A DNA stretch of 46,423 nt from Terriglobia bacterium (GTDB lineage: Bacteria; Acidobacteriota; Terriglobia; Bryobacterales; Bryobacteraceae): assembly GCA_021324615.1 (NCBI GenBank), contig JAJPIT010000109.1, positions 1 to 46,423 on the forward strand, in the 5' to 3' direction. Shown piece after piece: positions 1 to 46,423 of the stretch. The notes under the pieces are model-generated. The model was not told where the DNA came from, did no database searches, and saw nothing but the letters and a program-made list of their open reading frames with translations. The first letter of the stretch is position 1. The number at the start of each line of letters is the position of its first letter. The translations under genes were made by a program, and so were the position numbers.

Positions 1-1745
1 ATCAGATTGCCTTGATGCGGATAAGCGCCCCACTCCATGGCTTCGTACTGGTTGTAATACGTCATGTAGTTGTAGCTGATCAGATTGGTGATGGCGGCGG
101 TGGGGATGGCGGCTTTGAAGATGTTGGTTTGCGTGATCAGCCAGGCGCTGAGTTGGCCGCCGTAGCTGGTGCCCTCGATGCCGAGGCGGTCGCGGTCGAT
201 CCAGAGGTAGCGGCGGATGGCGGCGGAGACGCCGTAGAGGACATCCTGGCCTTCGTTGCCGTTCTGATCGCCGAAGACGGCGTCGGCGAAGGCCTGGCCG
301 TAGCCGGTGGAGCCGCGGTAGTTGACCATGAGAGTGGCCCAGCCGCGGGAGGAATAAACCTGGTTCTTGAAATTGAACGCGGGTCCCTGCTGGCCGTGCG
401 GGCCGCCGTGGATGTTGACGATCAGCGGATATTTGCCGTCGGGGCGGAAATGGGCGGGATAGGTGAGGAAGGCCTCCACGGTCCACTTATTGTCGTTGCT
501 CAAGAAGGTGAAGGATTCGACCGGCTCGACGGTTTTGCCGGCGAGAATTTCGCGGTTCAGATCGGTTAATTTGCGGGGCTCGCCGCCGGCGGTTTTCAGA
601 TACAGCTCGGCGAGATCGCCGGGAGTGGAGAGAGCGTAGGCAAGTTTATCGCCGGCGACCGACCAGGCGCCGACGCTGGCGCGATCGGAGATGACGGGCT
701 CGGGCCGCCCGCCGGAAGAGGCGACGCGGTAGAGATGCACGCTGCCGCGGTCCTGAACGGTGAAGTAGACGAAGCGGCCGTCGCTGGACCATCCGGGGTC
801 GCCCTGGCGATTGTCGATGAGGCCGATGTCGCGGCGGTTTGTTCCGTTGGAATCGGCGAGCCAGACGTGGGTGTCCTCCATGGTGGTTTCGCGGTCGGTG
901 AGGCCGCGGCGGGTGGCTTCGTAGGCGATGGTTTTTCCGTCGGGCGAGTAGTGCGGGCGGTATTCGGCGCTTTCGGTGGCGGTCAGGCGGGTGATTTCGC
1001 CGGTGGCGGGCGAGACGGTGAACAGATCGTAGTTGAAGAACTGGTCTTCGTCGGGCTCGCGGCTGGAGATGAAGGCGATGCGGGCGCCGTCGGGCGACCA
1101 GTCGATGGAATGCTCGTAGTGATTGCCGGTGGTGAGCTGGCGCGACTGGCCGGAGGCGGCGTCGACAATGAAGATGTGCAGACGCTTGTTGTCGTTGAAG
1201 TGGCTGAAGCCTTCGCTGGCGGTGGGCTTGTAGAGATAGCGGGTGATGACGATGGGATCTCCGTGCAGATCGGGCTCGGGGCCGGGCTGGGCGGAGACGA
1301 AGGCGATCTGTTTGGAATCGGGCGACCAGGCGATGTTTTTTCCGGAGCCGGGCAGCGGCGCGTTGGTGCCCTCCAGAGGCGCGAGATATTTTTTGCCGCG
1401 GCCATCGGCGCGGGCCAGGATCAGGCCCGCCTTACCCTCGGCGCGGCCCGAATAGGCGATCCAGTGCGAATCGGGCGACCATTCGGGATCGCCGCTGGGC
1501 TCGTCGCCCTCGCTGAGGCAGATGGATTTTTGATCGGCGAGGTTCATGATCCAGAGCTGGCCGAAGATGCGGCGCGGGCCATCGTAGCGAAGAACGGTGT
1601 AGGCGAGGCGGGAGCCGTCCGGGGAGAGCTGGACGGCGCCGATGGCGCGAAACTTCAAAAGATCGGCGGACTGGAATCCGGCGGCGAAGGAGGCGGCGGC
1701 GAAGCCGAACAGCAGCGCGGCGGTCTGATTCACAATTCGGTGCAT
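1..1745 (-). CDS. S9 family prolyl oligopeptidase (3' end beyond window)
   Basis: Secreted or periplasmic serine peptidase of the prolyl-oligopeptidase/dipeptidyl-peptidase family, which cleaves short peptides. The ATG at 1743-1745 gives a signal-peptide-like start (MHRIVNQ, then a hydrophobic Ala/Phe stretch to about residue 23). Residues about 30-400 carry repeated WSPDG/WSPDS blades of a beta-propeller (six or more copies). The alpha/beta-hydrolase part starts near HGGPHG, and the nucleophile motif GTSYGG is at residues 525-530 (Ser527). The reading frame stays open to base 1, so the catalytic Asp and His and the stop lie outside the window; this is an edge effect, not a mutation. It lies 71 bp downstream of the sugar dehydrogenase gene on the same strand. 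That gap contains several inverted repeats, one directly in front of the start codon. Family assignment is firm; the substrate is unknown. Confidence 0.93.
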   Translation of the reverse strand, partial: MHRIVNQTAALLFGFAAASFAAGFQSADLLKFRAIGAVQLSPDGSRLAYTVLRYDGPRRIFGQLWIMNLADQKSICLSEGDEPSGDPEWSPDSHWIAYSGRAEGKAGLILARADGRGKKYLAPLEGTNAPLPGSGKNIAWSPDSKQIAFVSAQPGPEPDLHGDPIVITRYLYKPTASEGFSHFNDNKRLHIFIVDAASGQSRQLTTGNHYEHSIDWSPDGARIAFISSREPDEDQFFNYDLFTVSPATGEITRLTATESAEYRPHYSPDGKTIAYEATRRGLTDRETTMEDTHVWLADSNGTNRRDIGLIDNRQGDPGWSSDGRFVYFTVQDRGSVHLYRVASSGGRPEPVISDRASVGAWSVAGDKLAYALSTPGDLAELYLKTAGGEPRKLTDLNREILAGKTVEPVESFTFLSNDNKWTVEAFLTYPAHFRPDGKYPLIVNIHGGPHGQQGPAFNFKNQVYSSRGWATLMVNYRGSTGYGQAFADAVFGDQNGNEGQDVLYGVSAAIRRYLWIDRDRLGIEGTSYGGQLSAWLITQTNIFKAAIPTAAITNLISYNYMTYYNQYEAMEWGAYPHQGNL

Positions 1746-1749
1746 TTGA

Positions 1750-1765
1750 TTCACGATATCGTGAA
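1750..1765. promoter_or_regulatory. 16-bp perfect palindrome in front of the S9 peptidase start
   Basis: TTCACGATATCGTGAA is a perfect inverted repeat ending 4 bases from the peptidase start codon, where a ribosome-binding site would normally sit. Seen directly: the symmetry and the position. Inferred: an operator for a dimeric repressor, or a hairpin masking translation initiation. No regulator gene lies next to it in this window, and I do not recognise the motif with certainty. Confidence 0.45.
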
Positions 1766-1816
1766 ACGCGGAAGGGCGGGATTCTCCCGCGCGTCCGGCG
1801 CCGCGCGCCGCTGGAG

Positions 1817-3052
1817 TCAACGCGAGGCGTTGACGCGGGGCGTCACGTGAATGAGCGCGCCGGGATTGGCGTCTTCGAGCATCCACAGCGAGCCGTCGGG
1901 GGCTTCTTCGACGTCGCGGATGCGGTGGCCGACCTCCCAACGCTCGGCCGCTTTGGCGCCGCCGTGGCCATCGAAAATGATCCGGTTGAGGGATTTCGTC
2001 TCCAGCCCGCTGATGAAGCCGTTGCCGTTCCACTGCGGGAAGGTTTGCGTGCCGTGATAGAACATCAGATTGCCGGGGGCGATCACCGGAACCCAGTAAA
2101 GAACCGGCTTGGCCAGATCGGGCCGCGTATCGGGGCTGGGAATCGGCACGCCGTCATAATTCTTGCCGTAGGAGACCAGCGGCCAGCCGTAGTTTTTGCC
2201 CTTCTCGATCAGGTTGAGCTCATCGCCGCCGCGCGGGCCGTGCTCGACCTCCCACAGTTCTCCGGTGGGCGAAAACGCGAGGCCGTAAGGCGTACGGACG
2301 CCCATGGCCCACGTTTCGGCGGGGGTGAGATTGGGGCCGGGGAACGTATAGGTGCTGACGACCTTGGCGGTTTTGGCGGCTTCGGTGTCCCTGGGCGGAT
2401 CGATCAGGGTAATGGTGGAGGCGCCGGTTTTGCCGAAGTTCGGGTTGCCGGGAGCGGGTTTGCCGTCAAGCGTCAGGCGCAAAATTTTGCCGACCGGCTG
2501 ATTCGGATCCTGGGCCGGCGTCATGCGCTGGCGGTCGCCGACGGAGAGAAACAGGAACTGGCCATCGGGCGAGAAGGCGACCTGCGCGCCTTCCTGCCCG
2601 CCCCTGCCTTTGGGCATCTGGCGCCACAGCACCTCGAAATTTTCGAGCTTGGCCGAGGCGCCGGTGATGACCAGTTTGGCGCGGGCCAGCGCCAGGCCCC
2701 CGCCGTAGTCGCCCGGCTCGCAATAGGTGAGATAGATGCTGTGGTCGGCGGCGTAATGCGGGGAGAGAAAGACGCCGTGCATGCCGTTCTGGCCCTGCCA
2801 CCAGACCGCGGGCGTGTTCTCCACCTGGATCTTTTCGCCCTGCTGGGTCACCAGCCACACCGGGCCGGGCTTTTCGGTGATCAGCATCCGGCCGTCGGGC
2901 AGAAAGGCGATCCGCCAGGGCAGCTTGAAGGTGGTCACCGTAGTCATCTCAAAGGGCAGGCTGGGCTCCGGCTTCAATTCGCCGACGTTCACCTGGGCCC
3001 AGGCCGCGGCGGAGGCCAGGGTGAAAAAAACCGCCGTTTTCGCCAATCTCAT
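1817..3052 (-). CDS. PQQ-dependent soluble aldose sugar dehydrogenase family protein
   Basis: Six-bladed beta-propeller oxidoreductase of the soluble glucose/aldose dehydrogenase (GSDH, YliI/Asd) family, which oxidises aldoses in the periplasm with PQQ. The protein has 411 residues from the ATG at 3050-3052, preceded by AGGAG seven bases upstream; a longer in-frame ORF to 3220 exists but has no signal peptide or Shine-Dalgarno. Residues 1-20 (MRLAKTAVFF then Ala-rich) form a signal peptide ending near AWA-Q. Family landmarks are FLPDGRMLITEKPG, FSPDGQFLFLSVGDR, VRTPYGLAFSP and HGPRGGDELNLI followed by NYGWP. It follows the Oar-like receptor gene by 181 bp; a 7-bp stem-loop (3078-3097) lies in the leader. 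Many members are only assumed to use PQQ, and no PQQ biosynthesis gene is visible here. Confidence 0.88.
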   Translation of the reverse strand: MRLAKTAVFFTLASAAAWAQVNVGELKPEPSLPFEMTTVTTFKLPWRIAFLPDGRMLITEKPGPVWLVTQQGEKIQVENTPAVWWQGQNGMHGVFLSPHYAADHSIYLTYCEPGDYGGGLALARAKLVITGASAKLENFEVLWRQMPKGRGGQEGAQVAFSPDGQFLFLSVGDRQRMTPAQDPNQPVGKILRLTLDGKPAPGNPNFGKTGASTITLIDPPRDTEAAKTAKVVSTYTFPGPNLTPAETWAMGVRTPYGLAFSPTGELWEVEHGPRGGDELNLIEKGKNYGWPLVSYGKNYDGVPIPSPDTRPDLAKPVLYWVPVIAPGNLMFYHGTQTFPQWNGNGFISGLETKSLNRIIFDGHGGAKAAERWEVGHRIRDVEEAPDGSLWMLEDANPGALIHVTPRVNASR

Positions 3053-3233
3053 CGGGCTGTCTCCTAGTGTGGATGGCTCCGGCCTTCCTCGGCCGGATCC
3101 TCTTCTTTTATCGTACGGCAGCATGCCGCCGCGGCGCATGAGGAAAGGCGACGTGTCCCGGTTCCACAGCAGCGCCGGGGCGCCGCGCGCTATCCGCGAC
3201 AGAACCTTACCGGTCTGCACTTCGCTTATTCGC

Positions 3234-6200
3234 TTAAAAGATCAGGCGCAGCGCGGCCTGATTCTGGCGCGCCGGGGTGCCGAAGGCGATGGTCGAATTG
3301 ATGGTGCCGAAGGCCGAACTGTCGCGGATGACGTTCGGGGTGTTGAAAACCGGATGATTCAGGGAATCGAACGATTCGAAGCGGAACTGAAGCTTCACTT
3401 TCTCCTTGATATTGAAATTCCGCACCAGCGACAGATCGAGCGTCGTCAGTCCGGGCGCGATGATCACGTCGCGGCCCTCATTGCCGAAGGTATACGTCGC
3501 GCCGGGTAAGTTCGCCGCGATCGGAGCCTGGAAACACGCAATATTGAAAAATTCAGCCGGAGTCTTGGGACCGTTGTTCGGGTTGCAGCCGGCGACCACG
3601 TTGGGCCGCTGGATCGAGGAGGACGTCTCCGCCGTGTTGGAGTAGTTCCCCGACAAGGTAGCCGTGAGCGGAGTTCCGGTCTGCGTCTGCAACAGCGCCG
3701 AAAGCTGCCATCCGCCGGCGATCAGCGAACCCACCCCGTTGGTCAGCCAATATTTTCCTTTTCCGAACGGCAACTCCCACACCGGGCTGATCACAAAGCG
3801 GTAGCGGACATCGAAGGTGGTTAATCCGCGGCCCGTTCTGAAATCGCGCTGGTTCGAGTACGCATTGCCGCCGTTGGGAGCGGCATCGTCGATCGATTTA
3901 CCCCAGGTGAAAGACGCCAAAAACGACAGGCCGTAAGCGTAGTGCTTGTTAAGCTTGGCTTGCAGCGATTCATAGTGTGAATTGCCGTTGAACTGATACC
4001 AGTTGATGGTCCCCCAGGCCGGATAGGGACGCCGAGCCTGGACCTGCTGGGCCGTACCGGGGCCGGGCGGAGGCTGGTTGATGTTCTGGGTCACTTGCAG
4101 GTGATTGCCGGCTGAGCCGAAATAGTCCGTCTCAAACACCATGTCGTGCGTCAACTGGCGCTGCACTCCGACGCTCCACTCGTAAACGCGCGGATTCTTG
4201 AAGTTGGGATCGACGCCGGTGAGGGAAATGGCGGTGACGGTCTGGCTCGCCGCCGGGAACGGATTGAAGAGCGTGATCGGGGCGGCGATGCTCGATGTGT
4301 AAGTCTTGGTCAGAGTGTAGGGGTAACCCTTGAAAATTCCACCCAGTCCGTTGTTGATATTCAGCCCGTTGAAGAACGTTCCGCCGCCGCCGCGAATTAC
4401 GGTCTTTCCATCATGGAACGGCTGCCAGGCGAAGCCAACCCGCGGACCGAAATCCTTGGCGTCGTACTTCATCACATGATTACCCAGGTTATCCTGCGGA
4501 ACGCTGGCAACCGCACCGACGCCCGGATTCTGCTGGGTTTCGGGCTGGCCTGTCGTCGGATTGAACGTCGTCATGCGATTGGCCTCGTCTCTGGGCGGCG
4601 TGTTCATTTCCCAGCGCAGCCCCAGATTGAGCGTCAGGGTGGAGCTGACCTTCCAATCGTCCTGAACATAAACGCCGATAATGGACTCCAAGCCGTAGTA
4701 TTTTTCCTGAGCCGGCGTGTTGCTGGTGCTCGCCGGATAGCCGAGCAGCATATCGGCAAGACCGTAACCGGAGGTCGGACCGTTGCTGGTATTCGTGAAG
4801 CTGAGGGAACCGTTGAACTGGCTGCTGGAGAAGTTGTTGGTGTAGAACCGGGAAAGGTTCGCGCCGGTTCTGATGGTATGCTTGCCCTTGGTGAGGGAAA
4901 AGTTGTCGTTGTAGATATAGATCACGTCGAAGCGCCGCTGCGAGCTGTAATTTCCGAAGCCATTCGAAGTGAAATACGAAGTCACCGTGGTTAACGGCGG
5001 TCCGGCGACGGGAAGATTGATGGGGAAGGAAGTGGGCACCACGCCGAACGGGCCCCAGAAATTGGTCACCTCTTCCGGCGTGCGCGGCTGGATCAACATG
5101 CTCACGCCGACGCGGGCCTGATTCACCATGCTTGGCGAGAAGATGTGCGTTTCCGCCAGCCCGTAGACTTCCGATCTCTGATTGACGAAGCAGCCGAAGC
5201 CCGGCAGGTCCTTGGGTTGGCACAAGGCGTTGTTGGGTTCAAATGACGGATCGTTGAACCAGTTGGCCGTGGCGTAGCCGGAGTCCGCGGCGCTGAAGTT
5301 GTGGTCCACCTTCAGGCTGAACTCGTTCATATGCTCGGTGCGCGTGTCGTTGTAGCTGTAGTTATTTTTCGGCAGCGAGCCGGCGGGGGTGGGGAAAGTG
5401 GGCGGGGGCAGATAAGACATGAGCGCCGCGCCCACCGGGTGGATCATGCTCGGCGGAATGATATTGCCCGGAAGAGGCGTTCCGGTGGACGGGTTCTTGA
5501 GGGTCACCGGGATGGCGCTGAAATCGCCGGTACGTTCGCCCGCCGTCGGCACGGTGATCAGCGAGCTGAATCCCGAAGCCTGCCGCAGACCTTCATAGCT
5601 GAAGAAAAAGAAAGTCTTGTTCCTGACGATCGGGCCGCCGACGGTGCCGCCGAAGTCGTTCTGCTTGAACGACGGCGTGGGACCGGTCTGGAAGAAGTTG
5701 CGCGCGTCCATGATCTGATTGCGGAGGTACTCGAACGCCGATCCATGAAAATCGTTGGTGCCGGATTTGGTTGTGATGATCACCTGCCCGCCGGAGCCAT
5801 AGCCGTATTGCGCCGAGTAAATCCCGGTGAGCACGTTGAATTCTTCGATGGCGTCGATGGAGGGGCGGAAGTTGGGCGCGAACACGTCCGGGTCATTATT
5901 ATCGAATCCGTTCAGCAGAAAGTTGTTGCTGGTTTCGCTGTTGCCGGCGACGTTGAATCCGCCGCGGAAGCTGAGCGAGGAGTTCTGCGCCGGCGGCATC
6001 ACGTTCGGCACCAGCTCGGTCAGAGACCACATCTGCCGGCCGTTCAGAGGCATTTCGGTGACCTTGCGGTTATCGACGACGCCGCCCACCTCGCCCGATT
6101 CCGTGTTCACCGCGGCGGCTTCCGCCGACACGGTGACGTTTTCAGAAACATTGCCGACCTCCAGAGAAATGTCGTAGCGGCTATTCTGTGCGACGGCAAG

Positions 6201-6479
6201 CGAAATATTCGTCCGCGTCTGCGTCTTGAAGCCGTTGGCGGAAACTTCCAGATCATAAGTTCCGGCGGGGAGAAAGGTGAACTGGTACACCCCGGCCGGG
6301 TTGGTTTGCGCGGTGCGCACGGTGCCCTGTTCGTGATTGGTGAGTTTCACCGTCGCGTTCGGCAGCACTGCGCCGGTGCTGTCCTGCACGGTTCCAGAGA
6401 TGGCGCCTTCGTTCTGGGCGCGCAGCGCGGGAACCAGCAGCGCGAAAAAGACGGAGAAAACGGCAAGACGATTCTTCAT
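3234..6479 (-). CDS. Oar-like TonB-dependent receptor with carboxypeptidase-regulatory-like domain
   Basis: Large outer-membrane beta-barrel of 1081 residues, the type that acidobacteria carry in many copies for uptake of large nutrients. Signal peptide at residues 1-21 (MKNRLAVFSVFFALLVPALRA). Residues about 24-110 form a CarboxypepD_reg/CnaB-like fold (GAISGTVQDSTGAVLPNATV through AGTYDLEVSANGF). The plug domain spans about 120-240, with MPLNGRQM, FRGGFNVAGN and IEEFNVLTGIYSAQYGYGSGG. The remainder is barrel, with VQDDWKVSSTLTLNLGLRWE and a C-terminal phenylalanine (ALRLIF), typical of outer-membrane insertion. The start is supported by AAGGGAG eight bases upstream; a 7-bp stem-loop (6493-6513) sits just ahead of that site. 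It lies 91 bp downstream of the acyl-CoA dehydrogenase gene. The substrate cannot be read from sequence; the adjacent peptidase and sugar dehydrogenase would fit a nutrient-acquisition cluster (inference). Confidence 0.93.
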   Translation of the reverse strand: MKNRLAVFSVFFALLVPALRAQNEGAISGTVQDSTGAVLPNATVKLTNHEQGTVRTAQTNPAGVYQFTFLPAGTYDLEVSANGFKTQTRTNISLAVAQNSRYDISLEVGNVSENVTVSAEAAAVNTESGEVGGVVDNRKVTEMPLNGRQMWSLTELVPNVMPPAQNSSLSFRGGFNVAGNSETSNNFLLNGFDNNDPDVFAPNFRPSIDAIEEFNVLTGIYSAQYGYGSGGQVIITTKSGTNDFHGSAFEYLRNQIMDARNFFQTGPTPSFKQNDFGGTVGGPIVRNKTFFFFSYEGLRQASGFSSLITVPTAGERTGDFSAIPVTLKNPSTGTPLPGNIIPPSMIHPVGAALMSYLPPPTFPTPAGSLPKNNYSYNDTRTEHMNEFSLKVDHNFSAADSGYATANWFNDPSFEPNNALCQPKDLPGFGCFVNQRSEVYGLAETHIFSPSMVNQARVGVSMLIQPRTPEEVTNFWGPFGVVPTSFPINLPVAGPPLTTVTSYFTSNGFGNYSSQRRFDVIYIYNDNFSLTKGKHTIRTGANLSRFYTNNFSSSQFNGSLSFTNTSNGPTSGYGLADMLLGYPASTSNTPAQEKYYGLESIIGVYVQDDWKVSSTLTLNLGLRWEMNTPPRDEANRMTTFNPTTGQPETQQNPGVGAVASVPQDNLGNHVMKYDAKDFGPRVGFAWQPFHDGKTVIRGGGGTFFNGLNINNGLGGIFKGYPYTLTKTYTSSIAAPITLFNPFPAASQTVTAISLTGVDPNFKNPRVYEWSVGVQRQLTHDMVFETDYFGSAGNHLQVTQNINQPPPGPGTAQQVQARRPYPAWGTINWYQFNGNSHYESLQAKLNKHYAYGLSFLASFTWGKSIDDAAPNGGNAYSNQRDFRTGRGLTTFDVRYRFVISPVWELPFGKGKYWLTNGVGSLIAGGWQLSALLQTQTGTPLTATLSGNYSNTAETSSSIQRPNVVAGCNPNNGPKTPAEFFNIACFQAPIAANLPGATYTFGNEGRDVIIAPGLTTLDLSLVRNFNIKEKVKLQFRFESFDSLNHPVFNTPNVIRDSSAFGTINSTIAFGTPARQNQAALRLIF

Positions 6480-6570
6480 AAGACTCCCTTGCTCGCCCGC
6501 GCCGGGCGGGCGATTTCCGGCTAATCTATCAAATTTTTTCGGCGTTGTGAATTCCCGTGCGCGCGGGGGT

Positions 6571-7722
6571 TCACTGGTATTTTTCGAGCAACCGGCGGGC
6601 GATGATCAGTTTTTGCAGCTCGTTGGTGCCGCCGCCGATGACCACCAGCGGAGCGTCGCGGTAATACCGCTCCACGGGAAAATCTTTCGAATATCCGTTG
6701 CCGCCCAGGATGCGCATGGCCTCGAAGGAAACTTCGGCCGCGGTTTCGGTGGCGAACAGCTTGGCCATGCCCGCCTCCAGGTCGCAGCGCTCGCCGCGAT
6801 CCTTTTTCTCCGCCGCCGATTCGATTAACAGCCGCGACGCTTCGATTTTGGTCGCCATTTCGGCCAGTTTCGCCTGGATGAGCTGATGCTGCGCGATCGG
6901 TTTGCCGAACGTCACCCGCTGCCGCGCGTAGCGGATCGCTTCCTCAAACGCCGCTTGCGCCACGCCGAGCCCGCGCGCGGCGACATTCAGCCGCTCGGCT
7001 TCGAGTCCGGTCATCGCCTGGGCGAAACCCTGGCCTTCGGCGCCGCCGATCAGGTTCTCCGCGGGAACGGGAAAGTTTTCAAAGTGCAGCTCGCAGGTCT
7101 CCACGGTTTTATATCCGAGCTTATCGATGTCGCGGCCCACCACCAGTCCGGGCGCGCCCTTCTCGATGACGAAGGCGCTCATGCCGCGATGCGGGGGCCG
7201 GGCGGAAGGGTCGGTTTTGGCCAGCAGCAGGAAGGTATTGCCGTAGCGGGCGTTGGTGATCCACATTTTCGAGCCGTTGACGCGGTACGTCGAGCCGTCG
7301 CGGGACGCCGTGGTCGAAATGTTTTGCAGATCGGTGCCGGCGTTGGACTCGGAAAGGCAAATTCCGCCGCGCCGCTCGCCGCTGGCCAGGCCGGGGAGAA
7401 AGCGGCGCTTCTGATCTTCGGTGCCGAAACGGACCAGAACATCGCAGAGCACGCCGTGGGTGCCGAGGATGCCGGCCAGTCCCAGCCAGCCGCGGGAAAG
7501 CTCGGTGAAGATGCGCGCGAAGGTGACGTAATCGACCTCGCTGCCGCCGAACTGCTCGGGCACGTTCAATCCGAACAGGCCCATGCGGGCCATTTCCCCG
7601 GCGAGCGCGTGCGGGTATTCGCCGCGATGCTCCATCGCGCTTGCCACCGGGATCACTTCACGCTCCACGAACTCGCGCACGGCGCGCAGAATGAGCCGCC
7701 GCTCTTCGGAGGGCTGGGACAT
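6571..7722 (-). CDS. Acyl-CoA dehydrogenase
   Basis: FAD-dependent flavoenzyme of 383 residues performing alpha,beta-dehydrogenation of acyl-CoA thioesters in the cytoplasm. The three-domain layout is complete: N-terminal helical domain (1-120), central beta domain with CLSESNAGTD (122-131) and MWITNA (153-158), and a C-terminal helical domain with RVTFGKPIAQHQL and AMRILGGNGY. In short- and medium-chain enzymes the catalytic Glu sits in a YEGT motif near the C-terminus; here that site reads IGGGTNELQ and lacks it. Instead there is an LEAERL segment with Glu243 where isovaleryl- and long-chain acyl-CoA dehydrogenases place their base, so activity on branched or long chains is likely (inference). 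The gene is divergent from the dipeptidase gene across 50 bp. Confidence 0.93.
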   Translation of the reverse strand: MSQPSEERRLILRAVREFVEREVIPVASAMEHRGEYPHALAGEMARMGLFGLNVPEQFGGSEVDYVTFARIFTELSRGWLGLAGILGTHGVLCDVLVRFGTEDQKRRFLPGLASGERRGGICLSESNAGTDLQNISTTASRDGSTYRVNGSKMWITNARYGNTFLLLAKTDPSARPPHRGMSAFVIEKGAPGLVVGRDIDKLGYKTVETCELHFENFPVPAENLIGGAEGQGFAQAMTGLEAERLNVAARGLGVAQAAFEEAIRYARQRVTFGKPIAQHQLIQAKLAEMATKIEASRLLIESAAEKKDRGERCDLEAGMAKLFATETAAEVSFEAMRILGGNGYSKDFPVERYYRDAPLVVIGGGTNELQKLIIARRLLEKYQ

Positions 7723-7772
7723 TCTTCGATTTTACGCGCCCGGCCGCGCGCGCTATGGCACAATAGCGGACT

Positions 7773-8927
7773 ATGAGAATGCTCCTTGCGGCGATGGCGC
7801 TGCTTCTGCCCCTGGCGGCTCAGGACGACATGGCCCGCGCGCGAAGAATTTCCGCCGAAGCCATCGGAATCGACAGCCACATCGACACCATCCAGCGCGT
7901 GCTGATCGGCAACGCGGATATCAGCCGGCGCCTCAACTACGGGCACGCCGATATCCCGCGCCTGCACGAAGGCGGGATGAAGGCGCCGTGGTTCGCGCTG
8001 TGGGTGCCGACCTATTATCACGGAGCCGAAGCCGTCCGCCGCACGCTGGACCTGCGCGACGCCATGCAGCGCGTGCTCGACAGCCATCCCGGCGAGATCG
8101 AGCTGGCGCTGAATGCCGGCGATATTGAGCGCATCGTCAAGTCGGGGAAAATCGCGGCGTTTTTGTCGATTGAAGGCGGCCATCAGATCGACGACGATCT
8201 CGCCGTTCTGCGCATGTATTACCGGATGGGCATCCGCTCCATGACGCTGTCGCATTTCCGCGACAACAACTGGGCCGATTCCTCCACCGACACGCCCCGC
8301 CACAACGGCCTTACGGAGTTCGGCAAGGAAGTGGTGCGCGAAATGAACCGGCTGGGCATGGTGGTGGACGTCTCACACGTCTCCGATAAAACGTTTTATG
8401 ACGCGATCGCGGCGAGCAGCAAGCCGGTGATTCTTTCCCACTCCTCCTGCCGCGCGCTGTCCGATGTTCCGCGCAATGTGACCGATGACATGCTGCGCGC
8501 GCTGGCCAAAAACGGCGGCGTGATCGGGATCAATTTCGGCGAGGGATTTATCAGCCCGAAGGACGCGGCGAGGCTGCGGTCGACCATTTCCAGCATGTCC
8601 GACGCGCCGGAGATGACCGGGAAGACGCTCGACGAGTACGCGGCGAAGGAGTACCAGCGCGATCTTCAGGGGTCCTTCAAAGCCGCGGCGACGATCGAGG
8701 ATGTGGTGGCGCACATCGATCACGCGGTGAAGATCGCCGGGATCGATCATGTCGGCATCGGCAGCGACTTCGACGGCATCACCGGCCCGCCGCAGGGGCT
8801 GGAGGACGTTTCCAAGATGCCGGCGCTGGTGGCGGCGCTGCTGCGCCACGGCTACAGCGAGGCCGACATCAAGAAAATTCTCGGAGGAAATACGCTGCGG
8901 GTGATCCGCGCCGTTACCGGCCGCTAG
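7773..8927 (+). CDS. Membrane dipeptidase (peptidase M19, renal dipeptidase family), exported
   Basis: Zinc dipeptidase of 384 residues hydrolysing dipeptides outside the cytoplasm. Signal peptide at residues 1-17 (MRMLLAAMALLLPLAAQ). Binuclear zinc motifs are present: the HxD of GIDSHIDTIQ near the N-terminus, IEGGHQ, DVSHVSD, ILSHSSCRALSDVPRN, and GIGSDFDGI near the C-terminus. The ATG is the first start after a 50-bp divergent spacer; CACAAT 10 bases upstream could be a weak -10 element giving a very short leader. The 3' end overlaps the convergent 87-codon gene by 14 bp. With the S9 peptidase and the Oar-like receptor nearby it fits peptide scavenging, though the genes are on opposite strands and need not be co-regulated. 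Confidence 0.93.
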   Translation: MRMLLAAMALLLPLAAQDDMARARRISAEAIGIDSHIDTIQRVLIGNADISRRLNYGHADIPRLHEGGMKAPWFALWVPTYYHGAEAVRRTLDLRDAMQRVLDSHPGEIELALNAGDIERIVKSGKIAAFLSIEGGHQIDDDLAVLRMYYRMGIRSMTLSHFRDNNWADSSTDTPRHNGLTEFGKEVVREMNRLGMVVDVSHVSDKTFYDAIAASSKPVILSHSSCRALSDVPRNVTDDMLRALAKNGGVIGINFGEGFISPKDAARLRSTISSMSDAPEMTGKTLDEYAAKEYQRDLQGSFKAAATIEDVVAHIDHAVKIAGIDHVGIGSDFDGITGPPQGLEDVSKMPALVAALLRHGYSEADIKKILGGNTLRVIRAVTGR

Positions 8928-9177
8928 CCTTGGAGCGGGCGCCGGGTTTTTTCGCCGGAGGCGCCGGCTCCGCCGCCGGATGCGCGGGATAGCGCTCGCG
9001 GAGCCAGTTCTCGATCACTTCGCGCTGCGTGGCGAGCAGGACGCGCTGCCACTTCACGACGCCGGTACGCTCGTTATATTCGGCCATCAGATACGATCCC
9101 TCGTTGAAAACATGGATCAGATCGGTGGTGGCGCGCTTGAACTGAAAGGTCGAAAGTGCGGCGTGGTGCTTTTGCAT
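8914..9177 (-). CDS. Small conserved-looking protein of unknown function
   Basis: An 87-residue protein I do not recognise. Residues 1-63 look like a small globular domain (FQFKRATTDLIHVFNEGSYL, AEYNERTGVVKW, a predicted helix TQREVIENWLRERYP), followed by a Pro/Ala/Lys-rich basic tail (residues 64-87), which is often nucleic-acid-binding or disordered. The ATG at 9175-9177 follows an AT-rich stretch unusual for this GC-rich DNA. It overlaps the end of the dipeptidase gene by 14 bp on the opposite strand. No signal peptide or membrane segment. Coding status is supported by typical amino-acid composition and by compact fit between two genes. Confidence 0.6.
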   Translation of the reverse strand: MQKHHAALSTFQFKRATTDLIHVFNEGSYLMAEYNERTGVVKWQRVLLATQREVIENWLRERYPAHPAAEPAPPAKKPGARSKASGR

Positions 9178-9308
9178 CTTTATTTAATTAGGATAGCATG
9201 GTCGAAAATAGCGCGCCGGGCTGAAGCGCTCCCCGCGCGCGGGACTGCTACAGTAATAGATTGTCGCGTGTCATCTCTTTTCCGGCCGCCGCCGCCGCTG
9301 CGCGTTCG

Positions 9309-11630
9309 ATGAGCTGGCCGCAGCTCTATCTGGCACTGAGCTTCACGACGCTGGCCACGCTTGTGCTCGAACTGTCGCTGACGCGCATTTTTTCCGTGGT
9401 TTTTCATTATCACCTGGCGTTTCTGGCGATCTCGATCGCGCTGTTCGGGCTCGGCGCGGGCGGCGTTTTTTCCTATGCGGTGGCGGGATGGCGCGGGAAT
9501 CTGTTCGATGCCATGGGATATCTCGCCGGCGGCGGCGGAGCGGCGGCAGTCGCGTCTCTGTGGTTTCTTCTTTCGCGCCAAGGCGAGCCGGGCTATGTCA
9601 CTCTGGCCGCCGTCTACCTGGCCTGCGCCATCCCGTTCTTTCTCGCCGGCGCGGTGGTGTCCCTGGCGATTGCCGAAGCCGTGGAGCGCATCGACCGCGC
9701 CTATTTTTTCGATCTGGCGGGGGCCGCGGGCGGAGGCCTGATCTTCATCGAGTTTCTGAACCTGTTCGGCGGGCCGGACACGGTGATCGCCGCCGGCGTG
9801 TTTTATTGCGTGGCGGCGGCGATCTGGTTCAATCTGTCCGGAGCGAGCCGCTCGCGCGCCGGCGCGGTGGCGTTCTCGCTGCTGCTGGTGACGCTGATGG
9901 TGGTGAACCACAAAAGCCACTGGGTGGATGTTCATTTCGCCAAGGGCCAAAAGCTTCCGGCCGAGCGATTGGTGAAGTGGAACAGTTTTTCCCGCGTGGG
10001 GGTTCACTTTGACGGCATCTGGAGCATTGTCATCGACGGCGACGCCGCCACCGGGATTGCGGCTTTCGATTGGGACCGCTGGAGCGCCGCCGAGCGCGCG
10101 GCGCTCACGCACTGCGGGCCCGGTTCGCCCTATCTGCTGCGGCCCGGGGCCAAGACTTTGGTGATCGGCGCCGGCGGCGGCTACGACGTGGCGCGCGCCC
10201 TGGCCTCGGGCAGCCGCGACGTGACCGCCGTCGAGATCAATCCGATTATCGCCCGCGACGTGATGCAGAAGGAGTTTCTGCGGGAGAGTCACGGCCTTTA
10301 TTTCCGGCCGGAAGTGCGCCTGTATGTCGAAGACGGGCGGTCTTTCGTGCGGCGCAGCGCGGAAAAGTATCAGGTGATTCAGGCCACGCTGGTGGATACG
10401 TGGGCCTCAACCGCGGCCGGCGCGTTCGCCTTATCGGAAAACAATCTGTACACGGCCGACGCGTTTTTCGACTATCTTTCGCACCTGACCGACGACGGCC
10501 TGCTCAGCTTCACGCGCTGGGGTTTTGATCCGCCGCGCGAATCGCTGCGCCTGGTTTCGCTGGCCATCGACGCGCTGGCGCGCATCGGCGAAGGCGACCC
10601 GGCCGGTCACGTCATCGTTCTGCGCGAAGACGCCGGGCGGCTCGGCGGCTGGGGGGCGCAGGATACCGTGCTGATCTCACGGCGGCCGTTCCGGGCCGAA
10701 GACCTGAACCGGCTGCGCGCGGAGCTTCCGGCCGCGCATCTGGATCCGATATACATGCCCGGGGAAAGCGCCGACAACGAATTCAGCAAGCTGCTGCACG
10801 CCACCGACGCGAAAGCGTTCTACGCGCAATACCCCTACGACGTTTCTCCGGTCGGCGACGACCGGCCGTTTTTCTTTTACACGGTGCAGCCGCGCGATCT
10901 GCTGGCGTATTTCCGCGGGAAGAACCGGGAGAACGCCGATTCCAAGATCAACCGCGCCGTGCCGCTGCTGTACGCGGTGGTGCTGGTGAGCGTGGCCGCC
11001 ACGGCCCTGATCCTGCTGCTGCCGCGCGTCCTGTTGGGCAGCCGATTGCCGAAACAAAAAGGGGTTTTGACGTTTTTATGGTATTTTCTGTGCCTGGGCG
11101 CGGCCTACATCCTGATCCAGGTGGCGCTGATTGAGAAATTCGTGCTGCTGCTGGGTCATCCGACGTACGCCGTGACGGTGATCGTGTTTTCGATGCTGGC
11201 GGCCAGCGGCGCGGGCAGCTACCTCAGCCGGGGGGTCTCGACCGACCGCCGGCTGATGGCGCTGCTGGCGGCGGTGGCCGCGCTGGTGACGGCGCTGGCG
11301 TTTGGCGCATCGCCGCTGACCGCCGCCGCCGTGGCCTGGCCGCTTCCGGCGAAGGTGGCGGTCACCGCCCTGGCGATCGCGCCGGCGGCGTTTCTGATGG
11401 GCATGCCGTTTCCCAGCGGATTGCGACGGCTGGAGCGATTCCACGCGCCGTCGATTCGCTGGGCGTGGTCGCTGAACGCGGCGGCGAGCGTGCTGGGCTC
11501 CGCAGCGGCGGTGGTTTTGGCGATTTACCTGGGATTACGCGCGACGCTGCTCGCCGGCGCGCTGCTTTATCTGTGCGCGCTTGGCGTCATCGCCCTGACG
11601 AAATCCGTTTCATCTCTGGAGCGGTGCTGA
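9309..11630 (+). CDS. Membrane-embedded spermidine/spermine synthase-like methyltransferase-fold protein
   Basis: Polytopic membrane protein (773 residues from the ATG; an in-frame TTG at 9261 would give 789) with a Rossmann-type SpeE-like domain between two hydrophobic halves. The first half (about 1-200) has several helices (LYLALSFTTLATLVLELSLT, AFLAISIALFGLGAGGVFSY and others). The central domain has the nucleotide-binding loop VIGAGGGYDVARAL, an acidic strand end AVEINPII and DDRPFFFYTV. The last 250 residues add further helices, including GMPFPSGLRRLE. True spermidine synthases are soluble, about 300 residues; these long membrane fusions are common in environmental bacteria and mostly uncharacterised. 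No polyamine gene lies beside it. Neither candidate start has a good ribosome-binding site. Its end overlaps the convergent hydrolase gene by 21 bp. Confidence 0.85.
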   Translation: MSWPQLYLALSFTTLATLVLELSLTRIFSVVFHYHLAFLAISIALFGLGAGGVFSYAVAGWRGNLFDAMGYLAGGGGAAAVASLWFLLSRQGEPGYVTLAAVYLACAIPFFLAGAVVSLAIAEAVERIDRAYFFDLAGAAGGGLIFIEFLNLFGGPDTVIAAGVFYCVAAAIWFNLSGASRSRAGAVAFSLLLVTLMVVNHKSHWVDVHFAKGQKLPAERLVKWNSFSRVGVHFDGIWSIVIDGDAATGIAAFDWDRWSAAERAALTHCGPGSPYLLRPGAKTLVIGAGGGYDVARALASGSRDVTAVEINPIIARDVMQKEFLRESHGLYFRPEVRLYVEDGRSFVRRSAEKYQVIQATLVDTWASTAAGAFALSENNLYTADAFFDYLSHLTDDGLLSFTRWGFDPPRESLRLVSLAIDALARIGEGDPAGHVIVLREDAGRLGGWGAQDTVLISRRPFRAEDLNRLRAELPAAHLDPIYMPGESADNEFSKLLHATDAKAFYAQYPYDVSPVGDDRPFFFYTVQPRDLLAYFRGKNRENADSKINRAVPLLYAVVLVSVAATALILLLPRVLLGSRLPKQKGVLTFLWYFLCLGAAYILIQVALIEKFVLLLGHPTYAVTVIVFSMLAASGAGSYLSRGVSTDRRLMALLAAVAALVTALAFGASPLTAAAVAWPLPAKVAVTALAIAPAAFLMGMPFPSGLRRLERFHAPSIRWAWSLNAAASVLGSAAAVVLAIYLGLRATLLAGALLYLCALGVIALTKSVSSLERC

Positions 11631-12593
11631 TTCCCGGCGCTGCTGTTCCTCGATCCATTCCAGGACAACTCCATCCAGCCAGAACCGCGGCCGGCCGCGC
11701 GCGATAAATCCCAGATGGCCGCCGTGCTCGACGGCGAGCAGGCGCAGGCACGGATTTGACTGGAAGGCCGGATGCGCGTAGACCGAAAACGGAATCAGCG
11801 GATCGTCTTTGGCAATGATCAGCAGGGCGGGAATGCGGATTTTTTCCAGATACTGATTCGAGGACTGGGTTTTGTAGTAGTTCGCCGCGGTGCCGAAGCC
11901 GAACAGGCGCGCCGTGTAGTATTCGTCAAAATCACGGATGGTGTGGATCCTGGCGAGGTGTTGCGGGGTGTAGATTTCCGGCGCCTGGCGGGCTCGCGTG
12001 CGGATTTTTCGCTTCAGCGCGCGAAGGAAGCGGCGGTCATAGAGGAAATTTTCGCGGCGGGCCAGCGCCGCGGCGCAGGCGGCCAGATCGATCGGCGTTG
12101 AGACCGCGCAAACCCCGGCCAGAAGCTCGCCCGCCCGTTCACCCAGCTCGCCGGCGAGCTTCAGCGAAACGTTTCCGCCGAGGGAAAATCCCACCAGGAA
12201 AATCGGACCCGCGCCGGCGCGCTTGCATTCACGGATCACGTAGAGAACGTCCGAGGTTTGGCCAGAGTGATAGTTGCTGAGGGCCAGATCCTCGGTGCCG
12301 CCGCAGCTTCGCAGATTGATGCGGTGGGCGGCGTAGCCCGCTTGGAGCGCGGCGGCGGACATGCTGCGCAGGTAACCGGCGTTGCTCGATCCTTCCAGGC
12401 CGTGGACCAGAATCAGTTCACCGCGCGCATGGCCCTCCGGGCGCTGGGAATCGACGCGGATTCTTACTCCGGGCTCGGTTTGGTAGATGCGCTGTTTCAG
12501 GGGCCAGCGCTTTTCGCTGTGGGGACGCGGCCAGAAGTTTCCGGCGATGGTGGCCAGGTGAGGATTTTTGAAGAAGGGCCGAAAGGGCTGCAA
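11610..12593 (-). CDS. Alpha/beta hydrolase of the YheT/UPF0017 family
   Basis: Serine hydrolase of 327 residues, family of E. coli YheT and the eukaryotic ABHD1/3 proteins, with carboxylesterase-like activity and uncertain substrate. It opens with the family signature FRPFFKNPHLATI. The oxyanion region is LVHGLEGSS, the nucleophile is Ser137 in VGFSLGGN, the acid is Asp263/264 in AKDDPLIP, and the base is His293 in EHGGHLGF. The start is TTG at 12591-12593: an in-frame TAG stands two codons upstream and the next ATG would delete the signature, so the unusual codon is forced. No strong Shine-Dalgarno precedes it. Directly upstream lies the inverted-repeat-bounded non-coding segment, which may supply or disrupt its promoter. 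Confidence 0.9.
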   Translation of the reverse strand: MQPFRPFFKNPHLATIAGNFWPRPHSEKRWPLKQRIYQTEPGVRIRVDSQRPEGHARGELILVHGLEGSSNAGYLRSMSAAALQAGYAAHRINLRSCGGTEDLALSNYHSGQTSDVLYVIRECKRAGAGPIFLVGFSLGGNVSLKLAGELGERAGELLAGVCAVSTPIDLAACAAALARRENFLYDRRFLRALKRKIRTRARQAPEIYTPQHLARIHTIRDFDEYYTARLFGFGTAANYYKTQSSNQYLEKIRIPALLIIAKDDPLIPFSVYAHPAFQSNPCLRLLAVEHGGHLGFIARGRPRFWLDGVVLEWIEEQQRRESAPLQR

Positions 12594-12627
12594 ACCCTAT
12601 TTTTACGGGATGGCGCGCAAAAAGGAA

Positions 12628-13243
12628 ATGGTTCCAAGTGACCCGTCAGTCAGTTCGTTTCCCGACCGGCATGCACGGCCGAAACCTGGCATCTGAAACG
12701 TCGGGACGTGAGCCCTTTGCTCCCCGCGGCCGGTTTTCTCCCGGCTGCGGATCGATGCGCTGGTGCGCGTCCGCGGTGATTTCCGTTTCAGTAGAAGCCC
12801 GCCCCTCGATGCGGCCTTTCACTCTCCGGCAGCGGCTGCGGATCTTGCGATTCCCAACCGCGGCCGGGTCAACGCTCCTGGCCTTCATCTTCGAAGCGAT
12901 TCCGAAACCTACGCCTGGCCCGTTCGGTCTTCTCACTCCCGCTCCCGCTCAGCTTTTTTTGCCTTACGGGACGCGATCGCCGCGAGGGACCCGTTGCCAA
13001 GTCCGGCCTCGAAACTTCGCGGCTGCCGCCGGATTTCCGCTCCCCTCCAGGACCTCTCGATCCTTCGGGATCCTAGCGCCCGACCCGGCTCCAGCCACGA
13101 AAGCTTGCCTTTGCGGGTTGCCCGATCTTCCTTCGCTCCCCACGGCGCCTGAAATAATCTCTTATTCGAAAGCGCCGCGGATCATCGTTCCGGATCCGCT
13201 ACTTCCCGCCAGGCTCACTGTCCTTCGAACCTCTTGGAACCAT
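12628..13243. repeat. 616-bp structured non-coding segment bounded by 11-bp inverted repeats
   Basis: The gap from 12594 to 13488 holds no credible gene. Within it ATGGTTCCAAG (12628-12638) and its exact reverse complement CTTGGAACCAT (13233-13243) face each other 616 bp apart. Between them are strong local hairpins: a 10-bp stem with one G-T pair (12724-12733 with 12741-12750), a GATCC-TTCG-GGATC tetraloop stem (13059-13072), and a two-tier hairpin 13143-13177 (CGGCGC outer stem, AATAA inner stem, TCTC loop). The plus strand is pyrimidine-rich, unlike the flanking genes. Several frames stay open here (one plus-strand frame runs 231 codons), but the products are Pro/Ser/Arg-rich and lack a ribosome-binding site. 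I infer a structured RNA gene or a non-autonomous mobile element. No clear target duplication is visible. The remaining 13244-13488 shows only a DnaA-box-like 9-mer and the mqnD upstream region. Confidence 0.5.
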
Positions 13244-13363
13244 CCTCATGATGCACCGGATCGGGCCGCCGGTCAACAGAAAAAAGACGATTCGGCGAAC
13301 CTTTCATCAACAAATATCTCGTTTTGGATTTAAAGACTTACGCGCCGGCGGAGGTGGAGGAGC

Positions 13364-13372
13364 TGTGGATAA
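13364..13372 (-). promoter_or_regulatory. Single DnaA-box-like 9-mer
   Basis: TGTGGATAA reads TTATCCACA on the minus strand, identical to the E. coli DnaA-box consensus. It lies in the intergenic region ahead of mqnD. One isolated copy without a cluster, an AT-rich unwinding region or replication genes nearby does not make an origin. It may be chance or a minor DnaA binding site. Confidence 0.25.
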
Positions 13373-13488
13373 AACATGGCCTGAAACATTTGTTGTGAAT
13401 GTTGCGGCAAGCACCGGCCGGGCGCGGGCGGCGGGGTTGCGCGCGCTGGCGGCGGCGTACCTGCTATCATTGTGGGTTCGTTCCCGGA

Positions 13489-14331
13489 ATGACTTCCACA
13501 CCTGCTGAGATCGTCTGCGCCCATAGCCCCGATTCCGACGACGCGTACATGTTTTATGCGTTGGCCACCCGGAAGATCCGTTCGCCGCTGGTGCAGTTCC
13601 GGCACGTGCTCGAAGATATTCAGACGCTGAACCGCAAGGCCCGCGATGGCGAATACGAGCTTACCGCGATTTCCTACCATGCCTATCCGTTCGTGGCCGG
13701 CCGCTATGTGCTGATGGCCTCCGGCTCCAGCGTCGGCGACGGCTACGGTCCGATGGTGGTGGCGGCGCGGCCCATGGCGCCTGAGGAGCTGAAGGGGAAG
13801 CGCATTGCGATTCCGGGCAAGCTCACCACGGCGTATCTCACGCTGCGCTTGCTCCAGCCCGATTTTGCCGCGGTGGAAGTGCCGTTCGATCAGATTCTGG
13901 AGGCGGTGAGCGAGAACAAGGCCGAGGCGGGGCTGGTGATCCATGAGGCGCAGCTCACCTACGCCAGGGGCGGTTTTCACAACGTCATCGATCTGGGGCG
14001 ATGGTGGAAGAATACTTACGGGCTGCCGCTGCCGCTGGGGGCCAACGCGCTGCGGCGGGACCTGGGCGCGGAGCTGGCTTCGGAGTGCTGCCGGCTGATG
14101 CGCGAAAGCATCCAGTATGCGCTTGATCATCGCGAAGAGTCGCTGATCTACGCGATGCAGTTTGCCCGCGATATGGAAGCTCCGCTGGCCGAAAAATTCG
14201 TGGGCATGTATGTCAACCATTACACCGTGGATTGCGGGGATCTGGTTCCCCAGGCGGCGCAGAAGCTGCTCGACCTCGGCCACGAAGCCGGATTGATCCC
14301 GCACCGCGTCGCAGTCGAGTTTGTGCGGTGA
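13489..14331 (+). CDS. mqnD: 1,4-dihydroxy-6-naphthoate synthase-like protein (menaquinone biosynthesis, futalosine pathway)
   Basis: Protein of 280 residues resembling MqnD, which converts cyclic dehypoxanthinyl futalosine to 1,4-dihydroxy-6-naphthoate in the alternative menaquinone pathway. Recognised by its periplasmic-binding-protein fold and motifs: AHSPDSDDAYMFYAL at the N-terminus, LEDIQTLNRKA, TAISYHAY, GYGPMVVA, AGLVIHEAQLTYARGG and LPLPLGANALRRDLG. His152 in VIHEA corresponds to the catalytic His of characterised MqnD. The ATG at 13489 is chosen over an upstream in-frame start because the extra 30 residues are Arg-rich and unrelated to the family; TATCAT 19 bases upstream may be a -10 box. 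The stop overlaps the next gene's GTG by 4 bases, indicating translational coupling. A general MqnA/MqnD-like binding protein is the main alternative. Confidence 0.85.
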   Translation: MTSTPAEIVCAHSPDSDDAYMFYALATRKIRSPLVQFRHVLEDIQTLNRKARDGEYELTAISYHAYPFVAGRYVLMASGSSVGDGYGPMVVAARPMAPEELKGKRIAIPGKLTTAYLTLRLLQPDFAAVEVPFDQILEAVSENKAEAGLVIHEAQLTYARGGFHNVIDLGRWWKNTYGLPLPLGANALRRDLGAELASECCRLMRESIQYALDHREESLIYAMQFARDMEAPLAEKFVGMYVNHYTVDCGDLVPQAAQKLLDLGHEAGLIPHRVAVEFVR

Positions 14332-15611
14332 AAACTATATTTTTTCTTTTCGCATTTCTGAGCGCCGCGGCGTTTTCGCAAGATGCCGCGGGCGACGTGA
14401 AACAACGGACCAAGACCATCCGCGAGCTGGCCAAGCAGGGGCCGGATTCGATTGGGAAAATCGCGCCCTATGTGACGGATCCGGATCTGAGCGTGCGCAT
14501 CGAAGCGGTCAAGGCGCTGATGCAGATCGGGGGCCCGAAGACGATGGACGCCCTCATCACGGCCGCCAAAGACAGCGATCCGGAGATGCAGATCCGCGCC
14601 ACCGACGGGCTGGTGAACATCTATCTGCCGGGCTACGCGAAGACCGGCATGAGCGGCACGCTCCAGCGGGTGGGCAATTCGATCAAGGGCAAATTCACGG
14701 ACACCAACGACAAGGTGATCGATCCCTACATCGAGGTGCGGCCGGAGGTGATCGAAGCGCTGGGCCGGATCGCCCGCGGGGGGGCGAGTGTGGAAGCGCG
14801 GGCGAACGCGGCGCGGGCGATCGGCGTGCTGCGCGGGCGGGCGGCGATTCCCGATCTGGTGGAGGCGCTGCACTCCAAAGACGACCTGGTGATGTACGAG
14901 GCGCTGATCGCGATTCAGAAGATCCGCGATCCGGAGGCGGCGCCGCGCATCGCCTTTCTGCTGCGGGACCTGAACGACCGGATCCAGATCGCGGCGCTGG
15001 AAACCACGGGCCTGCTGCGCAACAAGGCGGCCGCTCCCGACGTTCGCGACGCTATGGCGCACGCGCGCGATCTCAAGGTCCGCCGCGCCGCGCTGGAGGC
15101 GCTGGCGATGCTCTCCGATGAAGGCGACCGGGAGACGTTTTTAAAATATCTGGGCGATAAAGACGAAGGGCTGCGCACGGCGGCGGCCGAGGGGCTGGCG
15201 CGGCTGAAGAATCCGGCCGACCGCGAGGTCGTGCAAAAAGCCTTCAGCGGCGAGCACAAGATGGGCCCGCGGCTGGCCGATGCGTTCGCGCTGGTGGCGA
15301 TGGGCAATCTGGACGCCGGCGAATTCAGCCCGCTGCGTTATCTGGTCAACACGCTGAACGTGCGGTCGTACCGGGATGTGGCGTCGGCGTATCTGACCGA
15401 GCTGGCGCGCGAACTGCCGGTTCGCCAGGCGCTTTATCCGATGCTGAGCGGGGGGACCAAGGACGAAAAGATTCAACTGGCGATCGTGCTGGGGCGCTCC
15501 GGCGACCGGGACAGCATTCCTTATCTGCAAACGCTTTCGACCGACCCCGACACCGACGTGGCGCAGGAGGGCGTGCGCAGCCTGCGGGCGTTGAACGCGC
15601 GGCTGCCGTAG
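14328..15611 (+). CDS. Exported HEAT-repeat protein
   Basis: Protein of 427 residues built almost entirely of HEAT/PBS-lyase-like alpha-helical repeats. Start is GTG at 14328, overlapping the mqnD stop as GTGA; from there residues 1-18 (VKTIFFLFAFLSAAAFSQ) form a signal peptide, whereas the longer in-frame ORF adds 32 Arg/Pro-rich residues antisense-like in character. Repeat units recognisable include DPDLSVRIEAVKALMQIGG, DSDPEMQIRATDGLVNI, ARANAARAIGVLRG, DLNDRIQIAALETTGLL and DKDEGLRTAAAEGLARL. Such scaffolds mediate protein-protein contacts; no catalytic motif is seen. Coupling to mqnD suggests co-expression but no functional link is known to me. It converges on the phosphoesterase gene with 20 bp between stops. 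Confidence 0.85.
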   Translation: MKTIFFLFAFLSAAAFSQDAAGDVKQRTKTIRELAKQGPDSIGKIAPYVTDPDLSVRIEAVKALMQIGGPKTMDALITAAKDSDPEMQIRATDGLVNIYLPGYAKTGMSGTLQRVGNSIKGKFTDTNDKVIDPYIEVRPEVIEALGRIARGGASVEARANAARAIGVLRGRAAIPDLVEALHSKDDLVMYEALIAIQKIRDPEAAPRIAFLLRDLNDRIQIAALETTGLLRNKAAAPDVRDAMAHARDLKVRRAALEALAMLSDEGDRETFLKYLGDKDEGLRTAAAEGLARLKNPADREVVQKAFSGEHKMGPRLADAFALVAMGNLDAGEFSPLRYLVNTLNVRSYRDVASAYLTELARELPVRQALYPMLSGGTKDEKIQLAIVLGRSGDRDSIPYLQTLSTDPDTDVAQEGVRSLRALNARLP

Positions 15612-15631
15612 GCGGCCTAGCGCTTCCGGCG

Positions 15632-16228
15632 TCAAATTTCGAGCAAATAGCCGCGTTTTCCGACGTTTTGCGCGCGCGTGGCGCCGATCTGAATGGCCAC
15701 CCCTTCGGCCTCATGAATGTGCCCGCAAAAAAAGTACTCCGGCTGATATTTTTCGATGAATTCGCGCACCGCCCGGCTGCCTCCATGCAAGCCTTGGCGA
15801 ATGCGGTCCAGTTCGGTATCGAAGGGGGGCGCGTGGCAGATGAGAATGAGCGGCTTGAGCGGGGCGAACCTGGACAGGCGCGCGGCCAGCTCCTCTTCGC
15901 TGTACTCGCCCGGCGTGTGGAACGGCGTGGGTCCGGAATAGCCGAGCCCGGCGACATGGGTTCCGTTCACCTGAAGGGCCGCGCCGTGGAAGTTGGTGAA
16001 GCCGTGCCGCTTGCAAAATTCCGCGATGTCGCGCTCGGACTCGTGATTGCCGGGCAGCAGGTAGACGCGTTCGGCGCGGGGTTTCAACACCCCGGCCATC
16101 TTCTCCAGCCCGCGCGCCCAGCTCACCAGATCGCCGGCGCAAAAGTAGTAATCGGCGCTGGTTTCGATCAAGTTTTGAAGCGATCGCGCGTCGTTATGGA
16201 TATCGGAAAAGATGAGCAAGCGGGCCAT
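15632..16228 (-). CDS. Metallophosphoesterase (YfcE/MJ0936-like phosphodiesterase)
   Basis: Calcineurin-fold phosphoesterase of 198 residues. All metal-binding blocks are intact: the DxH of FSDIHND (residues 9-11), CAGDLV (GD), LLPGNHES, ICHAPPFDTELD and CGHIHE near the C-terminus. Substrates of this family range from phosphodiesters and cyclic nucleotides to nucleic-acid ends; the specificity cannot be read. Start is ATG at 16226-16228. The gene is divergent from the 2-oxoglutarate dehydrogenase gene with only 18 bp between start codons, so at least one promoter must lie inside the other gene or the mRNA is nearly leaderless. Confidence 0.93.
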   Translation of the reverse strand: MARLLIFSDIHNDARSLQNLIETSADYYFCAGDLVSWARGLEKMAGVLKPRAERVYLLPGNHESERDIAEFCKRHGFTNFHGAALQVNGTHVAGLGYSGPTPFHTPGEYSEEELAARLSRFAPLKPLILICHAPPFDTELDRIRQGLHGGSRAVREFIEKYQPEYFFCGHIHEAEGVAIQIGATRAQNVGKRGYLLEI

Positions 16229-16246
16229 CAGCTAAAATGGTAGTTC

Positions 16247-19200
16247 ATGGCGGAAAATCCTGCGCCGACGGTGAACAGTTGGCTTGAAGAAGAGTTGTAC
16301 CAGCAGTATCGCCGCGATTCGCGCGGCATGGAGGCGGGCTGGCGGGAGGTATTCGAGGCGAATGGCGCCAACGGCTCGGCGCCCGCGGCGGCTCCGCTGC
16401 GGCAGACGGCGGCGCCGCCTCCGCCGCCGCCGGCTCCGGGCGAGCAGTTGGTTCCGCTGCGCGGGCCCGCGCTGCGGATCGCCGAAAACATGACGGCGAG
16501 CCTGGCGATTCCCACCGCGACCAGCCAGCGGGTGATGCCGGTGAAGGTGCTCGAAGAGAACCGGCGGGCGATCAATCAGTACCGCAAAATTTCCTACACC
16601 CACCTGATCGCGTGGGCGATCGTGGCCGCGCTCAAAAAAATTCCCGCGCTGAATCAGGCTTTTTCGGAAAATGGCGGCGAGGCGTTCCGCGTGCTGCGCG
16701 AGCATGTGAATCTGGGCGTGGCGGTGGACGTGGCCGGCAAAGACGGCGCGCGATCGCTCAAGGTGCCCAACATCAAGGGCGCCGACACGATGAATTTCGC
16801 CGAATTCGCGGCGGCCTACGATGATCTGATCGTGCGGGCGCGCGAAAACAGGCTGGCGGTTGCGGATTTTGAAGGCACCACGATTTCGCTGACCAATCCG
16901 GGAACGGTGGGGACCATGGGATCGAACCCGCGGCTGGTGCCGGGCCAGGGCGCGATCATCGCCACCGGCGCCATCGATTATCCGCCGGAGTACCGCGGCA
17001 TGCCGGAGGACATGCGGGTTTCGCTGGGCATCGGCAAGGTGATGACGGTCACCTGCACCTACGATCACCGGGTGATTCAGGGGGCCGAATCGGGAGCTTT
17101 TCTCGGCAAGCTGCAGGCGCTGCTTGAAGGCGACGAGGATTTCTACGGCGGCATTTTTCGGGATCTGGGCATCCCGCAGAAGCCGGTGCGCTGGGAACCC
17201 GACCAGGCGTCGGCGCCGGTGATCAACGCCGATCCGGTGAAGCAGGCGGCGGTGGCGCGCTTCATTCAAGCCTGGCGGGAGCGCGGGCATCTGGAAGCGG
17301 ATCTGGATCCGCTGGGTTCCAAGCGGCCGCCGCATCCCGATCTGGAGCCGTCGGCGCACGGCCTGACGATCTGGGATCTGGACCGCACCTTCCATGCCGG
17401 AAACTTCGGGGTGATGACGCTGCGGGCGCTGCACGAGCGGCTGCGCGCGACCTATGCCGGCAAACTCGGCGTGCAGTACATGCACATCGACAATCCGGAG
17501 GAGCGGCGCTGGCTGGAGCAGCGGATGGAGCCGACGGCGAATCAGTGGCCGCTCGATGCGGCGACGCGCCGCCGGATTCTGAAAGACATCGTGGAGGCCG
17601 AAGGATTCGAGCTGTTTCTGGACCACCGCTTCAAGGGGCACAAGCGTTTTTCGCTGGAAGGCGGCGAGGCGATGATCGCCATGATCAGCGAGCTGCTGGA
17701 GCGGCTGGCGGCCGGCGGCGGGCAGGAGTGCGTGATCGGCATGTCGCACCGCGGCCGGCTGAGCACGCTGGTGAACATCGTCGGCAAGAGCATGGTGCAG
17801 CTTTTTTCCGAGTTTGAGGGCGAATCGGACGAATCGATCGAAGGGCAGGGCGACGTCAAATATCATCTGGGCGCGACCGGCGTGCGCAAGACCTCGACGG
17901 GCAAGAGCGTGACGGTCACGGTGGCGTTTAATCCGAGCCATCTGGAGGCGGTGAATCCGGTGGCGGAAGGGCTGACGCGGCCCAAGCAGGACCGCATCGG
18001 CGACGAGCAGCGGGAGCGGGTGATACCGCTGCTGATTCACGGCGACGCGGCGATGGCCGGCCAGGGGATCGTGGCCGAGACGATGAATCTTTCGCAGGTG
18101 CCGGGCTACGACACCGGGGGCACGGTGCACATTGTGGTGAACAATCAGATCGGCTTCACCACCAATCCCGAGCAGGGGCGCTCGTCCACCTATTGCAGCG
18201 ATGTGGCGCTGGCCTTTCAGGTTCCGGTGTTTCACGTCAATGCCGACGATCCGGAGATGTGCGTGCGGGCGATGCAGCTCAGCTTCGATTACCGTCAGAA
18301 GTTTCATAAGGACGTGGTGATCGACATGGTCTGCTATCGCCGCTACGGCCACAACGAAGCCGACGATCCCAGCTACACGCAGCCGATTCTGTACCGGAAG
18401 ATCCGCGCGCAGAAGCCGGTGACGGAACAGTACGCCGAACGGCTGGCGTCGGAAGGCCTGATCACGCTCGAGGAAGCGCGGAGTTTCCGCGAGGCGCAGC
18501 GCGCGCATCTGTATGAGATTTACGACCGGGCGCAGAAGCAGAAGGAGACCTACGAGCTTCAGGAACTGAGCGCGGTTCCGGCGGAGGCGATCCCGATGGA
18601 TCATCCGCCGGGAGCGGTGAAGCGCGAGACGCTGGAGCGGATTGTGGAAGGCGTGACGACGTTTCCGCCGGACTTTCATATTCATCCGAAGCTGAGCGGC
18701 TTTCTCAAGAAGCGCCGCGAGAGCCTGAAGTCGGCGGAGGCGCAGATCGATTGGGCGCTGGCCGAAGTGCTGGCGTTCGGCAGCCTGGTGCTGGAAGGAA
18801 CGCCGGTGCGGCTGAGCGGGGAGGACAGCGGGCGGGGGACCTTCAGCCAGCGGCACGTGGAGTATCACGATTACGAAAACGACCGGGTGTGGGTGCCGCT
18901 CCAGCACTTGGCGCCGGATCAGGCGCGGTTTGAGGTTTACAACAGCCCGCTTTCGGAGTTCGCGGTGATGGGCTTTGAATTCGGCTACAGCGTCGCCGAT
19001 CCGGTGACGCTGGTGCTGTGGGAAGCGCAGTTTGGCGATTTCGCCAATGGCGCGCAGGTGATCATTGATCAGTTCCTGGCGGCGGCGGAGTCCAAGTGGG
19101 GCCAGCCGAGCGGGCTGGTTCTGCTGCTGCCGCACGGCCAGGAGGGCCAGGGTCCGGAGCACTCCTCGGCGCGCCTGGAGCGGTTTCTGCAACTTTGCGC

Positions 19201-19852
19201 CGACAACAACATGCGCGTGGCCAATTGCACCACGCCGGCGCAGTATTTCCATTTGCTGCGCCGCCAGATGCTGGGCGGGCCGGACCGCCGCGGGCTGCGG
19301 AAGCCGCTGATTATCGCGACGCCGAAGAGCCTGCTGCGCCACCCCAAGGTGGTTTCCCGGCTCAGCGAGTTCACCGACGGCGTGTTCCAGCCGCTCTTGG
19401 ACGACGCCTCGATCGCCGACGCGGCGGCGGTGCGGAAGATCCTGGTCTGCAACGGGAAGATTTACTACGAGCTGGAAGCGGCGCGGGATGAGCGCAAGCT
19501 GACCGACACGGCGATCATCCGCATCGAGCAGCTTTATCCGTTTCCGCAGGCGGAGTTCGCGCAGGTTCTGGCGAAGTATCCGGCGGCGGGCGAGGTGGTG
19601 TGGGTGCAGGAGGAGCCGCGCAACATGGGCGCGTGGGCGTTTGTGCGCGGATGGATTCAGCCGATGATCCAGTCGCAGCACCGGCAGTTGGGATACGCGG
19701 GACGGCCGGAGAGCGCGAGTCCGGCTCCGGGATCGCTGAAGCGCCACAATCAGGAGCAGGCCGAGCTGATCGATCAGGCGTTCCGCCCGCCGACGATGGA
19801 GCGGACGTCGTGGAAGAGGCTGGTGAGGCGGCAGAGTTCGGCCAAGCCCTGA
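16247..19852 (+). CDS. kgd: Fused 2-oxoglutarate dehydrogenase E1 / dihydrolipoamide succinyltransferase-like protein
   Basis: Citric-acid-cycle enzyme of 1201 residues, the multifunctional Kgd/OdhA type best known from actinobacteria. Residues 1-40 are the E1 N-terminal segment (SWLEEELYQQYRRD), 41-70 an Ala/Pro linker with six consecutive prolines. About 75-310 is an E2-type acyltransferase core (LRIAENMTASLAIPTATSQR to YDHRVIQGAESGAFLG; DHR near residue 274). About 340-1201 is thiamine-dependent E1, with GMSHRGRLSTL, the TPP/Mg loop GDAAMAGQG at 599-607, NNQIGFTTNP, a YGHNEADDPS block and ending in QEEPRNMGAW. No lipoyl domain is present, so it must use the lipoyl domain of a separate E2 protein, as in actinobacteria. 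TAAAAT nine bases ahead of the ATG could be a -10 box producing a near-leaderless transcript. A 1171-codon antisense ORF across it is a GC artefact. Confidence 0.95.
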   Translation: MAENPAPTVNSWLEEELYQQYRRDSRGMEAGWREVFEANGANGSAPAAAPLRQTAAPPPPPPAPGEQLVPLRGPALRIAENMTASLAIPTATSQRVMPVKVLEENRRAINQYRKISYTHLIAWAIVAALKKIPALNQAFSENGGEAFRVLREHVNLGVAVDVAGKDGARSLKVPNIKGADTMNFAEFAAAYDDLIVRARENRLAVADFEGTTISLTNPGTVGTMGSNPRLVPGQGAIIATGAIDYPPEYRGMPEDMRVSLGIGKVMTVTCTYDHRVIQGAESGAFLGKLQALLEGDEDFYGGIFRDLGIPQKPVRWEPDQASAPVINADPVKQAAVARFIQAWRERGHLEADLDPLGSKRPPHPDLEPSAHGLTIWDLDRTFHAGNFGVMTLRALHERLRATYAGKLGVQYMHIDNPEERRWLEQRMEPTANQWPLDAATRRRILKDIVEAEGFELFLDHRFKGHKRFSLEGGEAMIAMISELLERLAAGGGQECVIGMSHRGRLSTLVNIVGKSMVQLFSEFEGESDESIEGQGDVKYHLGATGVRKTSTGKSVTVTVAFNPSHLEAVNPVAEGLTRPKQDRIGDEQRERVIPLLIHGDAAMAGQGIVAETMNLSQVPGYDTGGTVHIVVNNQIGFTTNPEQGRSSTYCSDVALAFQVPVFHVNADDPEMCVRAMQLSFDYRQKFHKDVVIDMVCYRRYGHNEADDPSYTQPILYRKIRAQKPVTEQYAERLASEGLITLEEARSFREAQRAHLYEIYDRAQKQKETYELQELSAVPAEAIPMDHPPGAVKRETLERIVEGVTTFPPDFHIHPKLSGFLKKRRESLKSAEAQIDWALAEVLAFGSLVLEGTPVRLSGEDSGRGTFSQRHVEYHDYENDRVWVPLQHLAPDQARFEVYNSPLSEFAVMGFEFGYSVADPVTLVLWEAQFGDFANGAQVIIDQFLAAAESKWGQPSGLVLLLPHGQEGQGPEHSSARLERFLQLCADNNMRVANCTTPAQYFHLLRRQMLGGPDRRGLRKPLIIATPKSLLRHPKVVSRLSEFTDGVFQPLLDDASIADAAAVRKILVCNGKIYYELEAARDERKLTDTAIIRIEQLYPFPQAEFAQVLAKYPAAGEVVWVQEEPRNMGAWAFVRGWIQPMIQSQHRQLGYAGRPESASPAPGSLKRHNQEQAELIDQAFRPPTMERTSWKRLVRRQSSAKP

Positions 19853-19901
19853 AGTTTGGCCGGCGGGACGCTCGCCCCAAGATGGCCCGGATCCGGGAAA
19901 G

Positions 19902-20543
19902 CTAGGGGGCGATGCCGTGTTCGAGCGCGTAGCGGGTCAGTTCGGCGGTGGTGTGGAGATTGAGTTTTTCCATGATGCTGGTTTTATGGAAGTGCGCCGT
20001 CTTTACGGAGATGTTGAGGCGGCTGGCGATCTCCTTGGCGGACAATCCCTGGGCGACGAAGCGGAGGATTTCGCGCTGGCGGGCGGTGAGCGCGGGAGCG
20101 CGCGGCTGCAACAGAATCGATAGAACGTCCTTGGTGAGCAACGGGCTGACGTAGGCGTTGCCGTGGAGCACCTGGCGGATGGCTTCCGCCAGTTCGGCGC
20201 CGGCCGAGCGCTTCAGCACATAGCCGGAGGCGCCGGCGCGAAAGGCCTCCCGGACGAATTCGGGATTGGAGTGCATGGTGACGCAGATGATCTTGCAGTC
20301 CGGCGCGGCCTCCAGAACTTTGCGAGCCGCCTCGACGCCGGTGAGTTCGGGCATGGAGACGTCGATGAGGGCGAGATCGGGCTGGTGTTCCCGCGCCGCG
20401 CGGATCAGAGCGGCGCCGTTGTCGACCATCTCGACGACGTCGAAATCGGGTTCGAGCAGGCGGGCCAAGCCCTCGGCGACGAGGGTGTGGTCGTCGGCGA
20501 TGAGAACCTTCAGCCGCCGGTGCGGCGGAGGCGCGGTGGTCAT
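19902..20543 (-). CDS. NarL/FixJ-family two-component response regulator
   Basis: Cytoplasmic DNA-binding response regulator of 213 residues. The receiver domain (11-130) carries the acidic pair Asp17-Asp18, phospho-acceptor Asp61 in LALIDVSMPE and Lys110 in GYVLKRS. The LuxR-type helix-turn-helix (about 145-205) reads LTARQREILRFVAQGLSAKEIASRLNISVKTAHFHKTSIMEKL. Start is the ATG at 20541-20543: the open frame continues 141 codons upstream, but that extension overlaps the kinase gene and is Arg-rich. It lies 29 bp downstream of the histidine kinase gene, which is its obvious partner. Target genes cannot be inferred. It converges with the 2-oxoglutarate dehydrogenase gene. Confidence 0.93.
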   Translation of the reverse strand: MTTAPPPHRRLKVLIADDHTLVAEGLARLLEPDFDVVEMVDNGAALIRAAREHQPDLALIDVSMPELTGVEAARKVLEAAPDCKIICVTMHSNPEFVREAFRAGASGYVLKRSAGAELAEAIRQVLHGNAYVSPLLTKDVLSILLQPRAPALTARQREILRFVAQGLSAKEIASRLNISVKTAHFHKTSIMEKLNLHTTAELTRYALEHGIAP

Positions 20544-20572
20544 GGGTGGTTTCCCGGCGCTGGAGTCATTTT

Positions 20573-21313
20573 TCAACCCGCCCGGGCCAGAAGCGGCTGA
20601 TCCTGCGGCTGGGCCAGCGGCACCCAGGCCTGAATCCGCGTGCCGCGGCCGGGTGCGGAGCGGATCACGCAGACGCCGCCGGCCAGGCGGACACGTTCGG
20701 CGACCGAGGTGAGCCCCAAGCCTTTGGCGCAGCCTTCGCGGAGGACGAAGCCGCGGCCGCAGTCCTTGACCACGACTTGAATCCGCCCGCCGGATCCGCG
20801 CAGGGCGACCAGAGCCCGGCGCGCGCCGGCGTGTTTGGCGACGTTGCGCAGGCCTTCCTGCACCACGCGATAGATGCACAAGGCGGCGCCGGGAGGAACT
20901 TTGGCGCCGATCCCGCAGTGGGTGAAGCGCGCTTTGACGCCGCTCCAGGCGCTGTACTCCTCGCAATAGGACCGGAGGGCGGCGACCAGGCCCAGATGCT
21001 CGAGAACGGCGGGATGCAAGCGATGGCAGATGCGATGGAGGTCGCCGGCGATCTGGCCGACCTGGGCGCGGAGCCGCGCCAGGCAGGCGGCGGCTTCGGG
21101 GTTGGATTGCAGGCGCCGCGCCATTTCCTCAATCTGAATTTCCAGCAGGGCCAGACGCTGGCCGAGGTCGTCGTGGAGCTCGCGCGAAACGCGCCGCCGC
21201 TCATCTTCCTCGGTGGCCAGCAGGCGGGCTGAAGGAAGCGGAGCTTCCCAGGACTGTCCGGCGGCAAGCGGAGGCGATGACGGCGTTTCTAAGTCAATAT
21301 TTGCGGGTCTCAT
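20573..21313 (-). CDS. Soluble NarX/DesK-type sensor histidine kinase
   Basis: Histidine kinase of 246 residues with a HisKA_3 dimerisation domain and a HATPase_c domain. The phospho-acceptor is His47 in EDERRRVSRELHDDLGQRL. The ATPase part has the N-box region IYRVVQEGLRNVAKHA, a G1-type DCGRGF segment and GLGLTSVAERVRLAGG. There is no membrane segment or recognisable sensory domain in the 30 residues ahead of the H-box, so it either senses a cytoplasmic signal through its N-terminus or depends on another protein for input. It is immediately upstream of its NarL-type regulator. The 281-bp region ahead of it (21314-21594) contains no gene; it holds an 8-bp inverted repeat (21444-21451 with 21494-21501). 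Confidence 0.9.
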   Translation of the reverse strand: MRPANIDLETPSSPPLAAGQSWEAPLPSARLLATEEDERRRVSRELHDDLGQRLALLEIQIEEMARRLQSNPEAAACLARLRAQVGQIAGDLHRICHRLHPAVLEHLGLVAALRSYCEEYSAWSGVKARFTHCGIGAKVPPGAALCIYRVVQEGLRNVAKHAGARRALVALRGSGGRIQVVVKDCGRGFVLREGCAKGLGLTSVAERVRLAGGVCVIRSAPGRGTRIQAWVPLAQPQDQPLLARAG

Positions 21314-21594
21314 GTTTTGGCCGCAGGGCGGTCATGAAAAGGAGTTGCAGTTAGCACGCCGCCCGCCAGAGCGCGGTCAGAGTAAATCGAACAAGACAAG
21401 GCAGCGGGGCGCGGGCGGTTACATTGCCGTTGCACCCGCCGTTCCATTAGAGGGAACCGAGCTTCCTTCGCCAGGTCCTCTATTGAGTTGAATTCTAATG
21501 GGATGAACCGGGCGGCGAGGCGCGGTGGTCCGGGAAGCTCGCGGAAACGTTACGGGAAGATCGTCCGGGCCCGGCGGCTGCCGGAGTTGAGGCG

Positions 21595-22659
21595 CTAATC
21601 GCCGGCGGCGAGCATGGCGGCCGGTTGCGGCCAGGAGCCATCCGCTGCGCCGGGGTGAATTTCGCGCCGGCGCCGGCGCGCCCGCGCCAGGGCGACGATC
21701 CAGCGGGCCAGTTGCAGCGGATCGTGCCGGGCTTCGGGCTCTCCCGCAGCGAGCAGATCGAGAGCGATGGGGGTTACGCCGAGCTTCTTGAGCTGCGCGG
21801 GGCAATGGCGGACGGGGGACGCACCGCGGGCCTTATAGACCTCAGCGAGGTCGGGCGGGAGCGGCCGCGAATTGAGGAGGCAGACGTCAATCGCCGATGG
21901 CCCGAGGTAGTTTTGCAAGGAAGCGACGTGATCGGCGGCGGAGTGATCATCGGTCTCACCGGGCTGCGTCATGAGATTGCAGACTGAGATCTTGAGGGCG
22001 GAAGAGCGGCGGACCGCCTCGGCGATCCCGTCCGGAAGCAAGCAGGGCACGATGCTGGTGTAGAGGCTGCCGGGGCCGAACACCAGCGCGTCGGCGTGAA
22101 GAATCGCGTCGATGACGCCCGGTGCGGGCAGAACCTTTCCGCCGGCCTGGCCGGCCGGATCGAGCCACAGACGGCGAATCGGCTTGCGCCGGCTGGAGAT
22201 GCTGGTTTCGCCGCGCGCGGAATCGCCGTCGGAGAATTCGGCGCACAACACGACGCTCATTTCGGTGGCGGGCAGCAGGCGGCCGCGCAGATCCAGAAAT
22301 TCGGAGGCCCGTTGAATGGCATGGCGAATATTTCCGGCGCGCGCGCTGAGCGCGGCGACGATCAGGTTACCGATGGTATGGCCCTCCAGACCGAATCCGC
22401 CGCGGAGACGATATTGGAAAATTTCCCGCAAACTGGGATTTCCGGCGGCGAGGGCGACCATACAGTTGCGCAGATCGCCGACGGCGGGAATGCCGAGGGC
22501 CTGGCGCAGGGCGCCGCTGGATCCTCCGTCATCGGAGACGCAGACGATGCCGGTGGGAATCACGGGATCCTCGGCATCGGGAATGGCCTGGCGCAGCTCT
22601 TTGAGGCCGCGGAGCAGAACCGGAAGTCCGGTGCCGCCGCCGATGCCCACGATATTCAT
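21595..22659 (-). CDS. yvcK: YvcK/CofD-like gluconeogenesis factor family protein
   Basis: Protein of 354 residues of the YvcK (GlmR) family, which in Bacillus and mycobacteria couples UDP-GlcNAc sensing to carbon flux into cell-wall precursors. It starts MNIVGIGGGTGLPVLLRGLK with the glycine-rich nucleotide-sugar loop. Further family blocks are VSDDGGSSGALRQALG, VGDLRNCMVALA, LEGHTIGNLIVAAL, GPGSLYTSIVPCLL and ISVCNLMTQPGETDDHSAADHV. Start is ATG at 22657-22659 with GGGGAG six bases upstream; the open frame extends 58 codons further but is non-family sequence. It lies 95 bp downstream of the NtrC-type regulator gene on the same strand and may share its transcript. Confidence 0.92.
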   Translation of the reverse strand: MNIVGIGGGTGLPVLLRGLKELRQAIPDAEDPVIPTGIVCVSDDGGSSGALRQALGIPAVGDLRNCMVALAAGNPSLREIFQYRLRGGFGLEGHTIGNLIVAALSARAGNIRHAIQRASEFLDLRGRLLPATEMSVVLCAEFSDGDSARGETSISSRRKPIRRLWLDPAGQAGGKVLPAPGVIDAILHADALVFGPGSLYTSIVPCLLPDGIAEAVRRSSALKISVCNLMTQPGETDDHSAADHVASLQNYLGPSAIDVCLLNSRPLPPDLAEVYKARGASPVRHCPAQLKKLGVTPIALDLLAAGEPEARHDPLQLARWIVALARARRRRREIHPGAADGSWPQPAAMLAAGD

Positions 22660-22754
22660 AGAACTCCCCGCGGCGGGGGAAGCACGAATGGGGCCATCGC
22701 GGGGATGTGGAACGTAAACGATTTGCGGGCGAACCGCTGCGCTGAAAGTGGAAG

Positions 22755-24206
22755 TCAGATTCCGCGTTCGCCTGCGGAGGCGACCTGAACTTCTTCTTTC
22801 TCCTCGGCATCGGGCCGGGTGCCGAGCTGCCATCGGCGCAGTTTGTTGAGCAGGGACTTGTAGCAGATGTTCAACTGGCGCGCGGCCTGCTTGCGGTTCC
22901 AGTTGACTTCCTCAAGCGTTTTCAGGATCACTTCCTTTTCGGCGCGCTCGGCGGCTTCGGCGGAAAGCTCCTTCAGCGAGAGCTTGTCCGGGGAGGCTGG
23001 CGGAGTCTCGCGCTGCGGCGCCGGCTTCTGCAACTCGGCGAGCGCCTGCGCAAGATCGGGCAGGATCAGGAATCGCTTTACGGAATTTTCGAGCTGGCGC
23101 ACGTTACCGGGCCAGGGATAGCGCAGGAAGGCCTGCTCCAGCTCGCGCGGAAGCTCCTGGATGCTGCTGTTGTACTTGACGCGATAACGCTCGACGAAGC
23201 GCCGGCACAGGGGAAGGATATCCTCGGGCCGCTCGCGCAGCGGCGGCACTTCGATGGTGATGACGTTCAGGCGGAAATAGAGGTCTTCGCGGAAGGCGCC
23301 GGCGGCCACCAGCTCCTGGAGACGCTTGTTGGTGGCGGCGAGGATCCGCGCCTCGCTGCGCAGGGGCCGGGTACCGCCCAGGCGCGCGTATTCGCCGTCC
23401 TGGAGGATGTGCAGAAGCTTGGCCTGAAGCAGCGGGCTCATTTCTCCGATTTCATCCATGAGCAAGGTGCCCTGTCCGGCGAGCTCGAACTTGCCTGGCT
23501 TTTCGCGCATGGCGCCGGTAAACGCGCCGCGTTCATGGCCGAACAGTTCGGATTCGAGCAGGTCGGCCGGCAGCGCCGCGCAGTTCACCTTGACGAACGG
23601 CTCCGTGCGTCCGGACTGCGCGTGAATGTAGCGGGCCAGCACTTCCTTGCCGACTCCGGATTCGCCGAGCAACAGCACGGGCACGTCGGCTCGGGCGACC
23701 TGATCGCAGATCGCCTTGATCTGCATCATCCGGCGGTTTGAAGACGGAAACACGACTTCCGGGGTTAGCGATGAAAATTCCTGAAGCTCCGCGGTGGCGT
23801 AGTGGGCGATGGTTTTGCTGATTGCCAGATCGAGATCGGCTTCGTTCAGCGGCTTCAGCAGATAATCGACCGCCCCCAGGCGCATCGCTTTGACGACGGT
23901 GGACACCTGATCCACCCCGGAAAGAACGATGGTGGGGATGCGCCTGCCCAGTTTTTCGAGCTGAGCCAGAACTTCCAGGCCGCCGATGTGGGGCATACGA
24001 ATATCCAGCAAAAGCAGCGAAGGACGCTGGCCGGACCCCAGACGCCGGATGGCCTGCTCGCCGGAGTCGAAAGACTGCACCTGGTAACCGCGGCTGGACA
24101 GGAAATCCCATAGATAGTTACGAGTGCTGTCTTCGTCATCCACCACCCAGACGGTATGTTTCTCCGATTCGGACTTATCTGCACGCATCGATCCGAGGTA
24201 ATGCAT
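22755..24206 (-). CDS. NtrC-family sigma-54-dependent response regulator
   Basis: Transcription activator of 483 residues that opens sigma-54 promoters. Receiver domain (15-130) with Asp23-Asp24, phospho-acceptor Asp68 in LLLLDIRMP and Lys118 in YLLKPL. AAA+ domain (about 155-390) with Walker A GESGVGKE (181-188), the sigma-54-contacting loop GAFTGA (227-232), Walker B LLMDE (248-252) and the sensor region YFRLNVITIEVPPLRERPED. Fis-type helix-turn-helix at the C-terminus (VILKTLEEVNWNRKQAARQLNICYKSLLNKL read in parts) followed by an acidic tail. The ATG at 24204-24206 uses AAAAGG located inside the end of the preceding gene, only 5 bp away. This tight coupling pairs it with the kinase-like protein. 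No clear sigma-54 promoter was found in the window. Confidence 0.94.
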   Translation of the reverse strand: MHYLGSMRADKSESEKHTVWVVDDEDSTRNYLWDFLSSRGYQVQSFDSGEQAIRRLGSGQRPSLLLLDIRMPHIGGLEVLAQLEKLGRRIPTIVLSGVDQVSTVVKAMRLGAVDYLLKPLNEADLDLAISKTIAHYATAELQEFSSLTPEVVFPSSNRRMMQIKAICDQVARADVPVLLLGESGVGKEVLARYIHAQSGRTEPFVKVNCAALPADLLESELFGHERGAFTGAMREKPGKFELAGQGTLLMDEIGEMSPLLQAKLLHILQDGEYARLGGTRPLRSEARILAATNKRLQELVAAGAFREDLYFRLNVITIEVPPLRERPEDILPLCRRFVERYRVKYNSSIQELPRELEQAFLRYPWPGNVRQLENSVKRFLILPDLAQALAELQKPAPQRETPPASPDKLSLKELSAEAAERAEKEVILKTLEEVNWNRKQAARQLNICYKSLLNKLRRWQLGTRPDAEEKEEVQVASAGERGI

Positions 24207-24211
24207 TCCAC

Positions 24212-24907
24212 TTACCTTTTACCCGCAGAAACCGCAGCCGTTTCAGGTCCGAGCAGCGGCAAGCGAACCGTAACGTTGAGAAATCCGGGGCGGCGCGAAT
24301 CGACGGACGCCACGCCGCCGTGCAACCGGAAGATCTGAAAGGTTTCGGCGAGCTGTCCGGCGAGGGCGGGCGCCTCCTGGTTCTGTTCGGGTCCGCGGGC
24401 TGCGGTGATTCGCAGAAGAAGCTCGCCGCCTTCGCGGTCCGCCTGGAGATCAATCTGGCCCCCGGACCGTGAAAATTCGACCATAGCGACGAGCAATTTA
24501 TGCACGCAGTCCTTGAGCTTGGCGCGGTCGCCGACGGTGGGGATGGGTCCGGGAGCGATACTCAGGTTGAGCGGTAACGTTGCCTGCTGGCGCCTGCACT
24601 CCGCCACAGCGCCGCCGAGCAGTCCGGCCAGGTCGACGGATTCCAGCTCCAACTTTTCCTGAGCCTTCAGATCGTGCAAGCGATCGATGGTTGAGGAGAT
24701 CTTATCAAGACTGTCAAGGGTCGTTTCGAGATACTTACGCTGTGTAGCGGTTACAGGTCCTCCTTTTTCATCCAGCAGGAGTTTGCTGTAACCGCGGGCC
24801 GCGAATAACGGACCACGTAACTCATGAATAATATGATTCAGCCAATGAATCCGGATACTTCGCAGGGCGTCTTGAGAGTCGACAGACGCCTTTGCCCCTT
24901 CTTCCAC
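24212..24907 (-). CDS. Histidine-kinase-like protein with degenerate ATP-binding region
   Basis: Soluble protein of 231 residues. The start is GTG at 24905-24907, supported by an AGGAGG eight bases upstream; the open frame continues to 25330 but that part has no domain character. Residues 15-90 are a HisKA-like dimerisation domain with His28 in HIIHELRGPLFAARGYSKLLL. The rest resembles a HATPase_c fold by length, but the hallmark residues are missing: the N-box position reads HKLLVAMVEF without the Mg-binding Asn, and no DxGxG or GxGLGL loop is present. I infer a phosphotransfer or scaffold protein (Spo0B/ChpT-like logic) or a kinase that lost activity but is kept for control of the NtrC-type regulator encoded 5 bp downstream. 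No sensory domain is visible. Confidence 0.75.
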   Translation of the reverse strand: MEEGAKASVDSQDALRSIRIHWLNHIIHELRGPLFAARGYSKLLLDEKGGPVTATQRKYLETTLDSLDKISSTIDRLHDLKAQEKLELESVDLAGLLGGAVAECRRQQATLPLNLSIAPGPIPTVGDRAKLKDCVHKLLVAMVEFSRSGGQIDLQADREGGELLLRITAARGPEQNQEAPALAGQLAETFQIFRLHGGVASVDSRRPGFLNVTVRLPLLGPETAAVSAGKR

Positions 24908-25627
24908 TCGAGGATCCTCCTGATTTTCCTTGCGTGGAGCATCGACCGGACGCGGAGGCAAACACTCCCGGTCACAGGATAACCCACGCCAGGAGGCTTT
25001 ACAATCCTGGATTGGCTTTAGTCTGGAATTTATCGGTTTAAAAATCTGACAAACGACAGCGGCCTCTGGTGTGCTCCTGCACCAGGCGCGGCCTGGACTC
25101 CATCTCGCACGTGGAAGTAGAGCGGAAACGAAATCGGCGTTCGGCCCGGAGCAAGGCGTTCGAGCCGCCATGGCCGACGGCGGCGATGCGCGCGTTACAA
25201 ACCGGTGGAACCGCGCGAAATTCCGGCGCCGGTTCCGAAACCTTGCAGGCAATAACAAATCCCGCCGATAGAAAAGATTAGGCGTGTTATGCGCGCTTGT
25301 GTTCCAGTATCCGCGTAGGGCGAATCCCAAGAAACCTTAAGGCGGCTTCCGAATGGCACGCTATGCCAAACGAAAGTACGATGCAGTTGTGACTGTTGTA
25401 ACCGCTTCACATCCGATCGCCGACGGCTGCGGGCTTCTGGCCGTATCGAAGTCCGCCGCGCGGCTTGCGGGCGTCGCGCCTGATTCGGACCCGCACATCC
25501 GATTGTAAGCGTGCGCTCACCGTTCCAGGACGCAAGTCCTGAACGCGGCTCCGCTGCATAGGGAATGGTTGTGTCTCCCTTTGGCCGGAGTCTGTAAGCG
25601 GAATATTTCGCCTGGAGGTTTCCCTAA
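24908..25627. other. 720-bp gene-free, hairpin-rich region between two divergent genes
   Basis: No credible protein gene is seen on either strand. The left part is upstream of the kinase-like gene (minus) and the right part is the leader of the DUF4091 gene (plus). Direct inspection finds many inverted repeats: CTGGTG/CACCAG around 25065-25086, GCCGCC/GGCGGC (25164-25169 with 25179-25184), GGAACCG/CGGTTCC (25207-25213 with 25230-25236), TGGCA/TGCCA (25354-25368) and the long stem at 25521-25545. The density is higher than in other gaps of this window. This could reflect a structured 5' leader, small RNAs or a decayed repeat. No intact sigma-54 site: the TGGCAC at 25354 has the wrong -24/-12 spacing. 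Confidence 0.5.
25521..25545 (+). ncRNA. Stable hairpin with GCAA tetraloop in the leader of the DUF4091 gene
   Basis: CGTTCCAGGAC and GTCCTGAACG pair through 10 bp with one bulged C, closed by a GNRA-type GCAA loop. It is followed by GCGGCTCCGC (25545-25554) and a GGGA/TCCC pair (25561-25579), all within 107 bases of the GTG start of the secreted protein gene. This resembles a structured regulatory leader, but it does not match the c-di-GMP-I, c-di-GMP-II, cobalamin or glutamine riboswitch consensus as I know them. Whether it is transcribed is unknown. Confidence 0.35.
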
Positions 25628-27997
25628 GTGGAAGTACGTTCTATATTATGCGCCTTACGTGTACTCTTGCTCAGTTTCACAAGCTGTTGCCTGGCATTTT
25701 CGCAACCCCAGCCGTGGATCGCGCCCAGTCTTCACCGGGTTGGCGTGAATGAAGCCTCGAATGGAGTCACCCAAGCGACTCTCTACGGAGCTAAGGGAGC
25801 TATCGATTCGTTTCAGATTGTCATCCCCGGCGGCAGCGCCGGCCTCACCAACGCCAATGTCACAATCTCAGCGCTGAGTGGTCCCGGAACGATCCCCAGC
25901 AGCAGTTTTACTCTTTATCGTGAATTATACGTCTATGTTTCGCCGGGAAGTCCGAACTGGGGCGGATCGAATCAGCCGCTGGGGCCTGGATGGTACGCCG
26001 ATCCGCTGATTCCATTCACGGATCCGGCCACAGGGCAGTCTTTGTCGGGCTCTGGGGCGACTTACGTCGCCGCGCCTTTCACCGCCGCGGCGGGACAAAA
26101 CACGACGATCTGGGTGGATCTGCTGATTCCGGCGGCGGCCGCGGCGGGCCAATACACCGGCACCTATACCGTGACTTCGAGTCAGGGTAACTTCACGGGT
26201 CCGATAACTCTCACGGTGTGGAATTTCACGATGCCTGTGACTTCGTATTTCAAGTCTTCCTTTGAGTTCTGGACCTCGGGAAATACCGCCTCGCTTGAGG
26301 AGCTGGAGCGACACCGGCTGATGCCCTCCGCAGAAGCAAGCACCGATCAGCCCGTCATGATGAGTAATTATGGATTGAGTCTGGTGAATCTTGGTTTTTA
26401 CAGCGGGGCGCACACGGGCAACTGCACGATGTCGCCGGCCCCTTCGGTGAGCCAGTTTCAAGCCGCCTCAGCCGCCCAGGCCAACGGGCTAATGCGCTAC
26501 GATTACAGCGCCGATGAGATCAGCCTTTGCCCCAATCTCTACCCGACCATGACCCAGTGGGCGCAGAACATGCACGCGGCGGGAGTCGAAAACCTGGTGA
26601 CCATGGCCCCCGATCCCGCGCTATTCAACGACGGGACCGGAACCGGCCGCTCCGTGGTAGATATCTGGGTCATGCTGCCGGTTCAGTATGACGGTGATGT
26701 GTCGAACGTCAGCGCGGCGCTGCAAAAGGGCGATTCCGCCTGGTCCTACAACACTCTGGTACAGGACGCCTACTCTCCCAAGTGGGAGATCGATTTTGCA
26801 CCCGTAAACTTCCGTTTACAGCCAGGCTTTATCAGCCAGAGCCTGGGACTCACCGGGCTGCTGTACTGGAGGGTGGACGCCTTCACTGCGAATCCGTGGA
26901 CGAATCCGAATAACACCGGCACTTATAGCTCGAATAATTATCCTGGCGAGGGCATGTTGTTTTATCCTGGGGCGCAGGTCGGGCTGAATCAGGTCGTTCC
27001 ATCGCTTCGCCTGAAGTGGATCCGCGATGGTGTGGAAGATTATGACTATGTGCAGCTCCTGAAGAACGCGGGGAATCCGACTCTGGCGATGCAGATCGCC
27101 AGGTCTGTCGGCCCGGACTGGACGAACTGGACACGCAGCGAGAGCGCGGTCATGGCCGCGCGGGTTCAGATCGGCCAGGCGCTGAATCAACTGATGGGCG
27201 GGTCGAGTCCGACGCCGACGAGTTCGCCTTCGGTGTCCGCTCCCTCCACGCCGTCCGATCCGAGCCCCGGCTCCGGTGCGACTGGTGTGCCAGTGAATCC
27301 GACTCTCCGCTGGAACGCATCCAGCGGTGCGACGTCGTACATCGTTTATTTTGGTACATCGTCCACGCCTCCCCAGGTTGCGACCACCAGCGGGACCAGT
27401 TACACGCCGTCCCTGCTGAGCAATGGCGTGACTTACTACTGGAAGGTCGTGGCGACGAATGGAGGTGGAGCTAGCTCATCGCCGCTATGGTCCTTCACCA
27501 CCGTGAGCAGCACCTCGGCGCCCGCTTCGCAGCCAACGGGAGCTACGCCGATAGTTGCTACCGGGTCCGTAAGTCCTTCACCGTGGACCGGATGGGCCCA
27601 TAACTTCACTTTCACCTACTCTGACTCGAGTGGTTACCAGAACCTTGCGGGCGCGGGCGCTCTGATCAACTCAAGCTTCGGTGGAGCGAACTCCTGCTGG
27701 TTTTACTACAATCAGGCGACGAATCAGATCCTGCTGGCAAGCGACGACTCATTAAGTTGGCCGTCGATGCCGGTGAGTCCCTGGGGAGTGATTTCCTCGC
27801 AGCGGCTCTCCAATAGCCAGTGCACGATTTGGAGCGCGTGGGCTTCGGGGTCAGGAAACACGCTTTCCCTGACTGTCACGATCAGCTTCAACAGCGGTTT
27901 CGCAGGAGCAAAGACGGTCTGGCTTTACGCCGCCGACAGGTCGGGCACACAGAGCGGATATCAGGCCGGGGGTACGCTGACGGTTACCTCGCAGTAA
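25628..27997 (+). CDS. Secreted DUF4091 (glycoside-hydrolase-like) protein with Fn3-like and acidobacterial C-terminal module
   Basis: Extracellular protein of 789 residues. The GTG start at 25628 follows GGAGG ten bases upstream. Residues 1-26 form a signal peptide ending near AFSQ. Residues 30-500 form the main domain; its second half matches DUF4091, a domain found in glycoside-hydrolase-like proteins (GLLYWRVDAFTANPW, GEGMLFYPG, SLRLKWIRDGVEDYDYVQLL). A Ser/Pro/Thr linker (about 518-545) leads to an Fn3-like domain (NPTLRWNASSGATSYIVYFG to YYWKVVATNGGG, about 555-635). The last 150 residues (FTFTYSDSSGYQ, INSSFGGANSCWFYYN, GSGNTLSLTVTISF, AGAKTVWLYAAD) are a module I recall at the end of many acidobacterial secreted proteins. 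Probably polysaccharide-active; substrate unknown. It is flanked by a structured leader and a strong terminator, so it is a single-gene unit. Confidence 0.85.
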   Translation: MEVRSILCALRVLLLSFTSCCLAFSQPQPWIAPSLHRVGVNEASNGVTQATLYGAKGAIDSFQIVIPGGSAGLTNANVTISALSGPGTIPSSSFTLYRELYVYVSPGSPNWGGSNQPLGPGWYADPLIPFTDPATGQSLSGSGATYVAAPFTAAAGQNTTIWVDLLIPAAAAAGQYTGTYTVTSSQGNFTGPITLTVWNFTMPVTSYFKSSFEFWTSGNTASLEELERHRLMPSAEASTDQPVMMSNYGLSLVNLGFYSGAHTGNCTMSPAPSVSQFQAASAAQANGLMRYDYSADEISLCPNLYPTMTQWAQNMHAAGVENLVTMAPDPALFNDGTGTGRSVVDIWVMLPVQYDGDVSNVSAALQKGDSAWSYNTLVQDAYSPKWEIDFAPVNFRLQPGFISQSLGLTGLLYWRVDAFTANPWTNPNNTGTYSSNNYPGEGMLFYPGAQVGLNQVVPSLRLKWIRDGVEDYDYVQLLKNAGNPTLAMQIARSVGPDWTNWTRSESAVMAARVQIGQALNQLMGGSSPTPTSSPSVSAPSTPSDPSPGSGATGVPVNPTLRWNASSGATSYIVYFGTSSTPPQVATTSGTSYTPSLLSNGVTYYWKVVATNGGGASSSPLWSFTTVSSTSAPASQPTGATPIVATGSVSPSPWTGWAHNFTFTYSDSSGYQNLAGAGALINSSFGGANSCWFYYNQATNQILLASDDSLSWPSMPVSPWGVISSQRLSNSQCTIWSAWASGSGNTLSLTVTISFNSGFAGAKTVWLYAADRSGTQSGYQAGGTLTVTSQ

Positions 27998-28020
27998 AGA
28001 GAGTCTTGCCCGGGCATCGC

Positions 28021-28057
28021 GCCCCGCCGCCGGCTTCGAGCCGGCGCGGGGCTTTCT
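28021..28057 (+). terminator. Rho-independent terminator after the DUF4091 gene
   Basis: GCCCCGC and GCGGGGC enclose GCCGGCT-TCG-AGCCGGC with a single bulged C, a 14-bp GC-rich stem with a three-base loop, followed by TTTCTTTGTTT. It begins 24 bases after the stop codon. Plus-strand orientation is clear from the T-rich side. Confidence 0.9.
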
Positions 28058-28116
28058 TTGTTTGGTTCAGAGATACAGTGCCGGCGCGGATCAGACTCGC
28101 GGCAGAGGGAATGGCG

Positions 28117-29544
28117 CTACTTTATCGCGTAATCGAGCCGCGGTTTTGAATCCGGGGTGATGCGAGTTGTCCATTGCCTGCCGGCCTTCCGCTTCTCAAA
28201 CGATGCGCGCGCGGCGGCGACCTCCGCCGGGTTCTCAAACAGTTCGACGGCGGCGAGAGCGAGGGTCCGCGCCGCCACCAGCATCCCCTTCCGGCCGATG
28301 CTGGATCCGGCGCACGCCGCGCCTTGCCAGGTGTGCGCGCCGACACCGGGGACAAACGTCGCCGCGGTGAAGTGTCCGGTCGGCACCACCCAGCTCACGT
28401 CGCCGGCATCGGTGGAAGCCACGCCGGACGGCTCTGAAGTATCCGTGATGACTTGATCCGGTCCCGGCGAGCGCACCGGACCGGGAAGCGTCTTCTGAAT
28501 TTCCCCGGCGAACTTCTGTTCTTCCGGCGTGTAGGTGTAGCCGCCCGCTTTATGCATGGCGCGGGACAGAACCTCGTCCAGCGTATCGTTGGGAAGCAGG
28601 TTGGCGTAATTGGTGCCTTGTTCGAACTCCATCCGCGTTCCGGAAGCCATGGCGCCGGCGCGGGCGCATTCCATGATGCGGTCCCAGATGCCGCTGAGCA
28701 CCTGCGCGTCGGGGTTGCGGGCAACCAGCTCCACTTCGGCGAAGGCCGGCACAATATTGACGGCCTGGCCGCCGTTGCGGATGATGTAGTGGATGCGGGT
28801 TTCCTGCGGCACGTGCTCGCGCAGAAACTCGACGGACATCAAAAAGATCATCGCGCCATCCAGCGCGGAGCGGCCTTTATCCGGCCCGGCGGCGGCGTGC
28901 GAGGCGACGCCGCAAAAACGGAATCGGCCGCCGTTGTTTGCCAGCGTAGACCCCAGGTTGACGCGGTTGGAATCGCCCGGATGCCAGGCCAGCACCGCGT
29001 CCACGTCGCGGAACAAACCTGCGTGCAGCATGTAGATCTTCCCGCCTCCGCCTTCTTCCGCCGGCGTGCCGTAGTAGCGAAGCGTGCCCTTCCATCCGCG
29101 GGCCTGCATCTCTTCCTTGACCGCGACGGCCGCCAGCGCCGACGCCGAGCCGAGCAGATTGTGCCCGCATCCATGTCCCGGCGCGCCCGCCTGCACCGGA
29201 TCGGGCGCCGGTTCCACCTTCTGGGACAATCCGGGCAACGCGTCGAACTCGCCCAGGATGGCGATCACCGGCTGGCCGCTGCCGAAGGTGGCGGTGAAGG
29301 CGGTCGGCATTCCCGCCAATCCTGCGTTCACTTCGAATCCGTTGGCGCGCAGTTGCTGCTGAAGCAGCGCCGAGCTTTTCGTTTCATGAAAGCCGAGTTC
29401 GGCGAACTCCCAGATCTGGCGGGAGACTTCGCCAAACTGAGCCGCGTGCGCGTCGACGCGCGCGAGCACGTCATCGGCCGCCGGGAGGATGCCCGCCGCG
29501 GCCGCGCCAAGCAGAAACAGTCTGAATCGCATCAGCCCTAGCAT
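28117..29544 (-). CDS. Exported M20D amidohydrolase (AbgB/HipO-like)
   Basis: Zinc/manganese aminoacylase of 475 residues, family of p-aminobenzoyl-glutamate hydrolase subunit B and carboxypeptidase Ss1/HipO. Residues 5-23 (MRFRLFLLGAAAAGILPAA) form a signal peptide, unusual for the mostly cytoplasmic AbgB. Metal-site motifs are intact: GEFDALPGLS, GHGCGHNLLG, TPAEEGGGGK, AWHPGD, and GAHTWQGA near the C-terminus. The inserted dimerisation domain spans about 195-320. ATG at 29544 is the longest start; ATG at 29532 gives a cleaner signal peptide. It probably hydrolyses N-acyl amino acids or peptides outside the cytoplasm (inference). Convergent with the DUF4091 gene and divergent from the membrane-protein gene. 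Confidence 0.92.
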   Translation of the reverse strand: MLGLMRFRLFLLGAAAAGILPAADDVLARVDAHAAQFGEVSRQIWEFAELGFHETKSSALLQQQLRANGFEVNAGLAGMPTAFTATFGSGQPVIAILGEFDALPGLSQKVEPAPDPVQAGAPGHGCGHNLLGSASALAAVAVKEEMQARGWKGTLRYYGTPAEEGGGGKIYMLHAGLFRDVDAVLAWHPGDSNRVNLGSTLANNGGRFRFCGVASHAAAGPDKGRSALDGAMIFLMSVEFLREHVPQETRIHYIIRNGGQAVNIVPAFAEVELVARNPDAQVLSGIWDRIMECARAGAMASGTRMEFEQGTNYANLLPNDTLDEVLSRAMHKAGGYTYTPEEQKFAGEIQKTLPGPVRSPGPDQVITDTSEPSGVASTDAGDVSWVVPTGHFTAATFVPGVGAHTWQGAACAGSSIGRKGMLVAARTLALAAVELFENPAEVAAARASFEKRKAGRQWTTRITPDSKPRLDYAIK

Positions 29545-29573
29545 AGCGCAGAACTTCGCGGGGACCTGCCGCG

Positions 29574-29579
29574 TATACT
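29574..29579 (+). promoter_or_regulatory. Possible -10 box for the operon starting at 29597
   Basis: TATACT closely matches the sigma-70 -10 consensus and would place the transcript start about 10 bases ahead of the AGGGGA ribosome-binding site of the membrane-protein gene. The hexamer 17 bases upstream (GAACTT) is a poor -35. It lies in the 52-bp divergent spacer with the amidohydrolase gene. Confidence 0.35.
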
Positions 29580-29596
29580 ATCTTCGAGGGGAAGCC

Positions 29597-29995
29597 ATGC
29601 AACAGCATGTCAAGATTCTGGCGGTGCTGCACATTGTGTTGGGCGGCTTGGGGGTTTTGGCGGGATTGATCGCGCTGACGGTGCTCGGCGGCCTGGCGGC
29701 CTTTGTCAATATGGCCGATGAATCCCGCGACGGTTTCGCGGCCGGCGGCGTGCTTGGCTTCATCGGCGTAGTCGCCTTCGGTGTGCTTCTCTGCCTTTCG
29801 GTTCCGGGGCTGGTTGCCGGCATCGGTCTTCTCACGTATCAACCCTGGGCGAGGATCCTGACCATCGTCATTTCGGCGCTGGAGCTTCCGGCGTTTCCGC
29901 TGCACACCGCCTTGGGGATCTATGGGCTTTGGGTGCTGCTTTCCAACGAGGGTTCGGCGCTGTTTGCGCGGCCGTCGCCCGTGCCGGGGCGATAG
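29597..29995 (+). CDS. Small four-helix membrane protein of unknown function
   Basis: A 132-residue hydrophobic protein. The ATG at 29597 has an AGGGGA six bases upstream; the open frame extends 36 codons further into the amidohydrolase gene but without a start signal. Predicted membrane helices: LAVLHIVLGGLGVLAGLIAL (7-30), GGVLGFIGVVAFGVLLCLS (about 49-69), VPGLVAGIGLLTY, and ILTIVISALELPAFPLHTALGIYGLWVLL. I do not recognise a named family; similar small proteins are frequent in acidobacteria. It ends 6 bp before the oxidoreductase gene, so it is probably the first gene of that operon. Confidence 0.75.
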   Translation: MQQHVKILAVLHIVLGGLGVLAGLIALTVLGGLAAFVNMADESRDGFAAGGVLGFIGVVAFGVLLCLSVPGLVAGIGLLTYQPWARILTIVISALELPAFPLHTALGIYGLWVLLSNEGSALFARPSPVPGR

Positions 29996-30001
29996 CTTTC
30001 G

Positions 30002-31168
30002 ATGGCCCAGAAAAAGATTGGAATCATCATGAACGGCGTCACCGGACGCATGGGCACGAACCAGCATCTGGTGCGGTCGATTCTGGCTATTCGCCAACAG
30101 GGCGGCGTGGCGCTGCCAGGCGGCGACTGCCTGATGCCGGACCCGGTCCTGGTGGGACGAAATGAAACGAAGCTTCGCGATTTAGCGGAAGCGAACGGCG
30201 TGGAGCGATACACCACGGACCTGGACGGGTGCCTGGACGATCCGGCCAATGAGATCTACTTCGATGCGCAGACCACATCGCGGCGCGCCTCCGCGCTGCG
30301 GCGAGCCATCCTGGCGGGCAAGCACGTATATTGCGAAAAGCCCTCCGCGGCGACGTTTCCGGAGGCGCTGGAGCTGGCGAAACTGGCGCGCGAGCGCGGC
30401 GTGCGGCACGGCGTGGTGCAGGACAAACTGTTTCTGCCGGGCATCCGCAAGCTGAAGAGCCTGATCGATTCCGGATACTTCGGCCGGATCTTTTCGGTGC
30501 GCGGCGAATTCGGCTATTACGTCTTCGAAGGCGACGGGCAGCCGGCGCAGAGGCCCTCCTGGAATTACCGCAAGGAAGACGGCGGCGGAATCGTCATGGA
30601 TATGCTGCCGCACTGGCGTTATCTGCTGGATCACACCTTCGCTCCGGTGCGGAGGGTCAGTTGTCATTGTGCGACGCACATCCCGCGCCGATGGGATGAA
30701 GACGGAAGACCATACGACTGCACGGCGGAGGATACCGCCTATGCAACGTTCGAACTGGAGGGCGGCATCGTCGCGCATTTGAACTCCTCCTGGTGCGTCC
30801 GCGTGTACCGGGATGAGCTGCTGCAGCTTCAGGTCGACGGCACCCAGGCGAGCGCAATCGCCGGGCTGCGCGAATGCCAGACGCAGCATCGCGACCACAC
30901 TCCCAGAGCGGTGTGGAATCCCGACGTTCCCAATTCCATCGACTATTTCGCCGGATGGCGGCCGGTTGCGGAGGATCAATGCTTCGATAACGCCTTCAAA
31001 GCGCAATGGGAGATGTTTCTACGGCACGCCGCCACCGGCGAGCCGTTCAAACACGATCTGTTTGAAGGGGCGAAAGGCGTGCAGCTCGGCGAGCTGGCCT
31101 TGCAATCCTGGCGGGAAGGCCGGTGGGTGGACGTTCCTGAGCTGGAGAGCCCCGCGGTCCAAACGTAG
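30002..31168 (+). CDS. Gfo/Idh/MocA family oxidoreductase
   Basis: NAD(P)-dependent sugar or polyol dehydrogenase-like enzyme of 388 residues. The N-terminal Rossmann domain begins KKIGIIMNGVTGRMGTNQHL, an unusual variant of GxGxxG. The family motif is YCEKPSA (EKP with the catalytic Lys) near residue 110. The C-terminal alpha/beta domain contains WNYRKEDGGGIVMDMLPHWRYLLDH, placing GGG and a DxxxH-type segment where the family binds substrate. It heads a three-gene block with a DUF993 protein (start immediately after its stop) and a TIM-barrel isomerase (4-bp overlap). Such trios degrade modified sugars or polyols via keto intermediates; the exact substrate is unknown. Confidence 0.93.
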   Translation: MAQKKIGIIMNGVTGRMGTNQHLVRSILAIRQQGGVALPGGDCLMPDPVLVGRNETKLRDLAEANGVERYTTDLDGCLDDPANEIYFDAQTTSRRASALRRAILAGKHVYCEKPSAATFPEALELAKLARERGVRHGVVQDKLFLPGIRKLKSLIDSGYFGRIFSVRGEFGYYVFEGDGQPAQRPSWNYRKEDGGGIVMDMLPHWRYLLDHTFAPVRRVSCHCATHIPRRWDEDGRPYDCTAEDTAYATFELEGGIVAHLNSSWCVRVYRDELLQLQVDGTQASAIAGLRECQTQHRDHTPRAVWNPDVPNSIDYFAGWRPVAEDQCFDNAFKAQWEMFLRHAATGEPFKHDLFEGAKGVQLGELALQSWREGRWVDVPELESPAVQT

Positions 31169-32272
31169 ATGCCGGAAATTGTTCTTCCACTGGACGGCGC
31201 AATGCGGGCGGTCCGAATTGCGCGCGGCTGCCCGTACCAGCGGCCGCGCAAGCCGCTTCAATCGCGGGCCGCTTATGCCGCGGCGCACGTGGTTCCGAAA
31301 GAAGATGGAATCGACTGGGAGCGGACGCTCGCCTACCGGCGCTATCTCTGGTCCTATGGATTGGGCGTCGCCGAAGCGATGGACACCGCGCAGCGCGGGA
31401 TGGGTTTGACCTGGGAGATGGCCCGCGAATTGATCGCGCGATCGCTCGCCGAAGCGCAAGGCCCGATTGTCTGCGGAGCCGGCACCGATGCAGTGGGCGA
31501 ATGCGCCGCCATCGCGGAGATCATTTCCGCCTACGAGGAGCAGTGCGAATGGATCGAAGCGCGCAACGGGCGGGTGATCCTGATGGCCAGCCGGGCCCTG
31601 GCGCGGACGGCCCGCTCGGCGGACGATTATCTGCGGGTTTATTCGAAAATTCTTTCGCAGCTCCGGCAGCCCGCGATTCTCCACTGGTTGGGGGACGCCT
31701 TCGATCCGCATCTGGCCGGATATTGGGGCTCGCGCGATTTGGACGAGGCTGCGGAAACCTGCCTCAGCCTGATCCGGCAGCATGCCGGAAAGATTGACGG
31801 CATCAAAGTTTCGCTGCTCGAAGCGCGGCGCGAGATTGAGATGCGCCGCCGCCTGCCGGAGGGAGTTCGCCTGTACACCGGCGACGATTTTCACTTCGAC
31901 GAACTGATCCGCGGCGACGGCGAGCGCCACAGTGACGCTTTGCTGGGCATCTTCGACGCGATCGCGCCGGCCGCTTCCGCCGCTATCCAGGCGCTGGACG
32001 GCGGGCGCCTGGAGGAATACGAGCGCATTCTCGCTCCGGCGATGCCGCTGTCGCGTCTGATTTTCGAAGCGCCGACCTATTTCTATAAGACCGGGATCGT
32101 TTTCCTGGCCTGGCTCAACGGCCATCAGGACGAATTTCGCCTGCTCGGCGGGCTTGAATCGGCGCGAAGCATCGGGCATCTTTCGAAGCTGCTGGTTTTG
32201 GCCGAAGAGGCCGGAGTCCTGAGCGATCCCGAGCTGGCCTGCGCGCGCATGCAAGGACTGCTCGCTCGATGA
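31169..32272 (+). CDS. DUF993 family protein (dihydrodipicolinate-synthase-like aldolase fold)
   Basis: A 367-residue protein matching DUF993, annotated elsewhere as a dihydrodipicolinate synthase family protein. Landmarks are IDWERTLAYRRYLWSYGLGVAEAMDTAQRG, PIVCGAGTDAVGE, DGIKVSLLEARREIEMRRRL (the Lys of IKVS sits where class I aldolases place the Schiff-base Lys), YTGDDFHFDELI and APTYFYKTGIVFLAWLNGHQ. Its ATG follows the oxidoreductase stop with no gap, and its stop overlaps the isomerase ATG as ATGA. I infer carbon-carbon bond cleavage of an oxidised sugar, but no member of the family is characterised to my knowledge. Confidence 0.88.
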   Translation: MPEIVLPLDGAMRAVRIARGCPYQRPRKPLQSRAAYAAAHVVPKEDGIDWERTLAYRRYLWSYGLGVAEAMDTAQRGMGLTWEMARELIARSLAEAQGPIVCGAGTDAVGECAAIAEIISAYEEQCEWIEARNGRVILMASRALARTARSADDYLRVYSKILSQLRQPAILHWLGDAFDPHLAGYWGSRDLDEAAETCLSLIRQHAGKIDGIKVSLLEARREIEMRRRLPEGVRLYTGDDFHFDELIRGDGERHSDALLGIFDAIAPAASAAIQALDGGRLEEYERILAPAMPLSRLIFEAPTYFYKTGIVFLAWLNGHQDEFRLLGGLESARSIGHLSKLLVLAEEAGVLSDPELACARMQGLLAR

Positions 32273-33081
32273 CCGGCCGGCTGAGCTTCAATCAGATCAC
32301 CTGCAAACACGCGAGCCTGCGCGAATGCGTGGAGGCGTGCGCGCGGCATGGCGTGGGCTGGATCGCGCCGTGGCGGGAGCCGGTGGCCGAGCTCGGGCTG
32401 AAGGAAAGCGCCCGGTTGATTCGCGATTCCGGGCTGCGAATCTCCAGTCTGTGCCGCGGCGGATTCTTCCCCGCCCCCAGCCAAGCGGAGCGCCGCGCGC
32501 GGATCGAGGAGAATCTCCGGGCGATCGACGAAGCCGCCGAACTGGGAGCGCCTTTGCTGGTGCTGGTGTGCGGAGCGGCCCCGGACCGCGATCTCGACGC
32601 GGCGCGGGCGATGGTGGCCCGCGGCATCGAAAAGATCGCGGATTATGCGCGGCAGCGGCGGGTCCGCCTGGGCATCGAGCCGCTGCATCCAATGTTCGCC
32701 GCGGACCGAAGCGTGATTGTGACGCTGGGCCAGGCGCTCGATCTTGCCGAGCCGTTCGATCCCGAGCTCGCCGGCGTGATCCTCGATGTGTTCCACCTGT
32801 GGTGGGATCCGCGGCTGTACGAAGAGCTGCGCCGCGCTTCCGGACGAATCTTCGGCTTGCATGTTTCCGATTGGGCCGTGCCGCTGCCCGGCATCGTCAC
32901 CGGACGGAGCATGATGGGCGAGGGGGTGATCGAGATTCGAAGGATCCGGCGCGCGATTGACGCAACCGGCTACAGCGGCCCGATCGAGGTCGAGATCATG
33001 AACGAGAAGATCTGGGCGCAGCCGATCGACGATACGTTTTCCCAGATGATCGAAGCGTTCCGCGCGTGCGTGATCGATTAA
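32269..33081 (+). CDS. Sugar phosphate isomerase/epimerase family protein (TIM barrel)
   Basis: A 270-residue xylose-isomerase-like TIM barrel (AP-endonuclease-2 superfamily). Visible strands and metal-ligand segments are LSFNQITCKH, VGWIAPWREP, ISSLCRGGFF, LLVLVCGAAP, LGIEPLHP (Glu), VILDVFHLWWDP (Asp/His), IFGLHVSDWAV and GPIEVEIMNE (Glu). Enzymes of this group isomerise or epimerise keto-sugars or cleave 3-keto-glycosides. The start overlaps the DUF993 stop by 4 bases. It converges with the cupin gene with 10 bp between stops. Confidence 0.9.
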   Translation: MTGRLSFNQITCKHASLRECVEACARHGVGWIAPWREPVAELGLKESARLIRDSGLRISSLCRGGFFPAPSQAERRARIEENLRAIDEAAELGAPLLVLVCGAAPDRDLDAARAMVARGIEKIADYARQRRVRLGIEPLHPMFAADRSVIVTLGQALDLAEPFDPELAGVILDVFHLWWDPRLYEELRRASGRIFGLHVSDWAVPLPGIVTGRSMMGEGVIEIRRIRRAIDATGYSGPIEVEIMNEKIWAQPIDDTFSQMIEAFRACVID

Positions 33082-33091
33082 GCAGCGCCCG

Positions 33092-33505
33092 TCAAGCCTC
33101 CGGACCCAGCGCGATGACGAAGTATTCCGCTTTATCCGGACCGGGATTATGGACGCCGTGCAGATCGTGCGAATTGATGTACAGCACGGAGCCCGCGGTG
33201 AGGCGGGTGGTCTTTCCGTTGACGGTGGCGTCCAGAACGCCCGACTGCATGCAAAACATTTCTTCATGCAAATGTTGGTGCGGGGGATGCGGCGAAGCTC
33301 CCGCGTTCAACTCCGTCACATGCACTTCCAAGGGATAGCCGGTATGCGTTTCGCCGGTGAAGACGGCGTGCGTTTTGGAAACGGCGCTGGTTTTCGACGG
33401 CAGATTTTCGAACGGGAAAGCTTGCGACGGCAGGCGTTTGGCCGCCTGCTGCGCGGCGGCGATTGCGGGCAGCAGCATGGCGAACCTTCTACGGGAAGTT
33501 TTCAT
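33092..33505 (-). CDS. Exported single-domain cupin protein
   Basis: A 137-residue protein with a Tat-like signal (MKTSRRRFAMLLPAIAAAQQ) and one cupin_2 barrel. Motif 1 reads HPPHQHLHEEMFCMQSG (His-rich metal site: HxH and Glu) and motif 2 is GSVLYINSHDLHGVHNPG. It probably binds a metal; catalytic or sensor role unknown. The ATG has an AAGGAGG seven bases upstream. It is the last gene of the uppP-ftsK-thioredoxin-like run, 24 bp after the thioredoxin-like gene. The neighbouring sugar operon is convergent, so a functional tie to it is only positional. Confidence 0.88.
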   Translation of the reverse strand: MKTSRRRFAMLLPAIAAAQQAAKRLPSQAFPFENLPSKTSAVSKTHAVFTGETHTGYPLEVHVTELNAGASPHPPHQHLHEEMFCMQSGVLDATVNGKTTRLTAGSVLYINSHDLHGVHNPGPDKAEYFVIALGPEA

Positions 33506-33529
33506 GTTCCCTCCTTGGATCGATTATGC

Positions 33530-34066
33530 CTATTTTGAAGCAGCCTGCTGGGTCCCGACCGGCGTGACGCCGAGCATGGCGTTGGCCAGCGCGCGGATTG
33601 CGGGCTCGCCGTTTTTGACCACCGGATGATCGCCGTAGTATTGCTCGCGCACCATCCCCCAGCGATCGATGAACAGAAGAATCGGGACCACCGGGCGCAT
33701 GCCCTCCGGCACGTCCGCCACCTTGATAATCGCCTCCTTCTCGATGAAGCCAATGGGGAAGGCGGGGCGATAGCGCTGGACGAAAATCGGGAGCATGTAT
33801 TTCGCGTTGGGGTCGCCCGCCGCGCCGATCACCTGCAATCCTTTCGGCCCCAGGTCCTTTTGGATGCGGTTGACGATATCGAGCATCCGGATGCAGTCGT
33901 CGCATTGCGTGGAAAAGATCATCAGCAGGACGGTACGGCCGCGGAATTTGCGCAGCTCGATGGGCTTTCCGTCGGAGCCGCGGATGGGGACCGACACGGC
34001 CGGGCGCGGCGTTTTGGCGGCCGCCGCCGCAGCGCACAGCAGCAGAAGAAAAGATCGGCGCGACAT
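33530..34066 (-). CDS. Exported thioredoxin-fold (TlpA/redoxin-like) protein
   Basis: A 178-residue protein with signal peptide MSRRSFLLLLCAAAAAA and a thioredoxin-like fold. The strand KFRGRTVLLMIFSTQCDDC leads into a CxxC pair (CDDC), in the position of the active site of TlpA and alkyl hydroperoxide reductase-like redoxins. The cis-Pro region is PVVPILLFIDRWG. Probably reduces periplasmic disulphides or an oxidised substrate; the acidic CDDC pair is less common than CxPC. It is 39 bp downstream of ftsK and 24 bp upstream of the cupin gene. Confidence 0.87.
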   Translation of the reverse strand: MSRRSFLLLLCAAAAAAKTPRPAVSVPIRGSDGKPIELRKFRGRTVLLMIFSTQCDDCIRMLDIVNRIQKDLGPKGLQVIGAAGDPNAKYMLPIFVQRYRPAFPIGFIEKEAIIKVADVPEGMRPVVPILLFIDRWGMVREQYYGDHPVVKNGEPAIRALANAMLGVTPVGTQQAASK

Positions 34067-34105
34067 GTCTCTTATAGTAACCGGCTTATCGTCACCGGCA
34101 AAAGC

Positions 34106-36430
34106 TCACCGCGCTTCGACTTCGGTAAGCCAGTCCGGGCGCTTCAACACCTCGCGCGGGCGGCTGCCATCCGGCGGGCCGATGATGCCGTCGCGCTGCA
34201 TCATGTCCAAAATCCGCGCGGCGCGGCCGTAGCCCAGCCGCAGGCGGCGTTGCAGCGTGGATGTGGAGGCCTTGCCCATCTCCACCACGATGCGAACGGC
34301 ATCCTGATACAGGGGGTCTTCTTCGCCGTCGAATTCCTCGGGTTCGCCTTCCTCATCCTCGGCCGGAGGAGCGATCAGGAAGGTCTTGTCGTATTCGGGC
34401 TGGGCCTGGGCTTTCCAGAACTCCACCACGCGGTTGGTTTCCGCCTCGCTGACGTAAGCGGCGTGCACGCGCGTCAGCCGCGACGAGCCGGGCGGAAGAA
34501 ACAGCATGTCGCCCTTTCCCAGCAGATGCTCGGCGCCCATGACGTCCAGCACGGTGCGCGAATCGACGCGGGTGGCCACGCGGAAGCTGATGCGCGACGG
34601 GAAATTGGCCTTGATCAAGCCGGTGATCACGTCGACGCTCGGCCGCTGCGTGGCCAGCACCAGGTGCATGCCGACGGCGCGCGCCATCTGGGCCAGGCGC
34701 GTGACGCTCTCCTCGACGTTGGCGCGTTCGAGCATCATGAGGTCCGCCAGCTCGTCGATGATCACCAGCACGTAGGGGATCTGCTCCAGCTCCTCTTCGC
34801 CCGATTCCTCCTCGAAAAGGCTGCGCGGCTCAGCCTGGAGGGCGCGGACTTTCTTGTTGTACTGCTCGATATTGCGCACGCCCTGCGATGCGAGCAGCTT
34901 CAAGCGGCGCTCCATTTCCAGCACGGCGTTGCGCAGCGCGTTGGTCGCTTTTTTCGCGTCGGTAATCACCGGCGTGAGCAGGTGTGGGATGCCTTCGTAC
35001 AGCCCGAATTCGAGCCGCTTGGGATCGACCATGATCATGCGGACCTGGCGCGGCGTCGCCTTATAGAGGATCGACATGATCAGCGTATTGAGCATCACGC
35101 TCTTGCCGGAGCCGGTGGAACCGGCGATCAGCAGATGCGGCATGGTATCGAGCGCGGTGACCTTGATCCGGCCGTTGATATCCTTGCCGAGCGCGATGGT
35201 CAGCGGCGACGCCGAGTCCTGAAACTCCTCCGATTCGAGGATCTGCCGCAAACTGATTACTTCGCGCTTGGAATTGGGCACTTCGATTCCGACGGTCGGC
35301 TTGCCGGGGATCCGCTCAATCAGAATCGATTCGGCTTGCAAGCCCAGGCACAGATCTTCGGTCAAGGTGGTGATGCGGGAATATTTCACGCCGGCCTCGG
35401 GCTTGAACTCGAACGTCGTCACAACGGGACCCGGGTTGATCTGCGTCACCGTGCCGAAAACATTGAATTCCTCGAACTTTGATTTAATCCGCGCGGCGAT
35501 TTCTTTCAGCTCCTGGCTATCGTAGACGCTGCGCGCGGCCGGCTCATTCAACAGATCGGTGGGCGGGATCCGAAATTCCGTGCGCTCTTTGGGCATCGGC
35601 GCGGTGCGGGCGGAAACGGGTTCCGGCGGCGGCGGCGCGGCGGGGCGCGGAGGCTCGGGCGGAATTTCCAGCGGGCGGATCGGAATATCCTCGATTTCGA
35701 CTTGCGCCGCCTCGGGTTCGAGGGGATCGACAATGGGCGGCGTCTCCGGCGCGGGCGATTCCGCCGCGCCGCGGGTGGGAACGCGGAACTTGCCGGTCTT
35801 TTCGCCGCATTTTTCGCGGATCTCTTCCCTGCCCTTGCGGCGCCGCGATCTCCAGGCGGCGAAGCGTTCCCTCAGCAGGCCGGCCAGACGCATGGGGCCG
35901 CGGAACCACGCCGCCAGGCGCGACATCTCAAACGCCGACACCAGATAGATCGAGACGATCCAGCAAGCCGCGGTCGCCAGGATTGCGCCGGTGAGATTCA
36001 TGGATTCGGTCAGATAATCGGCGAGGATCGATCCGGCGAGGCCGCCGGCCGGGATCGCGCCCGCGATGGGCCGCCAGTCGGCCAATCCAAACGCCGTGCC
36101 GGTGGAGGCGATCAGGAGCAGCGCGCCGGCGGTTTTCACCGCCGGAGCTTCGATCGGCGAGGAGCGAACCCATTTCCAGCCGAGCAGAAGGATCAGCGCG
36201 GGAATGGCGTACGCCGCGAGCCCGAAAATTTGCAGGCACAGATCGGCGGTGAAAGCTCCGACCCGTCCCGTCAGATTCGCGGCCCGCGCCGCGCCGGTGG
36301 CCGTATCCCAGGAGGGATCGGACGGCTGATATGAGGCGAGGCTGAAGAAAACGAACAGCCCCGCGAATAAACACACCACCGCGAAGGCTTCATTGAGCCG
36401 TGGATGCCGCGTAGGTCCCAAATATTTCAT
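34106..36430 (-). CDS. ftsK: DNA translocase FtsK/SpoIIIE
   Basis: Septal DNA pump of 774 residues that clears and resolves chromosome ends at division. The start is ATG at 36428-36430, overlapping the uppP stop as ATGA; a longer open frame to 36994 is antisense-like and overlaps uppP. Four or five N-terminal membrane helices (about 15-185) are followed by a Pro/Glu/Arg-rich linker (about 200-300). The motor has Walker A GSTGSGKS near residue 436, IMVDPKRLEFGLYEGIPHLL, Walker B VLVIIDELADLMM and LATQRPSVDVITGLIKANFPSRI. The C-terminal gamma winged helix that reads KOPS is present (DAVRIVVEMGKASTSTLQRRLRLGYGRAARI). The linker is short compared with E. coli FtsK, as is usual for SpoIIIE-type proteins. 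Confidence 0.96.
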   Translation of the reverse strand: MKYLGPTRHPRLNEAFAVVCLFAGLFVFFSLASYQPSDPSWDTATGAARAANLTGRVGAFTADLCLQIFGLAAYAIPALILLLGWKWVRSSPIEAPAVKTAGALLLIASTGTAFGLADWRPIAGAIPAGGLAGSILADYLTESMNLTGAILATAACWIVSIYLVSAFEMSRLAAWFRGPMRLAGLLRERFAAWRSRRRKGREEIREKCGEKTGKFRVPTRGAAESPAPETPPIVDPLEPEAAQVEIEDIPIRPLEIPPEPPRPAAPPPPEPVSARTAPMPKERTEFRIPPTDLLNEPAARSVYDSQELKEIAARIKSKFEEFNVFGTVTQINPGPVVTTFEFKPEAGVKYSRITTLTEDLCLGLQAESILIERIPGKPTVGIEVPNSKREVISLRQILESEEFQDSASPLTIALGKDINGRIKVTALDTMPHLLIAGSTGSGKSVMLNTLIMSILYKATPRQVRMIMVDPKRLEFGLYEGIPHLLTPVITDAKKATNALRNAVLEMERRLKLLASQGVRNIEQYNKKVRALQAEPRSLFEEESGEEELEQIPYVLVIIDELADLMMLERANVEESVTRLAQMARAVGMHLVLATQRPSVDVITGLIKANFPSRISFRVATRVDSRTVLDVMGAEHLLGKGDMLFLPPGSSRLTRVHAAYVSEAETNRVVEFWKAQAQPEYDKTFLIAPPAEDEEGEPEEFDGEEDPLYQDAVRIVVEMGKASTSTLQRRLRLGYGRAARILDMMQRDGIIGPPDGSRPREVLKRPDWLTEVEAR

Positions 36431-37257
36431 CTCCCGCCGGCGCGGAAGAATGCCAGAGCGATCACCATTATGCCAAAAATGATCCGGTACCAGACGAAGA
36501 CCGCCAGCGAACGCCGCCGCAGGTAGTTCAGGAAAAAGGCGATGGCCAGGCAGCCGGTGATGGCGCTGGCGAGAATGCCCGCCAGAAAGGCCATCTGCAT
36601 ATCCTGCGGCAGGCCGCCGCCGTGTTTGGTCAGATCCCAGAATTTTTTCGCCGCCGCCCCGGCGATGATGGGCGTGGAGAGCAGGAACGAAAAGCGCGCC
36701 GCGGTGGGACGGTCCAGGGCGCGGAACAGGCCGGCGGCGATGGTGCTGCCGCTGCGGGAGACGCCGGGAATGATGGCGAAAGCTTGCGCGACGCCGACAG
36801 CGAGCGAATCGAGCAGGGAAACCTGGGCGATGTCTTTCCGCTTGCGGCCTGCCGAATCCGCCAGCCACAGGATGAGGCCGACGACGATCGCCGCCGTGGC
36901 GATGATATAGGGGCTGCGGAGGGCGGTCTCCGCCTGTTTGTCGAACAGAACGCCGGCGGCCGCGCCGGGAATCGTTCCCAGGATCAGAAGCCACAGCAGG
37001 CCGCGATTTTTCAGCAGCGCGGCGTCGCCGCCGGCGCGCAGCCCGATGGCCTGGCCGATAATCTGGATCCAGTCGCGAAAAAAGAACAGGATTACGGCGG
37101 CCAGCGTCCCGACGTGGAGGGCGACGTCAAAGGTGAGGCCGCCGTCGTCCCAGCCGAGCATCCAGGGGACGATGATCAGGTGCGCGCTGCTGCTGACGGG
37201 AAGAAATTCCGTAAGTCCTTGCAGGATTCCCAGCAGGATCGCATGCAGAAGGGGCAT
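36427..37257 (-). CDS. uppP: Undecaprenyl-diphosphatase UppP (BacA)
   Basis: Integral membrane phosphatase of 276 residues recycling undecaprenyl diphosphate to the monophosphate carrier for peptidoglycan and other envelope polymers. The two signature blocks are intact: GILQGLTEFLPVSSSAHLIIVPW at the N-terminus (E/QxxxE and the conserved SSSAH) and IIPGVSRSGSTIAAGLFR in the middle. Eight or so hydrophobic helices span the protein. It is first in a run with ftsK (4-bp overlap), so envelope precursor recycling is co-expressed with division. No clear ribosome-binding site precedes the ATG. The gene is divergent from hpnI, and the spacer contains a 7-bp GCGCCGC/GCGGCGC stem (37275-37302). Confidence 0.96.
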   Translation of the reverse strand: MPLLHAILLGILQGLTEFLPVSSSAHLIIVPWMLGWDDGGLTFDVALHVGTLAAVILFFFRDWIQIIGQAIGLRAGGDAALLKNRGLLWLLILGTIPGAAAGVLFDKQAETALRSPYIIATAAIVVGLILWLADSAGRKRKDIAQVSLLDSLAVGVAQAFAIIPGVSRSGSTIAAGLFRALDRPTAARFSFLLSTPIIAGAAAKKFWDLTKHGGGLPQDMQMAFLAGILASAITGCLAIAFFLNYLRRRSLAVFVWYRIIFGIMVIALAFFRAGGR

Positions 37258-37410
37258 AGTTTATTAGGTTAGCAGCGCCGCCGGCCGGGGAAACAGCGGC
37301 GCCGCCTTTTGATACGGTCATCTTCTGGCATCCGGCGCGCGTTTCACGTAAACTATTGCCATGCGGGGATTCCGAGTCAAACGAGGGCGTTGTGCGCCGC
37401 TTCGGGCGTT

Positions 37411-38646
37411 GTGCTTAGTCTGGAGCTGATATTCGCGGTTTTGGTTCTGATCAGCGCGCTGTTTTCGCTGCTGTCGATCATCGCGGCGCATCGTTACCTC
37501 GCCGTGCGCCCGCCGGTGCTTCGTAGGACGGCGCCGATCAGCATTCTAAAGCCGCTGGCCGGGCTGGACCGCGATCTGGAAGCGAACCTGCGCTGTTTCT
37601 TCGAGCAGGACTATCCGTGTTTTGAGATTCTGTTCGCGGTCCGCGACGAGAGCGATCCCGCGTTCGCGGTGGTGGAGAAGCTGCGGCGCGAATACGCGAA
37701 GGTGCCCTCGCGCGTGGTCCTTACCGGAGAGCCGCCGTACGCCAATCGCAAGGCCTACAGCCTGGAGCGAATGCTGGGCGTGGCGTCCCACGATCTGGTG
37801 GTGATGAGCGACAGCGATACGCGCGCCACGCCTTCGCTGCTCAAAACCATCGCGGCGGAGTTTCAGGATCCGGCGGTCGGCCTGGCCACCTGTCCTTATC
37901 GCGCGGTGGGCGCGAACTTCTGGTCGAAGCTCGAAGCGGCCGGATTGAACAGCGATTTCATCGCCGGGATTCTTGCCGCCCGGATGCTGGAAGGGATGCG
38001 CTTTGCCGTGGGGCCGACCATCGCCGCCCGGCGCGAAGTGCTCGAAACGATCGGGGGATTCGCGCGGCTGAAGGACTATCTTGCCGAAGATTTCATGCTG
38101 GGGCGGCTGGCGGCGGATGCCGGTTACGGCGTGATTCTTTCGTCCTATGTGATCGAGCATCACCTGGCGGCGGCGGGCGTCCGGCAAAACTTTGCGCATC
38201 GCCTGCGGTGGCTGCGCAGCACGCGCCGGTCGCGGCCGCTGGGATATCTGGGCCAGGTGTTCACGACGACCACGCCGCTCTCGCTTGCGATGGTGGCCGC
38301 GGATTGGCGGCTATGGCCGGCGGCGGCGGCGGCGATCGCGCTGCGGATCGCGGCGGCATATGTCATGGCGGCGCGGGTCCTGCGCACCGGAGTCTCCGCG
38401 CTGCTGCTGGTCGAGGATCTGGCCGCGTTCGGCTTCTGGATCGGCGGATTTTTCGGCCGCACCATCGTCTGGCGCGGCGCGCGCTACCGGCTGATGCGGG
38501 ACGGGCGATTCGCGCCGGTTCATTCGGCCAGCAGCACGATCTCCACCCGGCGATTGCTGGCGCGGCCCTCTTCGGTCTCGTTCGACCCGCGCGGGCGGTT
38601 GGAGCCGTCGCTGGAAACCGAGAGCCGCGATTCGGGAATCGCGTAG
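37411..38646 (+). CDS. hpnI: Hopanoid-type glycosyltransferase HpnI (GT2, ceramide-glucosyltransferase-like)
   Basis: Membrane GT2 enzyme resembling HpnI, which transfers N-acetylglucosamine to bacteriohopanetetrol. N-terminal helix LELIFAVLVLISALFSLLSII, then ISILKPLAGLDRDLEANLRCFFEQDYP, the nucleotide-sugar DxD segment VVMSDSDTRA, acceptor/base motif LAEDFMLG, and HRLRWLRSTRRSRPLG (the RxxRW motif), followed by C-terminal helices. The start is uncertain: the GTG at 37411 matches the expected N-terminus, a TTG at 37390 is possible, and an out-of-frame ATG at 37361 opens a 22-codon ORF across it. The family normally ends near YRLMRDGRFAPV (about 38519); here no stop occurs and the frame continues 42 codons antisense to motB, so 38520-38646 may not be meaningful protein. 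Confidence 0.85.
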   Translation: MLSLELIFAVLVLISALFSLLSIIAAHRYLAVRPPVLRRTAPISILKPLAGLDRDLEANLRCFFEQDYPCFEILFAVRDESDPAFAVVEKLRREYAKVPSRVVLTGEPPYANRKAYSLERMLGVASHDLVVMSDSDTRATPSLLKTIAAEFQDPAVGLATCPYRAVGANFWSKLEAAGLNSDFIAGILAARMLEGMRFAVGPTIAARREVLETIGGFARLKDYLAEDFMLGRLAADAGYGVILSSYVIEHHLAAAGVRQNFAHRLRWLRSTRRSRPLGYLGQVFTTTTPLSLAMVAADWRLWPAAAAAIALRIAAAYVMAARVLRTGVSALLLVEDLAAFGFWIGGFFGRTIVWRGARYRLMRDGRFAPVHSASSTISTRRLLARPSSVSFDPRGRLEPSLETESRDSGIA

Positions 38647-39161
38647 CGATTCGCCAGGAGTTCGAGCAGGCGCAGCCCGCGCGCCACGGACAGCTCCCAG
38701 TTATTGGCGAAACGGCGGTTGTGGATCGGCACGGAATCGGCGTGGCCGATCAGGCTGACGCGATTCGGCACGTCGCGAATCACTTGGGCGATCGCTTCCA
38801 CCGCAGGCAGAGCGCCGTCGCTCACCCGGTCGTCGCCGGAAGCGAACAGGATCGCCTGCGGCAGGCTGATGACCAAACCGCGCGGTTCGAGCGCGGCTTC
38901 AATTCCCCGCTGGGCCAGTATCTTTTGCGCTTTGTCGAGTGGCGCCGGTCCTGGCGAATCGATTGGGGGCGGCGCGGGCGAATGAGCCGGCAACTGCGCG
39001 GCGGCGGCGATGAAGAAAATCAGCAGGATGGTCAACACGTCCAGGTAGCTGACCATCCAGCGGTCGGTTTTGCCGGCTTCCCCGCGGGCGCTTAATTCCG
39101 GCCGAGGTAAGCGCCGAGGCGCTCGCGCGCGAGCGACGGATGCACTCGATCGTACAAGCAC
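38520..39161 (-). CDS. motB: MotB-like stator protein (OmpA peptidoglycan-binding domain)
   Basis: A 213-residue stator subunit. After a basic N-terminus comes RWMVSYLDVLTILLIFFIAAA, the MotB membrane helix with the proton-binding aspartate (Asp41, in YLD). A Pro-rich linker leads to an OmpA-like peptidoglycan-binding domain (about 90-213): LVISLPQAILFASGDDRVS, VSLIGHADSVPI, NWELSVARGLRLLELL and SNRRVEIVLLAE. GTG at 39161 is favoured by GGAAGGAG four bases upstream, inside motA; an ATG at 39056 would start at MVSYLD and lose the basic N-terminus. It is downstream of motA with a 70-bp overlap. The 3' end overlaps hpnI by 127 bp on the opposite strand. No flagellar gene is nearby, so it may drive flagella encoded elsewhere or another motility or transport process. 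Confidence 0.87.
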   Translation of the reverse strand: MLVRSSASVARARAPRRLPRPELSARGEAGKTDRWMVSYLDVLTILLIFFIAAAAQLPAHSPAPPPIDSPGPAPLDKAQKILAQRGIEAALEPRGLVISLPQAILFASGDDRVSDGALPAVEAIAQVIRDVPNRVSLIGHADSVPIHNRRFANNWELSVARGLRLLELLANRYAIPESRLSVSSDGSNRPRGSNETEEGRASNRRVEIVLLAE

Positions 39162-39892
39162 AGGACTCCTTCCACAATCAACTCATCCTGCTCCACCGCT
39201 TCGGCGGCGCGGGCGCGGATGCGATAGGCGAGCGGCAGCAGCACCAGATTGGCCAGCGCCAGCCCGTAGATGGTCGATACGAACGCGGCTCCGATGCCGG
39301 CGGCCACCGAAGCCAGATCGGAAAACCGGCGCAAGACCTCGAGGAGACCGATCACGGTTCCGAGAACGCCGAGGGTTGGCGCAAATCCGCCGGCGACTTC
39401 GAAAGGGCGCGCGCCGCTTTCCAGTTGGCGCTCGCGCAGGCGGACGCGGCTGAGCAGCGCGTCCTCCAGTTCGGCTCGCTGCGCCACATCCAGCGCGAGG
39501 GCGAGCGATTCTCTGAGGAAAGAACAGCGCACGCCTTCGAGCATCGGCTCAATCGCCAGCAGGCCGCTGGCGCGCGCGTGTTTCATCAACGCCATGATCT
39601 GGTCGATCAATTCGGCGTGATCCAACTGAGGCGGAACAAAGAGCTCGCGCGCCCGCCGGAAGGCTTGAATCAGCGAGGCGCGGGGGGTGGTCACGAAAAA
39701 GGCCCCCAGGGTTCCGCCGGCGACGACCAGCGCTCCGGTGGGTTGAAAGAAATAGACGAGCCGTACGCCGCTGGCCGCGATGCCGGCCAGCAGTGCGGCG
39801 GCCGCGATGGCGATGCCGGCCAGCATCCAAACATCCAGGCGCGGCGGCGGCGACGGGCGCGGCACTTCTTTCAGGGCGGCGGCGGTGGACAA
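39092..39892 (-). CDS. motA: MotA-like stator protein
   Basis: A 267-residue proton-channel subunit of the MotA/TolQ/ExbB superfamily. Two N-terminal helices (WMLAGIAIAAAALLAGIAAS and GALVVAGGTLGAFFVTT), a cytoplasmic region with ALMKHARASGLLAIEP, and two C-terminal helices in the conserved block GGFAPTLGVLGTVIGLLEVL to GIGAAFVSTIYGLALANLVLLPLAYRI. The start is taken as TTG at 39890-39892, seven bases after GGGAG; the open frame begins at 39952 but has no upstream signal. Followed by motB with overlapping reading frames. The MotA assignment over TolQ/ExbB rests on the MotB partner and the domain order. Confidence 0.87.
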   Translation of the reverse strand: MSTAAALKEVPRPSPPPRLDVWMLAGIAIAAAALLAGIAASGVRLVYFFQPTGALVVAGGTLGAFFVTTPRASLIQAFRRARELFVPPQLDHAELIDQIMALMKHARASGLLAIEPMLEGVRCSFLRESLALALDVAQRAELEDALLSRVRLRERQLESGARPFEVAGGFAPTLGVLGTVIGLLEVLRRFSDLASVAAGIGAAFVSTIYGLALANLVLLPLAYRIRARAAEAVEQDELIVEGVLCLYDRVHPSLARERLGAYLGRN

Positions 39893-40012
39893 CGAGCAAC
39901 TCCCGCGCGGTGTGAGGCAATTCGCCTGCCGCGCGCAGGCGGTAGAAAACAAAGGCGGGCGCGGCGCCGACGTTTCGTAACGGGAACCAGCTTGAATCCG
40001 TCTTGTCTAGAA

Positions 40013-40678
40013 ATGACACGGCGGGAAGCAATTGTGATCGCGTTCGGGCTGCCGCTCGCCGCTTCCGACACGCGCCCGTTTTGGGAAGGAAAGAAACCGG
40101 AGGATTGGACAGAAGAAGAACGGCGGGAGCTGCTATCGCGCTCGCCGTGGACGCGCGAAGCGGAGGTGAAGTTCAACGGCGGCCCGGGTCCTCTGGGCGG
40201 TCCGGATGGCTGGTTGATGGCGCAGCCGGGCGTGATTCTGAATGAGCCCAACGGCAGCACCACGCGAACTCCGAAAAAATTCGCCGCGACCGTGCGGTGG
40301 GAATCCGCGCTGCCGATCCGTCTGGCCGGGGGAAACAAGTCCGGCAAAGAGCCGGCGAATTACGTTTTGAGCGTGACCGGAGACCTGCCGATGCTGGGCG
40401 GCGCGGGCGAAGAAACGGACGAGGAGCATCAGTCGCGGCTCGAGAATCTGAAACAGTACACACGAATCGAAAAGCGCGGCGGTCCTTTATACCTGGCGGA
40501 TTTCGCCGATCAGCGGGGAAAAGGGACGGAAGCGGGGACGCGATTTTTTTTCGACCGGAGCGATCCGATTACGCTTCACGACGGATCCGTAACGTTTGTC
40601 ACCCGGCTGGGGCCCATCGATTTAAAGTGCAAATTCGCGCTGAAGGAGATGGTCTACCACGGCAGGCTTGAGCTCTAG
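40013..40678 (+). CDS. Exported hypothetical protein
   Basis: A 221-residue protein I do not recognise. The N-terminus MTRREAIVIAFGLPLAAS resembles a short twin-arginine-like signal. The mature part begins FWEGKKPEDWTEEERRELLSRSPW, a segment reminiscent of repeated acidobacterial secreted proteins, followed by EVKFNGGPGPLGG and a probable beta-rich domain (FAATVRWESALPIRLAGG, ANYVLSVTGDLPMLG, GTRFFFDRSDPITLHDGSVTFVTRLGPIDLKCKF). A much longer open frame reaches back to 39140 but is antisense to motA. No ribosome-binding site is obvious. It ends 39 bp before the likely baeRF start and is divergent from motA. Confidence 0.7.
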   Translation: MTRREAIVIAFGLPLAASDTRPFWEGKKPEDWTEEERRELLSRSPWTREAEVKFNGGPGPLGGPDGWLMAQPGVILNEPNGSTTRTPKKFAATVRWESALPIRLAGGNKSGKEPANYVLSVTGDLPMLGGAGEETDEEHQSRLENLKQYTRIEKRGGPLYLADFADQRGKGTEAGTRFFFDRSDPITLHDGSVTFVTRLGPIDLKCKFALKEMVYHGRLEL

Positions 40679-40717
40679 GGCGTGGCCGTGAAGTGTGGCA
40701 GTGAAGTTGCGAACGGG

Positions 40718-41764
40718 ATGCCTGTGACTCCGCTTGAGATCGGCAAATTGCGCGAGATTGCGCGCTGTTCCGGACCCTGCGTTACGATTTTTCTGCCGGC
40801 CTACCGGCCCGGCGACCAGACGCTGCACTCGGCCGCGCGGCTGTTGCGCAATTTTGTGCAGGAAGCATCGCGCGCGCTCGGCGTTCCCCCCGACGGCGAT
40901 CTGCTTCAGCCGCTGAGCGCGATGGCGCGCGATGCCGGCACCGATCAGGGCTGTCACTGGCCGCGGGCGCTGTTTCGCTGCCCGCAGTGTTTTGAAACCG
41001 TATTTCTGCGCGAAGCGGCGCCGGCGAAGTGCTTCGCGGGCGGGCGGATCCACATTTTGCCGGTGCTCGGCGAGCTGCATCTGCCGCCGGAGTTCTATCT
41101 CCTGCGCGTTTCGCGGAAACGGGCCGGCTTTTTCCGCGTGCGCTTTTCGCTGGAGCCGCTGCCCATGCCGGGCCACCTGCCGGACAACGTGGACGCGTTT
41201 CTGAACCTCGACAAGCCGGATCATGACCGGGAAAACCGGTCGCCGGCGGGCCCGGCGGCGAACCGGAGGATCCGTTTCGGCACGGGCGCGCCGCGCGAAA
41301 CGGATCCGGAGTCCGCCGCATATTATCGCGCGCTCGATCGCGCGATTCAGGAGTTGCATCCGAAGGCTCCGCTGATTCTCGCGGGGGTCCAGGAGGAGGT
41401 CGCGGTCTATCGCGAGGTGAGCTCGCATCCGGAACTGGTGGCGGGGGCGATCGGCGAGAATTCGTCCGATGAGGAAGTGGTCGGCCGCGGTTATGCGATG
41501 CTGCGCGAAGCGGCCATCGAGCGCGGGGTGCGGGAGTTGGCGGAGGCGTTCCATCGGCTGGCGCCGGCGCGCCTGCTGACCGAGCCGAAGGCCGCCAGCG
41601 CGGCGGCGGCCGAGGGCCGTGTCGCGCGCCTGTTCGTGCGCGCCGGAGCCGGCGACGAACTGATCAATGCGGCGGCGGTGGAAACCATCGCGCGCTCCGG
41701 AGACGTCCAGCTCCTGCCCCGGGAGCGGATGGAACATCCCATCGTGGCGGCGCTGCGGTACTAA
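40718..41764 (+). CDS. baeRF-type protein (bacterial homologue of archaeo-eukaryotic release factor domain)
   Basis: A 348-residue protein resembling the bacterial baeRF families, whose N-terminal part opens with a segment like ARCSGPCVTIFLPAYRPGDQT and whose C-terminal part contains an eRF1 domain 3-like stretch (ALDRAIQELHPKAPLILAGVQEEVAVYREVSSHPELV and GRVARLFVRAGAGDELINAAAVETI). Such proteins have been proposed to act in ribosome rescue or stress; none of that is demonstrated here. No GGQ motif is visible, so it is unlikely to hydrolyse peptidyl-tRNA. The start is uncertain: GTG at 40682 or 40688 are alternatives to the ATG at 40718. Converges with the pncA-like gene with overlapping stop codons. 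Confidence 0.72.
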   Translation: MPVTPLEIGKLREIARCSGPCVTIFLPAYRPGDQTLHSAARLLRNFVQEASRALGVPPDGDLLQPLSAMARDAGTDQGCHWPRALFRCPQCFETVFLREAAPAKCFAGGRIHILPVLGELHLPPEFYLLRVSRKRAGFFRVRFSLEPLPMPGHLPDNVDAFLNLDKPDHDRENRSPAGPAANRRIRFGTGAPRETDPESAAYYRALDRAIQELHPKAPLILAGVQEEVAVYREVSSHPELVAGAIGENSSDEEVVGRGYAMLREAAIERGVRELAEAFHRLAPARLLTEPKAASAAAAEGRVARLFVRAGAGDELINAAAVETIARSGDVQLLPRERMEHPIVAALRY

Positions 41765-42390
41765 GGCTTTCCGGGGGGCTGGAGCGTGGCTTGCACGCCC
41801 GGCGCTCCGGAGTTTTCCACCAACTCCCGGACGGCGGCGGCGGTCATCAGTTCGCCTCCTGAAGCGCGAAACTCCGCGATCATCCTGGATGCCGCATCGT
41901 CATTCAAGGCCCGTATGGCGTCGCTCACCAAGATGACCCGCCCGCCGCGCTTGAGCAGTCCGAATGCGGCGTATTTGACGCAAATTTCGGTCACCACGCC
42001 GTAGACGAAATAGCGGTCCGCGTTCAGACGGCCGAGGATCGAGGGAAGATTCACATTGGTGAAGCAGTCCAGTTGCTGTTTTTCCAGCAGAATCTGCGCC
42101 GCGTTGCGGTCGGAGGGCGCATTCGGAACCACCACGCGATTTTCCAGCAGGGTCGCCGCGGGCTTGCGCTGCCCGTCGGTTCCGGCGACGCAATGGTGGG
42201 GATAGAGGCGAAATTCGGGATCGTCCTCGGAGTGGGCGTCCATGGTCGAGATCAGGGGAATGCCGCGCGAGGCGGCCAGCCGGTTCAGCGCGGCCACCCG
42301 ATCGAGAATCGCCTCGGCGCCCGGCACGTAGAGCGCGCCGGCCGGGAACAGAAAATCGATTTGCGTGTCGATGTCGAAGAAGACCGTCAT
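41761..42390 (-). CDS. pncA: Nicotinamidase-like cysteine hydrolase (isochorismatase superfamily)
   Basis: A 209-residue enzyme that most likely deamidates nicotinamide to nicotinate in NAD salvage. The catalytic triad is readable: Asp8 (DTQIDF), Lys104 (LEKQQLDCF) and Cys137 (GVVTEICVKYAAFGLL). Metal ligands are in MDAHSEDDPEFRLYPHHCVAGT (Asp51, His53, His65/66). It differs from classic PncA around the Lys loop, so another amide substrate is possible. The ATG overlaps the pncB stop as ATGA. This genomic pairing supports the salvage role: the next enzyme, nicotinate phosphoribosyltransferase, is encoded directly upstream in the same operon. Confidence 0.85.
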   Translation of the reverse strand: MTVFFDIDTQIDFLFPAGALYVPGAEAILDRVAALNRLAASRGIPLISTMDAHSEDDPEFRLYPHHCVAGTDGQRKPAATLLENRVVVPNAPSDRNAAQILLEKQQLDCFTNVNLPSILGRLNADRYFVYGVVTEICVKYAAFGLLKRGGRVILVSDAIRALNDDAASRMIAEFRASGGELMTAAAVRELVENSGAPGVQATLQPPGKP

Positions 42391-43727
42391 TCGGCCACTC
42401 CTTTCTTCACGCGCTCATACAAACATTCCAGTTCCATGCTGATTTGAACATTCCAGCCGTTGTGCGGTTCAAACAGGCTTTGGCAGGCGGCCGGGAGCCT
42501 GGCCAGCGATTCGGCCGCGTATCTTCGCGCCTCGCTGGCCGAGGGCAGGGGCTCGACCAGCTCCCCGCCCAGGATCACCGGACGCAGGAGGGCCTCTGAC
42601 GGAGGCGAGCCGGGGGGGCACGACGGGCATTCGCTGGCGCGCGCCAGCAGATCGTGATCGGCGAAGCGGAACACCTGTTTGGCTCCCGGCAGCGTCCGCT
42701 TATCCTCGCTCAGTTTCAGCGTATAGCGCCGCGTTCCGGAATAGTCGAGCTCCACCAATTTATAAACCACGCCGAGCGTCGGCGCGTCGGCCGAGGTGGC
42801 CAGCTCGGTTCCCACGCCGAAACTGTCGACGGGCAGGCGCGCGGCGAGCATTTCGTGGATCTTATGCTCGTTCAAATCGCCGGTGATCATGATTTTCGCG
42901 TCGCGGAGGCCGGCGTCGTCCAGGATCTTGCGCACCGCCGGCGCCAGCTCCACCGGATTGCCGGAATCCAGCCGGACGCCCCACAGCGGGCGGCCCAGCT
43001 CCGCCGCGCGGCGCGCGCCTTCGATCGTATCGTAGGTGTCGATGAGATAAACCGTGCTTTCTCCCAGCAGATTTTGCAGGCGCCGGAAGGCCTCGCGCTC
43101 CTGGGGAAAACTCATCACCCAGGAGTGCGCGCAGGTTCCAAAGACCGGAACGCCGTAGCGGCGGCCGGTCTCGGTATTGCTGGTCCCTTCGCAACCGCCG
43201 ATGTAGGCGGCGCGTCCGGCCAGGACGCCGGCTTCCGGGGAATGGGCGCGCCGGGTGCCGAACTCGACCACGCCGCGCCCCAGCGCCGCCTTCACCACGC
43301 GCGCGGCCTTGGTCGCGATCATGGATTGAAAGCCGATGGTGGAAAGCAGAAACGTTTCCGGGATCTGCGCCTCGATCAGCGGCGCGCGCAGCGTCAGAAA
43401 GGGCTCATTGGGGAACAGCGGCGTGCCTTCCCGCACCGCGAACAGATCGCCGGTGAAGCGCAGCCCGGCCAGCATCTGGAAAAATCCGGGGTGCGCGCGG
43501 GCAAAGTGCGGCAGCGACCGCAGATAATCGATCTCCTCCGGGGTGAAGCGCAGATTCAGCAGGTAGTCGGCCGCCTGCGCCAGCCCGGCGGCCACGATGA
43601 AGTTGCGGTTCCGTGGAAGCTTGCGGACAAACAGCTCGAAGGTGGCGCGCTCGCTGGCTTTGCCGGCCTCGAAGTAGCCCGCCGCCATGGTGAGCTGATA
43701 GAGGTCGGTCAGGATGCCGAGGGGCAC
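42387..43727 (-). CDS. pncB: Nicotinate phosphoribosyltransferase
   Basis: NAD-salvage enzyme of 446 residues converting nicotinate and PRPP to nicotinate mononucleotide with ATP stimulation. The N-terminus GILTDLYQLTMAAGYFEAG is diagnostic. Further blocks are VVEFGTRRAHSPEAG, GGCEGTSNTETGRRYGVP, the phospho-histidine region GTCAHSWVMSFP (His201), LIDTYDTIEGARRA, GVRLDSGNPVEL, KIMITGDLNEH and FGVGTELATSADAP. GTG start at 43725-43727; its G is shared with the stop codon of the DUF4340 gene, a one-base overlap. The operon order is GldG-like, DUF4340, pncB, pncA. Confidence 0.96.
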   Translation of the reverse strand: MPLGILTDLYQLTMAAGYFEAGKASERATFELFVRKLPRNRNFIVAAGLAQAADYLLNLRFTPEEIDYLRSLPHFARAHPGFFQMLAGLRFTGDLFAVREGTPLFPNEPFLTLRAPLIEAQIPETFLLSTIGFQSMIATKAARVVKAALGRGVVEFGTRRAHSPEAGVLAGRAAYIGGCEGTSNTETGRRYGVPVFGTCAHSWVMSFPQEREAFRRLQNLLGESTVYLIDTYDTIEGARRAAELGRPLWGVRLDSGNPVELAPAVRKILDDAGLRDAKIMITGDLNEHKIHEMLAARLPVDSFGVGTELATSADAPTLGVVYKLVELDYSGTRRYTLKLSEDKRTLPGAKQVFRFADHDLLARASECPSCPPGSPPSEALLRPVILGGELVEPLPSASEARRYAAESLARLPAACQSLFEPHNGWNVQISMELECLYERVKKGVAE

Positions 43728-45049
43728 TATTTTTTGTTGGCCGGGGGCGGCGGAGCCTTCACGTCGTCCGCGCTGTTGCGCAGGTCCTTGACGGCATTCG
43801 CATCCAGCATGTACAGCGACGCCTCTCCGTCGCGCCTGGCGATGCCGTTTTCGGCGATTTGCACGTGTTCGGTGCGTTTGCCGTCGTTGGAAACCACGGT
43901 GATCTCCAGCGCGGGGGAGGTGAAGCCGCTATCGACGAACTTGGTGGCCGCCAGATCGCGCAGCTTATCGAGAAACGCCTGGATGCTGGTATTGTCCATC
44001 TGCGCGCCGTTGGACATCCACTTGTCGCCGGATTTTTCGAAGGTCCGCAGTTTGGCGCCGTCCTTGAATTCGATCCTGCTGGGGTCGGTGTAGCCGAAGT
44101 CGAACAGCTTCTTGTTGCGGAAATCGTCGATGGACTTATCCACGCCTTCGCCCAGATCCTTGGTCACCTTCTGCACGCCCTCGACCACGCTCGATTTAGC
44201 GAGGTAGTCGTCCTTGGACTTTCGAACCTCCAGCGTCTGCGTGCCGGAGGCGTCGGTCACCTTGGCGATGGCGACCGGAGCGGCCGAAGCCCACGACGCC
44301 GCGATCTTTTTGGCGTCCTCATCGGAGACGCTGGTATCCATCTGGGCGCCGCTCAGCTTGCGGACCAGGTCGTCCACCTGAAAAGCGTCGGCGCGCATTG
44401 GCTTCGGCTTCAGGATCTGCCACTCGTTCTGGTTCACCTTGCCGAACTCCATGTCCTGGTGTTTGGCATGGAGCTCCACGCGGCTGATTTTATCCTGGTC
44501 GAAGGTCATCAGACGCTTGTCGCGCAGGTCCTTCCAGGACTTATCGAAGCTGTCCTTATTGAAGCTGGACATGGTGTACAGCTTGGGATCGCCCGCGGCC
44601 ATGGCGTAGACGTTGCTGCCGGCCGGGGTCGAATCGCCGATCAGCAGCTTCTTCGTTGTTCCATCCTTCATGGTGAAGGTGACTTCGTCGGCGGCCGGGG
44701 CAAGGCCGTAGGAGGCGACGTCGGCGGGATGCTCGTCCACCACGCGCTCCGCGCTGATGCTGGCGGCAGCCGAGGCCACTGCGTTGGCCGAAGCCTGATC
44801 GGCGCCCAGCGGCTGGGGGGACGTGATCGACCACTTTCCGGCGTCGTCCTTTCTGACGATGGTGTCGGTGCCGTCGCGCTTCTTAATTTCGATCTGCCGG
44901 ATGTCGTCTTCCTTGAGCGAAAGAATTTTCGGGGACGTGTCGGCCGGCGGCTTGGCCGCCTTGGCGGCTTCGGATTTATTCGACCACCACAGCGCGCCGC
45001 CCATTCCGGCCAGCAGCAGCGCGGCGATCAGAAGACGGCCCGGTTTCAC
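43727..45049 (-). CDS. DUF4340 domain protein
   Basis: A 440-residue protein with one N-terminal membrane anchor (LLIAALLLAGMGGALWW, residues 5-21) and a large extracytoplasmic part rich in short beta repeats matching DUF4340: ILSLKEDDIRQIEIKKRDGT, KWSITSPQPLGADQASANAV, SYGLAPAADEVTFTMKDGTTKKLLIGDSTPAGSNVYA (read in parts) and FDFGYTDPSRIEFKDGAKL. DUF4340 proteins are usually encoded next to GldG-like proteins and an ABC-2 permease; the function is unknown. GTG start with GAGGTGAG upstream, 21 bp after the GldG-like gene. A C-terminal Pro/Lys tail follows. Confidence 0.9.
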   Translation of the reverse strand: MKPGRLLIAALLLAGMGGALWWSNKSEAAKAAKPPADTSPKILSLKEDDIRQIEIKKRDGTDTIVRKDDAGKWSITSPQPLGADQASANAVASAAASISAERVVDEHPADVASYGLAPAADEVTFTMKDGTTKKLLIGDSTPAGSNVYAMAAGDPKLYTMSSFNKDSFDKSWKDLRDKRLMTFDQDKISRVELHAKHQDMEFGKVNQNEWQILKPKPMRADAFQVDDLVRKLSGAQMDTSVSDEDAKKIAASWASAAPVAIAKVTDASGTQTLEVRKSKDDYLAKSSVVEGVQKVTKDLGEGVDKSIDDFRNKKLFDFGYTDPSRIEFKDGAKLRTFEKSGDKWMSNGAQMDNTSIQAFLDKLRDLAATKFVDSGFTSPALEITVVSNDGKRTEHVQIAENGIARRDGEASLYMLDANAVKDLRNSADDVKAPPPPANKK

Positions 45050-45070
45050 CTTCTCACCTCGCCCATTCCT

Positions 45071-46423
45071 CTATCTCCGCTTCCACCACACTCCGACGCC
45101 GGCGGCCACGATCAGCAGCGGCAGGAACACCACGCTTTCATAAAACACCATGGACATCTGCCGGCTGGTCATGGTCAGCGGGCGGTCGTCCTGCGGCTTG
45201 GGCCGGATGGAGATCAGGTCCTCGTCCGACGACAGCCAGTTCATCATGTTCATGAACAGATCGCGGTTGCCGTTGAACTTCAAAAATCCGTTGGAAATCC
45301 AGCGCGACGATCCGACCACCACGAACCGGCCGTTTTCATTTTCCTTGCCGTTGTTATAGGTGCCCGCCGCGCCAAGCGTCAGCGGGCCGTGTTTATCGTT
45401 CTTGCTCTCGCGGATCTCGGGCGAGCTGAGATTGGTGGTCGCGAAACTGTTCTCGGTGGTTTCCAACAGCTTCTCGACCGTGGTCTTATCGCCGTTCTTG
45501 ATTTCGAGCGATCGGGCCAGCGGGAAACCCGAGGGCACATCCTTCATATCGCGCACGATCGCGTGCGAGGTATAGGAGGTAACCAGCGGGAACTCCGGCC
45601 CCAGGCCGAAAAGCTGGCCGACGCCGCTGGTATCGAGCACCAGATCCTTATCCGGCGTCACCCCCCAGCCTTCCAGAAGGGTCATCAGCGGCTGGTTCTC
45701 ATCGACGCCGTTACCGGCGAATTTCAGAGGCGGATCCACCAGGAACAGCGCCCGCCCGCCGTTTTCGACATATTTCTTGATGGCCTCCACTTCCGGCTGC
45801 AAGTAATCGCGCGTCGGCCCGCCCACCACCAGCACGGTGCAGGACTGCGGGATCTCCGGCTTCTCCAGCAGCTTCACGGTGTCGGTTTTGTAGTTATTTT
45901 TTTCGAGCAGATCCTTGACCGCCGAATATCCCTCGCGGTCGCTGTCGGTGATGGAATGTTCGCCCGAGCTGACCACGAAACACGCCGTCCGCTCGCCGCC
46001 CTTCATCGCCCGCACCAGCGCGCCGGTGATATCCTCCTCGCTCAGCGACTTGGCCTCCTCGTGCTTGTTGCCGACGTTGACGAAAATCGTTCCGTATGTT
46101 TTCACGCCGGCGGCGATGGCCTGGGTCTTGTTCTTGTCCACGTCGCGGTACTCGACGTTGATTTTGGGCGAAAGGTTCTGATAGCGGTCGAGCAGGTCGT
46201 GCGCGCTCTGGAATTTGGTGGGCTGATCCCAATAGGTGATGGTCACGTCCTGCTTCAGGTTTTTCGCGATCTTTTGCGTCTGATCGGAAAGCGTGTACTT
46301 CTTGCTCGAAGTCGCGTCGTAGCTCTTGTTATACCGGTTGGCGAGGAAATTCACGCCGCTCACCACCGCGATCACGATGGCCACATAAAGAACCGTGTAG
46401 GCGGTGAACCGGGTTTGCCGGGC
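45071..46423 (-). CDS. GldG-like ABC-transporter accessory protein (5' end beyond window)
   Basis: The visible part has 450 codons plus stop; the frame is open to the right edge (reading ARQTRFTAYTVLYVAIVIAVVSGVNFLANRYN there), so the start lies outside. One membrane helix at the beginning and one at the C-terminus (FLPLLIVAAGVGVWWKR) flank a large extracytoplasmic region. Typical motifs of the gliding-motility-associated ABC_transp_aux family are SYDATSSKKYTLSDQTQKI, ITYWDQPTKF, VEYRDVDKNKTQA, VVSSGEHSITD, VLVVGGPTRDYLQPEVEAIKKYVENGGRALFLVDP and GRFVVVGSSRWISNGFL. In Bacteroidetes GldG works with GldA/GldF in gliding; in other phyla the role is open. Its ABC-2 permease and ATPase should lie just beyond the edge. 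Confidence 0.9.
   Translation of the reverse strand, partial: ARQTRFTAYTVLYVAIVIAVVSGVNFLANRYNKSYDATSSKKYTLSDQTQKIAKNLKQDVTITYWDQPTKFQSAHDLLDRYQNLSPKINVEYRDVDKNKTQAIAAGVKTYGTIFVNVGNKHEEAKSLSEEDITGALVRAMKGGERTACFVVSSGEHSITDSDREGYSAVKDLLEKNNYKTDTVKLLEKPEIPQSCTVLVVGGPTRDYLQPEVEAIKKYVENGGRALFLVDPPLKFAGNGVDENQPLMTLLEGWGVTPDKDLVLDTSGVGQLFGLGPEFPLVTSYTSHAIVRDMKDVPSGFPLARSLEIKNGDKTTVEKLLETTENSFATTNLSSPEIRESKNDKHGPLTLGAAGTYNNGKENENGRFVVVGSSRWISNGFLKFNGNRDLFMNMMNWLSSDEDLISIRPKPQDDRPLTMTSRQMSMVFYESVVFLPLLIVAAGVGVWWKRR

Follow-up and report, generated by a model that had tools for sequence, protein, structure and literature searches.

A gene for a large structured RNA almost certainly lies on the minus strand of the window, which is the whole 46,423-nucleotide stretch of acidobacterial DNA analysed here. 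The explanation that best accounts for the observations overall, and that we moderately favour, is a free-standing noncoding RNA gene of ~615 nucleotides with its own promoter, whose product would serve as a k-turn scaffold. For this gap the original prediction offered two candidates, a large structured RNA encoded by the purine-rich minus strand and a MITE-like mobile element. The first of these is supported by the existence of homologues, by covariation, by a strand-specific preference for G-U pairs and by a conserved minus-strand promoter. To our knowledge, few bacterial noncoding RNAs equal this one in size and structural conservation.

Table 1. Features of the predicted RNA gene and its neighbours, ordered along the minus strand.
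Feature	Position	Strand	Basis
PF02621 menaquinone-biosynthesis protein, divergent upstream neighbour outside the RNA (start 13489 picked by eye inside the listed ORF 13399-14331)	13489..14331	+	Pfam
Conserved TGAKGAAA box upstream of the promoter (here TGATGAAA), which may be a regulator or UP-type site	13302..13309	-	upstream alignment, pattern
Putative -35 hexamer TTGACC	13271..13276	-	conserved sequence
Putative -10 hexamer CATCAT, 17-nt spacer	13248..13253	-	conserved sequence
Predicted noncoding RNA gene, ~616 nt between outer ends of closing stem	12628..13243	-	ends, homologues, fold, strand
Closing stem P1, 5' strand (GGUUCCAAG...)	13226..13241	-	consensus fold
Arm I; predicted k-turn core C13187, GA 13183-13182, GAG 13138-13136	13107..13214	-	fold, motif counts
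Sub-domain enclosing arms II-IV, closed by 13106-13102/12799-12795	12795..13106	-	fold
Arm II; predicted k-turn core ~C13076, GA 13072-13071, GAG 13042-13040	13016..13101	-	fold, motif counts
Arm III; k-turn-like core C12982, GA 12978-12977, GAG 12938-12936 (alternatively 12944-12942), the weakest case among the five	12900..13014	-	fold, R1, motif counts
Arm IV; k-turn-like core C12874, GA 12870-12869, GAG 12824-12822, by the relaxed rule only	12800..12898	-	fold, R1, motif counts
Arm V; predicted k-turn core C12757, GA 12753-12752, GAG 12722-12720	12693..12791	-	fold, R1, motif counts
Small 3' arm VI, without k-turn signature, covariation weaker	12660..12684	-	fold, motif counts
Closing stem P1, 3' strand (...CUUGGAACC)	12630..12645	-	consensus fold
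U-rich stretch directly after P1, candidate 3' end or terminator	12619..12629	-	sequence
Alpha/beta hydrolase, downstream neighbour outside the RNA	11610..12593	-	Pfam

Promoter, fold and repeated arms

The gap is bounded by exact 11-bp inverted repeats at 12628-12638 and 13233-13243, 616 bp apart as originally described, and among the 15 inverted pairs listed for positions 12400-13500 only this end pair has 100% complementarity. Of 30 loci retrieved by blastn (own genome counted), 25 have both ends again, and two of the other five are cut by a contig end; the ends are thus more than chance. The end-to-end length is 580-642 nucleotides in 24 of the 25 loci with both ends and 492 nucleotides in one. 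In the consensus fold the inverted ends form the two strands of closing stem P1, which explains them without a mobile element. Because P1 is nearly invariant it contributes no covariation, and its support lies in that invariance. GC skew in the gap falls to -0.26 and AT skew to -0.35, against mostly positive GC skew in the flanks, which bears out the predicted strand bias opposite to the surroundings.

On the minus strand, homologues carry TTGAC, a spacer of 17-18 nucleotides and CATNNT ahead of GGTTCC. A degenerate pattern of the RNA start, whose start letters are therefore constant by construction, was used to collect 91 stretches from the named genome collection. The regions upstream of these stretches have T at -35, A at -11 and T at -7 in 91 of 91 cases each. 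Judged by conserved sequence signals, the RNA gene has its own sigma70-type promoter (13276-13248) and its own 3' end. Transcription probably begins at ~13243-13241 on the minus strand, and the U-rich stretch is probably the RNA 3' end or a terminator. Upstream of the promoter, positions 13302-13345 form a conserved AT-rich region that includes TGAKGAAA and a looser GTAAC...GAAACA.

From 82 full-length RNAs, two near-identical sequences were dropped to give an alignment of 80, whose consensus fold has 177 base pairs. All of the top 36 covarying column pairs and 44 of the 50 strongest fall inside the predicted fold, a count that favours the fold in that both were derived from the same alignment. 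A home-made substitute for R-scape, which compares the pairs with 15 null alignments generated along the tree, passes nine of the 177 pairs at E<=0.05, all nine within the fold. The covariation check proposed with the original prediction, run in this form, thus gave covarying pairs beyond chance. No significant covariation was found outside the fold by the same null, and hence none was seen between molecules. Across the whole fold 89% of cells are paired, compared with 35-40% when the fold is slid. For arm I the corresponding values are 91.0% and 27.6-43.0%, with 335 cells changed on both sides versus a shuffled mean of 109.

Within the whole fold, G-U accounts for 15.9% of cells and A-C for 2.1%. 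Because predicting a fold from one strand biases the pair counts toward that strand, two controls were run. In the 36 top covarying pairs, which were picked without regard to strand, G-U makes up 13.3% and A-C 1.0%, and this excess of G-U over A-C indicates that the RNA strand is the minus strand. The opposite-strand fold is weaker (energy -231.6 versus -324.9), and there G-U is 2.1% and A-C 10.9%.

Two of the three hairpins named in the original prediction are the tips of consensus arms: 12750-12741/12733-12724 in arm V and 13181-13172/13148-13139 in arm I. The third, the palindrome at 13059-13072, is present in the sequence, but its halves pair elsewhere within arm II (13070-13067 with 13045-13042, and 13064-13061 with 13052-13049).

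Arms I, II, III and V share an internal loop with C-NNN-GA in its 5' strand and GAG in its 3' strand, and arm IV has this motif too, offset by one helix position. Under a strict rule the motif is found in arm I of 78/80 RNAs, arm II of 64/80, arm III of 27/80, arm IV of 18/80, arm V of 50/79 and arm VI of 1/80. Dinucleotide-shuffled controls gave means of 8-11 and a maximum of 18 for arms I-V, and reversed sequences gave 2, 12, 6, 19 and 5, respectively. At the sequence level, the strict rule finds the elements of a k-turn (a C-G pair of the C-helix, a 3-nucleotide bulge, tandem G-A and a helix, following the definition in the available text of PMC9723947) in arms I, II and V. Arm IV fails it, with 18/80 versus 19/80 in reversed sequences.

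A relaxed rule, devised after inspection of arm IV, accepts any two bases as the opening pair of the following helix. It gives 78/80, 30/80, 38/80, 68/80 and 58/79 for arms I-V against a shuffled maximum of 18, and under it 70 of the 80 RNAs have the motif in at least three arms. Arm III shows the motif in fewer than half of the RNAs under either rule. These counts make it likely that at least three of the arms contain genuine k-turns.

The arms also resemble one another when searched with R1, a covariance model built on arm I. When applied to 25 chosen loci, R1 returned the 25 expected matches and 35 more at E<=10. Of these extra matches, 32 fall, in the same orientation, within other arms of the RNAs already matched, and three fall outside. 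Most are weak, with 11 of the 35 reaching E 0.01, all 11 inside the RNAs.

Distribution, settings and copies

The blastn search for homologues that the original prediction had suggested, made with positions 12590-13350, located the element in 47 of 101 genomes (own genome counted). Of the 91 stretches collected with the start pattern, 80 have titles, and 78 of these are acidobacterial (Bryobacterales, Solibacter, Sulfopaludibacter, Terriglobia and others). The remaining two, one of which is L096, are labelled otherwise. A whole-RNA profile matches all 91 stretches, although L053, L075 and L085 match only over the first ~56-70 positions.

In the family to which the window belongs, R1 has a match in 143 of 237 genomes and in 58 of 76 genera. 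The other 94 genomes have no R1 match, which suggests that the RNA is dispensable in, or has been lost from, part of the family. In a class-wide draw 63 of 399 genomes gave a match, all 63 within the same family, and in a phylum-wide draw the only two of 396 were the window's own genome and one congener. Few candidates were scored per genome under strict filters in these draws, such that distant members may be missed. Two genomes of the sister family carry full-length copies. Four of the 23 members of the genus (own genome counted) lack an R1 match, and a deeper scan of those four gave a best E of 0.05. No element was found in viral contigs (exact pattern search), phage records or plasmid records.

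A combined pattern of upstream box and promoter was searched in 150 family genomes; 32 of them contain it, with 39 sites in all, and the reversed control gave none among the matches listed. Twenty loci are given for these 39 sites, and at 19 of them the RNA is present, in some cases only partly; the exception is in genome G036. At that locus (L169:1565-1894) the same promoter module precedes a different, 330-nucleotide RNA-like sequence that has a long closing stem, a U-run, and AUCGGGC and AACGGGC in common with the large RNA. By these shared features it is possibly a shrunken variant. A DNA search of the 237 family genomes found only short local matches to it elsewhere, and comparison with Rfam gave none at E<=5.

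Neighbouring genes and their orientation vary between loci. In the commonest setting, genes for a GAF protein and a YCF48-like protein lie upstream and an aminotransferase gene lies downstream, facing the RNA. In a second setting, a glycosyltransferase-9 gene lies upstream and points away from the RNA. Locus L063 joins the upstream side of one setting to the downstream side of the other.

Six same-genome pairs of copies, recognised by a shared assembly prefix, were considered, and the five that can be compared (L050/L059, L069/L111, L090/L098, L095/L104 and L042/L078) have identities of 90-96%, which points to gene conversion at the sequence level. Hand-picked RNAs that share a setting but come from different genomes have a mean identity of 73%. 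Four of the five pairs are mutual nearest relatives, and in four of five the two copies occupy different settings, the fifth being L069/L111, where L111 has no assigned setting. Likeness of same-genome copies across settings points to concerted evolution, which suggests that sequence identity between copies matters. In some two-copy genomes (G240 C6 and C61 at 301-430, G198 C303 and C563, L068/L105, and L075/L085) the two copies are truncated at an identical position in the RNA, seemingly by contig ends, which is what an assembly interrupted by near-identical copies would look like.

Tentatively, the RNA may have grown by internal duplication of one k-turn arm to reach five k-turns, which would array several k-turn proteins or make the molecule pseudo-symmetric; gene conversion would then keep its copies alike across loci for joint assembly. 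Alternatively, the arms may have converged on the motif.

Known large RNAs and possible function

The window, the gap and four loci match no Rfam 15 family at the curated score, and the gap gave three matches far below the cut-offs. The open-licence literature, in the portions available (including PMC11109978 and PMC8632094), contained no description of this RNA that we could find. The RNA is therefore apparently new, with one possible exception. The doubtful Solibacter-1 motif carries a question mark, is confined to Solibacter usitatus and has no Rfam entry, according to the accessible part of PMC2864571. The acidobacterium that gives this motif its name belongs to the same group, and comparison with the motif was by its table row rather than by sequence, so the two may be identical.

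By analogy, the RNA would work most like OLE RNA, yet it does not match OLE in the Rfam comparison. As described in the text available for PMC9723947, OLE RNA is ~600 nucleotides long with an ornate fold and a k-turn that binds YbxF/OapC and is required for function, and the available part of PMC12054373 places it mostly in Bacillota. Both RNAs are ~600 nucleotides, ornate and equipped with a k-turn, those of the new RNA being predicted from sequence. In contrast to OLE, the new RNA occurs in Acidobacteriota, lacks an Rfam match and has up to five k-turn-like arms, where one k-turn is described for OLE in that portion of PMC9723947.

We propose that the minus-strand gene is transcribed from its own sigma70-type promoter and that the inverted ends pair as P1 to close the molecule. 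This would leave five long arms with a k-turn-like internal loop (C-NNN-GA / GAG) and a small sixth arm. The k-turns would kink the arms and serve as binding sites for a YbxF/L7Ae-type protein, as OLE RNA binds OapC, and the RNA would act in trans as a ribonucleoprotein scaffold. The arm motif suggests a k-turn ribonucleoprotein scaffold, the analogy with OLE suggests a YbxF/L7Ae-type partner, and the variation in neighbours and their orientation suggests action in trans. We regard this trans-acting scaffold role as about evenly balanced. If it holds, the repeated k-turn-like arms predict the binding of several YbxF/L7Ae-type proteins. The gene is apparently a chromosomal one in one acidobacterial family, and the biochemical role of OLE-, GOLLD- and ROOL-like RNAs is still described as unknown in the available literature, PMC12286853 included.

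GOLLD and ROOL are large, ornate bacterial RNAs of unknown function that are phage-encoded (available part of PMC12286853), and the new RNA resembles them in size, in its ornate fold and in a function that is still unknown. This likeness raises the prospect, unlikely in our judgement, of an RNA-only homo-oligomeric particle held together by docking of arms from different copies, with protein in a secondary role. The similarity of same-genome copies is expected if different copies must fit together, but the lack of significant covariation outside the fold means that none between molecules is seen. Moreover, unlike those phage-encoded RNAs, the new RNA has no Rfam match, is absent from viral contigs (exact pattern), phages and plasmids, and lies among recurrent chromosomal genes; no association with phages or prophages was found.

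Some stretches are more conserved than pairing requires, for example GuAGCGg, AUCGGGC and gcAACGGG (capitals at least 95%). Conserved purine-rich loops might form the active site of a ribozyme whose k-turns only fold the RNA, a reading slightly less probable still than the oligomer, since no Rfam family is matched and RNase P is excluded. Bacterial RNase P RNA is likewise a large structured RNA gene, but it is a separate gene in 40 of the 41 genomes searched. The idea that the new RNA replaces RNase P was rejected on the same count, as only the window's own assembly lacks RNase P RNA. That genome (G000) is rated 99% complete, yet RF00010 has no match anywhere in it, the new RNA included; an assembly gap is probably responsible.

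Neighbouring genes, mobility and coding potential

A cis-acting leader or riboswitch for the downstream gene, here the hydrolase, would fit the window in that the next gene lies on the same strand. We consider this very unlikely because the commonest setting has the aminotransferase facing the RNA, the downstream genes differ between loci, and the RNA ends in a closed stem and a U-rich run.

The arrangement in the window, with the divergent PF02621 gene and the co-directional hydrolase gene, is otherwise seen only in G010. In the window's own genome, the aminotransferase of the commonest setting occurs without the RNA or the GAF gene in the 5.6-kb stretch taken. A PF02621 locus was obtained from 15 of 17 relatives, and a search of its 1-1.5 kb upstream flank found the hydrolase in none of these 15. 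Wherever empty sites were looked for, synteny had broken down, and no clean empty site was obtained.

The inverted ends, and the departure of the own-genome and G010 locations from the commonest setting, are what a non-autonomous, MITE-like element could offer in its favour. This candidate of the original prediction is even less credible than a leader. The window's own genome has one copy of the element and the carriers listed have one to three, rather than many, and the neighbourhood of the element is often syntenic. Promoter and fold are conserved, P1 accounts for the ends, and phage and plasmid records lack the element.

The gap had been described as free of protein, and this agrees with the absence of a Pfam match in its three scanned frames and with sense ORFs no longer than shuffled ones (longest, median 68 versus 69 aa). 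The longest antisense ORFs have a median of 108 aa versus 69 aa shuffled, as a purine-rich, U-poor RNA would yield by composition. Among homologues, a length divisible by three is seen in 196 of 1170 indels (anything above 12 counted as 12); at the sequence level, indels disregard the reading frame. A Pro/Ser-rich protein encoded on the plus strand, where frames of 231 and 129 aa stay open, is the least tenable reading and was rejected, as there is no Pfam match, indels ignore the frame and substitutions follow RNA pairing. Thus, homologues and covariation exist, where their absence was to count against an RNA, and no codon-like pattern appears, as judged by off-frame indels and pairing-driven changes rather than by a codon-substitution test proper. 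If antisense Pro/Ser-rich 'hypothetical proteins' are annotated, the RNA may account for them.

Elsewhere in the window, a 789-aa frame at 9261-11630 without a Pfam match resembles, by eye, a membrane protein that includes a spermidine-synthase-like portion. At 16247-19852, a 2-oxoglutarate dehydrogenase E1 is fused to an E2 acyltransferase domain, an arrangement also known from actinobacterial KGD.
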